NCBI RefSeq assembly: GCF_007829335.1
Contig: NZ_VIWO01000010.1
Span: forward strand, 1 to 64,000
Length of the DNA stretch: 64,000 bases
Direction: 5' to 3'
Source: Chitinophaga polysaccharea
GTDB taxonomy: Bacteria; Bacteroidota; Bacteroidia; Chitinophagales; Chitinophagaceae
Under the pieces are notes generated by a model. That model made no database searches and had not been told where the DNA came from. It worked only from the letters and a program-made list of their open reading frames with translations. Every line of letters starts with the position of its first letter. Positions within the stretch are counted from its first letter, which is position 1. A program made the translations under genes and the position numbers. Of this stretch, positions 1 through 64,000 are shown in pieces.

Positions 1-52
1 AATATATTTCTCCACCTGAAACGTGGATAAACGCCCGATAAATACCAAAAAT

Positions 53-97
53 AAAAAAAGGGCTGTACCATTTATTTATGATACAGCCTCTTTTTCT
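53..97 (-). terminator. Terminator of the exopolysaccharide operon
   Basis: A GC-containing inverted repeat (GGCTGTA at 61-67, TACAGCC at 82-88) has an A-tract on its left and a T-tract on its right, so it can act in both directions. It lies about 30 bases past the stop codon of the WcaJ-like gene, the last gene of the long minus-strand locus. Confidence 0.85.
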
Positions 98-128
98 AAA
101 TCCGTTTTAAAGATATTTGCAGAGAGTA

Positions 129-1535
129 TCAGAAAGCATTTTCTTCCCCTTTGATTGTATTCCGGATCGTTAAAAATATGATACGCAGATCCAAATATAC
201 CGACCAGTTTTCCATATACCAGATGTCATGTTCAATTCTTTTGCGCAGATGCGATTCATCTGTAATTTCTCCGCGCAATCCACTAACCTGTGCCCAACCG
301 GTAATACCTGGTTTCAGGAAATGGCGGATCATGTATTGTTGTATCACCCGCGAATACTCCTCCGTATGACGGAGCATATGAGGGCGCGGTCCTACAATCG
401 ACATCTGCCCCATCCACACATTCAAAAACTGTGGCATTTCATCCAGGTTGGTTTTCCTGAGTATGCGGCCTATCCGCGTAAAGCGGCTATCGTGGCGCGT
501 TGCCTGCCTGGAATTAGCGTCCTTGTTTACATGCATACTCCGTAGTTTCAAACAGGGAAAATTCTGGTTATTACGACCGGTACGATATTGAATAAAGAAC
601 ACCGGTCCAGCCGATTCCAGCTTGATCAGCAGCGCCAGCAAAGGAATCAGCCAGGTCAAAATAAAGAGGATCACCAAACTGCTGAATATAATATCGAACA
701 CCCGCTTCCTTATACGGTTGGCAATATCATCCAATGGCTCGGCACGCAGTGAAATAATCGGGATGTTATTGAAGTAATCTACAAAGATCTGCCGGTTTAC
801 AAACAATTTAAAGTCCGGTACAAATCGGAAATGAATCAGGTTCAATTCAGCTTCCCTGGCCAATGTATACAGGTAAGGAAACTTTTCCGGCGATAAAGTA
901 GAATAGATCTCCCGGATATTATTGGACTGCGCATAGGGAACACAAGCCTCCAGGTTGCCGATCACCGGGTAATACGACAGCTCATGTACATTGCTGTATT
1001 CTTCAAAATAACCTTCAAACTTCAGGTTGCTGTTATCTTCCAGTAATTTACCCGCCAATTCTTTCGACAGCTCATTATAACCCAGTATCACCACTTTTTT
1101 TTCCACGCCGTTGCGGTGAAGAATATGACTGGTGACCCGGTAAAAAGCCCAACGCCCCAATAATACCATCAGGATAAATCCCGTACAATAAATAAGGATA
1201 AACAAACGGGAATACAGCTGTTTGGAAAGAAACAGAAATAACAACAACAATAATAAATATAACAGGATACTTTGTACGGTTTTTCGTGCAATACGATCAA
1301 ATGATAGCTGCTGGCTGAGAAAATAAATACCGGTAGTATACAGCGCCGCCATCCAGGAAAGATTGGAGACCATGAGGAAAATGTCTACATTGATATCCTG
1401 CATACGGTCATACCGCTGTAACCAGGAGCTGCTCATGAAAAACAGTACATTCAGGCAAATAAAATCCAGTGCAATTAACTGGATACTGCAAATTTTAAGA
1501 TACCGGTTCAACATAAAAAAGAGATGGTTGATCAA
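129..1535 (-). CDS. wcaJ: WcaJ-type undecaprenyl-phosphate glucose-1-phosphate transferase
   Basis: This inner-membrane enzyme starts each polysaccharide repeat by moving a hexose-1-phosphate from a UDP-sugar to undecaprenyl phosphate. The 468 residues follow the usual WcaJ plan: four or five hydrophobic segments in the first 130 residues, a CoA-binding-like domain near 143-270 (VVILGYNE), one more hydrophobic segment near 280-300, and a C-terminal bacterial sugar transferase domain. That domain shows the family motifs FPCLKLRSM, LRKTNLDEMPQF (the DE pair is the usual active-site acid) and SIVGPRPH. It is the last gene of the locus, 8 bases after the preceding glycosyltransferase. Glucose is the usual substrate of this family; galactose cannot be excluded from sequence alone. 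Confidence 0.92.
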   Translation of the reverse strand: MINHLFFMLNRYLKICSIQLIALDFICLNVLFFMSSSWLQRYDRMQDINVDIFLMVSNLSWMAALYTTGIYFLSQQLSFDRIARKTVQSILLYLLLLLLFLFLSKQLYSRLFILIYCTGFILMVLLGRWAFYRVTSHILHRNGVEKKVVILGYNELSKELAGKLLEDNSNLKFEGYFEEYSNVHELSYYPVIGNLEACVPYAQSNNIREIYSTLSPEKFPYLYTLAREAELNLIHFRFVPDFKLFVNRQIFVDYFNNIPIISLRAEPLDDIANRIRKRVFDIIFSSLVILFILTWLIPLLALLIKLESAGPVFFIQYRTGRNNQNFPCLKLRSMHVNKDANSRQATRHDSRFTRIGRILRKTNLDEMPQFLNVWMGQMSIVGPRPHMLRHTEEYSRVIQQYMIRHFLKPGITGWAQVSGLRGEITDESHLRKRIEHDIWYMENWSVYLDLRIIFLTIRNTIKGEENAF

Positions 1536-1543
1536 TAAAAGCG

Positions 1544-2767
1544 CTACGCTATTTGTTCTTCAAAATGCGTCATCACCCCCGAAATAGAAAGATAATCAGC
1601 TGCATAGGCGCGCGCATTTTTCGCTATATTGGCTGTATTATCCCATACAGCCCGTCCGATACCCGTTCGTAATGCTTCCAGGTTTTCGGCATCTACCAGT
1701 ATGCCCATATTATGCCGGCTCACCAGCTCATGTAAACCCGTGCCGGTGTTGGCCGTAATGAGTGCTATACCACCAACTGCCAATATGGTGGTAAGCTTGG
1801 AAGGCATTACCAGGTCGCTGGCGTGCGACTTTTGAATAACCAGGTGCACATCTGCCATATTCAGGAAACGGTTAAACTGTTCGGCTGGCTGTAATGGCAA
1901 AAACGTCGTATTTTTCAGTTTCAGCTGCGCCGCCATCTGTTCCAACTTTGCTTTGTAAGGTCCGGAACCACAGATCAGGAACCGGATATCCGGCTGATGC
2001 TGCCAGGCCGCAGCGGCGTGTAACAAGGTTTCCAGCCCCTGCTTTTCACCGATAGCCCCTGAATACAACACAATCTTATCCGTAGCCGCAAAGCCAAATG
2101 CTTCCTTCAATGACGCTTTATCTGTTATCGGGTGAAACCGTGAAACATCCACCCAATTGGGAAAAAGGAAAACTTGCCCCCCGGTTTTATCGCGTATTTT
2201 CCGGATCATGCCATCTGCAATGCTGCTCACATGATCAGCATTCCGCAGGATCACTTGTTCCAGTTTCAACATTGTACTTATGAGGCGCCTGGAACGGATC
2301 ATCTGCAGGTCCCTTGCTGCCTCTATTTGCAGGTCCTGCACATGATACACAAATGTAGCGCCCCGCAATTTTTTGTAAAGTACTGCCAGCAGACCCAGGT
2401 GAAATGGTGGCGCCACCGTGATCACGATATCAAACTTCCGGCGCCATACCAGCTGTACGACCTTTATAAATGCCGAGGCGGCAAACGAAGCATCCTGCAA
2501 CACCCGTTTTTTGCCGGAGGGCACGGCCGGCACATATTGCGGACACCGGTATATAGTGATGTTTCCGGTTATTTCCTTTTTAAACCAGTTTTTTACACTG
2601 GCATAGGGCGCTTGTACCTCCCAGTCCGGATAATAAGGATAGGTGGTTATTACCGTGCAGTCGTATCCGTTATCTGCCAGCCAGTTAATCATTTCACCAT
2701 TGTATTTGCCAATTCCTGTTGGCTCCGGTGAAAAATTGCCGCCTATCAGTAGTACTCGTTTACCCAT
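1544..2767 (-). CDS. WcaI-family glycosyltransferase
   Basis: A GT-B fold glycosyltransferase of the GT4 superfamily, 407 residues, most like the WcaI group of colanic-acid loci. The N-terminal nucleotide-binding-like segment carries the typical start (GGNFSPEPTGIGKY), and the donor-binding half begins near VLYSGAIGEKQGLETLL. It probably adds one sugar to the lipid-linked repeat at the cytoplasmic face of the inner membrane. Donor and acceptor cannot be read from the sequence. It lies 18 bases after the Wzi-like gene and 8 bases before wcaJ in the same transcription direction. Confidence 0.88.
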   Translation of the reverse strand: MGKRVLLIGGNFSPEPTGIGKYNGEMINWLADNGYDCTVITTYPYYPDWEVQAPYASVKNWFKKEITGNITIYRCPQYVPAVPSGKKRVLQDASFAASAFIKVVQLVWRRKFDIVITVAPPFHLGLLAVLYKKLRGATFVYHVQDLQIEAARDLQMIRSRRLISTMLKLEQVILRNADHVSSIADGMIRKIRDKTGGQVFLFPNWVDVSRFHPITDKASLKEAFGFAATDKIVLYSGAIGEKQGLETLLHAAAAWQHQPDIRFLICGSGPYKAKLEQMAAQLKLKNTTFLPLQPAEQFNRFLNMADVHLVIQKSHASDLVMPSKLTTILAVGGIALITANTGTGLHELVSRHNMGILVDAENLEALRTGIGRAVWDNTANIAKNARAYAADYLSISGVMTHFEEQIA

Positions 2768-2785
2768 ATACGTTATATTTAAATC

Positions 2786-4219
2786 TCATCTTTTCCATGT
2801 CCACAGCATTCCCAACATGAGTCCTACGTTATTCGTCAGCTGCCCCTGGTCTACTGCTACCGATGCTGTAAGCATTATTCCTTTTCCAGGCAACAGGTAA
2901 CGCAGCTCTTCCAGCGTATACCATTGCCGCTTCATAGGCGTAAATAGTGCCGGGTTGGTATAAGTACCATAATTCTGTGTATAAGTGATCAGTGTTTTGC
3001 TGGTTATTTTTTTTGTGAGATGATAAAGCATCCCAATATGTCCGCCCACCACGCGATTATTAATAATGTTTCCACCTTTCCCGCGTAGCGAATCCTTCGG
3101 TTGATCCCAGTTCATTGGCTTCATGCCGGGGAAATAATGCTGCCCCCTGTTACGGTCTATGAACAGGGGCGTACCAACAATGCGTTCATGATAATCCCAG
3201 CCGGTGAGGTACACCCCATTATTATAGTAACTTTCCCTGAGCCGTTGCAGATAAAAGTCGTTCGACTGTTTGGTATAAATAAATTCCGCCGTTATTTTAT
3301 CGAGCCAGCTACCTGGTTTCTTGTTGGTATAAGTGATACCGAGCAGCCGGTCAATGTTACGGATATCGATGCCCTGCCCTGATTCGAAGGGTGTTTGATG
3401 ATACAGGTGCAGTGCCAACTGCTCATTTTCCCAGTCAATCCCTCCTTCAATAATCCCCCGGTGATCGCCGGGCCGGTTAGGCTGTATATCGTTGTTACCT
3501 ACGGTGCCATCATCTTTTGTTTTCACCAGCAATACATCCATAAACCCCTGCCAGTTGCTGGTTATAGCTGGCAGGTCTTTACGGCTGCCTCCCCATACAG
3601 CATAATGTTGTATGCCGCCAAATAACTTAAGTTTCTTTTTTCCTATGCGGAGATAGAAATTCTTTTCATGCAACCAGGCATTCCTGATAAACTGATCTCT
3701 CCCCATCCAGCCATGGCTCAACAATCCCTTGAACTGTAGCCATCCGTTTGTAAATGGCATACTGGTATATTTCGTAACTGCCAACCCTATCTTTGGAATG
3801 GGCAACGCATTACCGCTGATCCCCATAGACCCGCTGCTCAGCATAGGATCTACCTCCCCGATAATTTCCTCATACCGTCCTGCCCTGATCTCCCAGTTTT
3901 TATATCCCGCCTTCACATAGCCCTGCTCTATAAAAGTGCTGCCAAACTGGTTGTTATTATACACATCCAATCCATACTTCATATAAAAATGCTCCTGCCA
4001 TACATGCAGGTTGCTAAAGCCTGCATGTGCGGATACATCTCCTTTACGGTCGCTGATAGTGCCAAAATGGTTTGACAACAACCATAGCGGGAGATAGTCC
4101 TTTGCGGCTACCGTCCCTATAGCCCCCGCATGCACTTCCAGCGAATCTGTCAGCCATTGCTGCGCTTGCAGGCAAATACTCAGGCACATAAACAGTAACA
4201 ATACCGCACTTTTCTTCAT
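2786..4219 (-). CDS. Wzi-family capsule assembly outer-membrane protein
   Basis: A 477-residue protein with a clear signal peptide (about residues 1-19, ending LQAQ), followed by a beta-strand-rich sequence full of aromatic/glycine alternation, as expected for an outer-membrane barrel. It matches the Bacteroidota branch of the Wzi family, which helps attach or organise exported polysaccharide at the cell surface. Its start codon overlaps the stop of the acetyltransferase gene by 4 bases, which implies translational coupling. The family assignment is from recognised sequence character; the attachment role is inferred from Wzi of enterobacteria. Confidence 0.8.
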   Translation of the reverse strand: MKKSAVLLLFMCLSICLQAQQWLTDSLEVHAGAIGTVAAKDYLPLWLLSNHFGTISDRKGDVSAHAGFSNLHVWQEHFYMKYGLDVYNNNQFGSTFIEQGYVKAGYKNWEIRAGRYEEIIGEVDPMLSSGSMGISGNALPIPKIGLAVTKYTSMPFTNGWLQFKGLLSHGWMGRDQFIRNAWLHEKNFYLRIGKKKLKLFGGIQHYAVWGGSRKDLPAITSNWQGFMDVLLVKTKDDGTVGNNDIQPNRPGDHRGIIEGGIDWENEQLALHLYHQTPFESGQGIDIRNIDRLLGITYTNKKPGSWLDKITAEFIYTKQSNDFYLQRLRESYYNNGVYLTGWDYHERIVGTPLFIDRNRGQHYFPGMKPMNWDQPKDSLRGKGGNIINNRVVGGHIGMLYHLTKKITSKTLITYTQNYGTYTNPALFTPMKRQWYTLEELRYLLPGKGIMLTASVAVDQGQLTNNVGLMLGMLWTWKR

Positions 4220-4797
4220 ATAGGCGCTACGTTTAGAAAAGTGACTGTATGTGCTGTCATATTCCGTTTACGCACTGCCAATGCAGGATTACCGGAATAA
4301 ATCAGCCAGGGCTCCAGGTTCTTTGCTGCTACCGCATTCACGGTCAGCACACTGTGCGACCCACAGGTAACACCAGGGCATACCACCGCCATAGCGCCAA
4401 TCCAGGCTCCGTCTTCAATGCAAATATTTCCCAGGCGATAAGGAAAATCAGTCAGTTTATAATCATGGTTACCTGTCAGCAACAGCGCCCCCTGGGAAAT
4501 ACACACATGATCGCCCAGTGTTACATCTGCCAGGTTATCTATCCATACTCCCTCCCCTAACCAACAGTGGTCGCCGATGGTTAACCGCCATGGATATTTG
4601 ATCCTTACCTTCGTTTTAATAACCAGCCCTTTGCCAACGCTGGCGCCAAATAGCCTTAACAGCGCCCGTTTCAACGCATATGGCCATGGAAAAGCACTGT
4701 TGAACACATAATAGTTACAAAAGTACCAGACCAGCACTTTCCATTTGGGCCCGGCATAATAGCTACCCGTATTAAAAGCCGCTAGATTCGTTTTCAT
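4216..4797 (-). CDS. WcaF-type hexapeptide acetyltransferase
   Basis: A 193-residue left-handed beta-helix acyltransferase. The hexapeptide repeat region spans roughly residues 70-170, with the typical ending IEDGAWIGAMAVVCPGVTCG and then NAVAAKNLEPWLIYSGNPA. It is expected to transfer acetyl from acetyl-CoA to a hydroxyl of one sugar of the repeat unit, as WcaF does in colanic acid. The N-terminal part (WKVLVWYFCNYYVFNSAFPW) is typical of the WcaF group. It overlaps the Wzi-like gene by 4 bases and follows the GT2 gene after 6 bases. Confidence 0.88.
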   Translation of the reverse strand: MKTNLAAFNTGSYYAGPKWKVLVWYFCNYYVFNSAFPWPYALKRALLRLFGASVGKGLVIKTKVRIKYPWRLTIGDHCWLGEGVWIDNLADVTLGDHVCISQGALLLTGNHDYKLTDFPYRLGNICIEDGAWIGAMAVVCPGVTCGSHSVLTVNAVAAKNLEPWLIYSGNPALAVRKRNMTAHTVTFLNVAPI

Positions 4798-4803
4798 ATA
4801 ATA

Positions 4804-5709
4804 TCAGATATGAATGTTATAATGCTTTTTCAACAATGCCATGATATCTTCCCTGCTTTCACCGCCTTTGAGTTGCTGTTCAAACTCCTGTACATTAACG
4901 TCTACGAGCAAACGATACCAGTATCCCTGCATAAAATGGAACAAAAAACCTTTATAACCATCCAGGAAGCCATAGCATAGTACATAGCGGAAAAGAAAAT
5001 ACATCGACGCCCGCATGCCTGGCGACAACGCTGCATATACCTTTTCTTTCAGGAAACGCTTCCGTTTTGCCTGCGAGCCCCGCGCCCTTAACAAACGATC
5101 GTCTGTTTGCCAGAACCCATAACGGATGTTGAGTAGGTCCACCATTTCCCGGATCGCATAATTATTATGCTTATTTACCCACCAGTGAATAGAATTCAGG
5201 TTATCATCCACAATATGTTCGTTAAACCGTATAGTAGTCCCCTCCGACAATACGATATGTTCGTCCATCCAACGCTGCTCTATGCTGCCCACTCCATTCC
5301 GCCAGATCCTCAGCAACGTGTGGGGGTAAAACCCGCCGTAACGGATCCATTTTCCTTTAAACAATACTTTCCTGCGGATATAGATCCCCGTTATATGGTC
5401 TGGTATTGTATCCATGCGCCTGCCTATTTCCTGTAGCAATCCCGGTTCCAGGTATTCGTCCGCATCCATGCGCATTACCCAGGGCGCTGTAATACCGGCG
5501 TGCTCCAACGCCCACTGAAATTGATCCGCATAGTTGACCCATTTACGCTGAAAAACCGTTGCCCCATAGCTTTCTGCAATAGCCACCGTATTATCGGTAG
5601 AAAAAGCGTCCACTATATAAATAGCGGTGGCCACCTGCCTCAGGTTCTGTAAACAACGGGCCAGGTGCAAGGATTCATTATAGGTGAGTATCACTACAGC
5701 CAATTCCAT
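4804..5709 (-). CDS. Family 2 glycosyltransferase
   Basis: A 301-residue GT-A fold transferase. It shows the GT2 start (VILTYNESLHLARCLQNL) and a metal/nucleotide-sugar binding acidic motif, MRMDADEYLEPG, near residue 80. A basic C-terminal half probably lies along the membrane. It likely adds one sugar in exopolysaccharide repeat assembly, with unknown specificity. Its start touches the stop of the next upstream gene with no spacer, which supports one operon. Confidence 0.88.
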   Translation of the reverse strand: MELAVVILTYNESLHLARCLQNLRQVATAIYIVDAFSTDNTVAIAESYGATVFQRKWVNYADQFQWALEHAGITAPWVMRMDADEYLEPGLLQEIGRRMDTIPDHITGIYIRRKVLFKGKWIRYGGFYPHTLLRIWRNGVGSIEQRWMDEHIVLSEGTTIRFNEHIVDDNLNSIHWWVNKHNNYAIREMVDLLNIRYGFWQTDDRLLRARGSQAKRKRFLKEKVYAALSPGMRASMYFLFRYVLCYGFLDGYKGFLFHFMQGYWYRLLVDVNVQEFEQQLKGGESREDIMALLKKHYNIHI

Positions 5710-6840
5710 CTAAATACATTTTTCATATAGTTGCACATAAGAGGATGCCAGGCTGGCATCATTAAAATCAGCCCTGATCTGCCCGGGCGCGTGACGGGCA
5801 ATATATAGCCGCCGTAACTTATCCCGGTAGGCTTCATTCAATTGTTTACTAATAGCTTCCACACTATCAATAGGCGTGACCCAACCCAGGTCATGTTCAG
5901 CGACGTAGCCTGCTAATCCCACCTGGTCGCTGATCAATACCGGCGTGCCGGTATACAACGCCTCAATCACCACGATCGCAAAATTTTCATTTCGGGAGGT
6001 AAGGGCAAACAGGTCGGTGGCAGCAAGGAAATGAAACTTATCCACGCTGCCCTTCCAACCTACCCATTCGACGTTGTTATCCATATCCAACGAAGTAATT
6101 AATGCCTTCAGTTCCAGCATATATTTTTCATCACCCGTACCGGCAATCATTAACCGATACGGGAAAGATACCCTGGAAAGTGCACGGATCAATAGATCCA
6201 GCCCTTTCTTAGGATCTACGCGCGATAAAAAACTAATCGTAAATACGCTATTGTCTGTACGGGCATATCGTTCATCCGGTAAATCAACCAGGTTAAACAC
6301 CGCTCCTCCCTCCCATTCCTTATTCACCTGCTTACACTCCTTCCATTCCAACTCTGATGAAACATGCAGATAAGTACTGCGCAACAATCGTTTACCCACT
6401 ACGGTATGCAGCAATTGCTTGCTGCGGTTGTTCCTGGCTGTAAATACATAATCACAGAACATGCCGTGCGGCGATAGCAATGGCTTGAGTTTTTTCCATT
6501 TACAGATAAAAGAAGCGCCAATCACCAGGAAATTCCACCAGGAGTGAATATGTATTTTATCGAACTGCCGGGCGTTCGTCCAAACCGCCTTCCACAACGC
6601 AGGCGATACATGGGTATGATCTCCTGTAATCCGCTTAAAGTAAGTCACCTTTACACCGTCCATCATTACTGTACTGTTGGCGGCAATGTCCAGCTCTTCC
6701 CTCCCGTTGGCGGTAGTAGTATATACCTCCACGGCATGTCCCATCAACACCAGCTGCTCCGCCAGCCTGGCAATCACCACAATGGGCCCCCCATATATAT
6801 AAGCGGGTTTATAAGAAGGAACAATAAAAAGTATCTTCAT
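5710..6840 (-). CDS. Family 4 glycosyltransferase
   Basis: A 376-residue GT-B retaining transferase. The N-terminal motif GGPIVVIARLAEQL and the donor-side E-x7-E motif (ENFAIVVIE, near residue 285) are both present; the second is the hallmark of GT4 enzymes. The start MKILFIVPSYKPAYIYGGP resembles transferases I associate with exopolysaccharide loci of Sphingobacteria and Chitinophagia. It probably acts in repeat-unit assembly. Donor and linkage are unknown. It lies 10 bases after the previous gene and directly abuts the GT2 gene. Confidence 0.88.
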   Translation of the reverse strand: MKILFIVPSYKPAYIYGGPIVVIARLAEQLVLMGHAVEVYTTTANGREELDIAANSTVMMDGVKVTYFKRITGDHTHVSPALWKAVWTNARQFDKIHIHSWWNFLVIGASFICKWKKLKPLLSPHGMFCDYVFTARNNRSKQLLHTVVGKRLLRSTYLHVSSELEWKECKQVNKEWEGGAVFNLVDLPDERYARTDNSVFTISFLSRVDPKKGLDLLIRALSRVSFPYRLMIAGTGDEKYMLELKALITSLDMDNNVEWVGWKGSVDKFHFLAATDLFALTSRNENFAIVVIEALYTGTPVLISDQVGLAGYVAEHDLGWVTPIDSVEAISKQLNEAYRDKLRRLYIARHAPGQIRADFNDASLASSYVQLYEKCI

Positions 6841-6850
6841 AAAATGAGTA

Positions 6851-7927
6851 TTATTGATTCACGGCATACAAGGAGTGTAACGCATTATCTACCATTGCCG
6901 TCATTGTCAGGTTTTCTTTTACGAAGCGCCGGGCCTGTTGCCCCAGGATATCTATTTTATCTTCAGGAAGTTTATCCAATGCGTACAGGCATTCCTCTAT
7001 GCTTTCAAAGATCAGCCCATTGTAACCGTTCCGGATATAGCTATACTCCACGCACTGCAGCACCGCCTCGCTGCGTTTAAAAGTACACACCGGCTTGGCA
7101 TAAGCCATTGCTTCCACAGCAGACAATCCAACCCAACCGGGCTGGAAATACAGGTCCGCCAGACCAAACAGTTCTTGTTTCACTGCAGGATCATATACGG
7201 CACCAAAATCATGTACATGCGGATATCCGCTGAAGTCAGGCTTGTACTTTCCGGCGCCGATAATGATAAAGCTATATTGTGCCGGATCAGTTTCCGAAAT
7301 GAGCTTTAACAGGAGATCAATACGTCTCCCGACCTCGTTAAACCGTGCACAGTAGATCAACACCCGCCTGGCGCTGATACCATATTTTTCCCGCAGCAAT
7401 GCCTTATCAGGGATAGGCTCCTGGATAATCCGTTCCACCTCTGAAATAGTATTATTCAGTGCCACGGCATTCATCCCTGGCATCACCTGTTGCCATAGCT
7501 CCAGCTCCCGGGAAGTATAAAACCAGGTTGCATCTGCCAGCTGCATCATCCATTTCAGCAAACGACTGGGCCGCCGTTCTTCCTGTATATATCTTTTCAC
7601 GGAAATACCATGTCCCCAAAGGATCACCTTTTGCTTCAGGAAAGGTTTCAGCAGAAGAATCAGCCAGGTAGATAAATGGGCAAAGTTGAGCATCAGCACC
7701 AATATCTTGTAATCCGATCTGAAAAAACGCATGGGATTATATAACACAAAAGGCCCTACGCTCCAGGCAGACAAGGATTTTATCGAAGTGCTGCCCGCAG
7801 CCAGGTTTTGTTTTTGTAAAGCCGCTACTCCATCGTAGCAATAAAGGTCAAACGGCGCCTGCTCACGCAAACGGTTAAAGAAATGTTCCCTATAATGTGG
7901 TACCAGTGGCTGCACTATTGCTATCAT
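6851..7927 (-). CDS. GT4-like glycosyltransferase
   Basis: A 358-residue GT-B fold protein. The N-terminal domain starts IVQPLVPHYREHFFNRL, a form common in Bacteroidota O-antigen and capsule transferases. The donor domain has RVLIYCARFNEVGRR and GLSAVEAMAYAKPV. The first glutamate of the usual E-x7-E pair is not obvious, but the second (VEAMA) is kept. A hydrophobic patch near residue 90 (STWLILLLKPFL) may dip into the membrane. Its start overlaps the stop of the beta-propeller gene by 4 bases. Confidence 0.82.
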   Translation of the reverse strand: MIAIVQPLVPHYREHFFNRLREQAPFDLYCYDGVAALQKQNLAAGSTSIKSLSAWSVGPFVLYNPMRFFRSDYKILVLMLNFAHLSTWLILLLKPFLKQKVILWGHGISVKRYIQEERRPSRLLKWMMQLADATWFYTSRELELWQQVMPGMNAVALNNTISEVERIIQEPIPDKALLREKYGISARRVLIYCARFNEVGRRIDLLLKLISETDPAQYSFIIIGAGKYKPDFSGYPHVHDFGAVYDPAVKQELFGLADLYFQPGWVGLSAVEAMAYAKPVCTFKRSEAVLQCVEYSYIRNGYNGLIFESIEECLYALDKLPEDKIDILGQQARRFVKENLTMTAMVDNALHSLYAVNQ

Positions 7928-9282
7928 ACCAACATGTTTTTATTTGCATGAATAATACTGCTCACATCATATCCATAGATCTGCCGGTTGCCTTCATGAA
8001 TAGAGTCGAAGGCTACCAGGCTGCCATCCCTCTTCCAGCGTGGGTGCAGATCACAGTGTAAGCCGCTCCTGGTAAAAGCCATTTGCTCCAGCGAAAAGGC
8101 CTTTAACACACCTTCATCCACTCCAGCCAGTAAACGATCTGCCAGCCGCAGGTCCGGTTTGGTATCAATCATGCGATAGGTGCCCAACGTTGTTTTTTGC
8201 TGGGTACTGTACTGGAAAAGAAACAGCGTACGGACTCCCTGCTGATCCGGGTAAGTGTCACAAATCATCCAATCCCGGTCAGCCGGACAAAACATAGGAT
8301 GTCCATCTTCCGTTATGATATCTTTAGCCAGCATAGCTGGCACCGCATTGTCGGTATCTTCGAGCAACAACCAGTTAAAAGGCGCCACTGCTTTGGCTCC
8401 TCTCTCCCCGGTATATAATAACTTCTTCAACACCTTCTTGCCATTGGCTATCAAACCTGCCGGCATCATCTTATACAGTAATGATCCACGCAGCTTTTCA
8501 ATACCACTGCCCGTTCTGCCCCAAATGGCAATATGCCCGTCATCTTTCCAGTCGAAGTGACTGAGAAATCCCGTGGCCAGGCATCTGAGCTCTCCACCAT
8601 CAACCCCGATAGTCATCAGACGTGTGGTTTCACCACCATCCTTCAACTTATACCGGTGCAAAAATGCCAGCCTGTCCTGAGAGGGATTCAGTAGCAGATG
8701 CGTGATGTAATGATGTTGCCCCAGGGAGGGATTCATCCGGTAATTAGCCACTGCTGCAATAGACAGCAGCAGCGACTGCTCACCGGTATATACATTATGT
8801 ATTGTAATGCCGGAATCCACAGGCGCATGGATATGCGCCTGCTTATCAGGAAGTCCGGTATAACCATATCCACCTACACGGAATAGCCGCGCATAATCTA
8901 TTCCGAAAGCTATGCCTTCCTCCGTAATCACATGTGCAGGCAACGACAACGTGGACACACATTTACCGGCATTTGCATCATAGATCCGGGCGCCCCATTT
9001 CTCGCCCACGCGGTCATTTACTATCAAGGTATCAGTAGTCCCGATCCACTGCTGGCGGGCGCCCTGCGGATAATTATACGCATACGTACTTCCCAGCCGG
9101 TGAAACTGCTGCGCCGCGTCGAAGTAACCAATACCACACGCTACCCGCGGATCCGGTGGCACTGTAATATCCGGCGCCTGCAATGCCAGCAGCTTGTCAC
9201 CCGTGAAGTTCCACGCCACCAAATCATGAAATCCAAAAAAGAAATCCCCCTCTCCTACTGATAAAATAAATTCCTTTTGCAT
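7924..9282 (-). CDS. TolB-like beta-propeller protein of unknown function in the EPS locus
   Basis: A 452-residue soluble protein with no signal peptide when started at the ATG at 9282. I chose that start because it sits 2 bases after the pyruvyltransferase stop; an in-frame start 13 codons earlier would overlap that gene. Repeated blade-like motifs are visible: GFHDLVAWNFTGDKLLAL near the start, NPSQDRLAFLHR, HFDWKDDGHIAIWG, and HPRWKRDGSLVAFDS with GNRQIYGYDV near the end. The last resembles TolB/oligogalacturonate-lyase propeller blades. No catalytic residues can be assigned. Its place between a pyruvyltransferase and a glycosyltransferase, coupled to both, suggests a role in polymer synthesis or modification, but this is inference only. 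Confidence 0.7.
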   Translation of the reverse strand: MQKEFILSVGEGDFFFGFHDLVAWNFTGDKLLALQAPDITVPPDPRVACGIGYFDAAQQFHRLGSTYAYNYPQGARQQWIGTTDTLIVNDRVGEKWGARIYDANAGKCVSTLSLPAHVITEEGIAFGIDYARLFRVGGYGYTGLPDKQAHIHAPVDSGITIHNVYTGEQSLLLSIAAVANYRMNPSLGQHHYITHLLLNPSQDRLAFLHRYKLKDGGETTRLMTIGVDGGELRCLATGFLSHFDWKDDGHIAIWGRTGSGIEKLRGSLLYKMMPAGLIANGKKVLKKLLYTGERGAKAVAPFNWLLLEDTDNAVPAMLAKDIITEDGHPMFCPADRDWMICDTYPDQQGVRTLFLFQYSTQQKTTLGTYRMIDTKPDLRLADRLLAGVDEGVLKAFSLEQMAFTRSGLHCDLHPRWKRDGSLVAFDSIHEGNRQIYGYDVSSIIHANKNMLV

Positions 9283-9284
9283 AA

Positions 9285-10220
9285 CTAATGGGTTGTAATA
9301 AATAAGGAAGTATCTATACACTGCTCTTTCTGTAACAAAGCTACCTGGTCATGAATCTTGTAATCAATCCGCCGGAGCACGTCTTCAGCTGATAAATAAA
9401 ATTCTGCTACATCCTGTAGCGCTTTCAACAGGTCCGATTTCACCCTATCAGGCACCAGGAACTCAGCGCTGATACGGTTCCCGGAGAGCGACTTTATTCT
9501 CTGATGTAGAAATGACTTACGGTATAGCTTCACTTCCGTAACATCAATATTATAAAGCTGAATAGCAGCCTGCCAGTCCATCCACTTAAACGCCGACACA
9601 CCACTACCTTCAGTATGCGGAGTAGACAACACAAACCTGTGCCAGGGAACTCTCAACGCATCAGCCAGGATAGCCCCATGCATTGCTTCTGTTATCACGT
9701 ACTCCGATGCCGCAATTTCCTTCAAAGTATGCTCCACTCCTTTCTCTGAGCGTGGCGATATATAGTTAAAACCCAACCGGTAGCAGATACTTTCCCAATC
9801 AAAAAAAGGCACAGATTTAAAATAAGGGATCACGCTTACCCTGTGTTTCTTCGGCACCTGCAGCAACCGCCCAAAATCCGGTAGCTGGCGGATGGCATAA
9901 GCCGCATCAGCGATATACGGGAACTGGTTGTTAAAAGTATAGGCCGATAATGGCCCTCTCAGGAAACGGATATCCCAGCTGCCGTCAAGATGAAATGCCT
10001 TAGATACCGGTCGCACACCCGTGCCAAATACTATCTTTCTTTGGGAGGCCAGCTCACGGAATAACGGTGAACCGTTAAACAGGATAGAGCCTACGCCCAG
10101 AAATACTTCCGGATCTTCGCCTTTTCCTTCGCCAAACAACTGTGGCCATAGCCATCCATTGAGGTCGTCGCCAAAATTACCTTTGGGATCTTTATAATAA
10201 ACATAATTCACAGTGCACAC
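9285..10220 (-). CDS. Polysaccharide pyruvyl transferase family protein
   Basis: A 311-residue member of the polysaccharide pyruvyltransferase family, which adds ketal-linked pyruvate from phosphoenolpyruvate to sugars of secreted polymers. Family features are the N-terminal FGDDLNGWLWPQLFG, the segment EVFLGVGSILF, VFGTGVRP, and a later ITEAMHGAILADALRVPW, where the H-G-A region is typical of the C-terminal half. It lies 2 bases after the upstream glycosyltransferase. It predicts an acidic pyruvylated polymer, as in colanic acid or xanthan. Confidence 0.87.
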   Translation of the reverse strand: MCTVNYVYYKDPKGNFGDDLNGWLWPQLFGEGKGEDPEVFLGVGSILFNGSPLFRELASQRKIVFGTGVRPVSKAFHLDGSWDIRFLRGPLSAYTFNNQFPYIADAAYAIRQLPDFGRLLQVPKKHRVSVIPYFKSVPFFDWESICYRLGFNYISPRSEKGVEHTLKEIAASEYVITEAMHGAILADALRVPWHRFVLSTPHTEGSGVSAFKWMDWQAAIQLYNIDVTEVKLYRKSFLHQRIKSLSGNRISAEFLVPDRVKSDLLKALQDVAEFYLSAEDVLRRIDYKIHDQVALLQKEQCIDTSLFITTH

Positions 10221-10222
10221 AT

Positions 10223-11368
10223 TTACAGGTTAGCAATATGTAATACCTTATCTGCGTAGTTACTGTTGATCCATTCCGTAAAATCAACAGCACGCTTCTC
10301 CCAGCTGTGCGCCCCCTTATCTACCGATACCGGTTTTAACCCGCCGGACGCCAGCTCGCTGATAAGCGCCGCCAGCGATACCGGCGCATGATTATCAAAA
10401 TAGTATCCTTCTTTACCAAATATCTCCAGCGGCTCACCAATCTTTCCGGTAAACACCGGCTTGTTGAAAGGAATGTACATATAGATTTTACTGGGACAAC
10501 GCGCCCAATCCTGCACTGTATCATTCAGCGGAGAGATAAAAGCATCCGCTGCAGCAAAGTAGGAACTCAGCTCTTCTTCGGGAGTATAACCCAGGAACTG
10601 CACCTGCATTGACAGTCCGCGCTCCTTCACATAATCTTTCGCCTCTTCCTGGTGACGCCCCCTCCCCAGCAGCAGCAGGTGTATATCCGAGCGCTCCCTG
10701 CTAATTATTTCCATCGCCTGTAGCATGGTAAACAGGCCATAGTTACGGGTGAGCGTGCCCATATAAATAAGCAGCGTTTTCCCTTGATACATTTCGGCTA
10801 ACTCCTGGTAACGAACCCTGGGCGATTCCACCACCTCATTATTAAATGCGTATGGAGAATAATGTACCGGCAACCGCTTCCGGAATAACTGCGCCGCCCT
10901 TTTGGTATACGTTCGGCAGAGGTATTTACTCGCGCATAACAATCCGTCGGCATACAACACCGACCAGTATTCCAGGGCCAACATAGCATATCTACGCAGG
11001 CCCCTGTTATCCGGAATACCAGATGGCAACTCTGAGTGTTCGATAAGTATCGTGGATTTCAGCTTCAATTTATTTTTTAAGATGCGGTTGCGGAAACTAA
11101 AAGAACAAAACAAGATATAGTCTGGCGCAATTTCATTTACCAACGCCGTCTTAATACGCACCTCTTCCGCCGCGGTCCCCTCAGGATAGTAATAGACCTG
11201 TACGGCATCACTGCATTCCATGGCAATACGCTTCCTGTTCTCTTCGGTATCCTGCGCAATAAGTGATACCTCCCAGCCGAGTAACAACAGCGGTTCTGCC
11301 ATACCTATGGCCCGTTTCATGGTGGCAATAAATTTAATATCGCCCAGTGTAATGAAGCATATTTTCAT
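10223..11368 (-). CDS. Glycosyltransferase (GT4-like)
   Basis: A 381-residue GT-B fold transferase. Recognisable parts are the N-terminal KICFITLGDIKFIATMKRAIGMAEPL, the central KTLLIYMGTLTRNYGLFTMLQAM, and the donor-side PSKIYMYIPFNKPVFTGKIG. The terminal donor motif is of the divergent type in which P-S-K-I-Y-x-Y-x5-P-V replaces the classic E-x7-E. It probably acts on lipid-linked repeat units. It is 20 bases from the polymerase gene and 2 bases from the pyruvyltransferase. Confidence 0.83.
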   Translation of the reverse strand: MKICFITLGDIKFIATMKRAIGMAEPLLLLGWEVSLIAQDTEENRKRIAMECSDAVQVYYYPEGTAAEEVRIKTALVNEIAPDYILFCSFSFRNRILKNKLKLKSTILIEHSELPSGIPDNRGLRRYAMLALEYWSVLYADGLLCASKYLCRTYTKRAAQLFRKRLPVHYSPYAFNNEVVESPRVRYQELAEMYQGKTLLIYMGTLTRNYGLFTMLQAMEIISRERSDIHLLLLGRGRHQEEAKDYVKERGLSMQVQFLGYTPEEELSSYFAAADAFISPLNDTVQDWARCPSKIYMYIPFNKPVFTGKIGEPLEIFGKEGYYFDNHAPVSLAALISELASGGLKPVSVDKGAHSWEKRAVDFTEWINSNYADKVLHIANL

Positions 11369-11388
11369 AGTTGTTACTTTTAATCCAT

Positions 11389-12654
11389 TTATATTTTCCC
11401 TTCGGGAGACATTAAAACTGTCTTTTCCGGCGCGTGCATTTCGGCTGATATTGCTTCATTTTCCGATATGCACTCATAATATGCCCGCAACAGGATGGCG
11501 CCAATTGCCGGGATATTAAACCGCAACTGTTGCACAGGTGAAAAAAGAAAAGTCCAGATCACACCTATAGTCATCAGCACCAATACCGGGTACAGCGCCG
11601 TATCTGCGGCATGACCCACCAGGTAAAACCCCATCCTCAGCAATAAAATAAATACCAGCAGCACCGCTATAAATCCTCCCAGGCCACAGTTTACCCAGGC
11701 GCCCAGCAAAATAGAATGACTGGGAATCAGGTGCTCTGTTGAAGTAGCCAGCTGTTCATTCATCTCTTCATTCTGGTACAACAAAAGAATGCGGTAGTAT
11801 TTCAGATTATCGTCTTTTGCCCAGGATCCATGGCCAAACAACGGCGCATCGCTGATCGCCGCAAGCGCAGCAAAGGTTTCTCCACGCCCTGTCATCAGCA
11901 ATTCCAAAGGATTATAAGGATTATCCAGCCGATCTATTTGCTCCGACGCGTGCTCGCCTCCTATTTCATGGTTCAATACTGCATTAACATAACATACATA
12001 GGCAAACTGGAACAACAGCAACCCCGATATGCCAAAAACCAGGAGCCGGTCACGCGTCAGATACATTCCGCTATTAAAGCAAAAAATGATGATAGCGCCC
12101 AGGAAAAATACCATCCCTGTTGAACGGGAATCCCTTGCAAAACACAACAGGCTGTACGCCAGCAACAATGCCAGCACCGCCTTCCACTGGCCATTCCGGT
12201 ATAACAAAAACGATAGGATGTAAACGCCGTACGACAGAATAGGCACCATCTTGAATTTGAAATAGGACATATCCGTGTCTGCATTATCGTCTGTCCAGAT
12301 AATATTTTTCACGAGGGTCATACAGAGAAAGAAAAAAATAACTTTATCATCCTTCAATGTCTTAAACAAAAAGAGAAAAGAGAGGATAGACATAATGATA
12401 GCTGCCCATCCGCGCATAAAATTATCAGCAGAACTTTTCACCACAAACAGATCTGTGATCACCTGGAAAATAAATAATAATGCGAGCGCCATAATGATCT
12501 TCCTGAACAATGGGAAAAGCTTGAAATCGCGTATATCAAATACAAACGGGGCCGATAACAGCACCATGATTTCATTCAGCTTCAGCTGTCCCACCAGCGA
12601 GAGATTTACCCCGCTAAGCAAAGTATATAAAGCAATTTTAAGCCGGTTGAGCAT
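11389..12654 (-). CDS. Wzy-like O-antigen/EPS polymerase
   Basis: A 421-residue integral membrane protein with about ten hydrophobic helices. A long hydrophilic loop in the second half holds the pattern typical of O-antigen ligase/polymerase proteins: TGRGETFAALAAI, then APLFGHGSW, and EHLIPSHSILLGAWVNCGLGG. It likely joins repeat units at the periplasmic face of the inner membrane. Sequence identity within this family is low, so the assignment rests on topology, loop motif and position beside the flippase. Its start overlaps the next upstream gene by 17 bases. Confidence 0.8.
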   Translation of the reverse strand: MLNRLKIALYTLLSGVNLSLVGQLKLNEIMVLLSAPFVFDIRDFKLFPLFRKIIMALALLFIFQVITDLFVVKSSADNFMRGWAAIIMSILSFLFLFKTLKDDKVIFFFLCMTLVKNIIWTDDNADTDMSYFKFKMVPILSYGVYILSFLLYRNGQWKAVLALLLAYSLLCFARDSRSTGMVFFLGAIIIFCFNSGMYLTRDRLLVFGISGLLLFQFAYVCYVNAVLNHEIGGEHASEQIDRLDNPYNPLELLMTGRGETFAALAAISDAPLFGHGSWAKDDNLKYYRILLLYQNEEMNEQLATSTEHLIPSHSILLGAWVNCGLGGFIAVLLVFILLLRMGFYLVGHAADTALYPVLVLMTIGVIWTFLFSPVQQLRFNIPAIGAILLRAYYECISENEAISAEMHAPEKTVLMSPEGKI

Positions 12655-13801
12655 GGGCCGTTATTTTACCGCGCACGGTGTAGTCAACAATCTGCTGCAA
12701 ACGTTGCCTGTTTACTTCCAGGCTATATTCCCGTTGAAAATCTTCCTGTAACAGTGCTCCTTTATCCGTATCAGCATCAAAGCCAAGTAAGGACTGTTTA
12801 AATGCCGCGGGTTCATCGGCCACGATAAAATGCTTACTCCTTACCCCTTCTACTCCCTTGGAAGTGCTGATAACAGGCGTTCTGAGCGCCATGGCTTCCA
12901 GGCATTTCAACCGGGTACCACTGCCATGCAGCAACGGGATAATCACCGCAGTGGCTACGGATATATACCATTTTACATCATCCACTTTACCAAAAGCCAC
13001 AATGTTTTGGTAGTCATCTTTACCCGTAATACGTTTTAATGCTTCCTTGGATCCCCTGCCTACCAGCCATAGGTCGTACTTTTCGGCCAGCTCTTCATCC
13101 CACACATTTTCAATAAACCATTTCAGACCTGCATAATTCATATATACGCCGAAGTTGGCAGTCATCACCAGTACTCTCCGTTGTTTTTTTCCAAAAAGAG
13201 AATAGTCTTTCTGGTCCAAAAAGTTCGGCACTGTAAACACCTTCTGTTCTGGCAGAAACCGGGTATGGTACGCATGATCATCATCGCTCACCACCAATAC
13301 TGCGGTCGCCTTCCTGAAGTATAACCGCTCATGCAGCTTTTCCATGCCAAACAACTGCAGCTTACGTAGCCGGTCCAGCAGGTTGCCGGAAGGCAGCTGC
13401 CAGGTGATCAGTGGCTGCGCATTATGTGTACCCAGGATCACCGGGATGTTCCGGGTCCTGAAAAAAGAAATATAATGACCTATGTAACCGTAATCGAGCA
13501 TAGCAACGGCCACCGGGTACTCCCGGCATATTTCCCGGAATATATCCAGTATCGCGGAAGACCGCTGAAAATACTGTTTACCGGTAATGCGGGTCACCAG
13601 GTTAAAGTCTTTTACCTCATAAGTATAAAAAGTAACATTAGGGAGATGGTAATTTTGCAAATCTACCTTCTCCACGTTCCGCACTACGGCTATCACGTCA
13701 TGTCCCAGCTGCGACAAGGCTTTGATCAGGTTATAGCTCCTGATCCTTTCTCCCCCGTTTTGCGGGAAAGGTGAAATATCTGTAAAGAATAGTATGTACA
13801 T
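12638..13801 (-). CDS. Family 4 glycosyltransferase
   Basis: A 387-residue GT-B transferase with the N-terminal DISPFPQNGGERIRSYNLIKAL motif and the donor-domain signature SGTRLKCLEAMALRTPVIST, seen in many GT4 sugar transferases of exopolysaccharide and exosortase-linked loci. The central VMTANFGVYMNYAGLKWFIENVW is also typical of this subgroup. It is expected to add one sugar of the repeat. The 17-base overlap with the polymerase gene and a 5-base gap to the flippase gene support a single transcript. Confidence 0.88.
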   Translation of the reverse strand: MYILFFTDISPFPQNGGERIRSYNLIKALSQLGHDVIAVVRNVEKVDLQNYHLPNVTFYTYEVKDFNLVTRITGKQYFQRSSAILDIFREICREYPVAVAMLDYGYIGHYISFFRTRNIPVILGTHNAQPLITWQLPSGNLLDRLRKLQLFGMEKLHERLYFRKATAVLVVSDDDHAYHTRFLPEQKVFTVPNFLDQKDYSLFGKKQRRVLVMTANFGVYMNYAGLKWFIENVWDEELAEKYDLWLVGRGSKEALKRITGKDDYQNIVAFGKVDDVKWYISVATAVIIPLLHGSGTRLKCLEAMALRTPVISTSKGVEGVRSKHFIVADEPAAFKQSLLGFDADTDKGALLQEDFQREYSLEVNRQRLQQIVDYTVRGKITAHAQPA

Positions 13802-13806
13802 CTGCG

Positions 13807-15360
13807 TTAGTTTGCTTTTAATACAACCAGCCTTGCCTGCAACTTTGAAAGGCCCCGGCTAAATAACTGCGTTATCTTTGTCACCTCTTCCGGTGTCAGG
13901 CCAACCAGCCGCACCCAGACAATCATCCCCGTCACACTCACGAGGGTGGTAATACCGAGTCGCACAAATCCCTGCGGAAGAAACAATTGTGGTATGCCTG
14001 CCAGGGTCACAGATAACAGCGCCGGCACTATGGCCCGGATGACTACCTGCCTGGTAAACAGCCATGGCGACAAACCTGTAATCTTCCTGGCGGCAATCAT
14101 ACGGTAAATGCCGCTCACCACTTCTATAGCAATTGCGCTGACCAATACTGCGGAGGAAGGATATCCTGCCTTCAGCAGCAGCCAGGCAACAGGCAGGTTA
14201 AGCAGTACCATGGTACTCACCACCACCTGGTACTTCCTGATTTTACCGACTGACTGCACCGCCACCTGTATGCCAGCAGACAGCTGGTTTATCAGCGTGG
14301 CGACAACAATTAAACGGCACATCATCACTGTATACTCGGGTACCTGTTTCAGCCAGCATTGCAATACAAATGGCATTTCTATCATCATGGGAATGGCAAA
14401 AAAACTCAGCAGGTAAAAGGAAAATTTGCTGGCAATCATCGCCAGCCGCAGCATCCTCGGACGGTCGCCGCTGCCCTCACTTTTTATAATCTGTGGATTC
14501 AATGCCCGTAACATAGTCACAGAGAAATAACTCAATTGTGCATTCACCTGGTTGGCAATACCATAGGCAGCATTGACAATAGTGCCAAAAAACACGTTAA
14601 GCAGCAATGCCAGGCCCTGGTTACGGGCTACCACACTGCCTGCGCCAAACATGTTCCATCCGGCGTAAGCAAACATTTCCTTCAGCAAATGCCGGTCGAA
14701 ATACCGCCGGATGCTGATCCGGCTTTCATCGTACTTCATACCGCAATACACTTGTTTAAACAGCAGCAGCAGCACCGTCAGCAACGCCATCAGTCCCCCG
14801 TATACAATAAGCTTGTCATAACCCGTATACTGCAGGGCCACGGCGATCAACAGCTTCCCCAAAGACTCTGCAACCCCCAGCGCTGCCACCATCACCATAT
14901 TTTCCTGCGCGATCAGGGTAGCGTCATAAGGAACCGAAATAATGGTAAAAAAAGCACTGACCACCATAAACTGGAAAATGAGCTTTGCTGCCATGGTCCG
15001 TTCTACCGGGTAGTTCAATACATAACGGAGAAGGTAGGCTCCTGCCATTTCAAATAACAGCACCATTGCCAGTCCCAGTATAAAATGCAGCAACACGCTG
15101 GCGTTAAATACCGCCCTTAGCTTGTGGCTGTCTTTTGTACCGAGGTAAAAAGACATATACCGCTGTGTACTGATAGTCATGGCAATATTCAGAAAAGATA
15201 ACATGGCAATCACCCCGCTGATCAGGTTAAATAACCCATAATCGGCCGCTCCCAGCAGGTTCAATACCAGCCGGGTGGCGTATAGAGAAATAAAAACGGT
15301 AATCAGCATCCGCCCGTAAAGTGCGCCCGTATTTAAGATTACCTTGTTAGCTACCTGCAT
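13807..15360 (-). CDS. Wzx-like polysaccharide flippase (MOP superfamily)
   Basis: A 517-residue polytopic protein with about 12-14 hydrophobic helices. The N-terminal run ATRLVLNLLGAADYGLFNLI is typical of the oligosaccharide flippase/PST family. It should move undecaprenyl-linked repeats across the inner membrane for the neighbouring Wzy-like polymerase. It lies 10 bases after gmd and 5 bases before a glycosyltransferase. Family membership is secure; the particular substrate is inferred from the locus. Confidence 0.88.
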   Translation of the reverse strand: MQVANKVILNTGALYGRMLITVFISLYATRLVLNLLGAADYGLFNLISGVIAMLSFLNIAMTISTQRYMSFYLGTKDSHKLRAVFNASVLLHFILGLAMVLLFEMAGAYLLRYVLNYPVERTMAAKLIFQFMVVSAFFTIISVPYDATLIAQENMVMVAALGVAESLGKLLIAVALQYTGYDKLIVYGGLMALLTVLLLLFKQVYCGMKYDESRISIRRYFDRHLLKEMFAYAGWNMFGAGSVVARNQGLALLLNVFFGTIVNAAYGIANQVNAQLSYFSVTMLRALNPQIIKSEGSGDRPRMLRLAMIASKFSFYLLSFFAIPMMIEMPFVLQCWLKQVPEYTVMMCRLIVVATLINQLSAGIQVAVQSVGKIRKYQVVVSTMVLLNLPVAWLLLKAGYPSSAVLVSAIAIEVVSGIYRMIAARKITGLSPWLFTRQVVIRAIVPALLSVTLAGIPQLFLPQGFVRLGITTLVSVTGMIVWVRLVGLTPEEVTKITQLFSRGLSKLQARLVVLKAN

Positions 15361-15370
15361 GGCCCTTGAT

Positions 15371-16468
15371 TTATCCGATTAAATGTTCCAGTTGGGTGAC
15401 TTCTTTCTTCGCAAATAAGGCCACATCGCTGGCCATCATTTCCTTTACCAGTGCCGCCAGGTCGTAAGCGGGCTCCCAACCCAGCACCGTCTTTGACTTG
15501 GTAGGATCGCCAATGAGCAACTCCACCTCGGTAGGGCGAAAATAACGGGGATCGATCGCCACAATCTCCTTTCCTAACGGCAGCGCGTATACTTCGTTTG
15601 AGCAGGCGGTAACTACACCGGTTTCGTCTACGCCATTTCCCCGGAAGGAGACAGTGATACCCAACTCGGCAAAGGCCATGCGAACAAACTCGCGGACGGT
15701 GGTGGTAATGCCGGTGGCAATTACATAATCGTCTGGCTGTTCCTGTTGCAAGATGCGCCACATGGCTTCCACATAATCTTTCGCATGTCCCCAGTCGCGT
15801 TGCGCATCAAGGTTGCCCAGGTATAATTTATCCTGCAACCCCAGCGCGATAGCAGCTGCGCCCCTGGTTATTTTGCGGGTCACGAAGGTTTCTCCCCGCA
15901 AAGGGCTTTCATGGTTAAACAGTATACCATTGCAGGCGTACATACCATAGGCTTCCCGGTAGTTAACGGTGATCCAGTAAGCATATAACTTCGCTACAGC
16001 GTAAGGACTACGGGGATAAAAAGGCGTAGTTTCGCGTTGCGGCACTTCCTGCACCAGTCCGTACAACTCCGATGTGCTGGCCTGGTAGATACGGGTTTTC
16101 TTCTCCATTTTCAGGATACGTAATGCTTCCAGTAAACGCAACGTGCCGATACCATCTGCATTGGCTGTATATTCAGGCGTATCAAAACTTACTCTTACAT
16201 GGCTCATGGCGGCCAGGTTATAAATTTCGTCGGGCTGTGTTTCCTGTATAATACGGATCAGGTTGGTGCTATCTGTCATATCACCATAGTGCAAACGAAA
16301 GCGCACATTTTCGCTGTGCATGTCCTGGTATAAATGATCGATACGCTCTGTGTTGATCAGGGAGGCCCGGCGTTTTACGCCATGCACCATATATCCTTTT
16401 CCCAGCAGCAATTCTGCCAGGTAAGCGCCATCCTGGCCGGTGATACCTGTTATCAGGGCTACTTTCAT
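15371..16468 (-). CDS. gmd: GDP-mannose 4,6-dehydratase
   Basis: Converts GDP-D-mannose to GDP-4-keto-6-deoxy-D-mannose, the first step to GDP-L-fucose. The 365 residues form an extended short-chain dehydrogenase with the NADP-binding [14 protein letters not shown] at 8-21, the substrate-binding ERIDHLYQD region, the TSELYG segment and the catalytic [10 protein letters not shown] (Y and K of the YxxxK pair). The match to bacterial Gmd is strong throughout, including [15 protein letters not shown]. It sits with fcl and manC, which complete the GDP-fucose route. A 54-base gap separates it from ugd. Confidence 0.97.
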
Positions 16469-16522
16469 ACAATCGTTATTTAGTGGTGATAGAAATAGTT
16501 ATTATAGTTGCCTGGCTGTGCT

Positions 16523-17869
16523 TTATCGCAGCAATGCATTAACCGGTGTAGCAGCAGTGTTGCCGATACCGTAATAAGTAAAACCCATTTTCACCAGTTC
16601 AACGTCATCATAAATATTGCGACCATCGAACAACAACGGCGATCGCATGAGCCCTTTCAGTCGCGGCCAGTCCGGTATCCGGAACATATTCCACTCTGTT
16701 ACCAGCAGCACTGCCACCGCATCTTCCGCGGCCTGGTACATATCATCCGCAAAAGTGATGTTGCTGCCCAGATAAATCACTGCTTCCTTCATGGCTACCG
16801 GATCATATGCACTCACCATAGCGCCGGCATCCAGCAGGCTACGGATCAGCACCAGCGACGGCGCCTCCCGCATATCATCCGTATTCGGCTTAAATGACAA
16901 TCCCCATACAGCGAACTTTTTATTGCTGACATTCCCATCAAAATGGCGGAGTATCTTCTGGAATAACAGCTGCTTCTGATCTTCATTCACCGCCTCCACC
17001 GCATCGAGGATACGAAGCCGGTAACCATACTCGCGGCCGGTTTGTATAAGGGCTTTTACGTCTTTTGGGAAACAGGAACCGCCATAGCCGATACCGGGAT
17101 ACAGAAAATGCTTGCCTATCCTCGGATCACTGCCAATACCTTTACGTACCTGGTTGATATCGGCGCCTACCAACCCACATAAATTAGCGATATCATTCAT
17201 ATAGGATATCCTGGTAGCCAGCATAGCATTGGCGGCATATTTGGTCATTTCCGCAGAAGCAATGTCCATAAACAGGATCGGGTGTCCGTTTAATAAGAAA
17301 GGGCGGTACAACTGCTCCAGTTTTTGCCTGGCCCGCAGTGTATTAACACCAACGACTATACGGTCTGGCTTCAGGAAATCATTCACGGCTGCGCCTTCTT
17401 TCAAAAACTCAGGATTGGAGGCTACATCATAATCGACGATCATTCCCCGCGTATACAAACTCTCTTTCACGGCCCGGTTAACGTGAACGGCAGTACCCAC
17501 TGGCACCGTGCTTTTGGTAACGATCACCAGGTAATGATCCATGAGCGCCCCTACCTCGCTGGCCACCTGCAATACATATTGCAGGTCGGCGCTCCCATCT
17601 TCCCCCGGAGGGGTACCCACCGCAATAAATACTACTTCTGCTCCCGGCAGCGCCGTAGCCAGCCGGGTCGTAAAAGACAAGCGCCCTCCCTGCTGATTAC
17701 GCACCACTATCTCCTGCAAACCCGGCTCATAAATTGGCAATATGCCATTTTGCAACCGGGCAATCTTTTCCGCATCTACATCAACGCAAACCACTTCCGT
17801 TCCCACTTCTGCCAAACAGGCGCCCGTTACCAAACCAACGTATCCTGTACCTACAATGACTACTTTCAT
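16523..17869 (-). CDS. ugd: UDP-glucose 6-dehydrogenase
   Basis: Oxidises UDP-glucose to UDP-glucuronate with two NAD+. The 448 residues contain the N-terminal Rossmann motif VGTGYVGLVTGACLAE, the conserved VASNPEFLKEG, the K in EMTKYAANAMLA, and the catalytic cysteine in GIGYGGSCFPKD. The length is normal for the UDP-glucose/GDP-mannose dehydrogenase family. UDP-glucose is preferred over GDP-mannose as substrate because of overall resemblance to Ugd/TuaD and the colanic-like gene set; GDP-mannose dehydrogenase activity is a less likely alternative. Glucuronate would make the polymer acidic. Confidence 0.92.
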   Translation of the reverse strand: MKVVIVGTGYVGLVTGACLAEVGTEVVCVDVDAEKIARLQNGILPIYEPGLQEIVVRNQQGGRLSFTTRLATALPGAEVVFIAVGTPPGEDGSADLQYVLQVASEVGALMDHYLVIVTKSTVPVGTAVHVNRAVKESLYTRGMIVDYDVASNPEFLKEGAAVNDFLKPDRIVVGVNTLRARQKLEQLYRPFLLNGHPILFMDIASAEMTKYAANAMLATRISYMNDIANLCGLVGADINQVRKGIGSDPRIGKHFLYPGIGYGGSCFPKDVKALIQTGREYGYRLRILDAVEAVNEDQKQLLFQKILRHFDGNVSNKKFAVWGLSFKPNTDDMREAPSLVLIRSLLDAGAMVSAYDPVAMKEAVIYLGSNITFADDMYQAAEDAVAVLLVTEWNMFRIPDWPRLKGLMRSPLLFDGRNIYDDVELVKMGFTYYGIGNTAATPVNALLR

Positions 17870-17880
17870 ACAACTGGCAT

Positions 17881-18825
17881 TTAAGATTGTAATTTGAACT
17901 GGTCTTGCTGTAGAAAATCCCTGTATGCCATTACCAACCCCTCTCTCAAAGTAATGCTATGTTTCCACCCCAACCGGTGCAACCTGGATACATCCATTAA
18001 CTTACGGGGAGTGCCATCAGGTTTACTGTCATCAAATATCAGCTCGCCCTCATAACAAACCACTTCTTTGATATATTCTGCCAGCTGTTTAATAGTCAGG
18101 TCTTCTCCTTTACCAATGTTCACCGGCTCCTTTTCGTTATAGTGCTGCATCAGGTAAACACAGGCATCCGCCAAATCATCGGCAAAAAGAAATTCCCGTT
18201 TAGGCGTTCCCGTTCCCCATACGGTAACCGATGGTTTATTATTCACTTTTGCTTCATGAAAGCGCCGGATCAATGCTGGCAATACGTGCGCATTTTCAGG
18301 GTGGTAGTTATCACCAATACCGAAAAGATTAGTAGGCATCACACTGATAAAGTTGCAGCCATACTGATCCCGGTAGGCTTCGCATAATTTGATGCCTGCA
18401 ATTTTAGCAATGGCATAAGGCTCATTGGTTTGTTCCAGCAACCCCGTCAGCAAAAAGCTTTCTTTGATCGGCTGCGGCGCCATGCGGGGATAGATACACG
18501 AACTGCCGAGAAACTGCAGCTTGGTAACACCATATTTCCAGGCAGCATGTATTACGTTAGCTGCGATCATCAGGTTATCGTACAGGAACTCGGCCCGGTA
18601 GGTATTATTGGCGTGTATACCACCCACCTTAGCTGCTGCCAGGAATACATAGGCGGGTTTTTCTGCGGCAAAAAAAGCCTCTACGTCTTCCTGTTTGCGC
18701 AAGTCAAGGCTACCGGAGCTGCGTGTAATAATGTTATGATAGCCGAGCGTTTCCAGTCTCCTCTTAATGGCGCCTCCGACCATACCACGGTGACCGGCTA
18801 TATAGATAGGATCATTTGCTTCCAT
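17881..18825 (-). CDS. fcl: GDP-L-fucose synthase
   Basis: Epimerises and reduces GDP-4-keto-6-deoxy-mannose to GDP-L-fucose (also called WcaG). The 314 residues have the NADP motif [11 protein letters not shown], the GSSCIYP segment, the catalytic YAIAK pair, and the typical [31 protein letters not shown] region (read in parts). It directly follows manC after 16 bases and precedes ugd by 11 bases. With Gmd it makes the full two-step route from GDP-mannose. Confidence 0.97.
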
Positions 18826-18841
18826 ATACTTTGATTATTAT

Positions 18842-19864
18842 TTATAGTAATTCGGGACGGTTATCTCTTACCCATTGATGCAATTGTTTAATATCCTGCC
18901 CCCGGCCTCGTTTCATAATCAGCAGGGCGCTGGCGGTATTTACTACTACGATATTTTCCACGCCTACGAGGGCTACCAGTTTATCTTTTCCGATCACCAA
19001 ATTCTTTCGTGGATCACTCTCTATAAACACAGCCTGGTGATTACGGTATTGATAATGCTGAGAGAGTGCATCTGCCAGTGCTTCATAACTGCCTACATCG
19101 CTCCAGTCCATTTTTGTAGGCACTACTTTCACAAGGCTGCTTTTCTCCAGTACGGCATAATCAATACTGTCTGACGGAATGGCTTCCATTGTTTCTCTGG
19201 ACAAGGCTCCGGTACTTTTCCATTCAGCGGCGGCAATAGCGGCGGCTTCATAGATAGCTGGCGCATGTTGTTGTAATTCCTGCAGCATGACACCGGCTTT
19301 ACAGCAAAAAATGCCACTGTTCCACAGAAACCCGCCCGCAGCCAACATAGCCTCTGCCACTACCCGGTCAGGCTTCTCCACAAACCGCAGCACGTCATGG
19401 CCAGCATAACTGATATAGCCAAAACCTGTTTCCGGATAGGTGGGCACCAGCCCGATGGTAACAATATGATTTCCGGCGGCCAATATCCCCGCCGTTTCTA
19501 TGGCCATGGCGTACCTGTCGGGGGTACCAATGAGATGGTCAGCAGGAGTGATAAGTAAAATAGTTTCGGGATCGGCTACAAAAGCAGCCAGCGCAATGGC
19601 GGCGGCCGTATTACGCCCCACCGGTTCTGCCAGGCATACCGGGGCTGATGCGCCTGCCTGTTCCAGCTGCTCCAGCACCATCTCCGCCTGTTGTTCATTT
19701 ACAATGGCCATCACTTTGTTACAGGCAAAACGGTTGCGCCGGAAAGCCAGTTGCAGGAGACTATAACCATCAAACAACGTTAGCAACTGCTTGGGAGTTT
19801 GCTGATTCGATAAAGGCCATAACCGGGTGCCCGAGCCACCGCAAAGAAGAATATGTTGCATCAT
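18842..19864 (-). CDS. manC: Mannose-1-phosphate guanylyltransferase, single-domain
   Basis: Makes GDP-mannose from mannose-1-phosphate and GTP. The nucleotidyltransferase signature GGSGTRLWPLSNQQTPKQLL lies at residues 8-27, and ENIVVVNTASALLIMKRG near the end is typical. At 340 residues it lacks the C-terminal type II phosphomannose isomerase cupin found in longer ManC/AlgA proteins, so mannose-6-phosphate must be made elsewhere. No phosphomannomutase gene is in this window. It lies 16 bases downstream of the antiterminator gene. Confidence 0.94.
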   Translation of the reverse strand: MMQHILLCGGSGTRLWPLSNQQTPKQLLTLFDGYSLLQLAFRRNRFACNKVMAIVNEQQAEMVLEQLEQAGASAPVCLAEPVGRNTAAAIALAAFVADPETILLITPADHLIGTPDRYAMAIETAGILAAGNHIVTIGLVPTYPETGFGYISYAGHDVLRFVEKPDRVVAEAMLAAGGFLWNSGIFCCKAGVMLQELQQHAPAIYEAAAIAAAEWKSTGALSRETMEAIPSDSIDYAVLEKSSLVKVVPTKMDWSDVGSYEALADALSQHYQYRNHQAVFIESDPRKNLVIGKDKLVALVGVENIVVVNTASALLIMKRGRGQDIKQLHQWVRDNRPELL

Positions 19865-19880
19865 AAGGTTGGTGTTTAAG

Positions 19881-20387
19881 TCAATAATGATGTCCGTTCA
19901 CCGTTTTGTTTCCGGCAATCACCGTTATTTCCCTCGATGGTACTTTGGCTACCAGCATACAACCTAAACTGCTCAGTTCCACTTTTACCCGGGTACTGCT
20001 GAGTTGTATAATTTTACCACCGGAAGAGGATGCCCTTTCCTCACCTGCCTTTAAGGGAAACTGTTCTACAGACACCTCGTCGTAGTCGCGGAGAAAATGC
20101 CTGATTAATGCAATTTCATGATCGGGTATAACGGCCGGTTGGCCCAGCCAGTACACAAAATTCACGACGTTGTCTGTTTCGCGCACTACCCAATTCCTGC
20201 TTTCAGGAATGTGTACAAATACATAAGAAGGAAAGAGGGGTTCCTCTATGATCTTACGGGAACGTATCAACTGTTTAACAGGACGATAATGTTCCACTTT
20301 CTTGCGGGTGAACAGGTCAGCTACTTTCTTTTCACATTTAGCCCTGGTATATACCGCATACCAGGCTAATGGTTGTTCATTAAACAT
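19881..20387 (-). CDS. UpxY-family transcription antiterminator (NusG paralogue)
   Basis: A 168-residue NusG-like protein of the kind that lets RNA polymerase read through long capsule operons in Bacteroidota. The N-terminal NGN domain is clear (WYAVYTRAKCEKKVADLF, then EEPLFPSYVFVHI); the C-terminal KOW-like part is short. UpxY proteins are usually encoded first in their operon and act on its 5' leader. Here the gene lies third, after the export and kinase genes, and is preceded by a 110-base gap. That gap is one of the longest inside the locus, which suggests a separate leader or promoter there. Confidence 0.88.
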   Translation of the reverse strand: MFNEQPLAWYAVYTRAKCEKKVADLFTRKKVEHYRPVKQLIRSRKIIEEPLFPSYVFVHIPESRNWVVRETDNVVNFVYWLGQPAVIPDHEIALIRHFLRDYDEVSVEQFPLKAGEERASSSGGKIIQLSSTRVKVELSSLGCMLVAKVPSREITVIAGNKTVNGHHY

Positions 20388-20442
20388 AAGAGCCGGTTTT
20401 AAGGTGATCGGATAGTTCGTGCGGAATTTATAAAGGCGGGAC

Positions 20443-20460
20443 CGGGCATACTTCTGCCCG
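20443..20460. promoter_or_regulatory. Hairpin in the leader upstream of the UpxY gene
   Basis: A perfect 6-bp inverted repeat (CGGGCA at 443-448 and TGCCCG at 455-460 of the 20 kb block) with a 6-base loop lies in the 110-base gap between the autokinase and UpxY genes. It is 56 bases upstream of the UpxY start. There is no T-tract on the minus strand, so it is not a plain terminator. A pause or antitermination site is possible but unproven. Confidence 0.3.
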
Positions 20461-20497
20461 TTATTTATATCAATAGTGCAACCAGATATAATAACAG

Positions 20498-22849
20498 CTA
20501 CTTTGTGCTGCGTTTGAATAAACCGGGTTTTCTGGATACTTCGGTGTAGCCGTAGCCGTTTATGTCGCCGTATCCGGATCCATACCCGTACCCTGCTACC
20601 CCTTGCCGTTTTATGCCGTTAAATACAATATTCAGTTTTCCCAATTCCCTGTTCTGGTAAAGCTCTTCCACCAGCTTAAGATAATGCTTGGGAGTTCGTT
20701 GATGACGTACTACATACAGGGTAGCGTCACAGAACGGGGTAATCAACCTGGCATCTGTTACCAGTCCTACCGGGGCAGAGTCAATAATGATATAATCAAA
20801 ACGTTCTTTCAGCTCGTTCAGTAAATGTTCCAGCTGGCCGTTGAGGATAAGTTCACTGGGATTGGGCGGCATAATGCCGGCTGGCACCAGGTACAAAAAC
20901 CCGTTATCACCTATCTTTTTCAGGATATCCTGGAGAGATGCCTTACCTACCAGGTAGTTGCTGATGCCTGGATCTATGCGCATGTCCAGCATTTTACTGA
21001 TCATGGGTTTCCGTAGATCAAATTCCATTAGTGCCACTTTTTTCCCCGCCAGCGAAAGGCTCATCGCCAGGTTCACCGATATAAAACTTTTGCCTTCACC
21101 AGAAATAGAAGAAGTGATGAGCAAGGTTTTGCGGTCGCCATTCAAACCAATATAGGATAAAGAAGTTCTCAATGCCCGGAACTGTTCTGCCACAGCTGTC
21201 CTGCTGTTACTACGCATCACCACAGGGTCTTTACCATCGTGATGCATAATTTCAGCTGCAATAGGCGCGGTGGTCACTTTTTCAATATCAGCACGGAACA
21301 TCACTTCCCGGTTCATCATATCTTTCAGCGATACAAATCCCACTACCAGCGCTATGGCGCCTAGTACAGAAATTCCGAGTACCAGTGGTTTCTGGGGACT
21401 GAAAGGATAGGCGGCAGATTCGGCTGCATCTACAATCCGGCTGTCGGATACAGCTGCAGCATAGGCTAGCGCTGTTTCCTCACGTTTTTCAAGTAGAAAG
21501 GTGTAAATATTATTCTTGATCACCTGTTGCCGGCTTACTTCCAGCAATGCTTTTTCTTTGCCGGGTACACTGCGGATGATACCCATATTACGGCTATTTT
21601 CTGCCTGTAATCGTGTTAGTCCGGCCTCCAGGTTAGCACGTAAACTCCCTATATTTTCCAGGATAGCAGGCTTCAGCCGTTCCATCTGCCGGGTCAGGCT
21701 AGCCAGCAACGGACTGTTTTCACCGGTAGTTTTACGCAGCCGCTCCAATTGCAGTGCGGTTTCTGATAATTTGGACACCAGTTCCAGTAATACGGCGTCG
21801 GTAAGACCGATGGTACCGGGTACAATATTGCCATTCGGGTCCTGGTTGTTGACATATTTTTCAATCGCATCCAGGACAGAGAGCTGCATATTTGCTTCGC
21901 TGATCTTACGGTCGTTTTCCTGTACGCTGGCCAGGAACAATTTGCTTTGTTCCCCGATATCCACAATCCCCTGTGCCGTTTTGAAATGTTCTACCTGTGT
22001 TTCTGCCTGTCCCAGCTCAGCGCTTACAATGCGTAATCTTTCCTCCACAAAATTCATCGTGTTGGCAGAGGTTCTGTTCTTATCATCAACCGCCGCTTTA
22101 TTATATACCCTGATCAACTCATTTACAATATCCTCACCCCGCTCCGGCGCGGCATCGGTGTATTCGAGGTCTACTACACTCCCCGCCTTGGCGGCAGGCA
22201 TAATTTTCATTGTGGCCAGTAACAACTGTATCCACTGCTTTTCTGTCATCACGTGCAGGGTATAGCTCGCCGATGTATCTATGTGTCTGGCCCCTGATTG
22301 TATTAACAGTTTACCCCATCTTGTTTGCACGGTATCGCCTATAGGATATTTCTTACCGTCGATGACAACCTGTTTGGCGGCCTCGTTGTACGTAAACGGC
22401 CAGATACCTGTTGCGGCCATTTCTATGCTTTCCGGTTCCAGGAAAGTAAATTTCAGGGGGCTGTCTTTATAAAGTACCACATCCCTTATCTTCCCTTTTT
22501 CTATTACCTCTCCATACAAATTTAAATTTCGTATAACCGCTTTCGTTAGCGTGCGCGACTTTAGTATTTCAATTTCATTCTCCATGATTGTTTTGCTGCC
22601 ACTCATCAAATCGAGCGATTGCAGCATATCACTGGCGCCAAGTCCGTTAGAAGCTTCCTGTACCAACAGTACACCTGAAATTTTATAGAGTGGCGTAGCA
22701 TACCGGAGATAGAGTAATGCACCTGCCAGGGCTGCTGCCACGGCAACTACAAACAGCGGCCAGTAAGGCAGATAGTGGGAACGGATGAGCGTTAGCAGGC
22801 TCAATGGCGTTTCACCAGTCTGGGTTTTATTTCCGTTAACTTTTTGCAT
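20498..22849 (-). CDS. wzc: Wzc-type polysaccharide co-polymerase and tyrosine autokinase
   Basis: A 783-residue inner-membrane protein that controls polymer length and export. The first hydrophobic helix is near residues 29-50, the Wzz/periplasmic region with coiled coil follows, and the second helix is near 485-505. The cytoplasmic BY-kinase has Walker A SSISGEGKS (about 577-586), Walker A' VALMEFDLRKP (about 603-613) and Walker B YIIIDSAP (about 684-691). The tail holds five tyrosines in a Gly-Tyr cluster within the last 30 residues, the expected autophosphorylation site. It lies 3 bases after the export lipoprotein gene. Confidence 0.95.
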   Translation of the reverse strand: MQKVNGNKTQTGETPLSLLTLIRSHYLPYWPLFVVAVAAALAGALLYLRYATPLYKISGVLLVQEASNGLGASDMLQSLDLMSGSKTIMENEIEILKSRTLTKAVIRNLNLYGEVIEKGKIRDVVLYKDSPLKFTFLEPESIEMAATGIWPFTYNEAAKQVVIDGKKYPIGDTVQTRWGKLLIQSGARHIDTSASYTLHVMTEKQWIQLLLATMKIMPAAKAGSVVDLEYTDAAPERGEDIVNELIRVYNKAAVDDKNRTSANTMNFVEERLRIVSAELGQAETQVEHFKTAQGIVDIGEQSKLFLASVQENDRKISEANMQLSVLDAIEKYVNNQDPNGNIVPGTIGLTDAVLLELVSKLSETALQLERLRKTTGENSPLLASLTRQMERLKPAILENIGSLRANLEAGLTRLQAENSRNMGIIRSVPGKEKALLEVSRQQVIKNNIYTFLLEKREETALAYAAAVSDSRIVDAAESAAYPFSPQKPLVLGISVLGAIALVVGFVSLKDMMNREVMFRADIEKVTTAPIAAEIMHHDGKDPVVMRSNSRTAVAEQFRALRTSLSYIGLNGDRKTLLITSSISGEGKSFISVNLAMSLSLAGKKVALMEFDLRKPMISKMLDMRIDPGISNYLVGKASLQDILKKIGDNGFLYLVPAGIMPPNPSELILNGQLEHLLNELKERFDYIIIDSAPVGLVTDARLITPFCDATLYVVRHQRTPKHYLKLVEELYQNRELGKLNIVFNGIKRQGVAGYGYGSGYGDINGYGYTEVSRKPGLFKRSTK

Positions 22850-22852
22850 ACA

Positions 22853-23659
22853 CTACTTATTAACAACTAAACGATCCAGGATAATAACGAGTAATGACAA
22901 GCTACTGAGTACAATGGGCAATATTTGCCGGGACCGGTCCGCTGTCGCTATTTTTGACTTATTGGGTTCTACATACAGTATATCGTTTGATTGCAGAAAA
23001 TAGTAAGGAGAGTTGAGGATACGTTTATCATTCAGGTCTATACGGCGAATAATCCGCTCTCCATCAACCTCCCGGATTAACAGGATATTATTTCGTTTAC
23101 CGAATACCGTTATATCGCCAGCCATCCCCAACGCTTCCAGTACTGATATTTTTTCATTCGTAACATTTACTACAGTTGGTTTACTGACTTCTCCCAGTAT
23201 TGTAACACGATAATTCAGGAAACGGATACTTACTACGGGATCTACCAGCAACTTACGTTCTATGAGCTGGTCATGCAAGTAAACGGTGAGCGCTTTTTTA
23301 GTAAGGCCGGTTACCTTTACCGGCCCCAATACCGGGTATTGAATATATCCCTGCTCATCTACCAGGAACCCTCCCAGCATTGCTCCGGCGCCCGCATTAG
23401 CTCCACCTGCACCAGACGCAGAAGCCATGTTGGATACATTATAGATAATAACATCTTCCGGGTTAAGACTGCTTACATTGATCTGCAGTATATCATTCTT
23501 TTGTATCCGGGGCTCAAAATTACCATCCACCGGGGACAGCACAGTGTCCTTTACATCGCTGAAGTAAACAGCATTTTTGGTTGATACGCAGGAAGTAAAC
23601 AAACAACTGAAGCATAGTAATCCCCATCCTATCCAGGTTAAGCAGGTTTTCAATATCAT
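22853..23659 (-). CDS. Wza-like polysaccharide export lipoprotein
   Basis: A member of the polysaccharide biosynthesis/export family that forms the outer-membrane exit pore. I start it at the ATG at 23659 (268 residues), with a twin ATG at 23662 equally possible. From there a lipoprotein signal runs to a lipobox LFTSC with Cys24; the longer in-frame start would bury this signal behind 26 charged residues. The export domain (IQKNDILQINVSSLNPED) is followed by SLBB-like parts (VTILGEVSKPTVVNV). A C-terminal hydrophobic helix (ILPIVLSSLSLLVIIL) is unlike E. coli Wza but common in Bacteroidota. It is the first structural gene of the polysaccharide operon. Confidence 0.9.
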   Translation of the reverse strand: MILKTCLTWIGWGLLCFSCLFTSCVSTKNAVYFSDVKDTVLSPVDGNFEPRIQKNDILQINVSSLNPEDVIIYNVSNMASASGAGGANAGAGAMLGGFLVDEQGYIQYPVLGPVKVTGLTKKALTVYLHDQLIERKLLVDPVVSIRFLNYRVTILGEVSKPTVVNVTNEKISVLEALGMAGDITVFGKRNNILLIREVDGERIIRRIDLNDKRILNSPYYFLQSNDILYVEPNKSKIATADRSRQILPIVLSSLSLLVIILDRLVVNK

Positions 23660-23786
23660 CATATGGCTTTTTACATCATCATTTGCACATCCCTTACATT
23701 TCCATACAATATTACTTCGGTTACTATCCGCAATCAATTACTCACTACAGTATAAATTGCTTTCAATTCAAGTATCTTACTACTCG

Positions 23787-24506
23787 TTAAAGTAAATCTG
23801 TAACAAAATCGGCTATCATATCAGTAAAAGAAAAATATAGGATATTTTCGGATATACCTGTAAAAAAGAAGAGAGAGAATAAATTATTTGACCAGATTTT
23901 TGAAATCAATTCTGATTTGGACGAAACATTCAACTTCTGATATACCTTTTTCAGGTGCTGGTTCACAGTAAATACAGTAACGAATAATCTCCCGGCCATT
24001 TCCTTATATGAGTAGCCTTCTTTGAGTAATTCCACCAATTCATATTCCCTGCGGGTAAGTTTGTCTCTGATACTTTCCAATGGATTTTTGTTGAGATGGC
24101 TGATCAACAGATGTGCTGCTTTGGGAGATAAGGTGGCACCATTATGCACCGTGTCCATTACGGACTGGTAGATATCGCTCAATCGGCTCGTTTTAATAAT
24201 ATAGCCGCTGGCCCCCTGTTTAATGGATTCAATAACATACTGTTTACCGTCGTGCCCAGACAATACAATCACTTTCGATTCGGGATAACGTTGCTTTACT
24301 TCAGCTATACCATCAATACCCGACATACCCGGCAGTGTAATATCCATCAATACTACCTTTACATCCGGATAACTTACCGGCAACGCGATAAATTCTTCTA
24401 TCGATTTACATGCAAATACAACGCGGCACTCCTGGAAGTCCTCCAGAAATTCACGATAGTTGTTTAACAGAAAATGGTTGTCTTCAATAATTCCTATGTT
24501 AATCAT
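23787..24506 (-). CDS. NarL/FixJ-family response regulator
   Basis: A 239-residue two-component regulator, starting at the ATG at 24506 because the receiver domain begins there at once (MINIGIIEDNHF). The receiver has the acidic pair E8-D9 and the phospho-acceptor D55 in VLMDITLPGMSG. The output domain is a LuxR-type helix-turn-helix (LTRREYELVELLKEGYSYKEMAGRLFV). The C-terminal 40 residues are hydrophobic and unusual for this family. It lies 127 bases upstream of the export gene on the same strand and probably controls the polysaccharide operon, although this is inferred from position. The kinase encoded divergently is a possible partner. Confidence 0.9.
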   Translation of the reverse strand: MINIGIIEDNHFLLNNYREFLEDFQECRVVFACKSIEEFIALPVSYPDVKVVLMDITLPGMSGIDGIAEVKQRYPESKVIVLSGHDGKQYVIESIKQGASGYIIKTSRLSDIYQSVMDTVHNGATLSPKAAHLLISHLNKNPLESIRDKLTRREYELVELLKEGYSYKEMAGRLFVTVFTVNQHLKKVYQKLNVSSKSELISKIWSNNLFSLFFFTGISENILYFSFTDMIADFVTDLL

Positions 24507-24828
24507 ATTAATGGAAGGAAGTTTACAGATAGATATGGTTAATAAAATACAGATATGGTACAATAAAATACTTTGATAGTAAATATAAACCTAAAAAAGA
24601 TTGCCTGTTAGCACTATTTTACAATTAATTATTAATCACTAAATTAAACATATAGTATTACTTAAAATCATCAACACATACAGTTTATAAATAAAAATAT
24701 ATAAATAATACGGTGTTTAATCGGAATAACATTAATTGTATAAATTTTACCAAAACCACTATTTACAATGAAATACAAGGGATAATCATTCATATTATTA
24801 TATAATTAATATAATATTTAAAAAACTT
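24507..24828. other. AT-rich divergent intergenic region
   Basis: A 322-base, strongly AT-rich gap between the divergent response regulator and histidine kinase genes. It must hold both promoters, yet I find no exact TAnnTTTG box on either strand. No small gene with a plausible start and composition is visible. Confidence 0.6.
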
Positions 24829-25653
24829 TTGTATTTTGTGTATATAACCATATTTATCCTGCTGATCCATATCCTTCGAAATAAACCTTATTTACTGTCT
24901 ACCAAAAATCAGCATATGCGGGAACCCATTAACAGACATATAACTAGAGAAGCATCACTACTGGAAATACGAACTGCTTATATTTCCATGGCAACACATG
25001 AATTTAAAACACCCATCACGGCAATTTCATCTTCTATAGAACTACTGGAAACAAAAATGCAGCGGGATGAATTGATGCTACCATTTTACGAGCGGAATTT
25101 GTCCCGTATCAAAGAGGAGATAACGATCCTTAGCAACATGGTGGACGATATACTCATTAGCGGCAGCATAATAGCCAGCAGCCCGGTTACGCATCCCGAG
25201 GTAACGGATGCCACTACTTTCACAAGGACCATCAAACAACAGTACTTCGACCAACGGCCCGATAAACGGCTATTGAAAATAAAAATTTCCGGTACGCGTC
25301 AAGATATCTACATCGACAGAAGTCAGTTCACAAGTATCCTTACCAATCTTGTGAGTAATGCCTTCAAGTACTCGCATGGAAAAAATCCTTTACTGAGCCT
25401 GCACTACAGGAAAAAATATCTCTGCATCAAAATAAAGGATAACGGCATTGGTATACCCGAAAAAGACATACGGTTGCTGTTTACCCCCTTCTTCCGCGCA
25501 GGAAATGTAGGCGCCAGGGAAGGGGCCGGACTGGGGCTGGCCATTGTAAAGTGCTTTGTTAATGCCAACAACGGCACGATAGCAGTGAGCAGCGATACAA
25601 CCGGCACCGTTTTTACTATTACATTTCCTTATGCTACTGATACATCCTCCTGA
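24829..25653 (+). CDS. Short membrane-anchored HisKA histidine kinase without sensor domain
   Basis: A sensor-kinase core of 274 residues. It has one hydrophobic helix at residues 3-17 and a HisKA dimerisation domain with H57 in ATHEFKTP. The HATPase domain has the N box (TNLVSNAFKYSH), G1 box (DNGIGIPEKD), F box (LFTPFFRAG) and G2 box (GAGLGLAIVK), so all catalytic motifs are present. There is no periplasmic or PAS sensor domain. The start is a TTG at 24829, needed to keep the helix; an ATG at 24916 would remove it and give a soluble 245-residue kinase. The partner is unknown; the divergent NarL-type regulator is the closest candidate, though that class usually works with HisKA_3 kinases. 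Confidence 0.8.
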   Translation: MYFVYITIFILLIHILRNKPYLLSTKNQHMREPINRHITREASLLEIRTAYISMATHEFKTPITAISSSIELLETKMQRDELMLPFYERNLSRIKEEITILSNMVDDILISGSIIASSPVTHPEVTDATTFTRTIKQQYFDQRPDKRLLKIKISGTRQDIYIDRSQFTSILTNLVSNAFKYSHGKNPLLSLHYRKKYLCIKIKDNGIGIPEKDIRLLFTPFFRAGNVGAREGAGLGLAIVKCFVNANNGTIAVSSDTTGTVFTITFPYATDTSS

Positions 25654-25683
25654 ATGATGTTTATCCACTATCCCAGTTCCTTG

Positions 25684-26784
25684 TCAGCGCAATAATAATA
25701 CGCTACCCTTCTGCATATGCTGTTCCTGCCGGCCGTCTGTATACGTGCATATATATACGTAAGATTGTACATTTGCGGGTGATCCCCCTATAGTGCCATC
25801 CCACCCCCATTCCGGAGACTCGCTGGAAAATACCAGCTTGCCCCACCTGTCGTATATCCGTAACCGGTAGTCATGGATAGCGTCATATACCTTGGGTCGG
25901 AAAATATCATTCTGCCCATCGTTATTAGGCGTGAAAGCAGTAGGTAATACCACCAGGCAATTTTTCCAGGGCGAGGTGACGGTGGCGTCTATACTGGCCT
26001 GAAAATCATGTTTGTCTTTTATTTCACCAGTATGTCCTCCTGCCGCAAGACCTGTAAAAACACTATCCGCCTGCCATCCGCCATTATCCAGTTTATATTG
26101 AAAAGGAGGAACTCCTCCGGTTACATGCAGCGTAATACGACCATCTGTTACGGCCTCGCAGCTGCAGGGTTTTACTGTAGCAGTTACAGCGGGCAACTGC
26201 AACTCATCTATCGTGGATAAATTGTCGATCAGCAATGCAATCCCAAACTGGCTTTTATTACAGGGAGCAGTGGGATAAGCCCAAAGAGAAATATAACGCC
26301 ATGCTTCCGTGGAACGAAATACGGCGTGGTAGCGCTTCCAGTCCGTTTGGGTAAAATTATCGGACAACCATAGCAAAGCCGCAGTATCCCCCGGCGTATT
26401 GCCGCCATAAATTGCCAGGCTACCATAACAAGCCGGGTACAGATAATAAGTTGTAAAGGCCATGTCAAAACTTAATACATAAGTAGTATGTGGCGTCAAT
26501 GGTGGAGATAATTCCTGCCCAATCCCTTCCAGAAAACCTTTCCCACTATGCATACCAATATAGCTGCTGCCTGCTGAAGGCAACAGCTTAATATCAAAAA
26601 TACCCGGCTGCGTATCAGGCGTCCCTGCCGCTATAAACCAGGGAGCAGGCACAATGCCCTTTCCCGGCCGGCCTTCCATAGAGGGATTGCCCAGGGAAAT
26701 ATGCTGTGCGCTTACCTTGATAGCCGGGGTTAAACACAGGCAGTAGTATAGTATATGCCAAAAAGTACCGGGTTTTGAAAACAT
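25684..26784 (-). CDS. T9SS type B sorted surface protein with SprB-like repeat
   Basis: A 366-residue secreted protein. After the signal peptide (about 1-26, ending VSAQ) comes a domain resembling carbohydrate-binding/jelly-roll modules (about 30-190: NPSMEGRPG, YVLSFDMAFTTYY). One SprB-like repeat follows (about 205-265: DGRITLHVTGGVPPFQYKLDNG). The C-terminal gliding-motility-associated sorting domain (CHU_C, type B) begins at PTAFTPNNDGQNDIFRP and contains LRIYDRWGKLVFSS. Such proteins leave the cell through the type 9 secretion system and stay on the surface or are released. The binding target is unknown. Confidence 0.88.
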   Translation of the reverse strand: MFSKPGTFWHILYYCLCLTPAIKVSAQHISLGNPSMEGRPGKGIVPAPWFIAAGTPDTQPGIFDIKLLPSAGSSYIGMHSGKGFLEGIGQELSPPLTPHTTYVLSFDMAFTTYYLYPACYGSLAIYGGNTPGDTAALLWLSDNFTQTDWKRYHAVFRSTEAWRYISLWAYPTAPCNKSQFGIALLIDNLSTIDELQLPAVTATVKPCSCEAVTDGRITLHVTGGVPPFQYKLDNGGWQADSVFTGLAAGGHTGEIKDKHDFQASIDATVTSPWKNCLVVLPTAFTPNNDGQNDIFRPKVYDAIHDYRLRIYDRWGKLVFSSESPEWGWDGTIGGSPANVQSYVYICTYTDGRQEQHMQKGSVLLLR

Positions 26785-26876
26785 TCCGCTGATTTGCCGT
26801 CCTAAATTTACCGGTTACTGCAATGACAGCATATACTCAAAGTAGTAGTTTGTGTTTTGAAAACGCTGACAAACGA

Positions 26877-28379
26877 TCAGTTCTTCCCATAAACATCCTC
26901 ATAAAATCTAACCTGTCCGGTGGTATCCGGCCACGCTGTATTGTAAAGTATCAATACATACGTGGTAGTCGGAACAGGAAAAACAACCGGGTGCTGATCA
27001 GGCTGACTCCCTTTCGCTTCCAGGGCCATCATGGCTGCTGCTGCTTTATCCAAAAGCAAGTGCGCCAGTTGTACAGCCTCCTCTACTCTTACACATCCAT
27101 GACTGAAAAACCGCTGTTGTAGCATAAACAGGTTTTTTCCAGGTGTATCGTGGAGATAAATGCCAAACGGACTATAGAAATTTAATTTTACAATGCCCAG
27201 GGAGTTATCACAACCGGTATTCTGCCGGATGGTATATGGAAAATTACTGCGGCCAAGACTATTCCAGTTAATATCTGAAGGGTCTACAATACGTCCGCGC
27301 TTATCTAATATTACGAATTGGTTATCGGCCAGGTACTGCCGGTCTCTTTTAATATGGGGCAATAATTCGCCAACAGCAATTTTATTGGGTACGGTCCAAT
27401 AGGGAAATAATATTACTTCTGTAATACAACTGCCTAGTGTGGGAGTCGGCGTGCTCTTCTTTCCAGTTATCACCCTCGAATATAACACTGGCTTTCCATG
27501 CTCATAAAACACCAATGTAGTAGAAGGTATATTTACCAATACCACCGATGCCTGCATTTTATAATAATGCAGCCAACGAATTTCGTTTAATCCCTTATAC
27601 AAGTCCTGCAACCGGTGTATCAATGGAAGATTCAGTGCTTTCAGGAACCGGTCTCTCAACACACCATCGTCGAGGGTATTGAACAAATGCTGCGCCTCTT
27701 TTATTTTGTCCAACAACGGCCGCTGTCCAATGCCAGCGAGTGTATCTATAATGCCGATTTGCCTCAGCCTCAATAATAGCGGAACATTGGAACTATCTGC
27801 TTTTAAAGACGTAACAGGTATCTCTTTAAAAGCCTTATCTATGATAATGGGATATAAAGCAGCAATATTATTCTTTAGCAGTGTATAGGCAGTATCCGGC
27901 GGTTCTATGGAGGGCAAAAAATTTGAAAACCGTCCCAGGAGAAGGGAGTCTGCCAGTTTAGTAGCAATATCTGTTTCGGCATTTGGCAACGGTGGCAGAC
28001 CATTATATTTTACTGGGGATTCCACCAGGCGGCCATATGCCACATCCCGGAAAAAGTGGATAGCCGCTTCAGTTATACGAACATCGGCATTCAGGGTATC
28101 TGTTGCTGTCAGCATTTTGTAGCTACTATCTACTAACGCTTGTATCAGCACCGGATCATAGTCGCTTGGATTCAATCCCAGGAAAGCAGCTTCCCGAAGA
28201 TATGCAGTCAGCATATCAAAATGCGGCTTTCCTGCAGCACTGATCCAGGCGGGCCGGCCACCGGTCTTCTGATAAAAGATATGTATGCCCAGATCCTCCC
28301 GTTGCACAGTATTATGAACTACCTGTCCATTTAAATAAAGACCGGGAAAAAATAGCAATATAAAAAAGCAGACTCTCAT
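26877..28379 (-). CDS. L,D-transpeptidase (YcbB-like)
   Basis: A 500-residue exported murein L,D-transpeptidase. A signal peptide (about 1-18, ending YLNGQ) precedes a scaffold/peptidoglycan-binding-like region. The YkuD catalytic domain covers roughly residues 290-470, with the active site SHGCVRVE and nucleophile Cys429; the preceding LHDTP supplies the usual histidine region. It forms or uses 3-3 cross-links in the periplasm. Its ATG overlaps the flavodoxin stop codon by one base (TAATG), so the two genes are translationally coupled. Confidence 0.93.
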   Translation of the reverse strand: MRVCFFILLFFPGLYLNGQVVHNTVQREDLGIHIFYQKTGGRPAWISAAGKPHFDMLTAYLREAAFLGLNPSDYDPVLIQALVDSSYKMLTATDTLNADVRITEAAIHFFRDVAYGRLVESPVKYNGLPPLPNAETDIATKLADSLLLGRFSNFLPSIEPPDTAYTLLKNNIAALYPIIIDKAFKEIPVTSLKADSSNVPLLLRLRQIGIIDTLAGIGQRPLLDKIKEAQHLFNTLDDGVLRDRFLKALNLPLIHRLQDLYKGLNEIRWLHYYKMQASVVLVNIPSTTLVFYEHGKPVLYSRVITGKKSTPTPTLGSCITEVILFPYWTVPNKIAVGELLPHIKRDRQYLADNQFVILDKRGRIVDPSDINWNSLGRSNFPYTIRQNTGCDNSLGIVKLNFYSPFGIYLHDTPGKNLFMLQQRFFSHGCVRVEEAVQLAHLLLDKAAAAMMALEAKGSQPDQHPVVFPVPTTTYVLILYNTAWPDTTGQVRFYEDVYGKN

Positions 28380-28894
28380 TAAACTGACACTTCACTTAAC
28401 TTATGCACAGATGCTATTAATCCTGAAAGATATTCTACTTTCACATCATTATAATCAGCAACGCGAATGCTTTCCCCACGGCCCTTCGCCAACCGTGCCC
28501 CTATAGTTAACAAACACTTATCCACCCACGAAAGCTTTCTGAATTCAAGTTTACCGGGAAGAAAAAAACAAGTGCATTTATTGCTGATATCGGCGACAAT
28601 ATTGGCTGTAATATATCCCTCCAGCTTCTCCTTTTCCGCCACCGGTGTACCAGCCACCAGGTAAAGAAACAGCTTTTTGCCTGCCAACAGGCCCTGGTTC
28701 TTCTTCACCCAGTCACGCAACTGCAATTTCCCAATATAAATGCTGGTCCCCATGATGATATAGTCTGCATCTTCCAACTGATCTTTCGTTTCCTTACCGG
28801 CTGCCACCACGGGAATACTCAATGCTGCCGATAACCAGGTTGCATATTGCTGCGTAGCACCATACTTGCCCTTATAGATGATAATACCCTTCAT
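28379..28894 (-). CDS. Flavodoxin-domain protein (HemG/protoporphyrinogen-oxidase-like)
   Basis: A 171-residue flavodoxin-fold protein. The FMN phosphate-binding loop IIIYKGKYGATQQYA opens the sequence, and YIIMGTSIYIGKLQLRDWV matches the second flavin-binding loop of flavodoxin/HemG-like proteins. It probably carries out two-electron redox chemistry in the cytoplasm; a HemG-type role is only one option. It is the first gene of an operon with the L,D-transpeptidase. A Crp/Fnr-like palindrome and a promoter box lie upstream, suggesting redox or oxygen control. Confidence 0.82.
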   Translation of the reverse strand: MKGIIIYKGKYGATQQYATWLSAALSIPVVAAGKETKDQLEDADYIIMGTSIYIGKLQLRDWVKKNQGLLAGKKLFLYLVAGTPVAEKEKLEGYITANIVADISNKCTCFFLPGKLEFRKLSWVDKCLLTIGARLAKGRGESIRVADYNDVKVEYLSGLIASVHKLSEVSV

Positions 28895-28926
28895 AGTTAC
28901 CGTTTTAAGGATGTAGTTATTTTACT

Positions 28927-28934
28927 CAAATGTA
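28927..28934 (-). promoter_or_regulatory. Promoter -7 box of the flavodoxin operon
   Basis: TACATTTG on the minus strand matches the Bacteroidota -7 motif TAnnTTTG, 33 bases upstream of the flavodoxin start. A weak TTTC lies 17 bases further upstream in place of the -33 TTTG. Confidence 0.5.
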
Positions 28935-28975
28935 GAACCCGCCGGGAGAATGAAATATGATGTCTATTAGCATAA

Positions 28976-28995
28976 ATCCTGACTATCGTCAGGAT
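28976..28995. promoter_or_regulatory. Crp/Fnr-family-like operator palindrome
   Basis: ATCCTGAC-TATC-GTCAGGAT is a perfect 8-bp inverted repeat with a 4-base centre. The core TGAC-N4-GTCA has the spacing of Fnr/Dnr-type sites (TTGAT-N4-ATCAA class). Its centre lies about 60-65 bases upstream of the start point predicted from the TACATTTG box, the usual place for a class I activator. Confidence 0.5.
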
Positions 28996-29430
28996 CACGG
29001 GTATTCACATACTGACCACTCTTAAAGAAAAAATAATTCCAACCTCCGCCTTTCTGGCGTAATTATTGCTCAAAGGTGTAACGCTAATATCAGAGAACAC
29101 TACCTGATAAACCATATCGAGCATTAAAAAATATCGGCGTACCGGATTTTAAGTGTAGCAATAGTTACATCTATTGATTGTCCTGATTTCTATCGCCTTA
29201 AACCATTAATATTAATAATCAATTACACTACGTTTACAAACCGCGGTAGTGTTTTCGTCGTATTAATTGCGGATGGGCACAACATTCCTTTGTATCGTTA
29301 CATTCCCAGCATTGAAATTGAAAAACCGTTCAACCAGCTTACATTATGCGGACTGAAATGGCCATATTAACGAACCATAAACAGGCTCAACGAAACTGAG
29401 CTTTCTGTAAACCAGCTTAATCTTCTAAAA

Positions 29431-31809
29431 ATGGTAAACAGACGGAAAACCATTCGAATCAGACTATGGAACTTTCTATTTTTGTTAGTTGTGGGGCAGA
29501 ATGCCCGTGGGCAATCGAAATTACTTAGCGTACACGTTACTGATAGTCAACACCAGGGTATCGGCGCCCATATTGTGGCAGGCGCATTCGCGGGCATTAC
29601 GGATTCAACCGGCACTGCCCTGCTGCATCTTTCCCCGGGCCGGTACCTGGTTACCGTTAGCGCCCTTGGCTACGCCGGCAGTAGCCAGGGTATTGTGCTA
29701 AAGGGTGATACCACTATTGCTTTTGTATTGCAAAAAAGTAGTAACCAGCTCAAACCCATTACAATTGAGGCGGACCGGATTCTACAGCTCAACCAGATGA
29801 GTTCACATCTGTTGAGCATTGAGCAGATGAAAAAATTACCTACCCTGATGGGGGAAATTGATCCATTAAAATCCATCACGCTGCTTCCGGGCGTCAAAAA
29901 TGCCGGTGACGCGGGTAACGGTATATATGTACGCGGCGGCGGCCCCGATGAAAACCTCGTATTAATGGATGGCATTACTGTTTATAATCCCACTCATCTG
30001 CTAGGTGCATTCAGTATTTTTAATGGCGATGCAGTTAAAAACATATCCGTTATTAAAGGAGGAATACCAGCTGAATATGGCGGGCGACTGAGCAGTGTAA
30101 TCTCCGTCACCTCCAGGGAAGGAAATAAAGACAGCCTTAAATTCAATGGCAGCATCGGCTTGATTTCCTCCCGCCTTACTGTAGAAGGGCCACTGCAAAA
30201 AGGGAAATCTTCCTTTATTATAAGTGCCCGCCGTACTTATATTGATCAGCTTGCCCGTTGGATTGCACCGGATTCCATAGGCAATAACGGTTACTATTTT
30301 TATGATGTTAACGCTAAACTGAATTTTGAGCTGAATGCTGCCAACAGTATTTCTTTCAATTTCTATACAGGCAAAGACAACTTCAACTACGATAAAAATG
30401 AATCCACCGACAGGTACCGTCATTTTAAAGCAAATTGGGGAAATACACTTGCCGGTGCTACCTGGAAATCACAAATCAGCAGAAAAATTCAACAAGAGTT
30501 CTCAATATTCCATAACTCCTTTGAACTTGGCAGCAGCATCAGCTACAATACAGATGGTGTACTGTTTTCATCAGGACTTTTAGATTACCAGGTAAAAAAC
30601 GACTGGATGTATCTGCCCTCCAACCGTCTCAAATTAAAAGCCGGCTGGCAGGGCACCTGGCATCAGTTCAAACCAGGCGCAGGCAGTACCAGCGCAGGAG
30701 AACAGGAATTTATATCAAAGATCAATAAACAATATGGCCGGGAGGCAGCTGCCTACCTCAGCGCAGATTGGGACATTAATAACCGGTTCAATATCCTGGC
30801 AGGACTGCGTGTGAGTTACTTCGACCAGGTAGGCCCCAAGACAGAGGTGGTATACGGAAAAGACGGCGTTCCCACTGGTAAAACAATCGCCTATAAAAAA
30901 GGGCAACGAATCGCCAAGTATATGTATCCTGAACCACGTCTGGCTATGCGATACCTGCTTGACCGCGAAACGAGTATTAAGCTTTCGTATACCCGTACCG
31001 TACAGTACCTGCACCTGGCCACCACCAGCGCAGCCACTTTTCCGAGCGACCTATGGGTACCTGTTAGCCGGCTGATAAAACCAGGCGTGGCCGACCAGAT
31101 CGCGGTGGGATTCTTTAAGGATTTGTCCAAAAGCTATGAATTTAGTGCTGAAGCCTACTACAAACAAATGGATAACGAGCTTGAATTTATGCCAGGCGCC
31201 CAACTGCTCCTCAACCAGAACATTGAAAACGAAATGATCTTTGGTACCGGCAAGGCATACGGGCTGGAATTACTGCTCAAGAAGAAAACAGGACCACTCA
31301 CTGGCTGGATCGGCTATACGCTGAGTCGCACAGAACGCACCTTTGCGGAGCTCAATGGGGGTAAACCATTTCCTTATCGGTACGACCGCACACATGATCT
31401 CAGCGTAGTTGCCAACTACGAATTATCGGAAAAATGGACGTTCTCTGGTTTATTTGTATTCAGTACAGGTAACGCCCTCACCATGCCCAATGGCCGGTTT
31501 GTTTATAACCTGGGATTTAATTTCAGCAACGATTCGCCGATATATACCAATATCAATCGCTATGGCAAAGTCAATGACTATCGTATGCCGGCTTATCATC
31601 GCCTCGACCTCTCCGCTACGTTCACACCGAACCCTGAAAGTACCCGGCGCTTTAAAAGTCATTGGATATTGAGTGTATATAACGTCTATAATCGTAGTAA
31701 TCCATACTTCATTTATATAGATGTAGACGAAAACAAAAAGACCATACAAGGCAAACAGGTGACGCTGTTTCCTATTCTGCCAAGCATTTCATGGAACTTT
31801 AATTTCTAA
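29431..31809 (+). CDS. TonB-dependent receptor with carboxypeptidase-like regulatory domain
   Basis: A 792-residue outer-membrane receptor. A signal peptide (about 1-27) leads to a CarboxypepD_reg-like domain (about 30-112). The plug domain follows (about 130-230, with GIYVRGGGPDENLVLMDG and IPAEYGGRLSSVISV), then a beta-barrel ending in a terminal aromatic (NFNF), as needed for barrel assembly. It takes up an unknown ligand using TonB energy. A DUF4249 lipoprotein starts 3 bases after its stop, the usual pairing for this receptor class. No FecI/FecR regulators lie nearby. Confidence 0.93.
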   Translation: MVNRRKTIRIRLWNFLFLLVVGQNARGQSKLLSVHVTDSQHQGIGAHIVAGAFAGITDSTGTALLHLSPGRYLVTVSALGYAGSSQGIVLKGDTTIAFVLQKSSNQLKPITIEADRILQLNQMSSHLLSIEQMKKLPTLMGEIDPLKSITLLPGVKNAGDAGNGIYVRGGGPDENLVLMDGITVYNPTHLLGAFSIFNGDAVKNISVIKGGIPAEYGGRLSSVISVTSREGNKDSLKFNGSIGLISSRLTVEGPLQKGKSSFIISARRTYIDQLARWIAPDSIGNNGYYFYDVNAKLNFELNAANSISFNFYTGKDNFNYDKNESTDRYRHFKANWGNTLAGATWKSQISRKIQQEFSIFHNSFELGSSISYNTDGVLFSSGLLDYQVKNDWMYLPSNRLKLKAGWQGTWHQFKPGAGSTSAGEQEFISKINKQYGREAAAYLSADWDINNRFNILAGLRVSYFDQVGPKTEVVYGKDGVPTGKTIAYKKGQRIAKYMYPEPRLAMRYLLDRETSIKLSYTRTVQYLHLATTSAATFPSDLWVPVSRLIKPGVADQIAVGFFKDLSKSYEFSAEAYYKQMDNELEFMPGAQLLLNQNIENEMIFGTGKAYGLELLLKKKTGPLTGWIGYTLSRTERTFAELNGGKPFPYRYDRTHDLSVVANYELSEKWTFSGLFVFSTGNALTMPNGRFVYNLGFNFSNDSPIYTNINRYGKVNDYRMPAYHRLDLSATFTPNPESTRRFKSHWILSVYNVYNRSNPYFIYIDVDENKKTIQGKQVTLFPILPSISWNFNF

Positions 31810-31812
31810 TGT

Positions 31813-32730
31813 ATGAAAAAATTAAATTATTGCAACAGCTATATCCCTATTTTACTGCTATTGCTTCTTTGCAATTCCTGCGAAAAAAATATAGATCTCC
31901 AGCTGGATAAAACGCCTCCCATGCTGGTAGTAGAAGCCTATATCAACAATAGTATCCGCACCTATAACTATGTAATCATCGGCAAAACTGTCAACTTCAA
32001 TGAATCACAATTTGCCAATACCGCCGTGGAAAAAGCAACGGTAACCATCACTGAAGGCTTTTTCGAAAAAGGAAAAGGTTATCAATGGAATCCTGCCAGT
32101 ACAGTAACGATGAAAGAAGGCAAAACACCCGGCATGCACGGCCTGTATGTTCCAGGCGCCTACTTTGATCCCAAACTTACTACCGACTCTTCTCACGCCC
32201 TATTAGGTAAACCTGGAAAGTCCTATCTGCTTGAAATTATGGCAGGAGGAAAGAAATATACAGCTATCACCACGTTACCCATCCCGGTGCCCATTGATAG
32301 CCTTACGAATACCCCTCCATTTAAAGACGACTCCGGAAAAGTACAGGCCCGGCTTACTGTACATTATACAGACCCTGATACACTTGGCAATGCACAGATT
32401 TATTATTGGGGCAACCGTTACACTAAAAATACATTTGGATGGGGCGCACTTAGTACAGACAGGTATCTACCCAATACAGACGACCTGGTAAACGGACAGG
32501 ACATACATATCACACATTCAGCTCCCCTGCCAATCGGCGACACGGCTATTTACTACCTTGTTAGTGTAGAACGTCCCGTACATGATTTCTGGGACAGTTT
32601 TAATAAAGCGAGGGTCAATAGCGGCCCATTTTCTACCCCTGTTGTGCTGAAAAGCAACATAAAGGGCAGCAATGTAGTCGGGTGTTTCAGCGGTTTTGCG
32701 GTGAGTAGTATGAAACACGTGATGAAATAA
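31813..32730 (+). CDS. DUF4249 lipoprotein
   Basis: A 305-residue lipoprotein: a signal peptide ends in the lipobox LLLCNSC (Cys23), then PPMLVVEAYINN opens a DUF4249-type beta-rich domain. DUF4249 proteins are commonly encoded after TonB receptors in Bacteroidota and are thought to sit on the outer membrane as the receptor's accessory lipoprotein, but the ligand is not known. The gene ends shortly before a bidirectional terminator shared with the giant convergent gene. Confidence 0.88.
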   Translation: MKKLNYCNSYIPILLLLLLCNSCEKNIDLQLDKTPPMLVVEAYINNSIRTYNYVIIGKTVNFNESQFANTAVEKATVTITEGFFEKGKGYQWNPASTVTMKEGKTPGMHGLYVPGAYFDPKLTTDSSHALLGKPGKSYLLEIMAGGKKYTAITTLPIPVPIDSLTNTPPFKDDSGKVQARLTVHYTDPDTLGNAQIYYWGNRYTKNTFGWGALSTDRYLPNTDDLVNGQDIHITHSAPLPIGDTAIYYLVSVERPVHDFWDSFNKARVNSGPFSTPVVLKSNIKGSNVVGCFSGFAVSSMKHVMK

Positions 32731-32740
32731 TGATTAGGCA

Positions 32741-32788
32741 ATAAAAAAGCCGGCTGAAAGCATTGCTGCTTCCAACCGGCCTGAAAAA
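32741..32788. terminator. Bidirectional terminator between convergent genes
   Basis: The stem GCCGGcTgaaAGCA (32749-32762) pairs with TGCTtccAaCCGGC (32767-32780) around a short loop. An A-tract lies before it and an A-rich stretch after it. Read on the minus strand the A-tract becomes T6, so it ends the 2033-residue gene; it also sits just after the DUF4249 gene. Confidence 0.8.
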
Positions 32789-32802
32789 TACACCTACTGA
32801 TA

Positions 32803-35800
32803 TTACACAGTGGCATCCGCAGGAGTGGCTCCGGGGGCGAGTTTGAATATTTCGTTTTCAAACATCACTTTAGGGCCATTCGCATACGGTGTTCGGGCTT
32901 TCCAAAAATTAAGCAACCTGGTACAAAAATCGATCGCGTTTCTTGCACCGATCAATCCATTGAAGGTTTCCAGTTTGCTGGTATCTAAAAGACTGGTATC
33001 ATACTTATCGTATTTATCATGATCATCATGATTCTGTCCTTTGTAGCAATGGAAGTTCTGGATGTCTCCGTAATCTCCGAACTTTCCAGGCTGGAACTGG
33101 TCAGTAGTGCCTGGTTTAAGATCACCGGGATTCTTCAGTACCCTTCTTACGTGCCCTTTGGCGAAGGAATCCTGGATCAGGTGCATCAGGGATCCAATGG
33201 CCCTTCTGGAGTTGTTAAGGAATACACATTTTGTATTGCGGTTCAGCAACGTATTAATGGTATCTGTTTCCAGTGGATCGGATGCCGCCGTAAAGAACGA
33301 ATTGACAGTGTAAGTGGTACTACCGAATTTACTGGTGACTGGCACCGATTTCAGCGTATCCGTATCCATGATTCCCTCATTGATAGACAATTTATACATG
33401 AATTCCGCCCACAGCAGCACCTTGGCTTGCGTATCTTTAGGATCCTCTCCTATCGCCGCTGCCATACCGTGCAGGAACTGCATGTCCCAGTAATGGGATC
33501 TGCCGGTAAGGTTTTTCAGATCGTTGGCACTGGCCTTGCCAGCGGTGTCAAACTTGTTCTTCCACATAATGCCGCTGGAGAAATCCCAGTTATCATACTT
33601 GTTCTCATCAAACAACAGGATGGCCGGATCATCATTCCATATTACCCCGCGGAAAAATTCATTCACCGCCTGATCACTGCCCACCTTGGTGGTGGTAGGA
33701 ACGCCAACGGATGATTTGATCAACGCCGCCAGCGTCACATTTTCATGCACCGGGTTATTAAGATTCCATGGACCTTCTATCTGGTAGCCTTCGGAGGTAC
33801 CGTCAATTTTGTCTTTGAAGTGTACCACCTGTACAAACAGGTTATCAGATTTGTTATCCGTCACCATCTGTTCAAATGCCGCGATGAATTCGAGGAAGCT
33901 CTGTGACTTTTCTGAGCCGGTAGCAGGATCGTTGAAGATAAAGTAAGTACCTGTTCCGTTCGGGTTACCGGTGCCTTCAATCCTGGTGAGGATACGGGCA
34001 TGAGGCGAGAACATACCAGTGGCCACACTGGCATCGGTGGTTATCCACAGCGGTCCGTAAGCCTTCATCCAGTCGATATATTGTTGTACCGGGTAATCTG
34101 CAGGAGGTTCGCCCACCATACCCAGTTTACCGATAAATGCTTCTTTCTCGCTCGACTTCAGCCCCTGCTTGTTCGTAAATTTATCTACGTATTCATCGCC
34201 GGCCAGTGCCAGTACGGTTGGAACTGTCATTGGCTTCTTCATCTTCCAGCTGACCATCATCGTAGCGGCAGTAGCCCAGCAAGCCAGGTTGTTATCCTGT
34301 TGCAGTTTGGGCACAACGCCTTCTACAGCAGCCAGCACAGTGCCGTTCTTGCCTCCGCTGCTGATCTCTACAGATTCTATATTGCCTTCCGGATCAGTTT
34401 TCTGTGCTTTCACATCCTTACCCTGGTCTGCAGCTTTTACAGCAGCATCTGTTAAGGTAGGTTTCTGCGTAGCTTTTTCTTTTTCCAGTTCAGCTTTCTT
34501 GGTTGCTCCACCGTCAATCTGCTGTTGCAGGTGTTCTTTTACCAGCTTACCGTAATCTTCACTGCTGATAGCGCCGGAATCTTTTGCATTCTTCAGGGTA
34601 TCCATGATCTTGGAAGAGTTATCGGTATTATGTCCCTGCATAGCCATGCTCTTCGCCATCTCTGCAAATGCTTTCGCATTTTCCTGGTTGGAGAGATAGG
34701 TTTTAATAGCATTCTGCTGGTTAGCATCCAGGCCGGTAATATCCTTGAAGATACCTGCCTTGCCCAACAGTTCTGTTATACCTGCCAGTCCGGCGCCTGG
34801 TTCCGGTGCTGCCGGCGCATTCTGGATATTGACGATCGGCGTAGCAAAATCCTTGAAGGCTGCTTTCCAGTCGGTAACAGTAGGTACTGGTGGGGTAATC
34901 GGATTGATTTGTGAAGGTTCATCCGTCGGGAACTTATTCCAATCCTGTGAAGAATTTTCTTTCACCTTCTCACAAGCATCGCAGGCGCCCTGTACCGCTT
35001 CCATAAACACGCCCCTGGTGGGGATGCTAATCCGGTAAGGAGGAACCGGGGTGATAGGTTGATAGTGATCCAATAGGGTTATTTCCTGTTCTACGCCATC
35101 GCCGGTTTTTTCTGTGATGAAAGACTGGCTCACTTTATAGCCTGGCGCTACGGGCAGCACAAGGGAATTACCCACAATACTGATCAGCTGATTTTTGACT
35201 ACCGACGCCAGGCTTCTGAAACCTACGGGTATGCCGAAATCGTTAAAGATCTGGATATTGAAACCATCCAGCAGCATAAACCTTCTGTCTGCATCCAGGT
35301 TATACCACAGTGCTTTATTATAATGCTCCAGGTTACTGTTGAGATGTTCTATCAGCTTCTGCACCAGGTAGCGGTCTTCTTTACGCGGATCTTTTTTCTC
35401 GTCCGCATTTTCAGGAATGTAGAGCAGGGTATCGTCGAGCAGGTCGTCGCCCACGCTGCCACTGTATAACAATCCGTTAAAGTGAGGCGTAGAATAGGCA
35501 ATACGCACATTTTCCACGGTAAGTGTTACCAGGTCTTTTAGTGTTTTTACCACGGGGCTGTTGCAGAACATTTTCATAGTCAATGGAAAATCGACCCGGC
35601 GTTTGCTGGTGGTACCTTCAAAATTAATGCGCATCACACGCTCACCGCCCTTGTAGCGGGACGTGCTGGTCATATCAGTGCCGATATATTCCAGGCGGAT
35701 ACTGTCTACGATCTTATCAAAAACCACCGGTGCAATATCATTGTAATAGATATCATCCCATTCGGATATGAGCCTGCCTTTGAAATAGTAGTCCAGCATT

Positions 35801-38800
35801 TCCAGCGTATTATTGTATCCCAGGATGGAAGCATAAGCGTCCCACAGCTTCTTATCTACGATACCGTTCTGGAAAAAGTCTACGGGAGAAATGGTGATAT
35901 TGATACCGGAAAACTTAATGCTAAAAGCTTCGAAATTTACGACCCGGATACATTTTGCCGGCGGCACATATTCGTAATTAGCATCCAGTTGCATGAAAGA
36001 ATCGAAGATCTTTTCTTTCGCCAGTATTTCCTCTGTTTCTGTATGGGAGCCATCAGAGCCGAAGAGAAAGGACAACCCGCCGGTCATAACCCCCAGCATA
36101 GCGCTTTTGGCTATACTACGCGCATCGGTTACCTCTTTCGTTACCGTTTTGGTGATAATAGGCAGGGACTTAATGCGATCGTATTTGGTTTTAGGCCTTT
36201 GCAAATTTGTGCGGATATTAATATCTCCTTTTACAAAGCTGATCGGCTCCTGGTCGTAAGATCCAGTCGGGTAGTCTACGTGCGCGTAATTCGTTTTGAT
36301 CCTTTCATTGGCATCAAATGCCTTCAGCAACGGGTGTTGCGGCCTTCCGTAGAAAAAGCTGAATGGCTTCAGGTACGTGTTGGAAGACATGGGCAACAGG
36401 TTCTTGGCCAGGATATCAGACCATTTAAAGATATTATCGGTCGTAAAATTGGTCATCAGCAGCGGAACAAACACACATTCTTCTACATTCACCAGTTCCT
36501 GGTAGATGGCAAAATGGCGCAGTACTTCAAAATACATCATCGTGAGGGCGTGGCAGTGGTTATGATTGGCCACTACATCGGCGGTAGCGCCATATGTTTG
36601 CCCCTCCTGTACAGAAGTCACCACGGAAGCATTCAACCTCCGGTAGCTTTCTGCATTCTGCATAATAGACTGGCGCAGCCTTTCCCCGAAGAATTGGGAT
36701 ACATTGCGGGAGCTGTTTTGCGACGCGTTGGAGTTGGAATTGGAATAACCGCCGGCAACGCCCAGGGAAGCGCCTATGCCGCCATAGCTAACGCCTACGC
36801 CTAAACCGGCACTGACACCGCTGGTAGACGCGGAACTACTGCCCTGCAAGGCTTCGTTGATATTGCCTCCCAGCTGATCGGTGATAGAGCGGTCATTTAG
36901 CAGGTTGGCCGCCAGGCTTTCCCCTTGTGCGATAGACTGGTTTTCGGCCCCTAACAGGGAGTGCGTGGCATCAATCACTACCATCTGTTTTTTCTGCCCG
37001 GGAGCCAGCGCCAGGGAATACAGGAGGTCTCCCATGGAATATCCATCTGCCTTAAACTCCGATTTATAATGCAGAATATGACCGGTAGCAACGGTTACAG
37101 ACTGGTAAAAAGAAAGGTTATCCCCGGCATCCGGGGCATCCTGCCACCTTACCGGGTTATCCAGGTCTACTGCTGCACGTTTAATTTTCTTATTATCTCC
37201 CACCAGTTCAAAGGTGCCATTCTCCAGTTTGCGCAGGGTATAGTTGGATACATCCGGATCGGAGGTGCGTACAATCGCCTGGTAGTTATATTCTCTTAAG
37301 GTGCGGTTGGGGGTCGACAGGTTCACGCAGGAACCGCCAATATCCTGGGAATACTGGTCGGAGTTGATCAGGTCTTCCTGCCCGGGTAACCGTCCCGACT
37401 TCTTTACGGAATGACACGCGCAGTCATCATCACCATGGCTGTCGCCGGTTGTGGCACAATCAGCACCATTTACCAGCAGGTACAGGAAGTCTGCGGAAAT
37501 GGACTGATTATTCTTGGAGGCCGGATCTGTGGCGATTGTTACCGGGCTTTGCGGAGTCAGGGACACTAATGCCTGCGCTGCGATATACACGCCGAAAGGA
37601 TAAGCCATGGAAAAATTACCGGCGCTATCTGCATCGGCAGCTCCCACTATCTGCCAGGGCTGATCTTCGGCTTTCTTCGCCTGTACCAGTACGGTAACTC
37701 CTTTCAGATCGCATTGCTTACTCAGCTCTACCAGCTGTCCTCTCAGGCGTTTGTTTTCATCTTTACTACCGCTTTTATCGCCAGAGGTAATTACGTTCGG
37801 GCGTTGCAGCGGAACTGAAATCGCGAGACTTCCCAGCGCTGCATCATCTACCCGGTAATCTTTTGACCAGATAATTGTTTTATCGAAATTTTTCACTTTT
37901 ACGGAAATCACGCCATCGACGTTGCGCTGCAACAGCGGATTGTCCTGGGTAAAAGAGAACTTGATTTTACCGCTATGAAAATCTGTTTTATGCGCCATCC
38001 AGTCGAAATGCAGGATCTGCATCAGGGAGGTGTTATCGGCAATATGGGAAGCGTATTCCACCGACAGATCAAAGAGCAGCAGATCTGTAAACCCTACATC
38101 CGTATTGTCGGTACTAACTACTTCAAAGGTACCGCTGATATCTACTGTTTTCAGCTCCGGCATCAGCAACGAAAAATCGAACAGCTGTGCGAAATTGGCT
38201 ATCGTGTAATCGATCACCTGCTTGATGCTTGTTTCCTGTACGCCCAACGCGCCTAATATGCCGGCGATCTTTGTTTTCAGCGCATCGTCGATATCTGTGC
38301 GCAATGCAGGCGCTGGTCCGCTGAGATCTACCAGCTGGTTAATCACGTACAACAGGTAAAATCCTTCCTGGTCGGAGGAAATATTCCCAAATTTCTCCAG
38401 GAATTTCAGGTACACTGACTTGTTGAGCAGGTAAAGGTTCTTGTTGATATAGATTTCAGCATTTCCGTCGGCGGCATTTGCATTTAATAGCCGTAGCGAT
38501 CTTTGTGCAGGGGCAAGATCTTTCAGGAAATAGATGCCTTCCAGAACAGTGGCATCTGTGGCATTACCGGCACCACCATACGTTACCTGCAGGCTGACAG
38601 AGATATCATTTAAGGTAACGCCGGTAGTGGGCGACGAATTAAAATGAAGCTGGAAAAATTTGGCCAGCAAATCATAAGCAGTACTGAACATACTGCCTTC
38701 CGGAAGCGCACTGAAGTAGGTGGTGGCACTTACTTCTTGTGAAAAGCTAATAGTGGCATTACCTGACTTTTCCCTGGTCACCTGGCCACTGGTATCAGCG

Positions 38801-38904
38801 ATCTTGAAGGAGAATACAGGATAGCCGACGTTAATAGGAACTTTACTAAACGGCAGCTTAGTAGGGTCCGCAGCATAGCGGAACGACTTTTGGAGCGTTA
38901 ACAT
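32803..38904 (-). CDS. Giant multidomain protein: papain-like protease plus zinc-PLC-like module
   Basis: A 2033-residue protein of unknown role with no signal peptide. Residues 1-520 are beta-rich and unassigned. Residues about 520-1000 form a conserved-looking scaffold with LALAPGQKKQMVVIDATHSL, a Gly/Ser-rich patch (685-728) and VVANHNHCHALTMMYFEVLRHF (about 774-795). I recall this scaffold from large uncharacterised proteins of several phyla. Residues about 1380-1510 are helical and charged. A papain-like (C39-type) module follows, with Cys1542 in NNLACWATAATMM, His1635 in SPHARIL and Asn1658-Asp1659. The C-terminal 300 residues include RGVIWNDDP and H1908-x3-D1912-x5-H1918 (HLIQDSFAKGH), the zinc-site pattern of zinc phospholipase C/S1-P1 nucleases, then FHCYKGQNHDDHDKY. 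The combination suggests an effector or self-processing enzyme. That is inference. Confidence 0.75.
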   Translation of the reverse strand: MLTLQKSFRYAADPTKLPFSKVPINVGYPVFSFKIADTSGQVTREKSGNATISFSQEVSATTYFSALPEGSMFSTAYDLLAKFFQLHFNSSPTTGVTLNDISVSLQVTYGGAGNATDATVLEGIYFLKDLAPAQRSLRLLNANAADGNAEIYINKNLYLLNKSVYLKFLEKFGNISSDQEGFYLLYVINQLVDLSGPAPALRTDIDDALKTKIAGILGALGVQETSIKQVIDYTIANFAQLFDFSLLMPELKTVDISGTFEVVSTDNTDVGFTDLLLFDLSVEYASHIADNTSLMQILHFDWMAHKTDFHSGKIKFSFTQDNPLLQRNVDGVISVKVKNFDKTIIWSKDYRVDDAALGSLAISVPLQRPNVITSGDKSGSKDENKRLRGQLVELSKQCDLKGVTVLVQAKKAEDQPWQIVGAADADSAGNFSMAYPFGVYIAAQALVSLTPQSPVTIATDPASKNNQSISADFLYLLVNGADCATTGDSHGDDDCACHSVKKSGRLPGQEDLINSDQYSQDIGGSCVNLSTPNRTLREYNYQAIVRTSDPDVSNYTLRKLENGTFELVGDNKKIKRAAVDLDNPVRWQDAPDAGDNLSFYQSVTVATGHILHYKSEFKADGYSMGDLLYSLALAPGQKKQMVVIDATHSLLGAENQSIAQGESLAANLLNDRSITDQLGGNINEALQGSSSASTSGVSAGLGVGVSYGGIGASLGVAGGYSNSNSNASQNSSRNVSQFFGERLRQSIMQNAESYRRLNASVVTSVQEGQTYGATADVVANHNHCHALTMMYFEVLRHFAIYQELVNVEECVFVPLLMTNFTTDNIFKWSDILAKNLLPMSSNTYLKPFSFFYGRPQHPLLKAFDANERIKTNYAHVDYPTGSYDQEPISFVKGDINIRTNLQRPKTKYDRIKSLPIITKTVTKEVTDARSIAKSAMLGVMTGGLSFLFGSDGSHTETEEILAKEKIFDSFMQLDANYEYVPPAKCIRVVNFEAFSIKFSGINITISPVDFFQNGIVDKKLWDAYASILGYNNTLEMLDYYFKGRLISEWDDIYYNDIAPVVFDKIVDSIRLEYIGTDMTSTSRYKGGERVMRINFEGTTSKRRVDFPLTMKMFCNSPVVKTLKDLVTLTVENVRIAYSTPHFNGLLYSGSVGDDLLDDTLLYIPENADEKKDPRKEDRYLVQKLIEHLNSNLEHYNKALWYNLDADRRFMLLDGFNIQIFNDFGIPVGFRSLASVVKNQLISIVGNSLVLPVAPGYKVSQSFITEKTGDGVEQEITLLDHYQPITPVPPYRISIPTRGVFMEAVQGACDACEKVKENSSQDWNKFPTDEPSQINPITPPVPTVTDWKAAFKDFATPIVNIQNAPAAPEPGAGLAGITELLGKAGIFKDITGLDANQQNAIKTYLSNQENAKAFAEMAKSMAMQGHNTDNSSKIMDTLKNAKDSGAISSEDYGKLVKEHLQQQIDGGATKKAELEKEKATQKPTLTDAAVKAADQGKDVKAQKTDPEGNIESVEISSGGKNGTVLAAVEGVVPKLQQDNNLACWATAATMMVSWKMKKPMTVPTVLALAGDEYVDKFTNKQGLKSSEKEAFIGKLGMVGEPPADYPVQQYIDWMKAYGPLWITTDASVATGMFSPHARILTRIEGTGNPNGTGTYFIFNDPATGSEKSQSFLEFIAAFEQMVTDNKSDNLFVQVVHFKDKIDGTSEGYQIEGPWNLNNPVHENVTLAALIKSSVGVPTTTKVGSDQAVNEFFRGVIWNDDPAILLFDENKYDNWDFSSGIMWKNKFDTAGKASANDLKNLTGRSHYWDMQFLHGMAAAIGEDPKDTQAKVLLWAEFMYKLSINEGIMDTDTLKSVPVTSKFGSTTYTVNSFFTAASDPLETDTINTLLNRNTKCVFLNNSRRAIGSLMHLIQDSFAKGHVRRVLKNPGDLKPGTTDQFQPGKFGDYGDIQNFHCYKGQNHDDHDKYDKYDTSLLDTSKLETFNGLIGARNAIDFCTRLLNFWKARTPYANGPKVMFENEIFKLAPGATPADATV

Positions 38905-39299
38905 TGATTTTTTTAATTTGGGGTTATGAATATGTGTATGGGGGTTGCTATGTACGTATAAGCATTGTCATTAACTGGGGTTTGAATATATGGTTTTAAG
39001 GGGTTGATGTAATGAAGGAACAAAATTAATTGTTTAACGAATGGCAGCAAACTTTTCAGCTGTCAAAATTAAAAATTCCGTAAAAGTACGTAAATGGTGG
39101 GTAGGCTGTTAGCGTAATTCTACGGAAGGTAATAACAACTTAATTCTCACCTTTGTGAGCAAAGTCATAACAATTGTTGATCGCCGTCATTGTTGCAGCT
39201 GGTTAAAAGTATCAATATTATACTAATAATTTCTGCAAGTTATGGCGGCCATCTTTGATTTCTATTGCGGTTATACGGGCGCTGGCCCCACTTATTACA
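38905..39299. other. Intergenic region between the giant gene and the ABC permease remnant
   Basis: A gap of about 395 bases, AT-rich, containing the consensus promoter at 39021-39051 and the roughly 110-base leader of the giant gene. I see no further coding signal, no RNA gene and no terminator for the permease remnant. Confidence 0.55.
39021..39051 (-). promoter_or_regulatory. Consensus Bacteroidota promoter of the giant gene
   Basis: On the minus strand TTTG (39048-39051) is followed after exactly 19 bases by TAATTTTG (39021-39028), a full match to the Bacteroidota primary-sigma pattern TTTG-N19-TAnnTTTG. Transcription would start near 39015, giving a leader of about 110 bases, long compared with the other predicted promoters in this window. 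Confidence 0.75.
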
Positions 39300-39704
39300 G
39301 CGTTGGTTATCGCAGGTAAGGTTGTAAAGCATCTGTCATGCCGCCGATTACTTTACCAATGAAAATAGTAGTGCGGGATAACGGTGCAATTAGCACTTCT
39401 TTCAGGAAATCTATTTTTTTATCCCATACAATGTACGCGCCATTAAACAGGGAACTGAAGATAATCGTCATAACAAGAAATCCAGGGAAAATGAAATGCC
39501 GGTAGGATGTATCGCCAGCCGATGTAATAGCTCCCACACCACTTCCGAAAATGAAATACCAGAATATCGGCAAGAAAATAGCTGATACAATTCTGTTACT
39601 CTCATAGATCCTAGTTCAGCGCCCATATTGGAGGACGACATCTGATGAAAAATATTGCGTAAGGCGGTATTATAGTTAGCCTTTGTTTTAACAATGGTAA
39701 CCAT
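39300..39704 (-). pseudogene. Decayed ABC-2 type transporter permease (DrrB/NodJ-like)
   Basis: Remnant of an ABC-2 family permease. The N-terminus reads in one frame from the ATG at 39704 (MVTIVKTKANYNTALRNIF). The rest reads in another frame from about 39606 (ESNRIVSAIFLPIFWYF, then FPGFLVMTIIFSSLFNG, IVWDKKIDFLKEVLIAPLSR, FIGKVIGGMTDAL) and then hits a stop. Only about 130 of the family's usual 240-260 residues are left, so it has at least one frameshift plus loss of the C-terminal half. No ABC ATPase gene is near. A functional short product is unlikely because most membrane helices are missing. Confidence 0.8.
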
Positions 39705-39789
39705 AGATGCTTTTATAGCAAAGAACCAGCATTCACATCAAAAAAAAGATGAGCGGCATCAAATAACCGCATGACCTTTATCATAAACA

Positions 39790-41118
39790 TCAGACGCCGA
39801 AGGGGTAGGTTTCGGGCATCTGGGTGCCATCCGGTTTGATATGCAGCGGATGAAGCGCAGTTACATGATCCAGGTAAATAAAAGCATCATAGCGTAAAGG
39901 AAGAATGCTGGGCACATAATTGCCATATCGTTCATACTCCGGATGGTAAACAACTCCAATAGCGCGATGCCCTACGGGCACTTCCAAAAACTGGGTATTA
40001 CGAAGATCGTCCATTAAAAACCATTTATTACAGTCCCCTTCATTTCTAAGCAGATACTCCCAGCTCCCTGTTTGCGCGGGCGGGACGGTCATATTGGCCA
40101 TTCGGGCGCCCCACCTTTTTCCTGCTATCACATGACCCTGATAAGCACCAAAACCAACAAGCGCGACCTGGTGTTCCCCAAATTTAGCCCTGGCGAGCTC
40201 ACCTATATTTACCATGCCTTCACTGGCCATATCAGTAGCCCGGGCGTCACCAATATGCGTATTATGCGCCCAGATAATAGCTTTCGACTGCCCCCCATGA
40301 AATTGCAGTAACCGTTCCAGGGTTTCTTCCATATGCAGGTCACGGATATTCCAGGAATGAGGCCCCCCTTTTATCATTGCACTATAGTAATTTTCTGCGT
40401 GTACTGCCACCAGCGCATTTTGTTCGGTGCTAAAAGCACTTTCATGATCGGTGTCGTAATGCGGGAAGCGTTGCCGTATATCCCGTAAGAGATTCACCAC
40501 CTCTGTCTTGCATAACTCCGGTACCAGCGCGGTAGCTCTTGCATAACCATGTCCTTCCTCTGTGCGATATGGCTCAAAGCACTGATAGGCTTCTTCTGCT
40601 ACGCTGACCATGGCCGGATCTTCCTTTCTCAGGTAAGCCAGGATGGCCTCCATACTCTCCCAAAGGCTGTATACATCCAGTCCATAGAATCCAATCTTCT
40701 TTTCGACAGACAATGATACATTGTAATTATATAACCATTCTCCGAGGGCTGTAATCTCCCAGTTGGCCCACATCCAGGTAGGCCAGCGGTTAAATGAATG
40801 CAGTACATTAAATGCGCTACTCCCGGATTGATCATAATGCTTTATATACCGGTTAAACCGGTAACAATCAGGCCAGTCACCTTCTACTGCAATAAAATTG
40901 AAACCTTTTTCTGCAATAAGCCTTTGTGAAATGTAATTACGCCACTTGTAATACTCGTGATTCCCGTGTGAAGCCTCTCCCAACATTACCACACGCGCAT
41001 GACCAATTTTGTCAATTAAAAGATCAAGGTTCCCTCCCTTGGTAAAAGGATGAGCAGCCCTGTGAAGATCAGCTATAGACACCGTAGTATCAAGAGTATG
41101 CTTAAAATAGTGATCCAT
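39790..41118 (-). CDS. Erythromycin esterase family protein
   Basis: A 442-residue cytoplasmic protein of the EreA-like family. The family landmarks are visible: VVMLGEASHGNHEYYKWR (with the His/Glu used for hydrolysis in EreA-type enzymes), FIAVEGDWPDCYRFNRYI, and AIIWAHNTHIGDARATDM with its histidines. Most family members outside resistance plasmids have no shown activity on macrolides, so a resistance function should not be assumed. It is divergent from an alpha/beta hydrolase and a phosphoribosyltransferase, a grouping often seen with this family. An FNR-like palindrome lies between them. Confidence 0.88.
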   Translation of the reverse strand: MDHYFKHTLDTTVSIADLHRAAHPFTKGGNLDLLIDKIGHARVVMLGEASHGNHEYYKWRNYISQRLIAEKGFNFIAVEGDWPDCYRFNRYIKHYDQSGSSAFNVLHSFNRWPTWMWANWEITALGEWLYNYNVSLSVEKKIGFYGLDVYSLWESMEAILAYLRKEDPAMVSVAEEAYQCFEPYRTEEGHGYARATALVPELCKTEVVNLLRDIRQRFPHYDTDHESAFSTEQNALVAVHAENYYSAMIKGGPHSWNIRDLHMEETLERLLQFHGGQSKAIIWAHNTHIGDARATDMASEGMVNIGELARAKFGEHQVALVGFGAYQGHVIAGKRWGARMANMTVPPAQTGSWEYLLRNEGDCNKWFLMDDLRNTQFLEVPVGHRAIGVVYHPEYERYGNYVPSILPLRYDAFIYLDHVTALHPLHIKPDGTQMPETYPFGV

Positions 41119-41157
41119 GACAAAAGGATTTAAAAGTTTTTTATTAAGATAAAAATG

Positions 41158-41180
41158 TCATCATTTTTATGCTATGATGA
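41158..41180. promoter_or_regulatory. Inverted repeat upstream of the erythromycin esterase gene
   Basis: TCATCAT (41158-41164) and ATGATGA (41174-41180) form a perfect 7-bp inverted repeat around 9 bases, about 40 bases upstream of the esterase start. It may be an operator; no known regulator family can be named from it. Confidence 0.3.
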
Positions 41181-41195
41181 TAATCACCCCTCTTT

Positions 41196-41209
41196 ATGAT
41201 AGATATCAT
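41196..41209. promoter_or_regulatory. FNR-like palindrome in the divergent promoter region
   Basis: ATGAT-AGAT-ATCAT contains the core TGAT-N4-ATCA, the half-site spacing of FNR-family sites (TTGAT-N4-ATCAA). It lies 35 bases before the hydrolase start and 78 bases before the esterase start, so it could serve both genes. Chance occurrence is possible in this AT-rich gap. Confidence 0.4.
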
Positions 41210-41243
41210 TACGACTCGATAATCATTTTTCTACATTTAAATC

Positions 41244-41897
41244 ATGTTGCAATCTTTTTCAAAAACAGTCAAAATACCTGCCGGACAGGTAATGCTGGAT
41301 GGAGAGCTTACTATCCCGGCGGGAGCTACTGCTATTGTCATTTTTAGCCATGGTAGCGGGAGTAGCAGGTTCAGCCCGCGCAACCAGTCTGTGGCATTAG
41401 CATTGCAACAACATGGGTTTGGTACGTTACTATTCGATCTGCTCACTAAAGTGGAAGAAACTGGTTCATATTACACACGTTTCAATATTTCTCTGCTCAC
41501 CAGCAGGCTCGTCAATACAACAAAATGGCTGTCGGCATTCCAACCTGTCAACCATTCTACCATAGGATATTTTGGCGCCAGTACAGGCGCTGCAGCAGCC
41601 CTGGAAGCAGCCAGTGAACTACCTTATGTACAGGCTGTAGTTAGCCGCGGCGGAAGACCTGATCTTGCAGCTACCGCATTGCCTGTTATAACAACGCCTA
41701 CATTGCTCATAGTAGGCAGCCTGGATCCGGAAGTGCTGGCATTAAATCAACATGCGCTTACGCAGTTGAAAGGTCCTAAAAAATTACTAGTGATACCCGG
41801 CGCAGGGCATCTCTTTGAAGAAGGTGATACGCTCCGCCAGGTTGGCATAGCCGCCATTGAATGGTTTGACCAGTATCTTCACCTTAAAAGCACCTGA
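41244..41897 (+). CDS. Alpha/beta hydrolase (dienelactone-hydrolase-like)
   Basis: A 217-residue cytoplasmic alpha/beta hydrolase. The oxyanion-region motif VIFSHGSGSSRFSPRN is followed by a full triad: Ser113 in YFGASTGAAAA, Asp161 in GSLDPEVL and His189 in PGAGHLFEE. It belongs to the small dienelactone-hydrolase-like group that elsewhere is found next to, or fused with, a phosphoribosyltransferase. Substrate unknown. The next gene's ATG begins one base after its stop codon, so the two should be made together. Confidence 0.88.
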   Translation: MLQSFSKTVKIPAGQVMLDGELTIPAGATAIVIFSHGSGSSRFSPRNQSVALALQQHGFGTLLFDLLTKVEETGSYYTRFNISLLTSRLVNTTKWLSAFQPVNHSTIGYFGASTGAAAALEAASELPYVQAVVSRGGRPDLAATALPVITTPTLLIVGSLDPEVLALNQHALTQLKGPKKLLVIPGAGHLFEEGDTLRQVGIAAIEWFDQYLHLKST

Positions 41898-41898
41898 T

Positions 41899-42531
41899 AT
41901 GTTTAGCAACAGAATAACTGCAGGCATCCAGCTGGCTCCTTTATTGGATAAATACAAAGGGCAGAATGCCATAGTGCTGGGAGTACCACGAGGCGGGGTG
42001 CCCATCGCATATATTATTGCCCAAACCCTGCAGCTGCCATTAAGCCTTACACTTACCAAGAAAATAGGCCATCCCGACAACGAGGAATATGCGGTAGGGG
42101 CTGTAAGCCTTACCGACAGTTATATAGTTCCGCATGAAAATGTATCGGATGCTTATCTTCAAAAAACAATCAGGAACGCACGGGCCCGGCTGGCTGAAAT
42201 GCAAAGGCTATATCTGGGCAACCAGCCTCCGGCCTATGTCACCGGCAAAATTGTTATCATTGTAGATGATGGTATTGCCACTGGCAATACTTTGCTGGCT
42301 ACCATCAAAATGTTGCGAAAAAAACATCCTGAGAAAATTGTTGTAGCAGCCCCTATCGCTTCTAAAGCTGCGTATGAGCTGCTTCGTCGCACAGCCGATG
42401 AAGTAACAGTACTCTATATACCGGAAATATTTATTGGTGTGGGTGCTTTCTATGATGATTTCAGTGAAGTAAGCGACCAGGAAGTAATCAAATATTTGAG
42501 AGCAGCCAAAAACTCGGAGGCTACCAATTGA
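41899..42531 (+). CDS. Phosphoribosyltransferase-domain protein
   Basis: A 210-residue type I phosphoribosyltransferase. I start it at the ATG at 41899; an in-frame earlier start would overlap the hydrolase by 40 bases. Typical parts are VLGVPRGGVPIAYIIA, the KKIGHPDNEEYAVGAV segment and the PRPP-binding loop VIIVDDGIATGNTLL, with D123-D124. This subgroup is not a clear purine or pyrimidine salvage enzyme. Its constant partnership with a small alpha/beta hydrolase and an erythromycin-esterase-like protein suggests a shared, undescribed reaction or stress role. Confidence 0.88.
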   Translation: MFSNRITAGIQLAPLLDKYKGQNAIVLGVPRGGVPIAYIIAQTLQLPLSLTLTKKIGHPDNEEYAVGAVSLTDSYIVPHENVSDAYLQKTIRNARARLAEMQRLYLGNQPPAYVTGKIVIIVDDGIATGNTLLATIKMLRKKHPEKIVVAAPIASKAAYELLRRTADEVTVLYIPEIFIGVGAFYDDFSEVSDQEVIKYLRAAKNSEATN

Positions 42532-42542
42532 TACCCCGACAA

Positions 42543-43265
42543 CTAAAGGTAGAGATAATAAGGCTGCAACAACGCCTTAAACGCAGGCGTATATTTCTTC
42601 TCCGCATCATACACCGCCATTTCCGTTACCGCAGTACCTGCTGCCGTTCTTCCGAAAATGCCTACGGCCCTGAAATACCCATGGTTCACACTTTGCCTTA
42701 TATATAATACCTGGCGCAGATGCAACCCGACTGTCAATGCCAGCTCGCAGAATGTATCAAATACAGCGTAGGGCAACAATACCGACACTTCTCCTGCCGG
42801 CGACAGTTGCCGGTCGATCGCTGTTAGCAGATCCCCGTAGGTAAGATTGGTAGCATGCATCGCCTGGTCTTTTTGGGCATGACCGCTCTTCAATGCATTT
42901 TCATAAAATGGTGGATTGCTGATAACAAAATCATAGCCTCCGCCAGGCTCCATTTTTCGTATATCCTGCTGCGTTAGGATTAGCCGGTCCGCCCAGGGAG
43001 AAGCCGCAAAGTTAGCGGTAGCCTGCTGCGCTGCGCCGGGATCCAGCTCCACGGCGGTAATGGTTGCCGGGCTATGCTGCGCCAGCATCAGGCTCAACAA
43101 ACCGGTACCGGCGCCTAAATCCAGTATAGCCGGTACCGTAGTAAGTTGGCTTGCCAGGTACTGCGCCGTAAAAGCTCCCTGTATACAGGCATCTGTACAC
43201 ACCTTCATGGCGCAGTGCTCCTGGTGAACAGTAAATTGTTTGAATTGGAAAAATGTATTTGCCAT
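42543..43265 (-). CDS. trmN6: tRNA1(Val) (adenine(37)-N6)-methyltransferase, TrmN6/YfiC-like
   Basis: A 240-residue Rossmann-fold methyltransferase. It has FQFKQFTVHQEHCAMKVCTD at the N-terminus, SAM motif I ILDLGAGTGLLSLML, and the amino-methylation motif DFVISNPPFYENALKSG (NPPF). These match the TrmN6/YfiC group that methylates A37 of valine tRNA1. Related tRNA/rRNA adenine methyltransferases share the motif, so the exact tRNA target is inferred. The gene begins 2 bases after the fucosidase stop and may share its transcript. Confidence 0.88.
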   Translation of the reverse strand: MANTFFQFKQFTVHQEHCAMKVCTDACIQGAFTAQYLASQLTTVPAILDLGAGTGLLSLMLAQHSPATITAVELDPGAAQQATANFAASPWADRLILTQQDIRKMEPGGGYDFVISNPPFYENALKSGHAQKDQAMHATNLTYGDLLTAIDRQLSPAGEVSVLLPYAVFDTFCELALTVGLHLRQVLYIRQSVNHGYFRAVGIFGRTAAGTAVTEMAVYDAEKKYTPAFKALLQPYYLYL

Positions 43266-43267
43266 CC

Positions 43268-45403
43268 TTATTTTGAATCAATCAACAGCGACAGGTTCGG
43301 CATACGCAAATTACGATGCCCCGATACCGGGTTCGCCTCTCTTACTTCGCAGGTTTCTACCTTGCCATTTCCACTTACCTGCATATCCAACGGCTGCACA
43401 TACATGACCTGTGGTACATTGCGGCGGATAGCTACTTCCGACTGTTTGGCAAAACGGCTGTACGCCTTTACCAGCAACTGGTTTTTGCCTTCTTTGAGCG
43501 ACAACAATACCACTTCATTGGTCACGCCTCCCCTTTCAGGGTTATTATGCAATACCTGCTCTTCTCCGTTCAGATATACCGCAATACCATCTCCACTGGT
43601 AAAACCTACCAGGTAGTTACCCGCTTTGGCAGCAGTGATTTCCTGTAACACATATTTGGCAATACTTCTATCGCCGTCAAAGGTAATGAGCGCATCGTTT
43701 TTCCAGTCGGGCTGCAGCTTCCAGGGCTGACTGTCCTGGTTAGGCCATGGTTTGGAAGGATCTATTTGTTTTATATCTCCATGTACACCGTCTATACCAG
43801 ACCAGAAAGGCCCGGCGCTGTACATAGGTCCCCACTGTAAATTGGAGGCATCAGACTGCAGCCGCTGGGCGGTACCACCGTCCAGCAATACCTGATGGGT
43901 ATTACCATTCAGGGTCAGCTGTATACTGCGGCCTTTCTCCGCATCACTGTATAACAGTTTCAATGCGGCGGGCTTGCCGGCGGTAAACGTCCAGGAATCG
44001 CCTACCCGGCTGCGGTAATAGCTTTCATAATCGATACCGGAAAAGCTATACAGCGGAACAGCATTGTACCGGTCCAGTCGGCGGGCATTCAACAGTAAAT
44101 GCAGCGGCGTGATATGTACCCCTTCTTTACAGGTCAACGCCAGTACCTGAATATCTTTATCCTTTAACTGGAAGCCGGCCGGCAGCTGGATATACGTGTT
44201 ACCATTTTTGCTGCTGATCTTAGCGGCTATTTTCTTATGCTCTCCCAACAAAGTTACCTGGCCTACTTTACTGCTTAAACCCGGTAACAGGATGCTGCCA
44301 TTTTCAGGCGTTTGCAACAGGTGCAGGTATAGCTTACCCGGTTTGGTGGTGACTTCTCCCCACGTAAAAGTGGTGTCAAAAGGATTGGCGGAAGCCCCGT
44401 AAATAGCTTCTCCATTGCGTTGCAGCCAGGCGCCGTTCAATAGCAATACCTCCTTTTCAAAATCTACCACGGAGCCATCGCCACGGGGACCAATATTCAA
44501 CAGGTAGTTACCACCGCGGCTCACCACTTTAATCAGCCCCTCCAGTTTCTCGTGCGCCTTATCGGATGCTTTACCATGCTGTTGCCAGCTGCGGTATCCC
44601 CAGGTTTCATCATATACGGAAGCAGGCGTTTGCCAGGCCGAAGCGATCTTATAATCGGGATATTGATTATCTCCCATCACACAAAAATCGCCGGCATCAT
44701 TTCCCAAACGGCCACTCACCATACATCCCGGCTGTAAACGATGTACAATCGCTGCCAGGTCGCGGCTTTGGGCAGCGGTGAGCGAACCCATATCAAACCA
44801 GATCTCCGATACCGGCCCGTAGTTGGTCATCAGCTCCGTAACCTGTTTTTTGTTATACTCATGATGCTCAGGGGTAATAGGATCACTGTTACTACTGGAG
44901 ATGGGATAGGCCTGTGGGAAATGCCAGTCGATCAGCGAAAAATACATCCCGAATTTCAGGCCGTGCCGCTGGCAGGCATCCGATAATTCCTTCAATACAT
45001 CGCGTTTAAACGGGGTAGCGTCTACCACATTATAGTCGGTATAGGCAGAATGAAACATGCAAAAACCATCATGGTGCTTTGAAGTCATCACCACCGATTT
45101 CATGCCGGCAGCTTTTGCCAGCAGCACGATTGAGTCGGCATTCCAATGCTCAGGATGGAACTGTTTAGCTACATCACCGTATACATCGCTGTAAATACCG
45201 GCATGTGCCTGAATTTGTTCGCTATAGCCCCGGGTTACCGGCTTTCCTTCCCATACGCCTCCCAGCGTAGAATAGATAGCCCCCCAGTGAATAAACATGG
45301 AATATTTCTGGTTTCTCCAGTCGGTATGCGCCGTGGATTCCTGCGCGGAGGCCACCTGGAACATGGTTACCAGCGCCAGTAATGCGATAAAAATTTTCTT
45401 CAT
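43268..45403 (-). CDS. GH29 alpha-L-fucosidase
   Basis: A 711-residue exported enzyme that removes alpha-linked L-fucose from glycans. The signal peptide spans about residues 1-20 (ending ASAQ). The GH29 TIM barrel covers about 25-340, with WFIHWG-type start (YSMFIHWGAIYSTLGG), KHHDGFCMFHSAYTDY and the catalytic nucleophile Asp204 in EIWFDMGSL. A beta-sandwich follows and the last 250 residues form one or two extra carbohydrate-binding-like domains (for example SGDGIAVYLNGEEQV). Whether it acts on host, plant or the cell's own fucosylated polymer is unknown. It lies 2 bases before trmN6 in the same direction. Confidence 0.93.
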   Translation of the reverse strand: MKKIFIALLALVTMFQVASAQESTAHTDWRNQKYSMFIHWGAIYSTLGGVWEGKPVTRGYSEQIQAHAGIYSDVYGDVAKQFHPEHWNADSIVLLAKAAGMKSVVMTSKHHDGFCMFHSAYTDYNVVDATPFKRDVLKELSDACQRHGLKFGMYFSLIDWHFPQAYPISSSNSDPITPEHHEYNKKQVTELMTNYGPVSEIWFDMGSLTAAQSRDLAAIVHRLQPGCMVSGRLGNDAGDFCVMGDNQYPDYKIASAWQTPASVYDETWGYRSWQQHGKASDKAHEKLEGLIKVVSRGGNYLLNIGPRGDGSVVDFEKEVLLLNGAWLQRNGEAIYGASANPFDTTFTWGEVTTKPGKLYLHLLQTPENGSILLPGLSSKVGQVTLLGEHKKIAAKISSKNGNTYIQLPAGFQLKDKDIQVLALTCKEGVHITPLHLLLNARRLDRYNAVPLYSFSGIDYESYYRSRVGDSWTFTAGKPAALKLLYSDAEKGRSIQLTLNGNTHQVLLDGGTAQRLQSDASNLQWGPMYSAGPFWSGIDGVHGDIKQIDPSKPWPNQDSQPWKLQPDWKNDALITFDGDRSIAKYVLQEITAAKAGNYLVGFTSGDGIAVYLNGEEQVLHNNPERGGVTNEVVLLSLKEGKNQLLVKAYSRFAKQSEVAIRRNVPQVMYVQPLDMQVSGNGKVETCEVREANPVSGHRNLRMPNLSLLIDSK

Positions 45404-45425
45404 AGATAAATGTAAGCGTTATAGC

Positions 45426-45433
45426 CAAACCTA
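45426..45433 (-). promoter_or_regulatory. Promoter -7 box for the alpha-L-fucosidase gene
   Basis: TAGGTTTG on the minus strand matches TAnnTTTG, 22 bases upstream of the fucosidase start. No convincing -33 TTTG is found at the right distance. Confidence 0.4.
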
Positions 45434-45511
45434 AAGCTAAATCGATTCAGGAACTGAAAGGAATAGGATTTTACCCAAAACTGTTAGCATTTAACCGCGG
45501 ATACCTTTTCA

Positions 45512-46507
45512 TTAAAATGCGGCTCTCGCCGTAGGCACTGCATCCAGGCCCACGAAATCGCCAGCCAGGTACTTGTAATACGCGGTAATAGCAATCATAC
45601 CTGCATTGTCGGTACAATATTCAAATTTCGGAATAAAGGTACGCCAGCCATAACGCTCCCCGTATTCAGCCAGCGCCTGGCGCAGGCCACTATTGGCACT
45701 CACTCCGCCGGCAATGGCCACATCACGGATACCAGTTTCCTCGGCAGCCTTAATTACTTTATTCAATAAGATACTGATAATACGATGTTGTATGGAGGCA
45801 CAGATATCTGGCATGTTCTCCACAATAAAGGCAGGATCCTGCTGCTGTAAAAAGTACAGGATGGCCGTCTTTAACCCACTGAAACTGAAGTTCAGCCCGG
45901 GGATTTTGGGTTCGGGAAATTTAAACCGGGTAGGGTTGCCGGTTTTAGCATATTTATCGATCAACGGGCCACCGGGATAAGGTAGTCCCAGTATTTTGGC
46001 GCTCTTATCGAAAGCCTCGCCGGCAGCGTCGTCCAGCGTTTCGCCAATGACCCGCATCTTCAACGGACTTTCACACAACACGATCTGGGTATGTCCCCCC
46101 GATACCGTCAAACATAAAAAAGGGAAATCAGGTTTGGGATCGTCAATAAAATTAGCCAGCACGTGCGCCTGCATGTGATGCACCCCTATCAGCGGGATAT
46201 CCAGCGCCATGGCCATCGACTTGGCAAAGCAGCTACCCACCAGCAGCGATCCGATCAGGCCCGGCGACTGGGTAAAGGCAATGGCACTCAGCTCCTCCCG
46301 CTTTACGCCTGCTGTTTGCAAAGCAATGTCCACTACGGGTACTATATTCTCCTGGTGCGCCCGGGAAGCCAGTTCCGGTACTACCCCGCCATATTGCTCA
46401 TGTACCTTCTGGTTAGCAATATGATTAGACAACACTTTTCCATCTACAATAACGGCGGCTCCTGTGTCATCACAGGACGATTCTATGGCTAATATTTTAA
46501 CAGACAT
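45512..46507 (-). CDS. tsaD: tRNA N6-adenosine threonylcarbamoyltransferase
   Basis: The universal ASKHA-fold enzyme that transfers threonylcarbamoyl to A37 of ANN-decoding tRNAs, working with TsaB and TsaE. I choose the ATG at 46507 (331 residues: MSVKILAIESSCDDT); a TTG three codons earlier is less likely. Metal-binding histidines are in GVHHMQAHVL, and SGGHTQIVL, GGVSANSGLRQAL and FCTDNAGMI-type (YCTDNAGMIA) motifs are all present. The length is normal. The start is only 24 bases from a strong terminator of the upstream gene. Confidence 0.97.
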   Translation of the reverse strand: MSVKILAIESSCDDTGAAVIVDGKVLSNHIANQKVHEQYGGVVPELASRAHQENIVPVVDIALQTAGVKREELSAIAFTQSPGLIGSLLVGSCFAKSMAMALDIPLIGVHHMQAHVLANFIDDPKPDFPFLCLTVSGGHTQIVLCESPLKMRVIGETLDDAAGEAFDKSAKILGLPYPGGPLIDKYAKTGNPTRFKFPEPKIPGLNFSFSGLKTAILYFLQQQDPAFIVENMPDICASIQHRIISILLNKVIKAAEETGIRDVAIAGGVSANSGLRQALAEYGERYGWRTFIPKFEYCTDNAGMIAITAYYKYLAGDFVGLDAVPTARAAF

Positions 46508-46513
46508 AAGCGG

Positions 46514-46521
46514 CAAATTTA
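46514..46521 (-). promoter_or_regulatory. Possible tsaD promoter box adjoining the start codon
   Basis: TAAATTTG on the minus strand fits TAnnTTTG and ends 6 bases before the tsaD ATG, so the transcript would have almost no leader. No -33 element is evident, and the terminator stem occupies that place. Confidence 0.35.
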
Positions 46522-46523
46522 AT

Positions 46524-46547
46524 AAAAAAAGGCGGGAAAACCCCGCC
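46524..46547 (-). terminator. Terminator of the ABC permease gene
   Basis: GGCGGG (46531-46536) and CCCGCC (46542-46547) pair around a short loop. On the minus strand the stem is followed by seven T. It lies 38 bases after the permease stop codon and just before tsaD. Confidence 0.8.
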
Positions 46548-46584
46548 TGTACGCAGCATGCCTGCTGCCAATACCTTTAGCTGA

Positions 46585-47838
46585 TCAATTGCTCCTTATG
46601 GCCACCACCGGGTCCAGTTTACTGGCCACCCACGCCGGGATAAAACCGGCCAGCAGGCCTACAATTGCCGATACGCTGACGCCAAAAACCGCCGAGCCCG
46701 GGGATAGTATCATCTCAAAACTACCCGACATATTAATAATTACTGTCAGCAAATACACGAGTAATAGTCCCAGCAATCCCCCGAACAAACACAGGCAAAT
46801 GGCTTCCAGCAGGAACTCCATCAGGATAATCGCCCTGCGCGCGCCAATAGCCTTTTTCAACCCGATAATATTGGTCCGCTCTTTTACGGTCACAAACATA
46901 ATATTGGCGATCCCGAAAGCCCCTACAATCAAGGCAAACCCCGCAATCAGGATTCCTCCGCCATTGATAGCCGCAAAAAGAGAGTTAAGGTTCTCATTGG
47001 CCGAACTAATCTCATTCAGCGCAAAATCATCTTCCTCAGAAGGTTTCAATCGGTGCGCCGCCCGCATAACTCCTCTCAGCTCATCTTTCAGCTGATCCAT
47101 CGACACGGTGGATTTAGCCTTTACCAGGATATATGGATCTGCATACCGGCGCTCATCCACAATGGTACGGGCAAAACGATAAGGAAGAATAATGGCGTTG
47201 TCGTAACCGAGCCCCCCAATCATACTTTCTCCCTTTTTCTTCAACACACCGATCACTTTCACATCCCTTCCTGCTACCTTCACCATCTTACCCAGCGCCG
47301 CCTCCGCAGAAGGGAATAAACCATCCCAGACGGTATATCCCAGGATAACTACGTTGGCGCCACTATTGCTTTCACCATTGGCAAAATAGCGGCCGCCCAC
47401 TATCTGCAGGGTCTGGATCTGGTCAAAATCATGGGTCACAGCCATCATATTCACCCCATCCATGTAATCGTCGCCATACTCCACTTTCTTACCGCCCACT
47501 TCAAAATCAAAGGAAGCATAGCTAGCACTCTGCACCTTATCCTGTATAATTTTCAGGTCTTTATACTCAGGCAGCGGACGGTTCATATATTTCCACCATG
47601 CATATTCTCCATTTCCGCCCCAGGGCCATTTCTGAAGGTAAATCACATCATCGCCCAGGTCGGCCAGGTCCTTCCTGATATTGTGTTCCAGGCTGCCGGT
47701 GAGCGTTAGTACGGCGATGATACAGAAGATACCTATGGTTATACCAAACAATGACAAAAAAGAACGCAGCTTGTTAACCCGCAATTCCTGCATCGCCATC
47801 TTAAAACTATTCCATAATATTTTAAGGGTCGCTATCAT
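46585..47838 (-). CDS. MacB-like ABC transporter permease (FtsX family)
   Basis: A 417-residue inner-membrane protein. One helix near residues 28-50 (LRSFLSLFGITIGIFCIIAVL) is followed by a MacB-type periplasmic domain (about 55-290) and three C-terminal helices typical of the FtsX fold (GFALIVGAFGIANIMFVTV, LLGLLLVYLLTVIINMS, VSAIVGLLAGFIPAWVA). The ATPase partner is not adjacent, so it is probably encoded elsewhere. MacB-type transporters move substrates from periplasm outward or handle lipoproteins; the substrate is unknown. Confidence 0.92.
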   Translation of the reverse strand: MIATLKILWNSFKMAMQELRVNKLRSFLSLFGITIGIFCIIAVLTLTGSLEHNIRKDLADLGDDVIYLQKWPWGGNGEYAWWKYMNRPLPEYKDLKIIQDKVQSASYASFDFEVGGKKVEYGDDYMDGVNMMAVTHDFDQIQTLQIVGGRYFANGESNSGANVVILGYTVWDGLFPSAEAALGKMVKVAGRDVKVIGVLKKKGESMIGGLGYDNAIILPYRFARTIVDERRYADPYILVKAKSTVSMDQLKDELRGVMRAAHRLKPSEEDDFALNEISSANENLNSLFAAINGGGILIAGFALIVGAFGIANIMFVTVKERTNIIGLKKAIGARRAIILMEFLLEAICLCLFGGLLGLLLVYLLTVIINMSGSFEMILSPGSAVFGVSVSAIVGLLAGFIPAWVASKLDPVVAIRSN

Positions 47839-47842
47839 ATTT

Positions 47843-47850
47843 CAAATGTA
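47843..47850 (-). promoter_or_regulatory. Possible promoter box adjoining the ABC permease start
   Basis: TACATTTG (minus strand) fits TAnnTTTG and ends 4 bases before the permease ATG, predicting a leaderless or nearly leaderless transcript. No -33 match was found. Confidence 0.35.
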
Positions 47851-47912
47851 ACAGATTTATGGCCATGACCGACGCCAATAAACACGAAATATAGCCGGAC
47901 AAAAAATTTAGT

Positions 47913-47920
47913 TACCTTTG
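47913..47920 (+). promoter_or_regulatory. Promoter -7 box for prfC
   Basis: TACCTTTG matches TAnnTTTG, 20 bases before the prfC ATG. The -33 element is weak or absent. Confidence 0.45.
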
Positions 47921-47940
47921 CTGCCATTTTTCGGATATAT

Positions 47941-49524
47941 ATGAAGTACGCTAACGAAATCAATAAAAGAAAATCCTTTGCTATCATCGCTCACCCGGAT
48001 GCCGGTAAAACCACGCTGACAGAGAAATTCCTCCTGTTTGGCGGGGCTATTCAAACCGCCGGTGCGGTGAAATCCAATAAGATAAAGAAGCACACCACTT
48101 CGGATTTCATGGAAATTGAAAGGCAGAGAGGTATCTCCGTAGCCACTTCCGTTATGACCTTCGAATACCGCGATATCCTCGTTAACCTCCTGGATACACC
48201 CGGTCACAAGGACTTTGCTGAAGATACCTACCGTACCCTCACCGCAGTGGACAGCGTGGTACTGGTAATCGACTGCGTAAAAGGGGTGGAAGAACAAACC
48301 GAAAGACTGATGGAAGTATGCCGCATGCGCGATACGCCTGTCATCATTTTCGTGAATAAAATGGACCGCGATGGTAAGTATCCTTTCGACCTGCTCGACG
48401 AGCTGGAAGAAAAACTCAGCATCCGTGTAAGACCGCTCAGCTGGCCTATTAACATGGGCAGCGACTTCAAAGGAGTTTACAACCTTTATGATAAAAGCCT
48501 GGTAGCTTTCCAGCCCAATAAAAAAGCCACCGACGAGGATGTAGTGCCCCTCGATGATCTCAGCAGCCGCTACGTGGATGAGCATTTCAACGAAAAAGAT
48601 GCCGCCCAGCTCCGTGGCGATGTAGAACTCATCGAAGGCGTGTATGATACGTTTAACCGGGAAGATTACCTGGCGGGTAAACTGGCCCCCGTTTTCTTTG
48701 GTAGTGCAGTCAACAACTTCGGGGTAAAAGACCTGTTGGATACCTTCGTAGACATTGCGCCTACCCCCCGCGACCGTACCGCTACTACCCGCGAAATAAG
48801 TGTACAGGAAGATAAGTTCAGCGGATTTGTATTTAAAATACATGCGAACCTCGATCCCCGCCACCGCGACCGTATCGCCTTCCTTCGCGTTTGCTCCGGT
48901 AAATTTGAACGCAACAAGTTTTATCACCATGTTCGTTTAGACAAAGACGTTAGATTCAGCAACCCTTACAGCTTCCTCGCCCGTGAGAAAAACATTGTAG
49001 ATGATGCTTTCCCCGGCGATGTGGTGGGCTTATTCGATACCGGCAACTTTAAAATCGGCGATACCCTGACGGAAGGTGAAAACTTCTACATTACCGGTAT
49101 CCCCAGCTTCTCTCCGGAACTGTTCAAGGAGCTGGTAAACAAGGACCCGATGAAAACCAAACAGCTGGAAAAAGGTATCCGTCAGCTTACAGATGAAGGG
49201 GTAGCCCAGTTATTTACCCAACATGGTGGTAACCGTAAAATTATTGGTTGCGTAGGTGAACTTCAGTTTGAAGTAATCCAGTACCGCCTGCTTCAGGAAT
49301 ATGGTGCGGCCTGCCAGTTTAATACCCTGCCTTTCTATAAGGCCTGCTGGCTCACCGGTCCTAAAAATAAAATCGAAGACTTCATCCGCTTTAAATCCTC
49401 CAACATCGTGGAAGATAAAGACGGTCACCTGGTATACCTGGCCCAGTCTGAATGGTACCTGAATACCGAACGTACCAACAACCCGGATATCCAGTTTAAC
49501 TTCACTTCTGAAATACACAAATAG
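47941..49524 (+). CDS. prfC: Peptide chain release factor 3
   Basis: A 527-residue translational GTPase that recycles RF1/RF2 from the ribosome after termination. The GTPase motifs are G1 [13 protein letters not shown] (18-30), switch/G2 around [13 protein letters not shown]3 DTPGHKDF and G4 NKMDRDG. Domain II and the RF3 C-terminal domain follow at normal length ([21 protein letters not shown]). It starts 102 bases from the divergent permease gene and ends at a strong terminator. Confidence 0.97.
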
Positions 49525-49532
49525 AAAAACAT

Positions 49533-49574
49533 AAAAAAGATCGGCGTCCGGGATTCCGGGCGCCGATCTTTTTT
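49533..49574. terminator. Strong terminator after prfC
   Basis: GATCGGCGtCCGG (49539-49551) pairs with CCGGgCGCCGATC (49556-49568) around GATT, followed by six T. An A-tract precedes the stem, so it may also end the convergent transcript from the 49594 gene. Confidence 0.92.
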
Positions 49575-49593
49575 ATTACGCAATCAGGAATGG

Positions 49594-50094
49594 CTAGTCT
49601 TCCACGATCACATACTGGAAAATATATTCTTCTATAGTCCCATCCCTGGTGCCTTCCACACGGGCATCCAGGTGGCGGGCGTCTTTAAAGCGGTAAGTAA
49701 TTTTACGGGGAAAGTCGTTACTGAGGTCTTCTGCTACAAAGCCAATGGGCTTCAGTACCCGGAGCCGTAAACGTATAGGCCTGGCCGTAGGTCCGCCTTC
49801 GTAAACAGGTATAAAACTGATTTCCCCATTCCTTTGCACCACCTGCATCGATTGCTGCACCGCACTGTCTTTTCCCACCACACGCCAGGTTTTACCGCTC
49901 CAGGTAGAGTCGTTTATTTTACTCCAACGTTCTACTATCGTGCTTTTGCGGGTAGACATACGCCAGGTGCCTTCCAGCTTGCTGAGCAGTGGAAAATCGG
50001 CGGTGCTTACCTGGCCGGCTGCCCGAAGACTACCAGCCAGTAACAATCCTGCCAGGAGGAGATATTTACTGTTGTACCACCGCTTCTTCGCCAT
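49594..50094 (-). CDS. Small secreted protein, DUF6265-like
   Basis: A 166-residue exported protein when started at the ATG at 50094, chosen because it begins with a clear signal peptide (KYLLLAGLLLAGSLRAAGQ). The mature part begins FPLLSKLEGTWRMSTRKS and contains WSKINDSTWSGKTWRVVGKDS, a pattern I associate with the DUF6265/lipocalin-like group. That points to a small beta-barrel; the ligand is unknown. Its start overlaps the UbiD-family gene's end by 29 bases, so the two are probably co-transcribed. Confidence 0.75.
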   Translation of the reverse strand: MAKKRWYNSKYLLLAGLLLAGSLRAAGQVSTADFPLLSKLEGTWRMSTRKSTIVERWSKINDSTWSGKTWRVVGKDSAVQQSMQVVQRNGEISFIPVYEGGPTARPIRLRLRVLKPIGFVAEDLSNDFPRKITYRFKDARHLDARVEGTRDGTIEEYIFQYVIVED

Positions 50095-51988
50095 AAATCT
50101 GGTGTTTGTATTTAAGAGAAGGCGAGGGAAGAAAGGGGCCCATGCCCAACTCCGCCCATTTGGCATCTACTTTACTGATGGTGGCATCATCTGCTACAAT
50201 GATATTAGGCCAGTCACGTTCAAAGTTATCCAGCAGCCTGGTTTTCAGCGTACCATCCATGCCAATGCCCCCCACATACTTCCCTGCAATAGCCGATGGC
50301 TGGCGTATCACAAAGCTATCGCGCTTAGGGTCCAGGTTATTGCAGAAACGCCACAGCGCCGAGGCCAGGTCGCTAACATCCACGGTATGCTCTACATACA
50401 ATACCATTTTCACACCTGTCAGCGCCGGTAACGTATATAGCTGTTCATTCAGTTCGCGGATATGAAAAGGGCGGTTCTTTTCTACTGCTACCAGTATACA
50501 GGAGATATCCAACGGCAGTAAGCTGCTGTTGATACCCTTTATTTCAGGGAACTGCCGCATAATAGCGGCCGTATCTACTTCCCGCGGCGATGGCGCCTGC
50601 AGGAAGGTCGTATCCAGCTCTTCTTCCGATTTCCGGGTACCGTCGATACACATCTTACCGCCGAAGCCCATTTTGGAGCAAGAATGATCCAGTACATCCA
50701 TAGGCCCCTGGCTCAGGTAGATATCGGTAGCCGGGTTCAGGTGTTGGAAGACATATTGGGCCAGTCGCTTATAGTCATTGATCTTTGTTCCATCGTCGGT
50801 AACCACCAGGATCTTGTTAAACATCATCTGCCCGGCGCCCCACATGGCATTCATCACTTTTTGGGCTTGTCCGGCGTAGTCTTTCTTAATCTGGGCAATT
50901 ACCAGGTTATGAAAGACCCCTTCTACCGGCATTTCCATATCTATGATTTCCGGCACCAGCGTCATTTTAATGGGTGCGAGGAAAATGCGTTCTGTAGCTT
51001 TTCCTATCCAGGCATCCTCCTGTGGTGGAATACCCACGATGGTAGACGGATATACGGCATCTTTGCGGTGCGTAACTGCCGTTACATGGAAGCGGGGATA
51101 CCAGTCGGCCAGGGAATAGTAGCCGGTATGGTCGCCAAAGGGACCTTCCCATATCAGATCTTCCGAAGGGTCTACATACCCTTCAATCACAAAGTCGGCA
51201 TCGGCAGGAACTTCTATTTCCGGCTGGGTAATACATTTTACCAGTTCTACTTTTTTCTTACGGAGAAAGCCAGCCAGCATGTATTCATCCACGTTTTCAG
51301 GGAGCGGCGCAGTAGCAGAATAGGTATATACCGGGTCGCCGCCCAGTACTACGGCAACGGGCATACGCTTATTCAGCTTTTTATATTCCATAAAGTGTTT
51401 GGCAGATACTTTATGTTTATGCCAGTGCATACCGGTCATATCTTTTTCAAATACCTGCATCCGGTACATCCCTACGTTGCGGGTGCCGGTCAGCGGGTCT
51501 TTGGTATGTATTACGGGAAGTGTAATAAACGGGCCCCCGTCTTTGGGCCAGCAGGTAAGTACAGGCAGCTTGTTCAGGTCAGGATTGGCCATCACCACTT
51601 CCTGGCAGCTTCCTTTTCCGCCAATCACTTTGGGCATCCAGGAGGCAAATTGTCCCAGCTTGGGCAGCAGGGCCAGTTTATCCAATATCCCTTCTTTGGG
51701 CTTGGAGAGCATTTTAAAGAGGTTTTCAATTTCCCCGGCAACATCGTCCAGTTCCTGTACACCCAGGGCCAGGCACATACGCTTATAACTGCCCATTGCG
51801 TTGATCAGTACCGGGAAATCTGTCCCGGTATTTTCGAACAGCAGCGCTTTACCCCCATCGGGCGATTTGCTTACCCGGTCAGTTATTTCCGCGATTTCCA
51901 GTCGTGGGTCCACATACGTCTTGATGCGTACCAGTTCATTTGCCTGTTCCAGCGTATCTATAAAGTGTCTGAGATTTTTATATGCCAT
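50066..51988 (-). CDS. UbiD-family decarboxylase
   Basis: A 640-residue prenylated-FMN-dependent decarboxylase-family protein. Recognisable UbiD segments are the N-terminal NLRHFIDTLEQANELVRI, GTRNVGMYRMQVF, GPFGDHTGYYSLADWYP and the later ILVVTDDGTKINDYKRL. It carries a C-terminal extension of about 100 residues common in Bacteroidota. In these bacteria the gene is often annotated as a menaquinone-pathway decarboxylase, but its substrate is not proven by sequence, and no other menaquinone genes are near. A UbiX flavin prenyltransferase would be needed and is not in the window. Confidence 0.9.
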   Translation of the reverse strand: MAYKNLRHFIDTLEQANELVRIKTYVDPRLEIAEITDRVSKSPDGGKALLFENTGTDFPVLINAMGSYKRMCLALGVQELDDVAGEIENLFKMLSKPKEGILDKLALLPKLGQFASWMPKVIGGKGSCQEVVMANPDLNKLPVLTCWPKDGGPFITLPVIHTKDPLTGTRNVGMYRMQVFEKDMTGMHWHKHKVSAKHFMEYKKLNKRMPVAVVLGGDPVYTYSATAPLPENVDEYMLAGFLRKKKVELVKCITQPEIEVPADADFVIEGYVDPSEDLIWEGPFGDHTGYYSLADWYPRFHVTAVTHRKDAVYPSTIVGIPPQEDAWIGKATERIFLAPIKMTLVPEIIDMEMPVEGVFHNLVIAQIKKDYAGQAQKVMNAMWGAGQMMFNKILVVTDDGTKINDYKRLAQYVFQHLNPATDIYLSQGPMDVLDHSCSKMGFGGKMCIDGTRKSEEELDTTFLQAPSPREVDTAAIMRQFPEIKGINSSLLPLDISCILVAVEKNRPFHIRELNEQLYTLPALTGVKMVLYVEHTVDVSDLASALWRFCNNLDPKRDSFVIRQPSAIAGKYVGGIGMDGTLKTRLLDNFERDWPNIIVADDATISKVDAKWAELGMGPFLPSPSLKYKHQIYGEEAVVQQ

Positions 51989-52011
51989 GATTGATTCGTA
52001 TTACCAATCAA

Positions 52012-52042
52012 CAAAAGTAACCATCCCGCACCGCAATAAAAA
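52012..52042 (-). promoter_or_regulatory. Promoter of the UbiD-family gene
   Basis: On the minus strand TTTT (52039-52042) is followed after 19 bases by TACTTTTG (52012-52019), close to TTTG-N19-TAnnTTTG. It overlaps the T-tract of the upstream terminator and lies 23 bases before the start codon. Confidence 0.6.
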
Positions 52043-52071
52043 ATGCCCCCCACTTAAATAATGGGAGGCAT
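52037..52071 (-). terminator. Terminator after the 108-residue secreted protein gene
   Basis: ATGCCcCCCA (52043-52052) pairs with TGGGaGGCAT (52062-52071) with one mismatch, followed on the minus strand by a T-rich tail. It lies 23 bases past the stop codon. Confidence 0.75.
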
Positions 52072-52094
52072 CTCATTTATTCCATTTTCAGTTA

Positions 52095-52421
52095 TCAGTT
52101 CACGATGGTAACTCCTGCGTGGAATACGGCTCTGGGCCTGGAGGGGTAATAGCGTGGAGCGGGTACTGGCACCGGTACAGGTACTACCGGGTAGTAAGCG
52201 GGTTCGGCATATACGACCCTTCTTCTTGGGCGGTAACACTCATCATCATCCCAGTCGCGGCGACATTCCCTTCTACGTTCCCATCTGTCATCGTCGCGAT
52301 CGCATCTCTCGCGCTCCCAGCGGCCATGTCCGCGGCCCCTGTCATGACCCCATCCTCTTTGAGCGGAAGCGGTAAACACTGTACCACCTATCAGCAGCAT
52401 CATCAGCATTACTTTTTTCAT
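52095..52421 (-). CDS. Small secreted Arg/Asp/Trp-rich protein
   Basis: A 108-residue protein of unknown function. It has a clean signal peptide (about 1-20, ending ASAQ). A highly charged middle is rich in Arg, Asp, Trp and Gly with two cysteines (for example RGHGRWERERCDRDDDRW), and a Pro/Val/Tyr tract (YYPVVPVPVPVPAP) precedes the C-terminal VFHAGVTIVN. No family is recognised. A ribosomal start at the ATG at 52421 is supported by the signal peptide. It lies next to another low-complexity secreted protein in the same direction. Confidence 0.75.
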   Translation of the reverse strand: MKKVMLMMLLIGGTVFTASAQRGWGHDRGRGHGRWERERCDRDDDRWERRRECRRDWDDDECYRPRRRVVYAEPAYYPVVPVPVPVPAPRYYPSRPRAVFHAGVTIVN

Positions 52422-52478
52422 GTTGTTTGGTTTTTTAGTTCAAGATTGGTTGGCAAATAAAAATTGTGGTGTTATTCT

Positions 52479-52811
52479 TTACGAAAGCTGATATAAGTTC
52501 AGGTGAGCGCTATTCACAACGTAGGTGGCTCCCGGGTAGCTCACATAGCTATATCGGTGGTAATGCCGATGTGGTCTATAGTTATAGTGCCTGTGGCGAT
52601 GCCGGCGTGGCGGTCCGGGCGGATGTGGTGGATGCGGCGGATGCCTGAGATGCGGCGGCAACGGCGGACGAGGCGGAACCGGCGGATGCGGGAAGTGCCC
52701 CGGTACCGGTGGCCTTGGTGGCAGTGGTGGAGCTGGAGGCCTGTGTTGTGCAAAAAGGCTCATGCTACCCACCGTCAACATCACTGAAGCTAAATACAAA
52801 AACTTCTTCAT
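52479..52811 (-). CDS. Small secreted Pro/His-rich protein
   Basis: A 110-residue protein with a signal peptide (about 1-21, ending LFAQ). The mature part is mostly proline and histidine: PP-x-PP-type repeats from about 24-70, then a His/Arg/Tyr-rich stretch (RRHRHRHYNYRPHRHYHR). The C-terminus SYPGATYVVNSAHLNLYQ is more ordinary. Proline runs usually need elongation factor P for translation, and the histidines could bind metal ions; both points are general knowledge, not shown here. The gene lies 57 bases upstream of the charged 108-residue protein gene on the same strand. Confidence 0.75.
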   Translation of the reverse strand: MKKFLYLASVMLTVGSMSLFAQHRPPAPPLPPRPPVPGHFPHPPVPPRPPLPPHLRHPPHPPHPPGPPRRHRHRHYNYRPHRHYHRYSYVSYPGATYVVNSAHLNLYQLS

Positions 52812-52973
52812 GGCACTTTTTTTTTGTTAGCTATAACAGGTCGTTGCACACCAACTTATTTTTTTGCGGCTGTTGATTTCATACTCTCTCCGCGATTTCT
52901 GTTGATGCCATCCGCTATAAGCTGGTGGCTACATTGATACCTGTTTAAACTCCTAAATTCAACAACTATGCCA

Positions 52974-53003
52974 ATAAAAAAATCCCGGCACAAGGCCGGG
53001 ATT
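52974..53003 (-). terminator. Terminator after the DUF6089 gene
   Basis: AATCCCGGC (52981-52989) pairs with GCCGGGATT (52995-53003), a perfect 9-bp stem, followed on the minus strand by a run of T. It lies about 30 bases after the DUF6089 stop codon. Confidence 0.88.
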
Positions 53004-53034
53004 ATATGGAAAAAATAAAAAGTTAAAAGCGCTG

Positions 53035-53943
53035 TTACGGCCGCAGTATAGGGCAACGGGTAGCTTTTTGCTTACCCCATCCTGAACCACCGCCCAGGCG
53101 ATAGGTAATGGTAAATCCCGAAAAGGCGTACCAGTCCTTATGTTTATCGGAACCGCGGATAGTGCCATCTGCCGGATAAGTACCCGGTGTAGTCCCTTTC
53201 CCGGTTACTTCATCGCCGCGATAGGCCATGTCTACGGCTTTCTGGCCACGATAAGTCAGCAATGTGTTTTTATCAACATAATTCGTACTTACATCATCGA
53301 GATAGTCGGTGAGCGTAGGCCGTAATCCGATTTCAAATCCGAGTGTCCACTTTTCATTCAGGTTGGCCTTAAGACCGGCACCGAATGGAAAGGATAAAGT
53401 TAAGAGATCATACGGCTTACGACTGGGATATTGAGGTAACCCCTGCCCTTCTGTGCCCAGTGGCCGCAGGCGCACCCGGTTGCCCGATTGGTCTTTGGCG
53501 GTAGGATCAAAACCAAAGGCGCCCACACCTACAAATACGTAGGGAGTAAAACCTTTTTCGTCCAGGTCAAAAAAATTGATTTCACCGATCAGGCTTCCTT
53601 CAAAAATATTGGTACGGAAACTAAGGTTACGGGCTTTCAACGCGGGCGAGGTGTTGGTACTATCTGCACCTGTAGCAATTCCCCAGGTAAAAGCCCCCCG
53701 TATGCTGAGATAACGGTTGATATCTTTTCGCACTAACAACCCAAGTGCCGGCCGGGTGTATTTCATATCCACCCGCTGTTGTGTCAGATCTCCGCTGTAA
53801 TTACTAATGCCTGCAAAAGCGCCCACATGCCAGTCCTGTGCAAAGCTGAAAAAGGGGATCGCCGTCAACAACAAGAGTATTCCGGTAGATTTTGTGAATT
53901 TCAAAGTATAAAAGTTTAAGAGGTTAGTCCGATTTGATTCCAT
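53035..53943 (-). CDS. DUF6089-family outer-membrane beta-barrel protein
   Basis: A 302-residue exported protein of the DUF6089 type found throughout Bacteroidota. A signal peptide ends FSFAQ (about residue 35; a later start at another codon is possible because the first 17 residues are hydrophilic). The barrel begins WHVGAFAGISNYSGDLTQQ and shows alternating strands (YVFVGVGAFGFDP, FGAGLKANLNEKWTLGFEIGLRPT). Role unknown; structural or porin-like functions are likely. Two tandem 15-16-base repeats lie upstream. Confidence 0.82.
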   Translation of the reverse strand: MESNRTNLLNFYTLKFTKSTGILLLLTAIPFFSFAQDWHVGAFAGISNYSGDLTQQRVDMKYTRPALGLLVRKDINRYLSIRGAFTWGIATGADSTNTSPALKARNLSFRTNIFEGSLIGEINFFDLDEKGFTPYVFVGVGAFGFDPTAKDQSGNRVRLRPLGTEGQGLPQYPSRKPYDLLTLSFPFGAGLKANLNEKWTLGFEIGLRPTLTDYLDDVSTNYVDKNTLLTYRGQKAVDMAYRGDEVTGKGTTPGTYPADGTIRGSDKHKDWYAFSGFTITYRLGGGSGWGKQKATRCPILRP

Positions 53944-54032
53944 TAAACGCTAATTCTACAATTTTTATTTGCTGCCCGCTTCAATACTTTCTCCACATAC
54001 ACCCACAGGGTCTTTAAAAATGTAAAAATAAA

Positions 54033-54063
54033 CTAATAAAGCAATTAACTAATAAACAATTAA
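54033..54063. repeat. Tandem 15/16-base direct repeat
   Basis: CTAATAAAGCAATTAA (54033-54048) is followed at once by CTAATAAACAATTAA (54049-54063). The two copies differ by one missing G. They lie between the DsrE-like gene and the DUF6089 gene, about 90 bases upstream of the latter, and could be a paired protein-binding site or a chance AT-rich duplication. Confidence 0.5.
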
Positions 54064-54080
54064 CGTAATAAATCGCTAAA

Positions 54081-54428
54081 CTAACATCTGATATAGGCCC
54101 AGCCTTCCTGTTGGCGTTTTACCAGGTGAAAGATAGCTGCAGGTACCAGGGCTATTCCAGGCAGCAGATCCGTTAATTGCATTTCCCGGCCACGGAGGGT
54201 ATTGGCACAAATGATAAATAATACGGTTCTTTCCTGCAGTAGCCGGACTTTCTCCGCCAGGGGATTGGCGGTGGGTAACAACAGGTTCCAGGCCTGTCCA
54301 TGTACTACTACCTCCACCTCAAGCGACGTTTGCTCTATTGCCGCCTGGGCAAGCAGGTTATGGAGCTGCCCTAACATGGATAACTGTACATCGGCATCAC
54401 CGGATGTAATCTGGAAAACGACTTTCAT
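54081..54428 (-). CDS. DsrE-family protein
   Basis: A 115-residue small cytoplasmic protein of the DsrE/DsrF-like fold, started at the ATG at 54428 (MKVVFQITSGDADVQLSMLGQLHNLLAQ, given here in part), where the beta-strand of the fold begins. Members of this family take part in sulfur transfer or have unknown roles. The family's usual catalytic cysteine is not clear; one cysteine lies in ERTVLFIICANTL. A near-consensus promoter directly adjoins the start. Confidence 0.75.
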   Translation of the reverse strand: MKVVFQITSGDADVQLSMLGQLHNLLAQAAIEQTSLEVEVVVHGQAWNLLLPTANPLAEKVRLLQERTVLFIICANTLRGREMQLTDLLPGIALVPAAIFHLVKRQQEGWAYIRC

Positions 54429-54433
54429 GGCAA

Positions 54434-54464
54434 CAAACCTACCCAAATATTGGCAGAATGGAAA
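54434..54464 (-). promoter_or_regulatory. Promoter of the DsrE-family gene, nearly leaderless
   Basis: On the minus strand TTTC (54461-54464) precedes TAGGTTTG (54434-54441) by exactly 19 bases, one base off the Bacteroidota consensus. The box ends 5 bases before the chosen ATG, so the transcript would begin at or next to the start codon. Confidence 0.6.
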
Positions 54465-54484
54465 GTAAAAAGGTGGATGTTCCT

Positions 54485-54724
54485 TCAGCGATGCGCCGCT
54501 TTCTGTTTCTCGTGATAGAGCTCATACTGCACCTCACGGAGCTTGTCTTCCAGCTGATGATTTTTCTTTTTGATTTCGTGCAACTGATACAACAATGAGG
54601 CTTCCTTCTGTTCCTGCTTTACAATATTGATATTGGCAACCTGCAAGGCTCTGAAGTGGCGGAACAATAAAACCCAGCCCAGAAACAACAATAGCAATAG
54701 GAAAGTAATAATGACAAGTATCAT
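54485..54724 (-). CDS. Small membrane-anchored coiled-coil protein
   Basis: A 79-residue protein starting at the ATG at 54724; a TTG four codons earlier is possible. A single strong membrane helix (ILVIITFLLLLLFLGWVLLF) opens the protein. A charged, heptad-like helix follows (about residues 30-75: KQEQKEASLLYQLHEIKKKN, then LEDKLREVQYELYHEKQK). It recalls FtsL/FtsB- or septum-associated small proteins in layout only; no homology is claimed. Function unknown. Confidence 0.6.
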   Translation of the reverse strand: MILVIITFLLLLLFLGWVLLFRHFRALQVANINIVKQEQKEASLLYQLHEIKKKNHQLEDKLREVQYELYHEKQKAAHR

Positions 54725-55169
54725 GGTTAAATACAATTATACTACGGGAGCCATGTTATAAATCTTCCTAATGGCGTTGCGATTTCCGCAACTCCATAAC
54801 AGGATTGATAGGACAAATATCATAAACTCAGTAAAATCCGAACTGAAAACCTGGTTGGAGCTGTTTACATGACGCACTTTTAAAGTTATTCAATCGCTTT
54901 CAGAACCATTTGTCCATTTCAGCTTTTTTTGCGCTTTCTTAAAAAAAATGCCCCTCAAGAGAGAATAAACGCCCGGGCTCCCTTCAAATACTTTAAAAAA
55001 AATATTCATATTATATTGATAATTAATATTTTGAAATGATTTTTAAAATTACATGTTGGAACATCTCAAAAGGGATTAAATTACATATAATGTTCATGTT
55101 GATAAAAGCTGATTTACGATAAAATTTACATGTCGCATCCGGTGAATTCCTAAAATCACGTATTATTTT
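54725..55169. other. Intergenic region with an inverted repeat
   Basis: A 445-base AT-rich gap between the coiled-coil gene and the AraC gene. It holds a perfect 6-bp inverted repeat GTTGCG-ATTTC-CGCAAC (54776-54792), 52 bases upstream of the coiled-coil gene start. No exact TAnnTTTG box and no further gene or RNA are visible. Confidence 0.55.
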
Positions 55170-56090
55170 ATGGCTTCCCTTATAACCAGAGAACAACTTG
55201 AAAACTTTGCCCTCCAGGGGCTATCCTTTGCAGATGATCACGTAGGCGATCCGTTTAGCATTAAAGATGTTTCCGACAGACTGGGTATTTCCTATTCTTA
55301 TTTCTATCACAACTTCGCGCAGTACATGGGCGAACCCTTCTGGCATTACGTTAAGCGCCACCGGCTGGAACTGGCCGCAGGCCTGCTCCGGCACAGCGGA
55401 TATAATATCGGTGAAATAAGTGACCTGTGCGGATACGCTACTACAGCGGCATTTAGCAAGGCGTTCAAACAACATTTTAAAGAAAGCCCGAAAGATTTCC
55501 GGCAAATCATTATTCTTCCCAACGAAAAGAGAACCTTGCAGATAACGGAATCTATTACGGCCGCTTTGGGCCCTGATGCCTTCAACGGCCTGTTTAACTA
55601 CGAACGTTGCGAAAAAGTAAAGCTGCCGGACAGCATCCTGTATTATTCTCTCATCTCCAGGGGACAAGACCCCGTAACGGAAATGATTGCCAGGATGACT
55701 CAGTACTATAACCTGTTTAAGAAGATGCAAACCCTGTACGATCTGCCACAAAGCAGGATTATTACCGGAACTCTTGATGCTGTACCGGTCACTAACTATG
55801 AACGGCTATCCATGTTTGCCGGCATATTGATCCCCGTGCAGGCCATTGCAGCGCATATACAGTTACAGCAAAATTTCGGCTACCTGATGACGAAAAGAAT
55901 TACTGGCGGCAACTACCTGAAACTGCCCGTACCCATGGACTTTGCCACCGCCGGTGTGCCAATGTATAATTTCATCAGCATGAACTGCAAGGAAGGCATA
56001 TTCAAAATGAGCGGCAATCACTTTTTCATCTCCATGAACGGCCCTAGCTATTCCGAAATATATATACCGCAGCTGAAGAAACACTATTGA
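55170..56090 (+). CDS. AraC-family transcriptional regulator with C-terminal effector domain
   Basis: A 306-residue regulator with its DNA-binding part first. Two AraC helix-turn-helix motifs occupy about residues 25-110 (IKDVSDRLGISYSYFYHNF and IGEISDLCGYATTAAFSKAF, then ESPKDFR). The C-terminal 180 residues (from TAALGPDAFNGLFNYE) resemble GyrI-like small-molecule-binding domains of the Rob/SoxS-linked type, though the match is by layout more than by motif. The inducer and targets are unknown. It is transcribed alone and converges on the GH20-like gene. Confidence 0.9.
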   Translation: MASLITREQLENFALQGLSFADDHVGDPFSIKDVSDRLGISYSYFYHNFAQYMGEPFWHYVKRHRLELAAGLLRHSGYNIGEISDLCGYATTAAFSKAFKQHFKESPKDFRQIIILPNEKRTLQITESITAALGPDAFNGLFNYERCEKVKLPDSILYYSLISRGQDPVTEMIARMTQYYNLFKKMQTLYDLPQSRIITGTLDAVPVTNYERLSMFAGILIPVQAIAAHIQLQQNFGYLMTKRITGGNYLKLPVPMDFATAGVPMYNFISMNCKEGIFKMSGNHFFISMNGPSYSEIYIPQLKKHY

Positions 56091-56104
56091 GTAAGTGACT
56101 AATG

Positions 56105-56156
56105 GATGTTCCCTGCGGTGATTCCCCAGGCTGCGGTACCTCTCCACGGGAACATC
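56105..56156. repeat. Long-loop inverted repeat between convergent genes
   Basis: GATGTTCCC (56105-56113) and GGGAACATC (56148-56156) form a perfect 9-bp inverted repeat around 34 GC-richer bases. It lies in the 69-base gap between the stops of the AraC and GH20-like genes. There is no T-tract, so intrinsic termination is doubtful, but it may be a structured 3' end for one or both transcripts. Confidence 0.45.
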
Positions 56157-56159
56157 TCC

Positions 56160-57245
56160 TTACTTCTCAAAAACCGCCCGGAAACAATTGGCACTGGTAT
56201 GCTCCATGTCTTTCTGGGGTTTCCCAGTACCATAAAATTCGGCGAGGAAACTATCGGCATCCGACCACACCGTCTGCATCATCCCCTGGTAGCGCGGCTT
56301 CATGTCTTTAGTAGCGGTAGCCCGGAAATCATTCATGTCTTTCAGTTGCAACTTCGCATTGGCCGGCATCCGCCAGGGACAGGTAATCACAGACAGTCCT
56401 TTCATCGCAAAATAGACAGGCGTTTTATCAGGACGCTCATAATGCCAGTCGCAGATCATAATATCTTTTGGTACCAGGTCTACCGCCCTGGCAGTATTAT
56501 TCATACTTGCCTCCCAGGCTCCTAACCCCGTGATTTTGCCATCAAGCAGGCGATCGCCCCAAATCCATAACACACGCTGCTTTCCGGCCAGGTGATTACG
56601 CAGGGTCCATACTTCCCCGGCAAATAATTCTGCCTTATCCCGCCCACCGCAACGGGGGCACTTCTCTTCACCGATATAAAATACTTCGTCCATACCGGCA
56701 TGAAAAGCGGTGGACTCAAACACATCACAGATCTCATCTACCAATTCAAATACTATTTTATGCACCCCCGGATGCAGCGGACAATAACTCTTGCAATACA
56801 ACCCATCTGCATTGGGCCATTCATATTTGGCAGGCATCTTTACCCAGGGCGTTTCATCAAAATCAGGGTATACCTTCAGCAAGTTGTTAATGGTACCTGC
56901 CCAGGACTGATGCCCCAGCAAATTAATCTGCGGAATAAGCTGTATCTGGTGTGCACGGCAGGTCTGTACCAATTGCTTTACCTCCGCTTCCGTTAAAGCG
57001 CCCGGGTCGCGCAACTCTGGATGCGACTTAAACTGGTAATTGAAATCCACCCGGAGCACCAGCGTATTGATATGGCGGGGCGCCAGCTCTGTTGCTATAA
57101 ACTTCAGAAAAGCCGGCAGTCCGGCCGACCGGGGAGCCGCTATGCAAAAACCGCGGACAGGCAGCGTGTCGGCTGGTGGTGGCATCGCAAAAGAAAAGGA
57201 AATATTGGCGGCAAACAGCAGAAAAAGGGCAAATAGTTTTTTCAT
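56160..57245 (-). CDS. GH20-like exported beta-N-acetylhexosaminidase, catalytic domain only
   Basis: A 361-residue secreted TIM-barrel glycosidase, started at the ATG at 57245 that opens a signal peptide (LFALFLLFAANISFSFA); upstream in-frame codons would hide it. The catalytic Asp186-Glu187 pair is in FHAGMDEVFYIG, the equivalent of the GH20 D-E dyad. PQINLLGHQSW also matches. A CxxC pair (EEKCPRCGGRDK) just after the dyad is an unusual feature for classic GH20. The N-terminal GH20b domain of standard hexosaminidases is missing. Substrate probably N-acetylhexosamine-containing glycans or chitin fragments, by inference. Confidence 0.82.
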   Translation of the reverse strand: MKKLFALFLLFAANISFSFAMPPPADTLPVRGFCIAAPRSAGLPAFLKFIATELAPRHINTLVLRVDFNYQFKSHPELRDPGALTEAEVKQLVQTCRAHQIQLIPQINLLGHQSWAGTINNLLKVYPDFDETPWVKMPAKYEWPNADGLYCKSYCPLHPGVHKIVFELVDEICDVFESTAFHAGMDEVFYIGEEKCPRCGGRDKAELFAGEVWTLRNHLAGKQRVLWIWGDRLLDGKITGLGAWEASMNNTARAVDLVPKDIMICDWHYERPDKTPVYFAMKGLSVITCPWRMPANAKLQLKDMNDFRATATKDMKPRYQGMMQTVWSDADSFLAEFYGTGKPQKDMEHTSANCFRAVFEK

Positions 57246-57317
57246 AAGTGATAAAAATTTTTCAGGAATGCAGTAAATTAAGGAATGCCGGGATGTTCTG
57301 CAACCATTTGGGCCAAA

Positions 57318-57325
57318 CAAATGTA
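57318..57325 (-). promoter_or_regulatory. Possible promoter box of the GH20-like gene
   Basis: TACATTTG on the minus strand matches TAnnTTTG about 72 bases upstream of the GH20-like start. No -33 partner is clear. It lies back to back with the AI-2E transporter promoter. Confidence 0.35.
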
Positions 57326-57362
57326 TAATAGCAATTCTAATGTTATACACGTTGATTTTTAA

Positions 57363-57370
57363 TATCTTTG
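57363..57370 (+). promoter_or_regulatory. Promoter -7 box of the AI-2E-family transporter gene
   Basis: TATCTTTG matches TAnnTTTG, 16 bases before the start codon. The -33 element is poor. Confidence 0.45.
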
Positions 57371-57386
57371 ATAAAAGTACGCATCT

Positions 57387-58490
57387 ATGAACGAGGTTAA
57401 ACTGCCTTTCAGCGCAAGACTCACCTTTACCCTGTTATCCATTATCCTGGTCATTTATGTGGCTCATATCGGTAGTGGCATTGTTGTACCTATGATGTTT
57501 GCCCTCCTCATTGCCATCATGCTGCTACCGGTAGTACAAAGGCTGGAGAAATGGCGGATACCCAGGGGCGTGGCCGCCATACTCGCAGTACTGTTATTTA
57601 TTATTGTGCTGGTGCTGATCATGATCATGCTGGGCAAACAAATGGAAGCCTTTATTTCCGACTTCCCTACCCTGCAGCAAAAACTATTGCTGGTGGTTAG
57701 TTCCACACAGGACTGGGTAAACGAAAAGTTTCATGTCAACTCCAGCGACCAGTTAAGTTATGTGGAAAAGGCGCTGATGGGCACCCTGGGTAGCGCTACC
57801 AGCTTTATCAGCCAAACATTCCTGTCACTCTCTTCCCTGCTGGTATTCATCGTATTTGTATTCCTATATGCATTTTTTATTCTCTTCTACCGGAGGTTAC
57901 TGGTAAAATTCCTGATAAAAAATTTCAGGGAAGAACATCGCGGAAAGCTGTTGACAGTGATCGGCAGCACCCGCAGTATCATTAAAAGCTATGTAGGCGG
58001 ATTAATGATTGAGATGGTAATAGTAGCGGTTCTCAACACCGTTTTATTCCTGATACTCGGTATTAAATATGCCATTTTATTGGGGGTAATGGCGGCTATC
58101 TTCAATATTATTCCCTATGTAGGTATACTCTCTGCCGCCATCCTGATCATCCTGGTTACGCTGGCCACCGGCGCGCCAATCCAGGCCCTGCAGGCTGGTG
58201 TCGTCCTGTTCCTGGTACACGTATTCGACAGCAATGTGCTGTTTCCCAGCATTGTAGGCTCCAAAGTGAAAATCAATGCCCTCATTACCATTATAGGCGT
58301 GGTATTGGGCAATATGCTCTGGGGTATTCCCGGTATGTTTCTCGCCATTCCTGCCATTGCCATCATTAAAATCATTTGCGAGAATATTGAGGAAATGCAG
58401 CCCTGGGCCATCCTCCTGGGAGATGAAGCCAAAGACAAAAAAGTGAAGCGGCTAAAACAAAAAAACAGCGATGAAAACGCTGCCGGATAA
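57387..58490 (+). CDS. AI-2E family transporter
   Basis: A 367-residue inner-membrane protein with about eight hydrophobic helices in the layout of the AI-2 exporter/PerM superfamily. It has an N-terminal pair with VPMMFALLIAIMLLPVVQRLEKWRIPRGVA, a soluble central loop (about 85-140), and C-terminal helices with PYVGILSAAILIILVTLATG and PSIVGSKVKINALITIIGVV. The name comes from one studied member (TqsA); many members carry ions or other solutes, so quorum-signal export should not be assumed. It ends 13 bases before a terminator stem. Confidence 0.92.
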   Translation: MNEVKLPFSARLTFTLLSIILVIYVAHIGSGIVVPMMFALLIAIMLLPVVQRLEKWRIPRGVAAILAVLLFIIVLVLIMIMLGKQMEAFISDFPTLQQKLLLVVSSTQDWVNEKFHVNSSDQLSYVEKALMGTLGSATSFISQTFLSLSSLLVFIVFVFLYAFFILFYRRLLVKFLIKNFREEHRGKLLTVIGSTRSIIKSYVGGLMIEMVIVAVLNTVLFLILGIKYAILLGVMAAIFNIIPYVGILSAAILIILVTLATGAPIQALQAGVVLFLVHVFDSNVLFPSIVGSKVKINALITIIGVVLGNMLWGIPGMFLAIPAIAIIKIICENIEEMQPWAILLGDEAKDKKVKRLKQKNSDENAAG

Positions 58491-58494
58491 ATAA

Positions 58495-58534
58495 AAATAA
58501 AAAGGCTGCCTTTCCGATAAAACGAAAGGCAGCC
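58495..58534 (-). terminator. Terminator of the RND efflux operon
   Basis: GGCTGCCTTTC (58504-58514) pairs perfectly with GAAAGGCAGCC (58524-58534). On the minus strand a T-rich tail follows, ending the efflux operon. On the plus strand it follows the AI-2E-family gene but lacks a T-tract. Confidence 0.88.
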
Positions 58535-58564
58535 GCACCAATTAAACTTATAAAACAACCTTCT

Positions 58565-61500
58565 TTATTCCTGGTGCCGGGTATCAAATTTCCGGTACAC
58601 CCAACCAAAAATCAGGGGGAAGATAATCAGGGAAAACACCATAGCGCAAAGGATTCCTCCAATTACTACCCTGGCCAGTGGCCGTGAACTTTCAGAACCG
58701 ATACCATGGGAAATTGCTGCAGGAAACAGCCCTATTGCCGCCATCAATGCCGTCATCATTACCGGCCGGATGCGGGAGTTAACCCCCAGCTTAATAGCGG
58801 TATAGAGGGACGCGTTTTGTCCCCGCATTTTCTCCAGGTTTTGTTTAAACACGGTAATCAGTAACACCCCATCCTGTATACAAATTCCAAACAACGCGAT
58901 GAAACCAATACCGGCAGAGATACTGAAGTTGGTACCGGTGATATGCAGCGCCAGCAAGCCTCCTACGATCGCGAAGGGTACATTGAGGAATACCAGGCCA
59001 GCATCCATTAAATTACCAAACATCACAAAGAGCAGCAGGAAAATCAGCATCAGGCTGATGGGCACCACCTGTTGTAAGCGGTGGGTGGCCCGTTGCTCAT
59101 TTTCAAAGTCGCCCTGCCATACCATCGTATAGCCTCCTTTCAGGTTCACCACCTTACCTACTTTTTCCTGGGCTTCCGCAATGGTACTACCCATGTCCCG
59201 GCCTCTTATAGAAAATTTCACGGCAGAATACCGCTCATTGGCATCCCGGAAAATCAGGCATGGCCCTGTTTTCATCACAATCTTCGCAATCTCTTTCACC
59301 GGTACTTTAGATCCACTTTGGGTAGGCACCATCAGATTGCCGATATCCTCCGCATTCTTACGGTATTCTTCCGGGAAACGTAAGCGAATGTCAAACTTCT
59401 TAATACCCTCATATAAAGTGCTGGCAGCCTTTCCTCCGATCGCCATTTCAATCACAGCATTGGCATCTGCCGTGGCTACGCCATACAACGCCATCTTCTG
59501 CTGGTCCAGGTCGATATTCAGTTCCGGCTGACCAATATTCTTGATCACACCCAGGTCTTCAATACCTCTCACCGTTCTTAATACATTCTGCACCTGCGTG
59601 ATCTGCGATTCCATATAGTTCAGGGAATCCCCGAAGATCTTTACGCAGATAGACCCCTTCACCCCGGATACGGCTTCTTCAATGTTATCCATAATGGGCT
59701 GCGAGAAGTTGAGCGATGCACCTGGTATCACCGACAATTTTTCACTCATGCGGTTGATCAGCTCTTCCTTGGTAATGTTCGGTTTCCACTCCTTTTCCGG
59801 GTACAACATCACGTCAAACTCATTATTATAGAATCCCGCCACATCGGTACCATCATCCGGCCGCCCGGTTTGTGATACAATATTCTTCACCTGCGGGAAT
59901 TGCATCAACGTGGCCCTTACCTGCCGGGATGTTTGTACCGACTTATCCAGCGATACGCTGTAGGGCAGCTGTACCCTTAGCCAGATAGAACCTTCATTCA
60001 GCTCAGGCAAGAACTCTGTCCCCAAAAATTTGAAAGAATATAACCCGAGACCAATAATGAGAAACGAAGAGAAAACCGCCTTCTTTTTATGCTTAAAGGT
60101 AAATGCAAACCATCCCAGCATAAACCCGGTGAGCGCGTGCAGAATAGGATTGTGTTTTTCATGCACATTTTTCCGGAGCAACAGGTTAATCAATACCGGC
60201 ACCAGGGTAAGCGTAGTAATCAAGGCGCCCAGCAAGGCGAAGCCAAGGGTATAGGCCAGCGGCGAAAACATTTTCCCTTCCACTTTCTGGAAAGCGAAGA
60301 TGGGTAGTAAGCCGGTAATAATGATGACTTTGGCAAAGAAGATGGCCTTCCCCAGCTGTGCACCGTGTTTCCGGATCAGGCCCATTTTGGCCATCTTATT
60401 AAATCGTTCCATGCCCACATCCCGCGCCTGGTGGTCAAGGACGACAAATAGCCCTTCTACCATGACCACGGCGCCGTCTATGATAATTCCAAAATCCACC
60501 GCACCCAGGGACAACAGGTTAGCCGACATGCCCATCAGGCGCAGGCAGATGAATGCAAACAGCAGTGCTAATGGAATGATAATGGAAACAATCAGCGTGG
60601 TGCGCCAGTTGAACATGAAGATCGATACCAGCAGTGTTACCAACAGTATGCCTTCCACGAGATTATGCATCACCGTTTCGGTGGCAAAGTGGATCAAATC
60701 TTCCCGGTCGTAAAAAGGAATAATTTTGGTATCCGCCGGCAACACGGAGGCATTGAGTTTATTAATTTTCGCTTTTACGGCCTGTACTACCTCCGAAGGA
60801 TTCTCTCCTTTGCGCATAATCACGATGGCCTGAACCACATCATCTTCATCTGTAACGGTTCTGCGGCCAGTTGAATCCACGATGGCATCTGTGCGGCCTA
60901 CGTGCCCCAACCTGGGCATATTGGATATTTCTACCGATGCCACGTCTTTCACCAGTACAGGGATACCGTTTACGTTCTCTACGATGATATTTTTGATCTC
61001 ATTGATATCATTCAGTAAACCGATACCACGCACTACATAGGCCTGGTCGTTTTTCACGATCACATCCCCACCGATGTTGATATTGCTTTTGGTAACGGCA
61101 GAATATACGTCCAGTGGCGTAATGCCAAGATTGGTCAGTTTGCCCGGATCTACCCGTATTTCGTAGGTTTTTACTTCTCCCCCAAAACTAACAATATCTG
61201 CCACACCCGGTACAGCACGCAGCTGCCGGTCGATCGTCCAGTCTTGTATGGTTTTCAGCTCCCGAACATCGCGGAAGGAACTCCTCAGCGAATAGCGGTA
61301 AATTTCGCCCGTAGGCCCTGTAGGCGGCTGTACGGAAGGGTTAACATTCTCCGGCAGGCTGGCATTGGCCAGGAGGTTATTTACCTGTATCCTGGCCTCA
61401 TTGTCGGTAACTTTATCATCAAAAATCAGCTTCACATAAGACAGCCCGAAAATACTCGTGGAGCGTAGGCTGGTTTTCTTTTGTACGGGGTTCATCGCGA

Positions 61501-61720
61501 TTTCTATCGGGATGGTCACAAATTTCTCCACCTCCTCCGCACTTCTTCCCGGCCACTGGGTAATAATACTGATTTCCGTGTTGGTAACATCAGGAAATGC
61601 CTCAATTGGCATATTTTTAAAACAGATGATGCCCGATACCAGCAACAGCAACGTGGCGAAGAAAATGAAATATTTATTCTTCAGCGAAAAGCCTATTATA
61701 CTTCTGAGAACTTTATTCAT
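58565..61720 (-). CDS. CzcA-like heavy-metal RND efflux pump
   Basis: A 1051-residue inner-membrane pump of the heavy-metal-efflux RND class (CzcA/CusA). Twelve membrane helices flank two large periplasmic loops, as usual. The fourth helix carries DFGIIIDGAVVMVE, where D409, D415 and E422 keep the spacing of the CzcA proton-relay residues. The copper pump CusA has a different motif here, so zinc, cobalt, cadmium or nickel is the better guess. The GSICVKIFGDSL region and EFLPELNEGSIWLR are class-typical. It is third in the operon, 39 bases after the adaptor gene. Confidence 0.93.
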   Translation of the reverse strand: MNKVLRSIIGFSLKNKYFIFFATLLLLVSGIICFKNMPIEAFPDVTNTEISIITQWPGRSAEEVEKFVTIPIEIAMNPVQKKTSLRSTSIFGLSYVKLIFDDKVTDNEARIQVNNLLANASLPENVNPSVQPPTGPTGEIYRYSLRSSFRDVRELKTIQDWTIDRQLRAVPGVADIVSFGGEVKTYEIRVDPGKLTNLGITPLDVYSAVTKSNINIGGDVIVKNDQAYVVRGIGLLNDINEIKNIIVENVNGIPVLVKDVASVEISNMPRLGHVGRTDAIVDSTGRRTVTDEDDVVQAIVIMRKGENPSEVVQAVKAKINKLNASVLPADTKIIPFYDREDLIHFATETVMHNLVEGILLVTLLVSIFMFNWRTTLIVSIIIPLALLFAFICLRLMGMSANLLSLGAVDFGIIIDGAVVMVEGLFVVLDHQARDVGMERFNKMAKMGLIRKHGAQLGKAIFFAKVIIITGLLPIFAFQKVEGKMFSPLAYTLGFALLGALITTLTLVPVLINLLLRKNVHEKHNPILHALTGFMLGWFAFTFKHKKKAVFSSFLIIGLGLYSFKFLGTEFLPELNEGSIWLRVQLPYSVSLDKSVQTSRQVRATLMQFPQVKNIVSQTGRPDDGTDVAGFYNNEFDVMLYPEKEWKPNITKEELINRMSEKLSVIPGASLNFSQPIMDNIEEAVSGVKGSICVKIFGDSLNYMESQITQVQNVLRTVRGIEDLGVIKNIGQPELNIDLDQQKMALYGVATADANAVIEMAIGGKAASTLYEGIKKFDIRLRFPEEYRKNAEDIGNLMVPTQSGSKVPVKEIAKIVMKTGPCLIFRDANERYSAVKFSIRGRDMGSTIAEAQEKVGKVVNLKGGYTMVWQGDFENEQRATHRLQQVVPISLMLIFLLLFVMFGNLMDAGLVFLNVPFAIVGGLLALHITGTNFSISAGIGFIALFGICIQDGVLLITVFKQNLEKMRGQNASLYTAIKLGVNSRIRPVMMTALMAAIGLFPAAISHGIGSESSRPLARVVIGGILCAMVFSLIIFPLIFGWVYRKFDTRHQE

Positions 61721-61759
61721 CTAAAAACAATTATACTATGATTAGTTAGCAGGGTTCAC

Positions 61760-62869
61760 CTAGTTATTCAGTGCATCATAAATCAGGATCGCCTGGGATG
61801 CAATGACCTGGTCGCCTGCGTTCACACCTGCTGAAATATATGTTCTGTCGCCAATGGAATTGATCACGCTTACCGGCGTAATCTTCACATCAGATTTGCT
61901 ATGGTAAATAAGCACATAGTAACGGCTGTTATCGAATATCAGGGCGGAAGAAGGAATACTCAGGGCCTGCCCCCCATCTTTATACACTACCCGGATGCTG
62001 GCAAACATTTCCGGCTTCAGGGAATAATCTTCGTTAGACATAACGATTCGTACCTTCATCACTTTATTCGTAGGATCGAGTACGTTATACATCTTATCAA
62101 CCGTGCCATGAAAAACCTTGCCGGGATAGGATAAGGTGGTTACCTCCACGTTGTCGCCCATATGCACCTGCCCGATGTTGGATTCATATACGTTGGCCAT
62201 GATCCATACATTTTTCAGGTCGGAGATGGTAAACAATTGCGTACCGGCATCGGCGCGTACCATCGTATTGTTGGTGACCAGCTTTTCTACTACAAACCCA
62301 CTGATCGGCGAGGTAATCACGTATTCACCACCAGTATTGCCACCATTGATATTCAATACCCTTTTTACGCGGCCCAGTTCAGATTGTGCTTTCTGGTAAT
62401 CGGTTTCGGCCGACAGGAGATCTTTCTGGGAAGCGATGCCGCTTTTATACATATCCTGTGTAGCTTCCATATTTTTCTTTGCTACCGACAATCCTGCTTC
62501 TGCATTTACCAGGTCAGCGCTATAGCCGGCCATCTCAGTACTATTCATGACGGCCAGGGTTTGACCTTTGTTAACATAATCGCCCAATGCCACTTTAATA
62601 TCCCGGATCTTACCACTCACCAGCGGATAAATCTTAGATACGTTATCGTCGTTGGTAGTCACTTTACCGGTCAGTGTAAGGTCATTTACCAGCGCACCTT
62701 TTTGTACAGTATCAATTTTCAGGGAACGTAATACGGTATCAGGGATGATATATTTCTGCTTTTCATCCGCTACTTTGTCGGGTTGGGTATTACAGCCCTG
62801 CGCCAGGAGTATTCCGGCAATGAAGAAAAAGAAACGGCTCATACTACCTGCCTTCATAAAGTTTTGCAT
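61760..62869 (-). CDS. RND efflux periplasmic adaptor lipoprotein
   Basis: A 369-residue membrane-fusion protein linking the pump to the TolC-type channel. The lipoprotein signal ends LLAQGC (Cys26). It then shows a barrel-sandwich/lipoyl half (VSGKIRDIKVALGDYVNKGQ), an alpha-helical hairpin (about 120-165), the second lipoyl half (GEYVITSPISGFVVEKL) and beta-barrel parts (VYESNIGQVHMGDNVEV). It has no His-rich N-terminal metal-binding extension. It lies between the TolC and pump genes, 18 bases from the former. Confidence 0.92.
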   Translation of the reverse strand: MQNFMKAGSMSRFFFFIAGILLAQGCNTQPDKVADEKQKYIIPDTVLRSLKIDTVQKGALVNDLTLTGKVTTNDDNVSKIYPLVSGKIRDIKVALGDYVNKGQTLAVMNSTEMAGYSADLVNAEAGLSVAKKNMEATQDMYKSGIASQKDLLSAETDYQKAQSELGRVKRVLNINGGNTGGEYVITSPISGFVVEKLVTNNTMVRADAGTQLFTISDLKNVWIMANVYESNIGQVHMGDNVEVTTLSYPGKVFHGTVDKMYNVLDPTNKVMKVRIVMSNEDYSLKPEMFASIRVVYKDGGQALSIPSSALIFDNSRYYVLIYHSKSDVKITPVSVINSIGDRTYISAGVNAGDQVIASQAILIYDALNN

Positions 62870-62887
62870 CTGTGTTATAGATTAGTC

Positions 62888-64000
62888 TTAGTTAAAAAAG
62901 TTGGTTCCCGTAACGAAGTTGAGCTCTTCAAAAGCCCGTACCCGGTTGTATTGGATGCTGTTTAGCTGCAATACGTTCTGCTTGTAGGAGTCATAGAAAT
63001 CCAGGAAATCCAGCATGCTGATATTTCTCTTCTGGTAATTAATCAATACTTCGCGCATGAGTCGCTGAAAATCCGATGCAAAAGAGGCATCTATATTCCG
63101 GTACAGTTTATCCGCCGCAGTAGCCTTCTCCACTACACGGTACACCTGTTCTTCTACCGTGGCTTCCGTACTTTTTTGGGTGGCGGTATTTACGTCGATC
63201 ATTGCCTTCGCCGATTTAATATTCCCCTGGTTCCGGTTAAATACGGGGAGGTCGATGGCTACGCCGGCAGCGGTATAGTTTTTAATGTAACTGCCTTGCT
63301 GATCGTAAGCGAGGTTAAAGGTCACATCCGGCACGCCCAGTGCTTTCTGGTAACTATAATTTAGTTTACTGATTTCTGTGTTGGCCCTGGCAATCATGAG
63401 GTCACTCCGGCGGCTATACGCAGAATCGAGCAGCACCGGCAAGGGATACTGCCGGGGATTGAGGGCTACCAGGGAAGTGGTATCTACCAATGGGTCGATA
63501 TATACAGGCTTTACCTGTAATACAAGCCTCATTTCACTCTGCTGGTCTGCAATCTGTTCCAACAGATCCCGGTATTCGCTTTTGAGACTATATAACTGGG
63601 CCTGGATCCTTACCACCTCTTTCTGGGAGATATAACCCTTTCCTTTTTGTTCTACAAAGGCATCCACTACTTTTTGAAGGGAAGTAATTTCTTCATCATA
63701 GGCTTTGGCAGATTGCTGCAGGTAATAGATGTTATAGAAATCATCTCTCAGGGTAAATTTAAGCGTGCGTAACAGGTCATAAAATTCAAATTCGGAGAGC
63801 TTTACATTGGCCCGGGCTATTTTGATCTGCTTATTCCGCTTACCTGCCAGCATTACGAGTTGCGATAATCCCGCGGAAGTTTCCCCCTGGCTGCCAAAAG
63901 GAAAAACTTTATGTGTTTCCGTATTATACAGCCCATGTTCAATATTAAAATTAGGATTGGCGTATAGCTTTGACTGGATTACCAGGGCTTTCTGCGCATC
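62888..64000 (-). CDS. TolC-family outer-membrane efflux protein (5' end outside window)
   Basis: The reading frame stays open to the window edge, so the N-terminus is missing and the true start is beyond 64000; 370 residues are seen. Long alpha-helical segments typical of TolC/CusC-type channels are present (LSEFEFYDLLRTLKFTLRDD, VDAFVEQKGKGYISQKEVV). Beta-strand parts (YPLPVLLDSAYSRRSDL, VAIDLPVFNRNQGNIK) and the second helical repeat follow. The P-V-F-N-R-N-Q-G-N motif is characteristic of the family. It is the first visible gene of the efflux operon. Confidence 0.9.
   Translation of the reverse strand, partial: DAQKALVIQSKLYANPNFNIEHGLYNTETHKVFPFGSQGETSAGLSQLVMLAGKRNKQIKIARANVKLSEFEFYDLLRTLKFTLRDDFYNIYYLQQSAKAYDEEITSLQKVVDAFVEQKGKGYISQKEVVRIQAQLYSLKSEYRDLLEQIADQQSEMRLVLQVKPVYIDPLVDTTSLVALNPRQYPLPVLLDSAYSRRSDLMIARANTEISKLNYSYQKALGVPDVTFNLAYDQQGSYIKNYTAAGVAIDLPVFNRNQGNIKSAKAMIDVNTATQKSTEATVEEQVYRVVEKATAADKLYRNIDASFASDFQRLMREVLINYQKRNISMLDFLDFYDSYKQNVLQLNSIQYNRVRAFEELNFVTGTNFFN

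Follow-up and report, generated by a model that had tools for sequence, protein, structure and literature searches.

We assign a large gene on the reverse strand of a 64,000-nucleotide stretch of Chitinophaga polysaccharea DNA (hereafter the window) to the polymorphic-effector kind, and consider the chances about even that its product is a modular effector-type protein, in which a carrier of about 1,500 residues holds an embedded C70 protease and a self-releasing, exchangeable C-terminal enzyme. What is read from the sequence is the protease family, the conserved set of metal ligands, the swapping of C-termini and the conserved short junction between protease and cargo. The source is a soil bacterium, and two named Chitinophaga genomes (L024, L025) carry a copy that is 98% identical. 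As in an initial annotation made from the letters alone, the frame 32803-38904 (-) is open and intact from its ATG start through 2033 residues, and the Cys, His and Asn/Asp residues named there are found where that annotation placed them. The gene and its carrier part are laid out as follows.

32803..38904 (-): gene for the whole 2033-residue protein, an intact open frame with an ATG start
37360..38904 (-): N-terminal part of the carrier, residues 1-515, conserved in close carriers only (blastp)
36160..37359 (-): carrier core segment A, residues 516-915 (approximate), common to distant relatives from several phyla and a haloarchaeon
34525..35757 (-): carrier core segment B, residues 1050-1460 (approximate), co-occurring with segment A in distant relatives

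Outside the C70 domain, the protein matches nothing in Pfam, NCBIfam or PHROGs. By its sequence relatives, the carrier is a widespread family that lacks an entry in these three libraries, its core being found in Streptomyces, Nostoc, Pseudomonadota, Bacteroidota and the haloarchaeon Haladaptatus. Segment A is rich in Gly/Ser over one stretch and contains the motif N-x-N-x-x-H, which reads NHNHCH in the window; an AlphaFold model of the core (pLDDT 30) was too poor for use. Full-length-like carriers occur in 6 of 294 genomes of the window's taxonomic family, G000 included; in the Duganella family, 2 of 245 genomes have carriers, and contig scans found none in viral contigs. Neither the carrier family nor the junction described below had appeared in the initial annotation.

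Close carriers have residues 1 to ~1520 in common at 47–53% identity over the aligned parts, followed by tails that comprise C70 with Amidase_2 (L029), C70 with an unassigned region, DUF2272, HExxH tails, and C70 with an HExxH tail; remoter carriers end in OmpA or DUF2272. An N-terminal part that is kept and C-terminal domains that are exchanged between relatives are a hallmark of polymorphic toxins, and the likeness to large effectors proposed initially is borne out in this respect.

The protease lies directly upstream of the exchanged region:

33880..34314 (-): Peptidase_C70 (papain-like) domain, residues 1531-1675, PF12385 E 9.2e-25
34279..34281 (-): codon of Cys1542, the predicted nucleophile, invariant in 7/7 aligned C70 domains
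34000..34002 (-): codon of His1635, invariant in 7/7 aligned C70 domains
33928..33930 (-): codon of Asp1659, the third catalytic residue, D in 6/7 and N in Duganella

The Pfam match to PF12385 over residues 1531-1675 scores 87.6 bits against a curated cut-off of 19 and, at this E value, the cysteine-protease triad is not due to chance. Gln1536, which we take to be the oxyanion glutamine of the domain, is also invariant across the seven aligned C70 domains. The papain-like protease of the initial annotation thus stands, although its family is C70 rather than C39 and its third catalytic residue is Asp1659 rather than Asn1658, as the seven aligned domains place Asp1659 in that column. Identity of the window domain is 47–68% to C70 from three other carriers and 30–36% to three C70 domains from outside the carriers; together with the unlike tails, this makes the protease look like a part that some of the carriers have kept while the cargo after it changed. 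Searching PDB sequences with the C70 profile gave nothing convincing (best E 0.046), and no C70 relatives were found in scans of viral contigs.

Between protease and cargo lies a short conserved junction:

33784..33792 (-): E1705-G1706-Y1707, the proposed cleavage junction, after Gly1706; E-G-[GY] in 8/8 C70 carriers

The tripeptide E-G-[GY] stands 7–12 residues past the 'HF' of C70 and directly before the cargo in all eight C70 carriers found, a set that includes three near-identical Chitinophaga copies, and at least three unlike cargos follow it; in the C70 and Amidase_2 carrier L029 it reads E-G-G. It is absent from L035, a protein of the window's own genome in which C70 precedes lysozyme and glucosaminidase domains. 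The tripeptide is present at other positions too in three carriers, and the window and Duganella fusions may represent one event, so that their common E-G-Y would not be independent. Alternatively, the cargo may be a secreted protein that was simply joined on from its natural start, past the signal peptide, so that G-Y would be a fusion point and not a cleavage site.

The C-terminal module is, judging by its residues, a probable zinc enzyme:

32806..33786 (-): zinc-PLC/S1-P1-like module, residues 1707-2033, delimited by relatives and alignments
33745..33747 (-): codon of His1720 (VHE), candidate zinc ligand, 16/16 rows
33631..33633 (-): codon of Asp1758 (WND), candidate zinc ligand, 16/16 rows
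33151..33183 (-): H1908-x3-D1912-x5-H1918, 16/16 rows, paired by hhalign with the same motif of 45 S1-P1 nucleases
33007..33021 (-): H1962-x3-D1966, 16/16 rows, paired by hhalign with the S1-P1 H-x3-D

The 16-row module alignment has 22 invariant positions in total, including H1720, D1758, H1804, H1812, H1908, D1912, H1918, H1962 and D1966. These six histidines and three aspartates have the order and spacing of the zinc ligands of S1-P1 nucleases, with one invariant histidine beyond the number needed. In the 45 S1-P1 nucleases, W, H, D, H, HxxxDxxxxxH and HxxxD are near-invariant in that order; additional near-invariant W, H, D and E positions exist in that set, for which no module counterpart is claimed. 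H-x3-D-x5-H, the motif singled out initially, is the sole copy in the protein; residue shuffles of the protein average 0.034 copies, and the motif followed by H-x3-D, as here, arises in 0.35% of 2000 shuffles. Of 44 other window ORFs of at least 150 aa, two contain the bare motif as well, and we therefore place weight on its 16/16 conservation and not on the motif alone. Alignment thus upholds the conservation of the residues first named in both protease and zinc motif.

The fold of the module is less clear. Neither PF02265 nor PF00882 (S1-P1, Zn-PLC) was matched by any of five module members at E values up to 10, and the module is accordingly not filed as a member of either family; Het-C was discarded as its family, again without a Pfam match. 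Comparison by hhalign with S1-P1 sets gave borderline P values of 0.0021 (0.005 with another reference row) and 0.0045, and of 0.022 with Zn_dep_PLPC proteins (controls 0.049–0.38). Unforced local alignment paired HxxxDxxxxxH and HxxxD simultaneously with the S1-P1 set; global mode aligned 2 columns (P 0.8). The test is insensitive, as the expected-positive pair of S1-P1 and Zn_dep_PLPC gave only 0.038–0.059. An AlphaFold model of the module was helical and too poor for use (pLDDT 39), and fold searches with it returned no S1-P1/PLC match. PDB sequence searches found nothing for the whole protein and at best E 0.72 for the module and E 0.35 for its profile. Of the zinc-PLC/S1-P1 module proposed at the outset, then, the ligand set is retained; given the missing Pfam match, the borderline hhalign values (P 0.002–0.005) and the poor models, the S1-P1 fold is a candidate only.

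Read by eye, all 14 stand-alone relatives of the module start with a signal-like segment, and in 13 of them the residue following it is F or Y, the fusions having G-Y1707. The arm from the mature N terminus to the first His is longer in these relatives than the 12 residues of the window module, and their N-terminal aromatics do not fall in the Tyr1707 column of the 16-row alignment, although several do in two other alignments. Among 395 Bacteroidota genomes the module was found in one, the window's own, and viral contig scans yielded a single stand-alone relative (L058).

The genomic setting suggests a gene acquired at a sharp boundary:

32730..32802 (.): gap adjoining the insertion boundary, near the point where genus relatives that lack the gene at this site cease to be similar in DNA

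For two genus relatives that lack the gene at this site (L127, L128), similarity stops at 32729, where the DUF4249 gene has its stop codon; for two others (L129, L130) it stops at 32697. The DUF4249 gene, the 3′ neighbour, is also present in relatives without the large gene; the upstream neighbours are short ORFs and an erythromycin esterase. The tandem open frames of G172 overlap, with no gene in between. No immunity gene adjoining the large gene was seen among neighbouring ORFs of at least 60 aa, no secretion genes were seen, Pfam, NCBIfam and PHROGs reveal no known trafficking domain or leader in the protein, and no signal peptide is visible by eye; as far as looked, the absences reported initially, of Pfam repeats as well, hold. 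The tail-sheath profile PF04984 is found at E ≤ 0.001 in 3/12 carrier genomes versus 8/17 genomes without a carrier match, and over its cut-off in 1/12 versus 4/17, showing no association; delivery by an eCIS or T6SS is unsupported. The C70 gene cluster of L035 was likewise set aside as an injection locus, its Pfam matches over cut-offs being only wall hydrolases and subtilase.

We propose tentatively, as a possible and by no means secure reading, that a carrier family spanning bacteria and haloarchaea delivers exchangeable enzymes, and that in one branch C70 both releases the cargo and activates it through a new zinc-ligand N terminus, a zymogen switch that would spare the producer a separate immunity protein. 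The carrier would leave the cell or reach its target first; C70 would then cut in cis after Gly1706 and free the last 327 residues, a hydrolase that would build a tri-metal site of S1-P1/zinc-PLC type. Cleavage would expose Tyr1707 for the metal site, in analogy to zinc phospholipase C and S1-P1 enzymes, whose N-terminal aromatic residue has to be free, and if free Tyr1707 is needed for activity, the uncut protein would be an inactive proenzyme. There are published precedents: Listeria PC-PLC loses its activity when a single residue is added ahead of W1, and every W1 substitution but W1F significantly lowered it (PMC10576769), S1 nuclease binds zinc through the main chain of its N terminus (PMC5201275), and AvrRpt2 self-cleaves (PMC8150971). 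Since domains of wall-active families occur in sister carriers, the protein would probably serve to attack neighbouring cells, at their envelope or their nucleic acids.

Other readings have to be weighed against this release mechanism. The chain could bear two warheads and undergo no self-processing, with C70 directed at proteins of the target cell and the zinc module as a second effector. C70 is already known as an effector protease family (PMC10318531), and it occurs both ahead of the wall hydrolase domains of L035 and as a stand-alone 172-aa protein (L036). Release, however, better explains a junction that is found in 8/8 C70 carriers and not in L035, together with the change of cargo, and we hold the double-warhead reading to be rather doubtful. 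The zinc module might instead be a metal hydrolase whose fold is unrelated and undescribed, or its His and Asp residues might be structural, with the S1-P1 likeness a convergence on a common motif. We think this unlikely, since the module and the S1-P1 set have the complete series W/Y, H, D, H, HxxxDxxxxxH, HxxxD in common and hhalign in local mode pairs the two motifs together, even with no Pfam match, a borderline and local hhalign signal that is empty globally, and no usable fold match on its side.

More improbable still is that the protein is no weapon at all: its owner would use it to turn over its own wall, to scavenge nutrients or for predation-type lysis, and the zinc module would be a phosphodiesterase. 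Stand-alone module relatives do resemble ordinary secreted proteins, and no immunity gene was seen; yet the patchy occurrence of carriers (6/294, 2/245), their presence in different phyla, the abrupt edge of the insertion and the varying C-termini are more in keeping with an accessory effector, and the window protein itself has no signal peptide by eye.

If the release-and-activation reading is right, a large carrier family absent from Pfam, NCBIfam and PHROGs joins the known presenters of exchangeable enzymes in bacteria and archaea, and a metal ligand created by proteolytic release becomes a sharp, testable idea. The carrier core, with its N-x-N-x-x-H motif and Gly/Ser-rich stretch, merits a family entry regardless of cargo function.

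Among known systems, the closest in layout are the polymorphic toxins with releasing peptidases (Zhang et al. 2012, PMC3482391), which likewise combine a long conserved N-terminal part with a protease and a C-terminal enzyme that can be exchanged. That paper describes releasing peptidases of the papain-like type and Het-C, a toxin domain resembling PLC/S1-P1; AvrRpt2 is not named in the text consulted. Unlike these toxins, the window system has no immunity gene, known trafficking domain or leader that could be seen, and its carrier is unmatched in the libraries. With Peptidase C70/AvrRpt2 (PF12385), the window domain has the profile and catalytic residues in common. AvrRpt2, however, is injected into plants as an effector and cleaves its target at PxFGxW (PMC3661340), whereas the window C70 is internal to a 2033-aa protein and its proposed site is E-G-[GY]. 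The module has the His/Asp order and spacing of S1-P1 nucleases and zinc PLC (PF02265, PF00882), as well as the aromatic residue past the signal-like segment in 13/14 stand-alone relatives, but differs in its length of ~330 aa, long inserts, lack of a Pfam match, position behind a protease, and an N-terminal Tyr/Phe instead of Trp. Listeria PC-PLC (PMC10576769) is secreted with a 26-residue propeptide and processed in trans by a separate protease, unlike the window protein; as a zinc PLC that N-terminal residues keep inactive until a protease activates it, it nevertheless offers a precedent for the proenzyme proposed here.

The open reading frame at 32803-38904 on the minus strand comprises 2033 uninterrupted codons, and its product is a real, conserved and modular protein in which a carrier of about 1,500 residues, with core segments A (about 516-915) and B (about 1050-1460), precedes a Peptidase_C70 (C70) domain and a zinc module (1707-2033). 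The coordinates and residues named in the initial annotation are correct. The protein recurs at 98% identity in two named Chitinophaga genomes. A Duganella sacchari copy is split over two contig ends (L026 and L060), and its identity to the window is higher over residues 1268-2033 (68%) than over 1-1263 (54%), a step that may reflect either different constraint or recombination.

The protein firmly contains a protease domain. Pfam places Peptidase_C70 at residues 1531-1675 (E 9.2e-25) and, at E up to 1, detects no second family in the protein. The papain-like protease proposed initially is thus borne out, with Q1536, C1542, H1635 and P1660 kept across aligned C70 domains (n = 7). As third catalytic residue, Asn1658 or Asp1659 had been suggested; Asp1659 stands (Asp in six of seven domains, Asn in Duganella) and Asn1658 does not. 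Identity to the window's domain is 47-68% for three other carriers and 30-36% for three C70 domains that lie outside carriers. The window's own genome encodes a second C70 domain, with an M15 peptidase protein, a subtilase and proteins without assignment in its vicinity:
L035:7805-10330 (G000:C2), 841-residue protein with C70, phage-type lysozyme and glucosaminidase domains

Matches to the big protein occur in 19 of 294 genomes of the window's family: full-length-like carriers in six (G000, the window's own genome, G001, G101, G172 with two copies, G240 and G280), distant carriers in two (G070 and G149), the C70 domain alone in two and a short core segment A protein in nine. The core profile matches 10 of 395 Bacteroidota genomes (four long carriers, six short proteins), and carriers match in 2 of 245 Duganella-family genomes. 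The short proteins of both genome sets are mostly about 430-500 residues long (loci L012-L020, some of them also within L037-L042, and L102-L107). The core is also present in one fecal phage record (itself unverified) and in 29 bacterial and archaeal plasmid records: 18 from Streptomyces (16 being S. clavuligerus among the matches listed), two each from Ruegeria, Novosphingobium and the archaeon Haladaptatus, and others from Caballeronia, Psychrobacter, Polaromonas, Embleya and Nostoc. Fifteen residues are invariant across the aligned cores (n = 16, some partial), and the core of the window's protein has no match in Pfam, NCBIfam or PHROGs.

Behind this carrier the C terminus, or cargo, is exchanged. 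Close carriers are alike to about residue 1520 and then unlike. The window's protein, both near-identical copies of it and the Duganella one end in C70 and the zinc module, G001 in C70 and Amidase_2 (Pfam; the G101 tail is similar by eye) and G699 in C70 and an HExxH tail (by eye). By eye, the tails of G240 and G280 hold HEILH (that of G240, the one scanned, has no Pfam match) and that of G406 holds HEIGHSLSLPH, with Reprolysin_3 under the cut-off (E 0.0096). The tandem carriers of G172, with no gene between them, are alike in their N-terminal part and unlike in their C termini, the first having C70 and a tail without assignment, the second DUF2272. Pfam scans covering the distant carriers of G476, G070, G149, Psychrobacter, Haladaptatus, Caballeronia, Nostoc, Polaromonas and the fecal record gave an OmpA ending in G476 and, under the cut-off, in Psychrobacter, DUF2272 in Haladaptatus and the fecal record, and in G149 a lectin domain that is not C-terminal; the Caballeronia, Nostoc and Polaromonas carriers had no match at E 0.01, nor did the G070 ending have a Pfam match. 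According to passages of PMC10318531, DUF2272 members may be peptidoglycan amidases.
L027:7204-13722 and 13706-19393, G172 tandem carrier open frames (17-base overlap, true starts not settled)
L034:7406-12208, G149 distant carrier, with core segments A and B flanking a PA-IL-like lectin domain
L045:6999-12269, Psychrobacter carrier whose N terminus has a helix-hairpin-helix motif at E 1.5e-5, narrowly short of the Pfam cut-off
L049:6801-10901, Haladaptatus carrier, archaeal member with DUF2272

Every one of the eight C70 carriers found has the tripeptide E-G-[GY] behind its last C70 'HF', at a distance of 8 residues in the three Chitinophaga copies, G001, G101 and Duganella, 7 in G172 and 12 in G699, and cargo sequences part immediately after the tripeptide. 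The C70 protein of L035 has no E-G-[GY]. The tripeptide alone is not specific, because G172, G001 and G699 each hold one extra copy elsewhere.

The big gene sits in a variable region. The TonB receptor and DUF4249 genes are retained in four genus relatives (L127-L130), whose DNA similarity to the window stops at 32729 (the DUF4249 stop codon) in two of them and at 32697 in the other two; the big gene is absent from the 13-13.5 kb examined in each. In strain Ak56 about 300 bases separate the 5' end of the big gene from the methyltransferase gene, and the window's erythromycin-esterase stretch is missing. It is from these breaks and the Ak56 difference that variability follows. In the window, short frames next to the big gene resemble a broken ABC-2-type permease gene:
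39307-39704, overlapping short ORFs with the big gene on one side and an erythromycin-esterase-family gene (39790-41118) on the other
Neither an immunity candidate nor a secretion gene was recognisable beside the big gene, in keeping with the immunity gene initially reported absent, and tail-sheath genes are no commoner in carrier genomes. A weapon is no more than a candidate role. Titles and abstract openings of the open-licence papers retrieved on Peptidase_C70/DUF2272, AvrRpt2, PLC/S1-P1 and polymorphic toxins contain no description of the protein or carrier.

The zinc module probably holds a zinc site. The H-x3-D-x5-H motif first noticed at 1908-1918 is real and kept: in a 16-row alignment with 22 fully invariant positions, these include H1720, E1721, W1756, D1758, H1804, H1812, H1908, D1912, H1918, H1962 and D1966. 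Residue shuffles of the protein yield 0.034 copies of the motif each, and 0.35% of 2000 shuffles contain it with a subsequent H-x3-D. Relatives lie on four plasmids (tblastn), one viral contig and in 10 of 245 Duganella-family genomes, namely Duganella itself and nine with stand-alone proteins (both profile searches). By eye, in the open frame, 14 of 14 stand-alone relatives carry a signal-like N-terminal segment (upstream of the annotated start in Acidovorax), and the residue behind it is F or Y in 13 of them, the remaining one having S.

Comparison by hhalign supports, but does not establish, a relationship to S1-P1 nucleases. Among 45 Bacteroidota nucleases, H, D, H, HxxxDxxxxxH and HxxxD are near-invariant (93% or more) and W follows the signal peptide in 43; the near-invariant set further includes another His and Asp close to the central motif as well as several W and E, and we claim no counterpart of these in the module. 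In unguided local alignment (P 0.0045) the nuclease motifs fell on H1908-D1912-H1918 and H1962-D1966, and with a 16-sequence S1-P1 set the first motif alone was paired (P 0.0021); controls gave 0.091 and 0.049 (reversed profile) and 0.38 and 0.11 (carrier core). Global mode gave no real match between module and S1-P1 (2 columns, P 0.8). The module reached P 0.022 against Zn_dep_PLPC proteins, and S1-P1 against Zn_dep_PLPC, a comparison expected to succeed, just 0.038-0.059. These P values resemble the Het-C match, given in a passage of PMC3482391 as 'borderline significance (p =.001; 50% probability)', yet hhalign probability here is only 8-13%.

In S1-P1 nucleases the main chain of the N terminus binds zinc (passages of PMC5201275). 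In the fusion Tyr1707 directly follows E-G, giving a start of the same [FYS]-x-[ILV] type that stand-alone relatives show after their signal-like segment. On these grounds we propose, as a plausible reading of the sequences, that C70 would cut at the junction (E1705-G1706-Y1707, after Gly1706), freeing the cargo, and that the same cut would activate it. Against this, the arm from N terminus to first His has 12 residues in the fusion, fewer than in stand-alone relatives, and the two kinds of start are placed differently from one alignment to another. The protease AvrRpt2 cleaves itself (passages of PMC8150971), and its sites in a plant target read PxFGxW (passages of PMC3661340), a pattern that the E-G-[GY] junction does not match.
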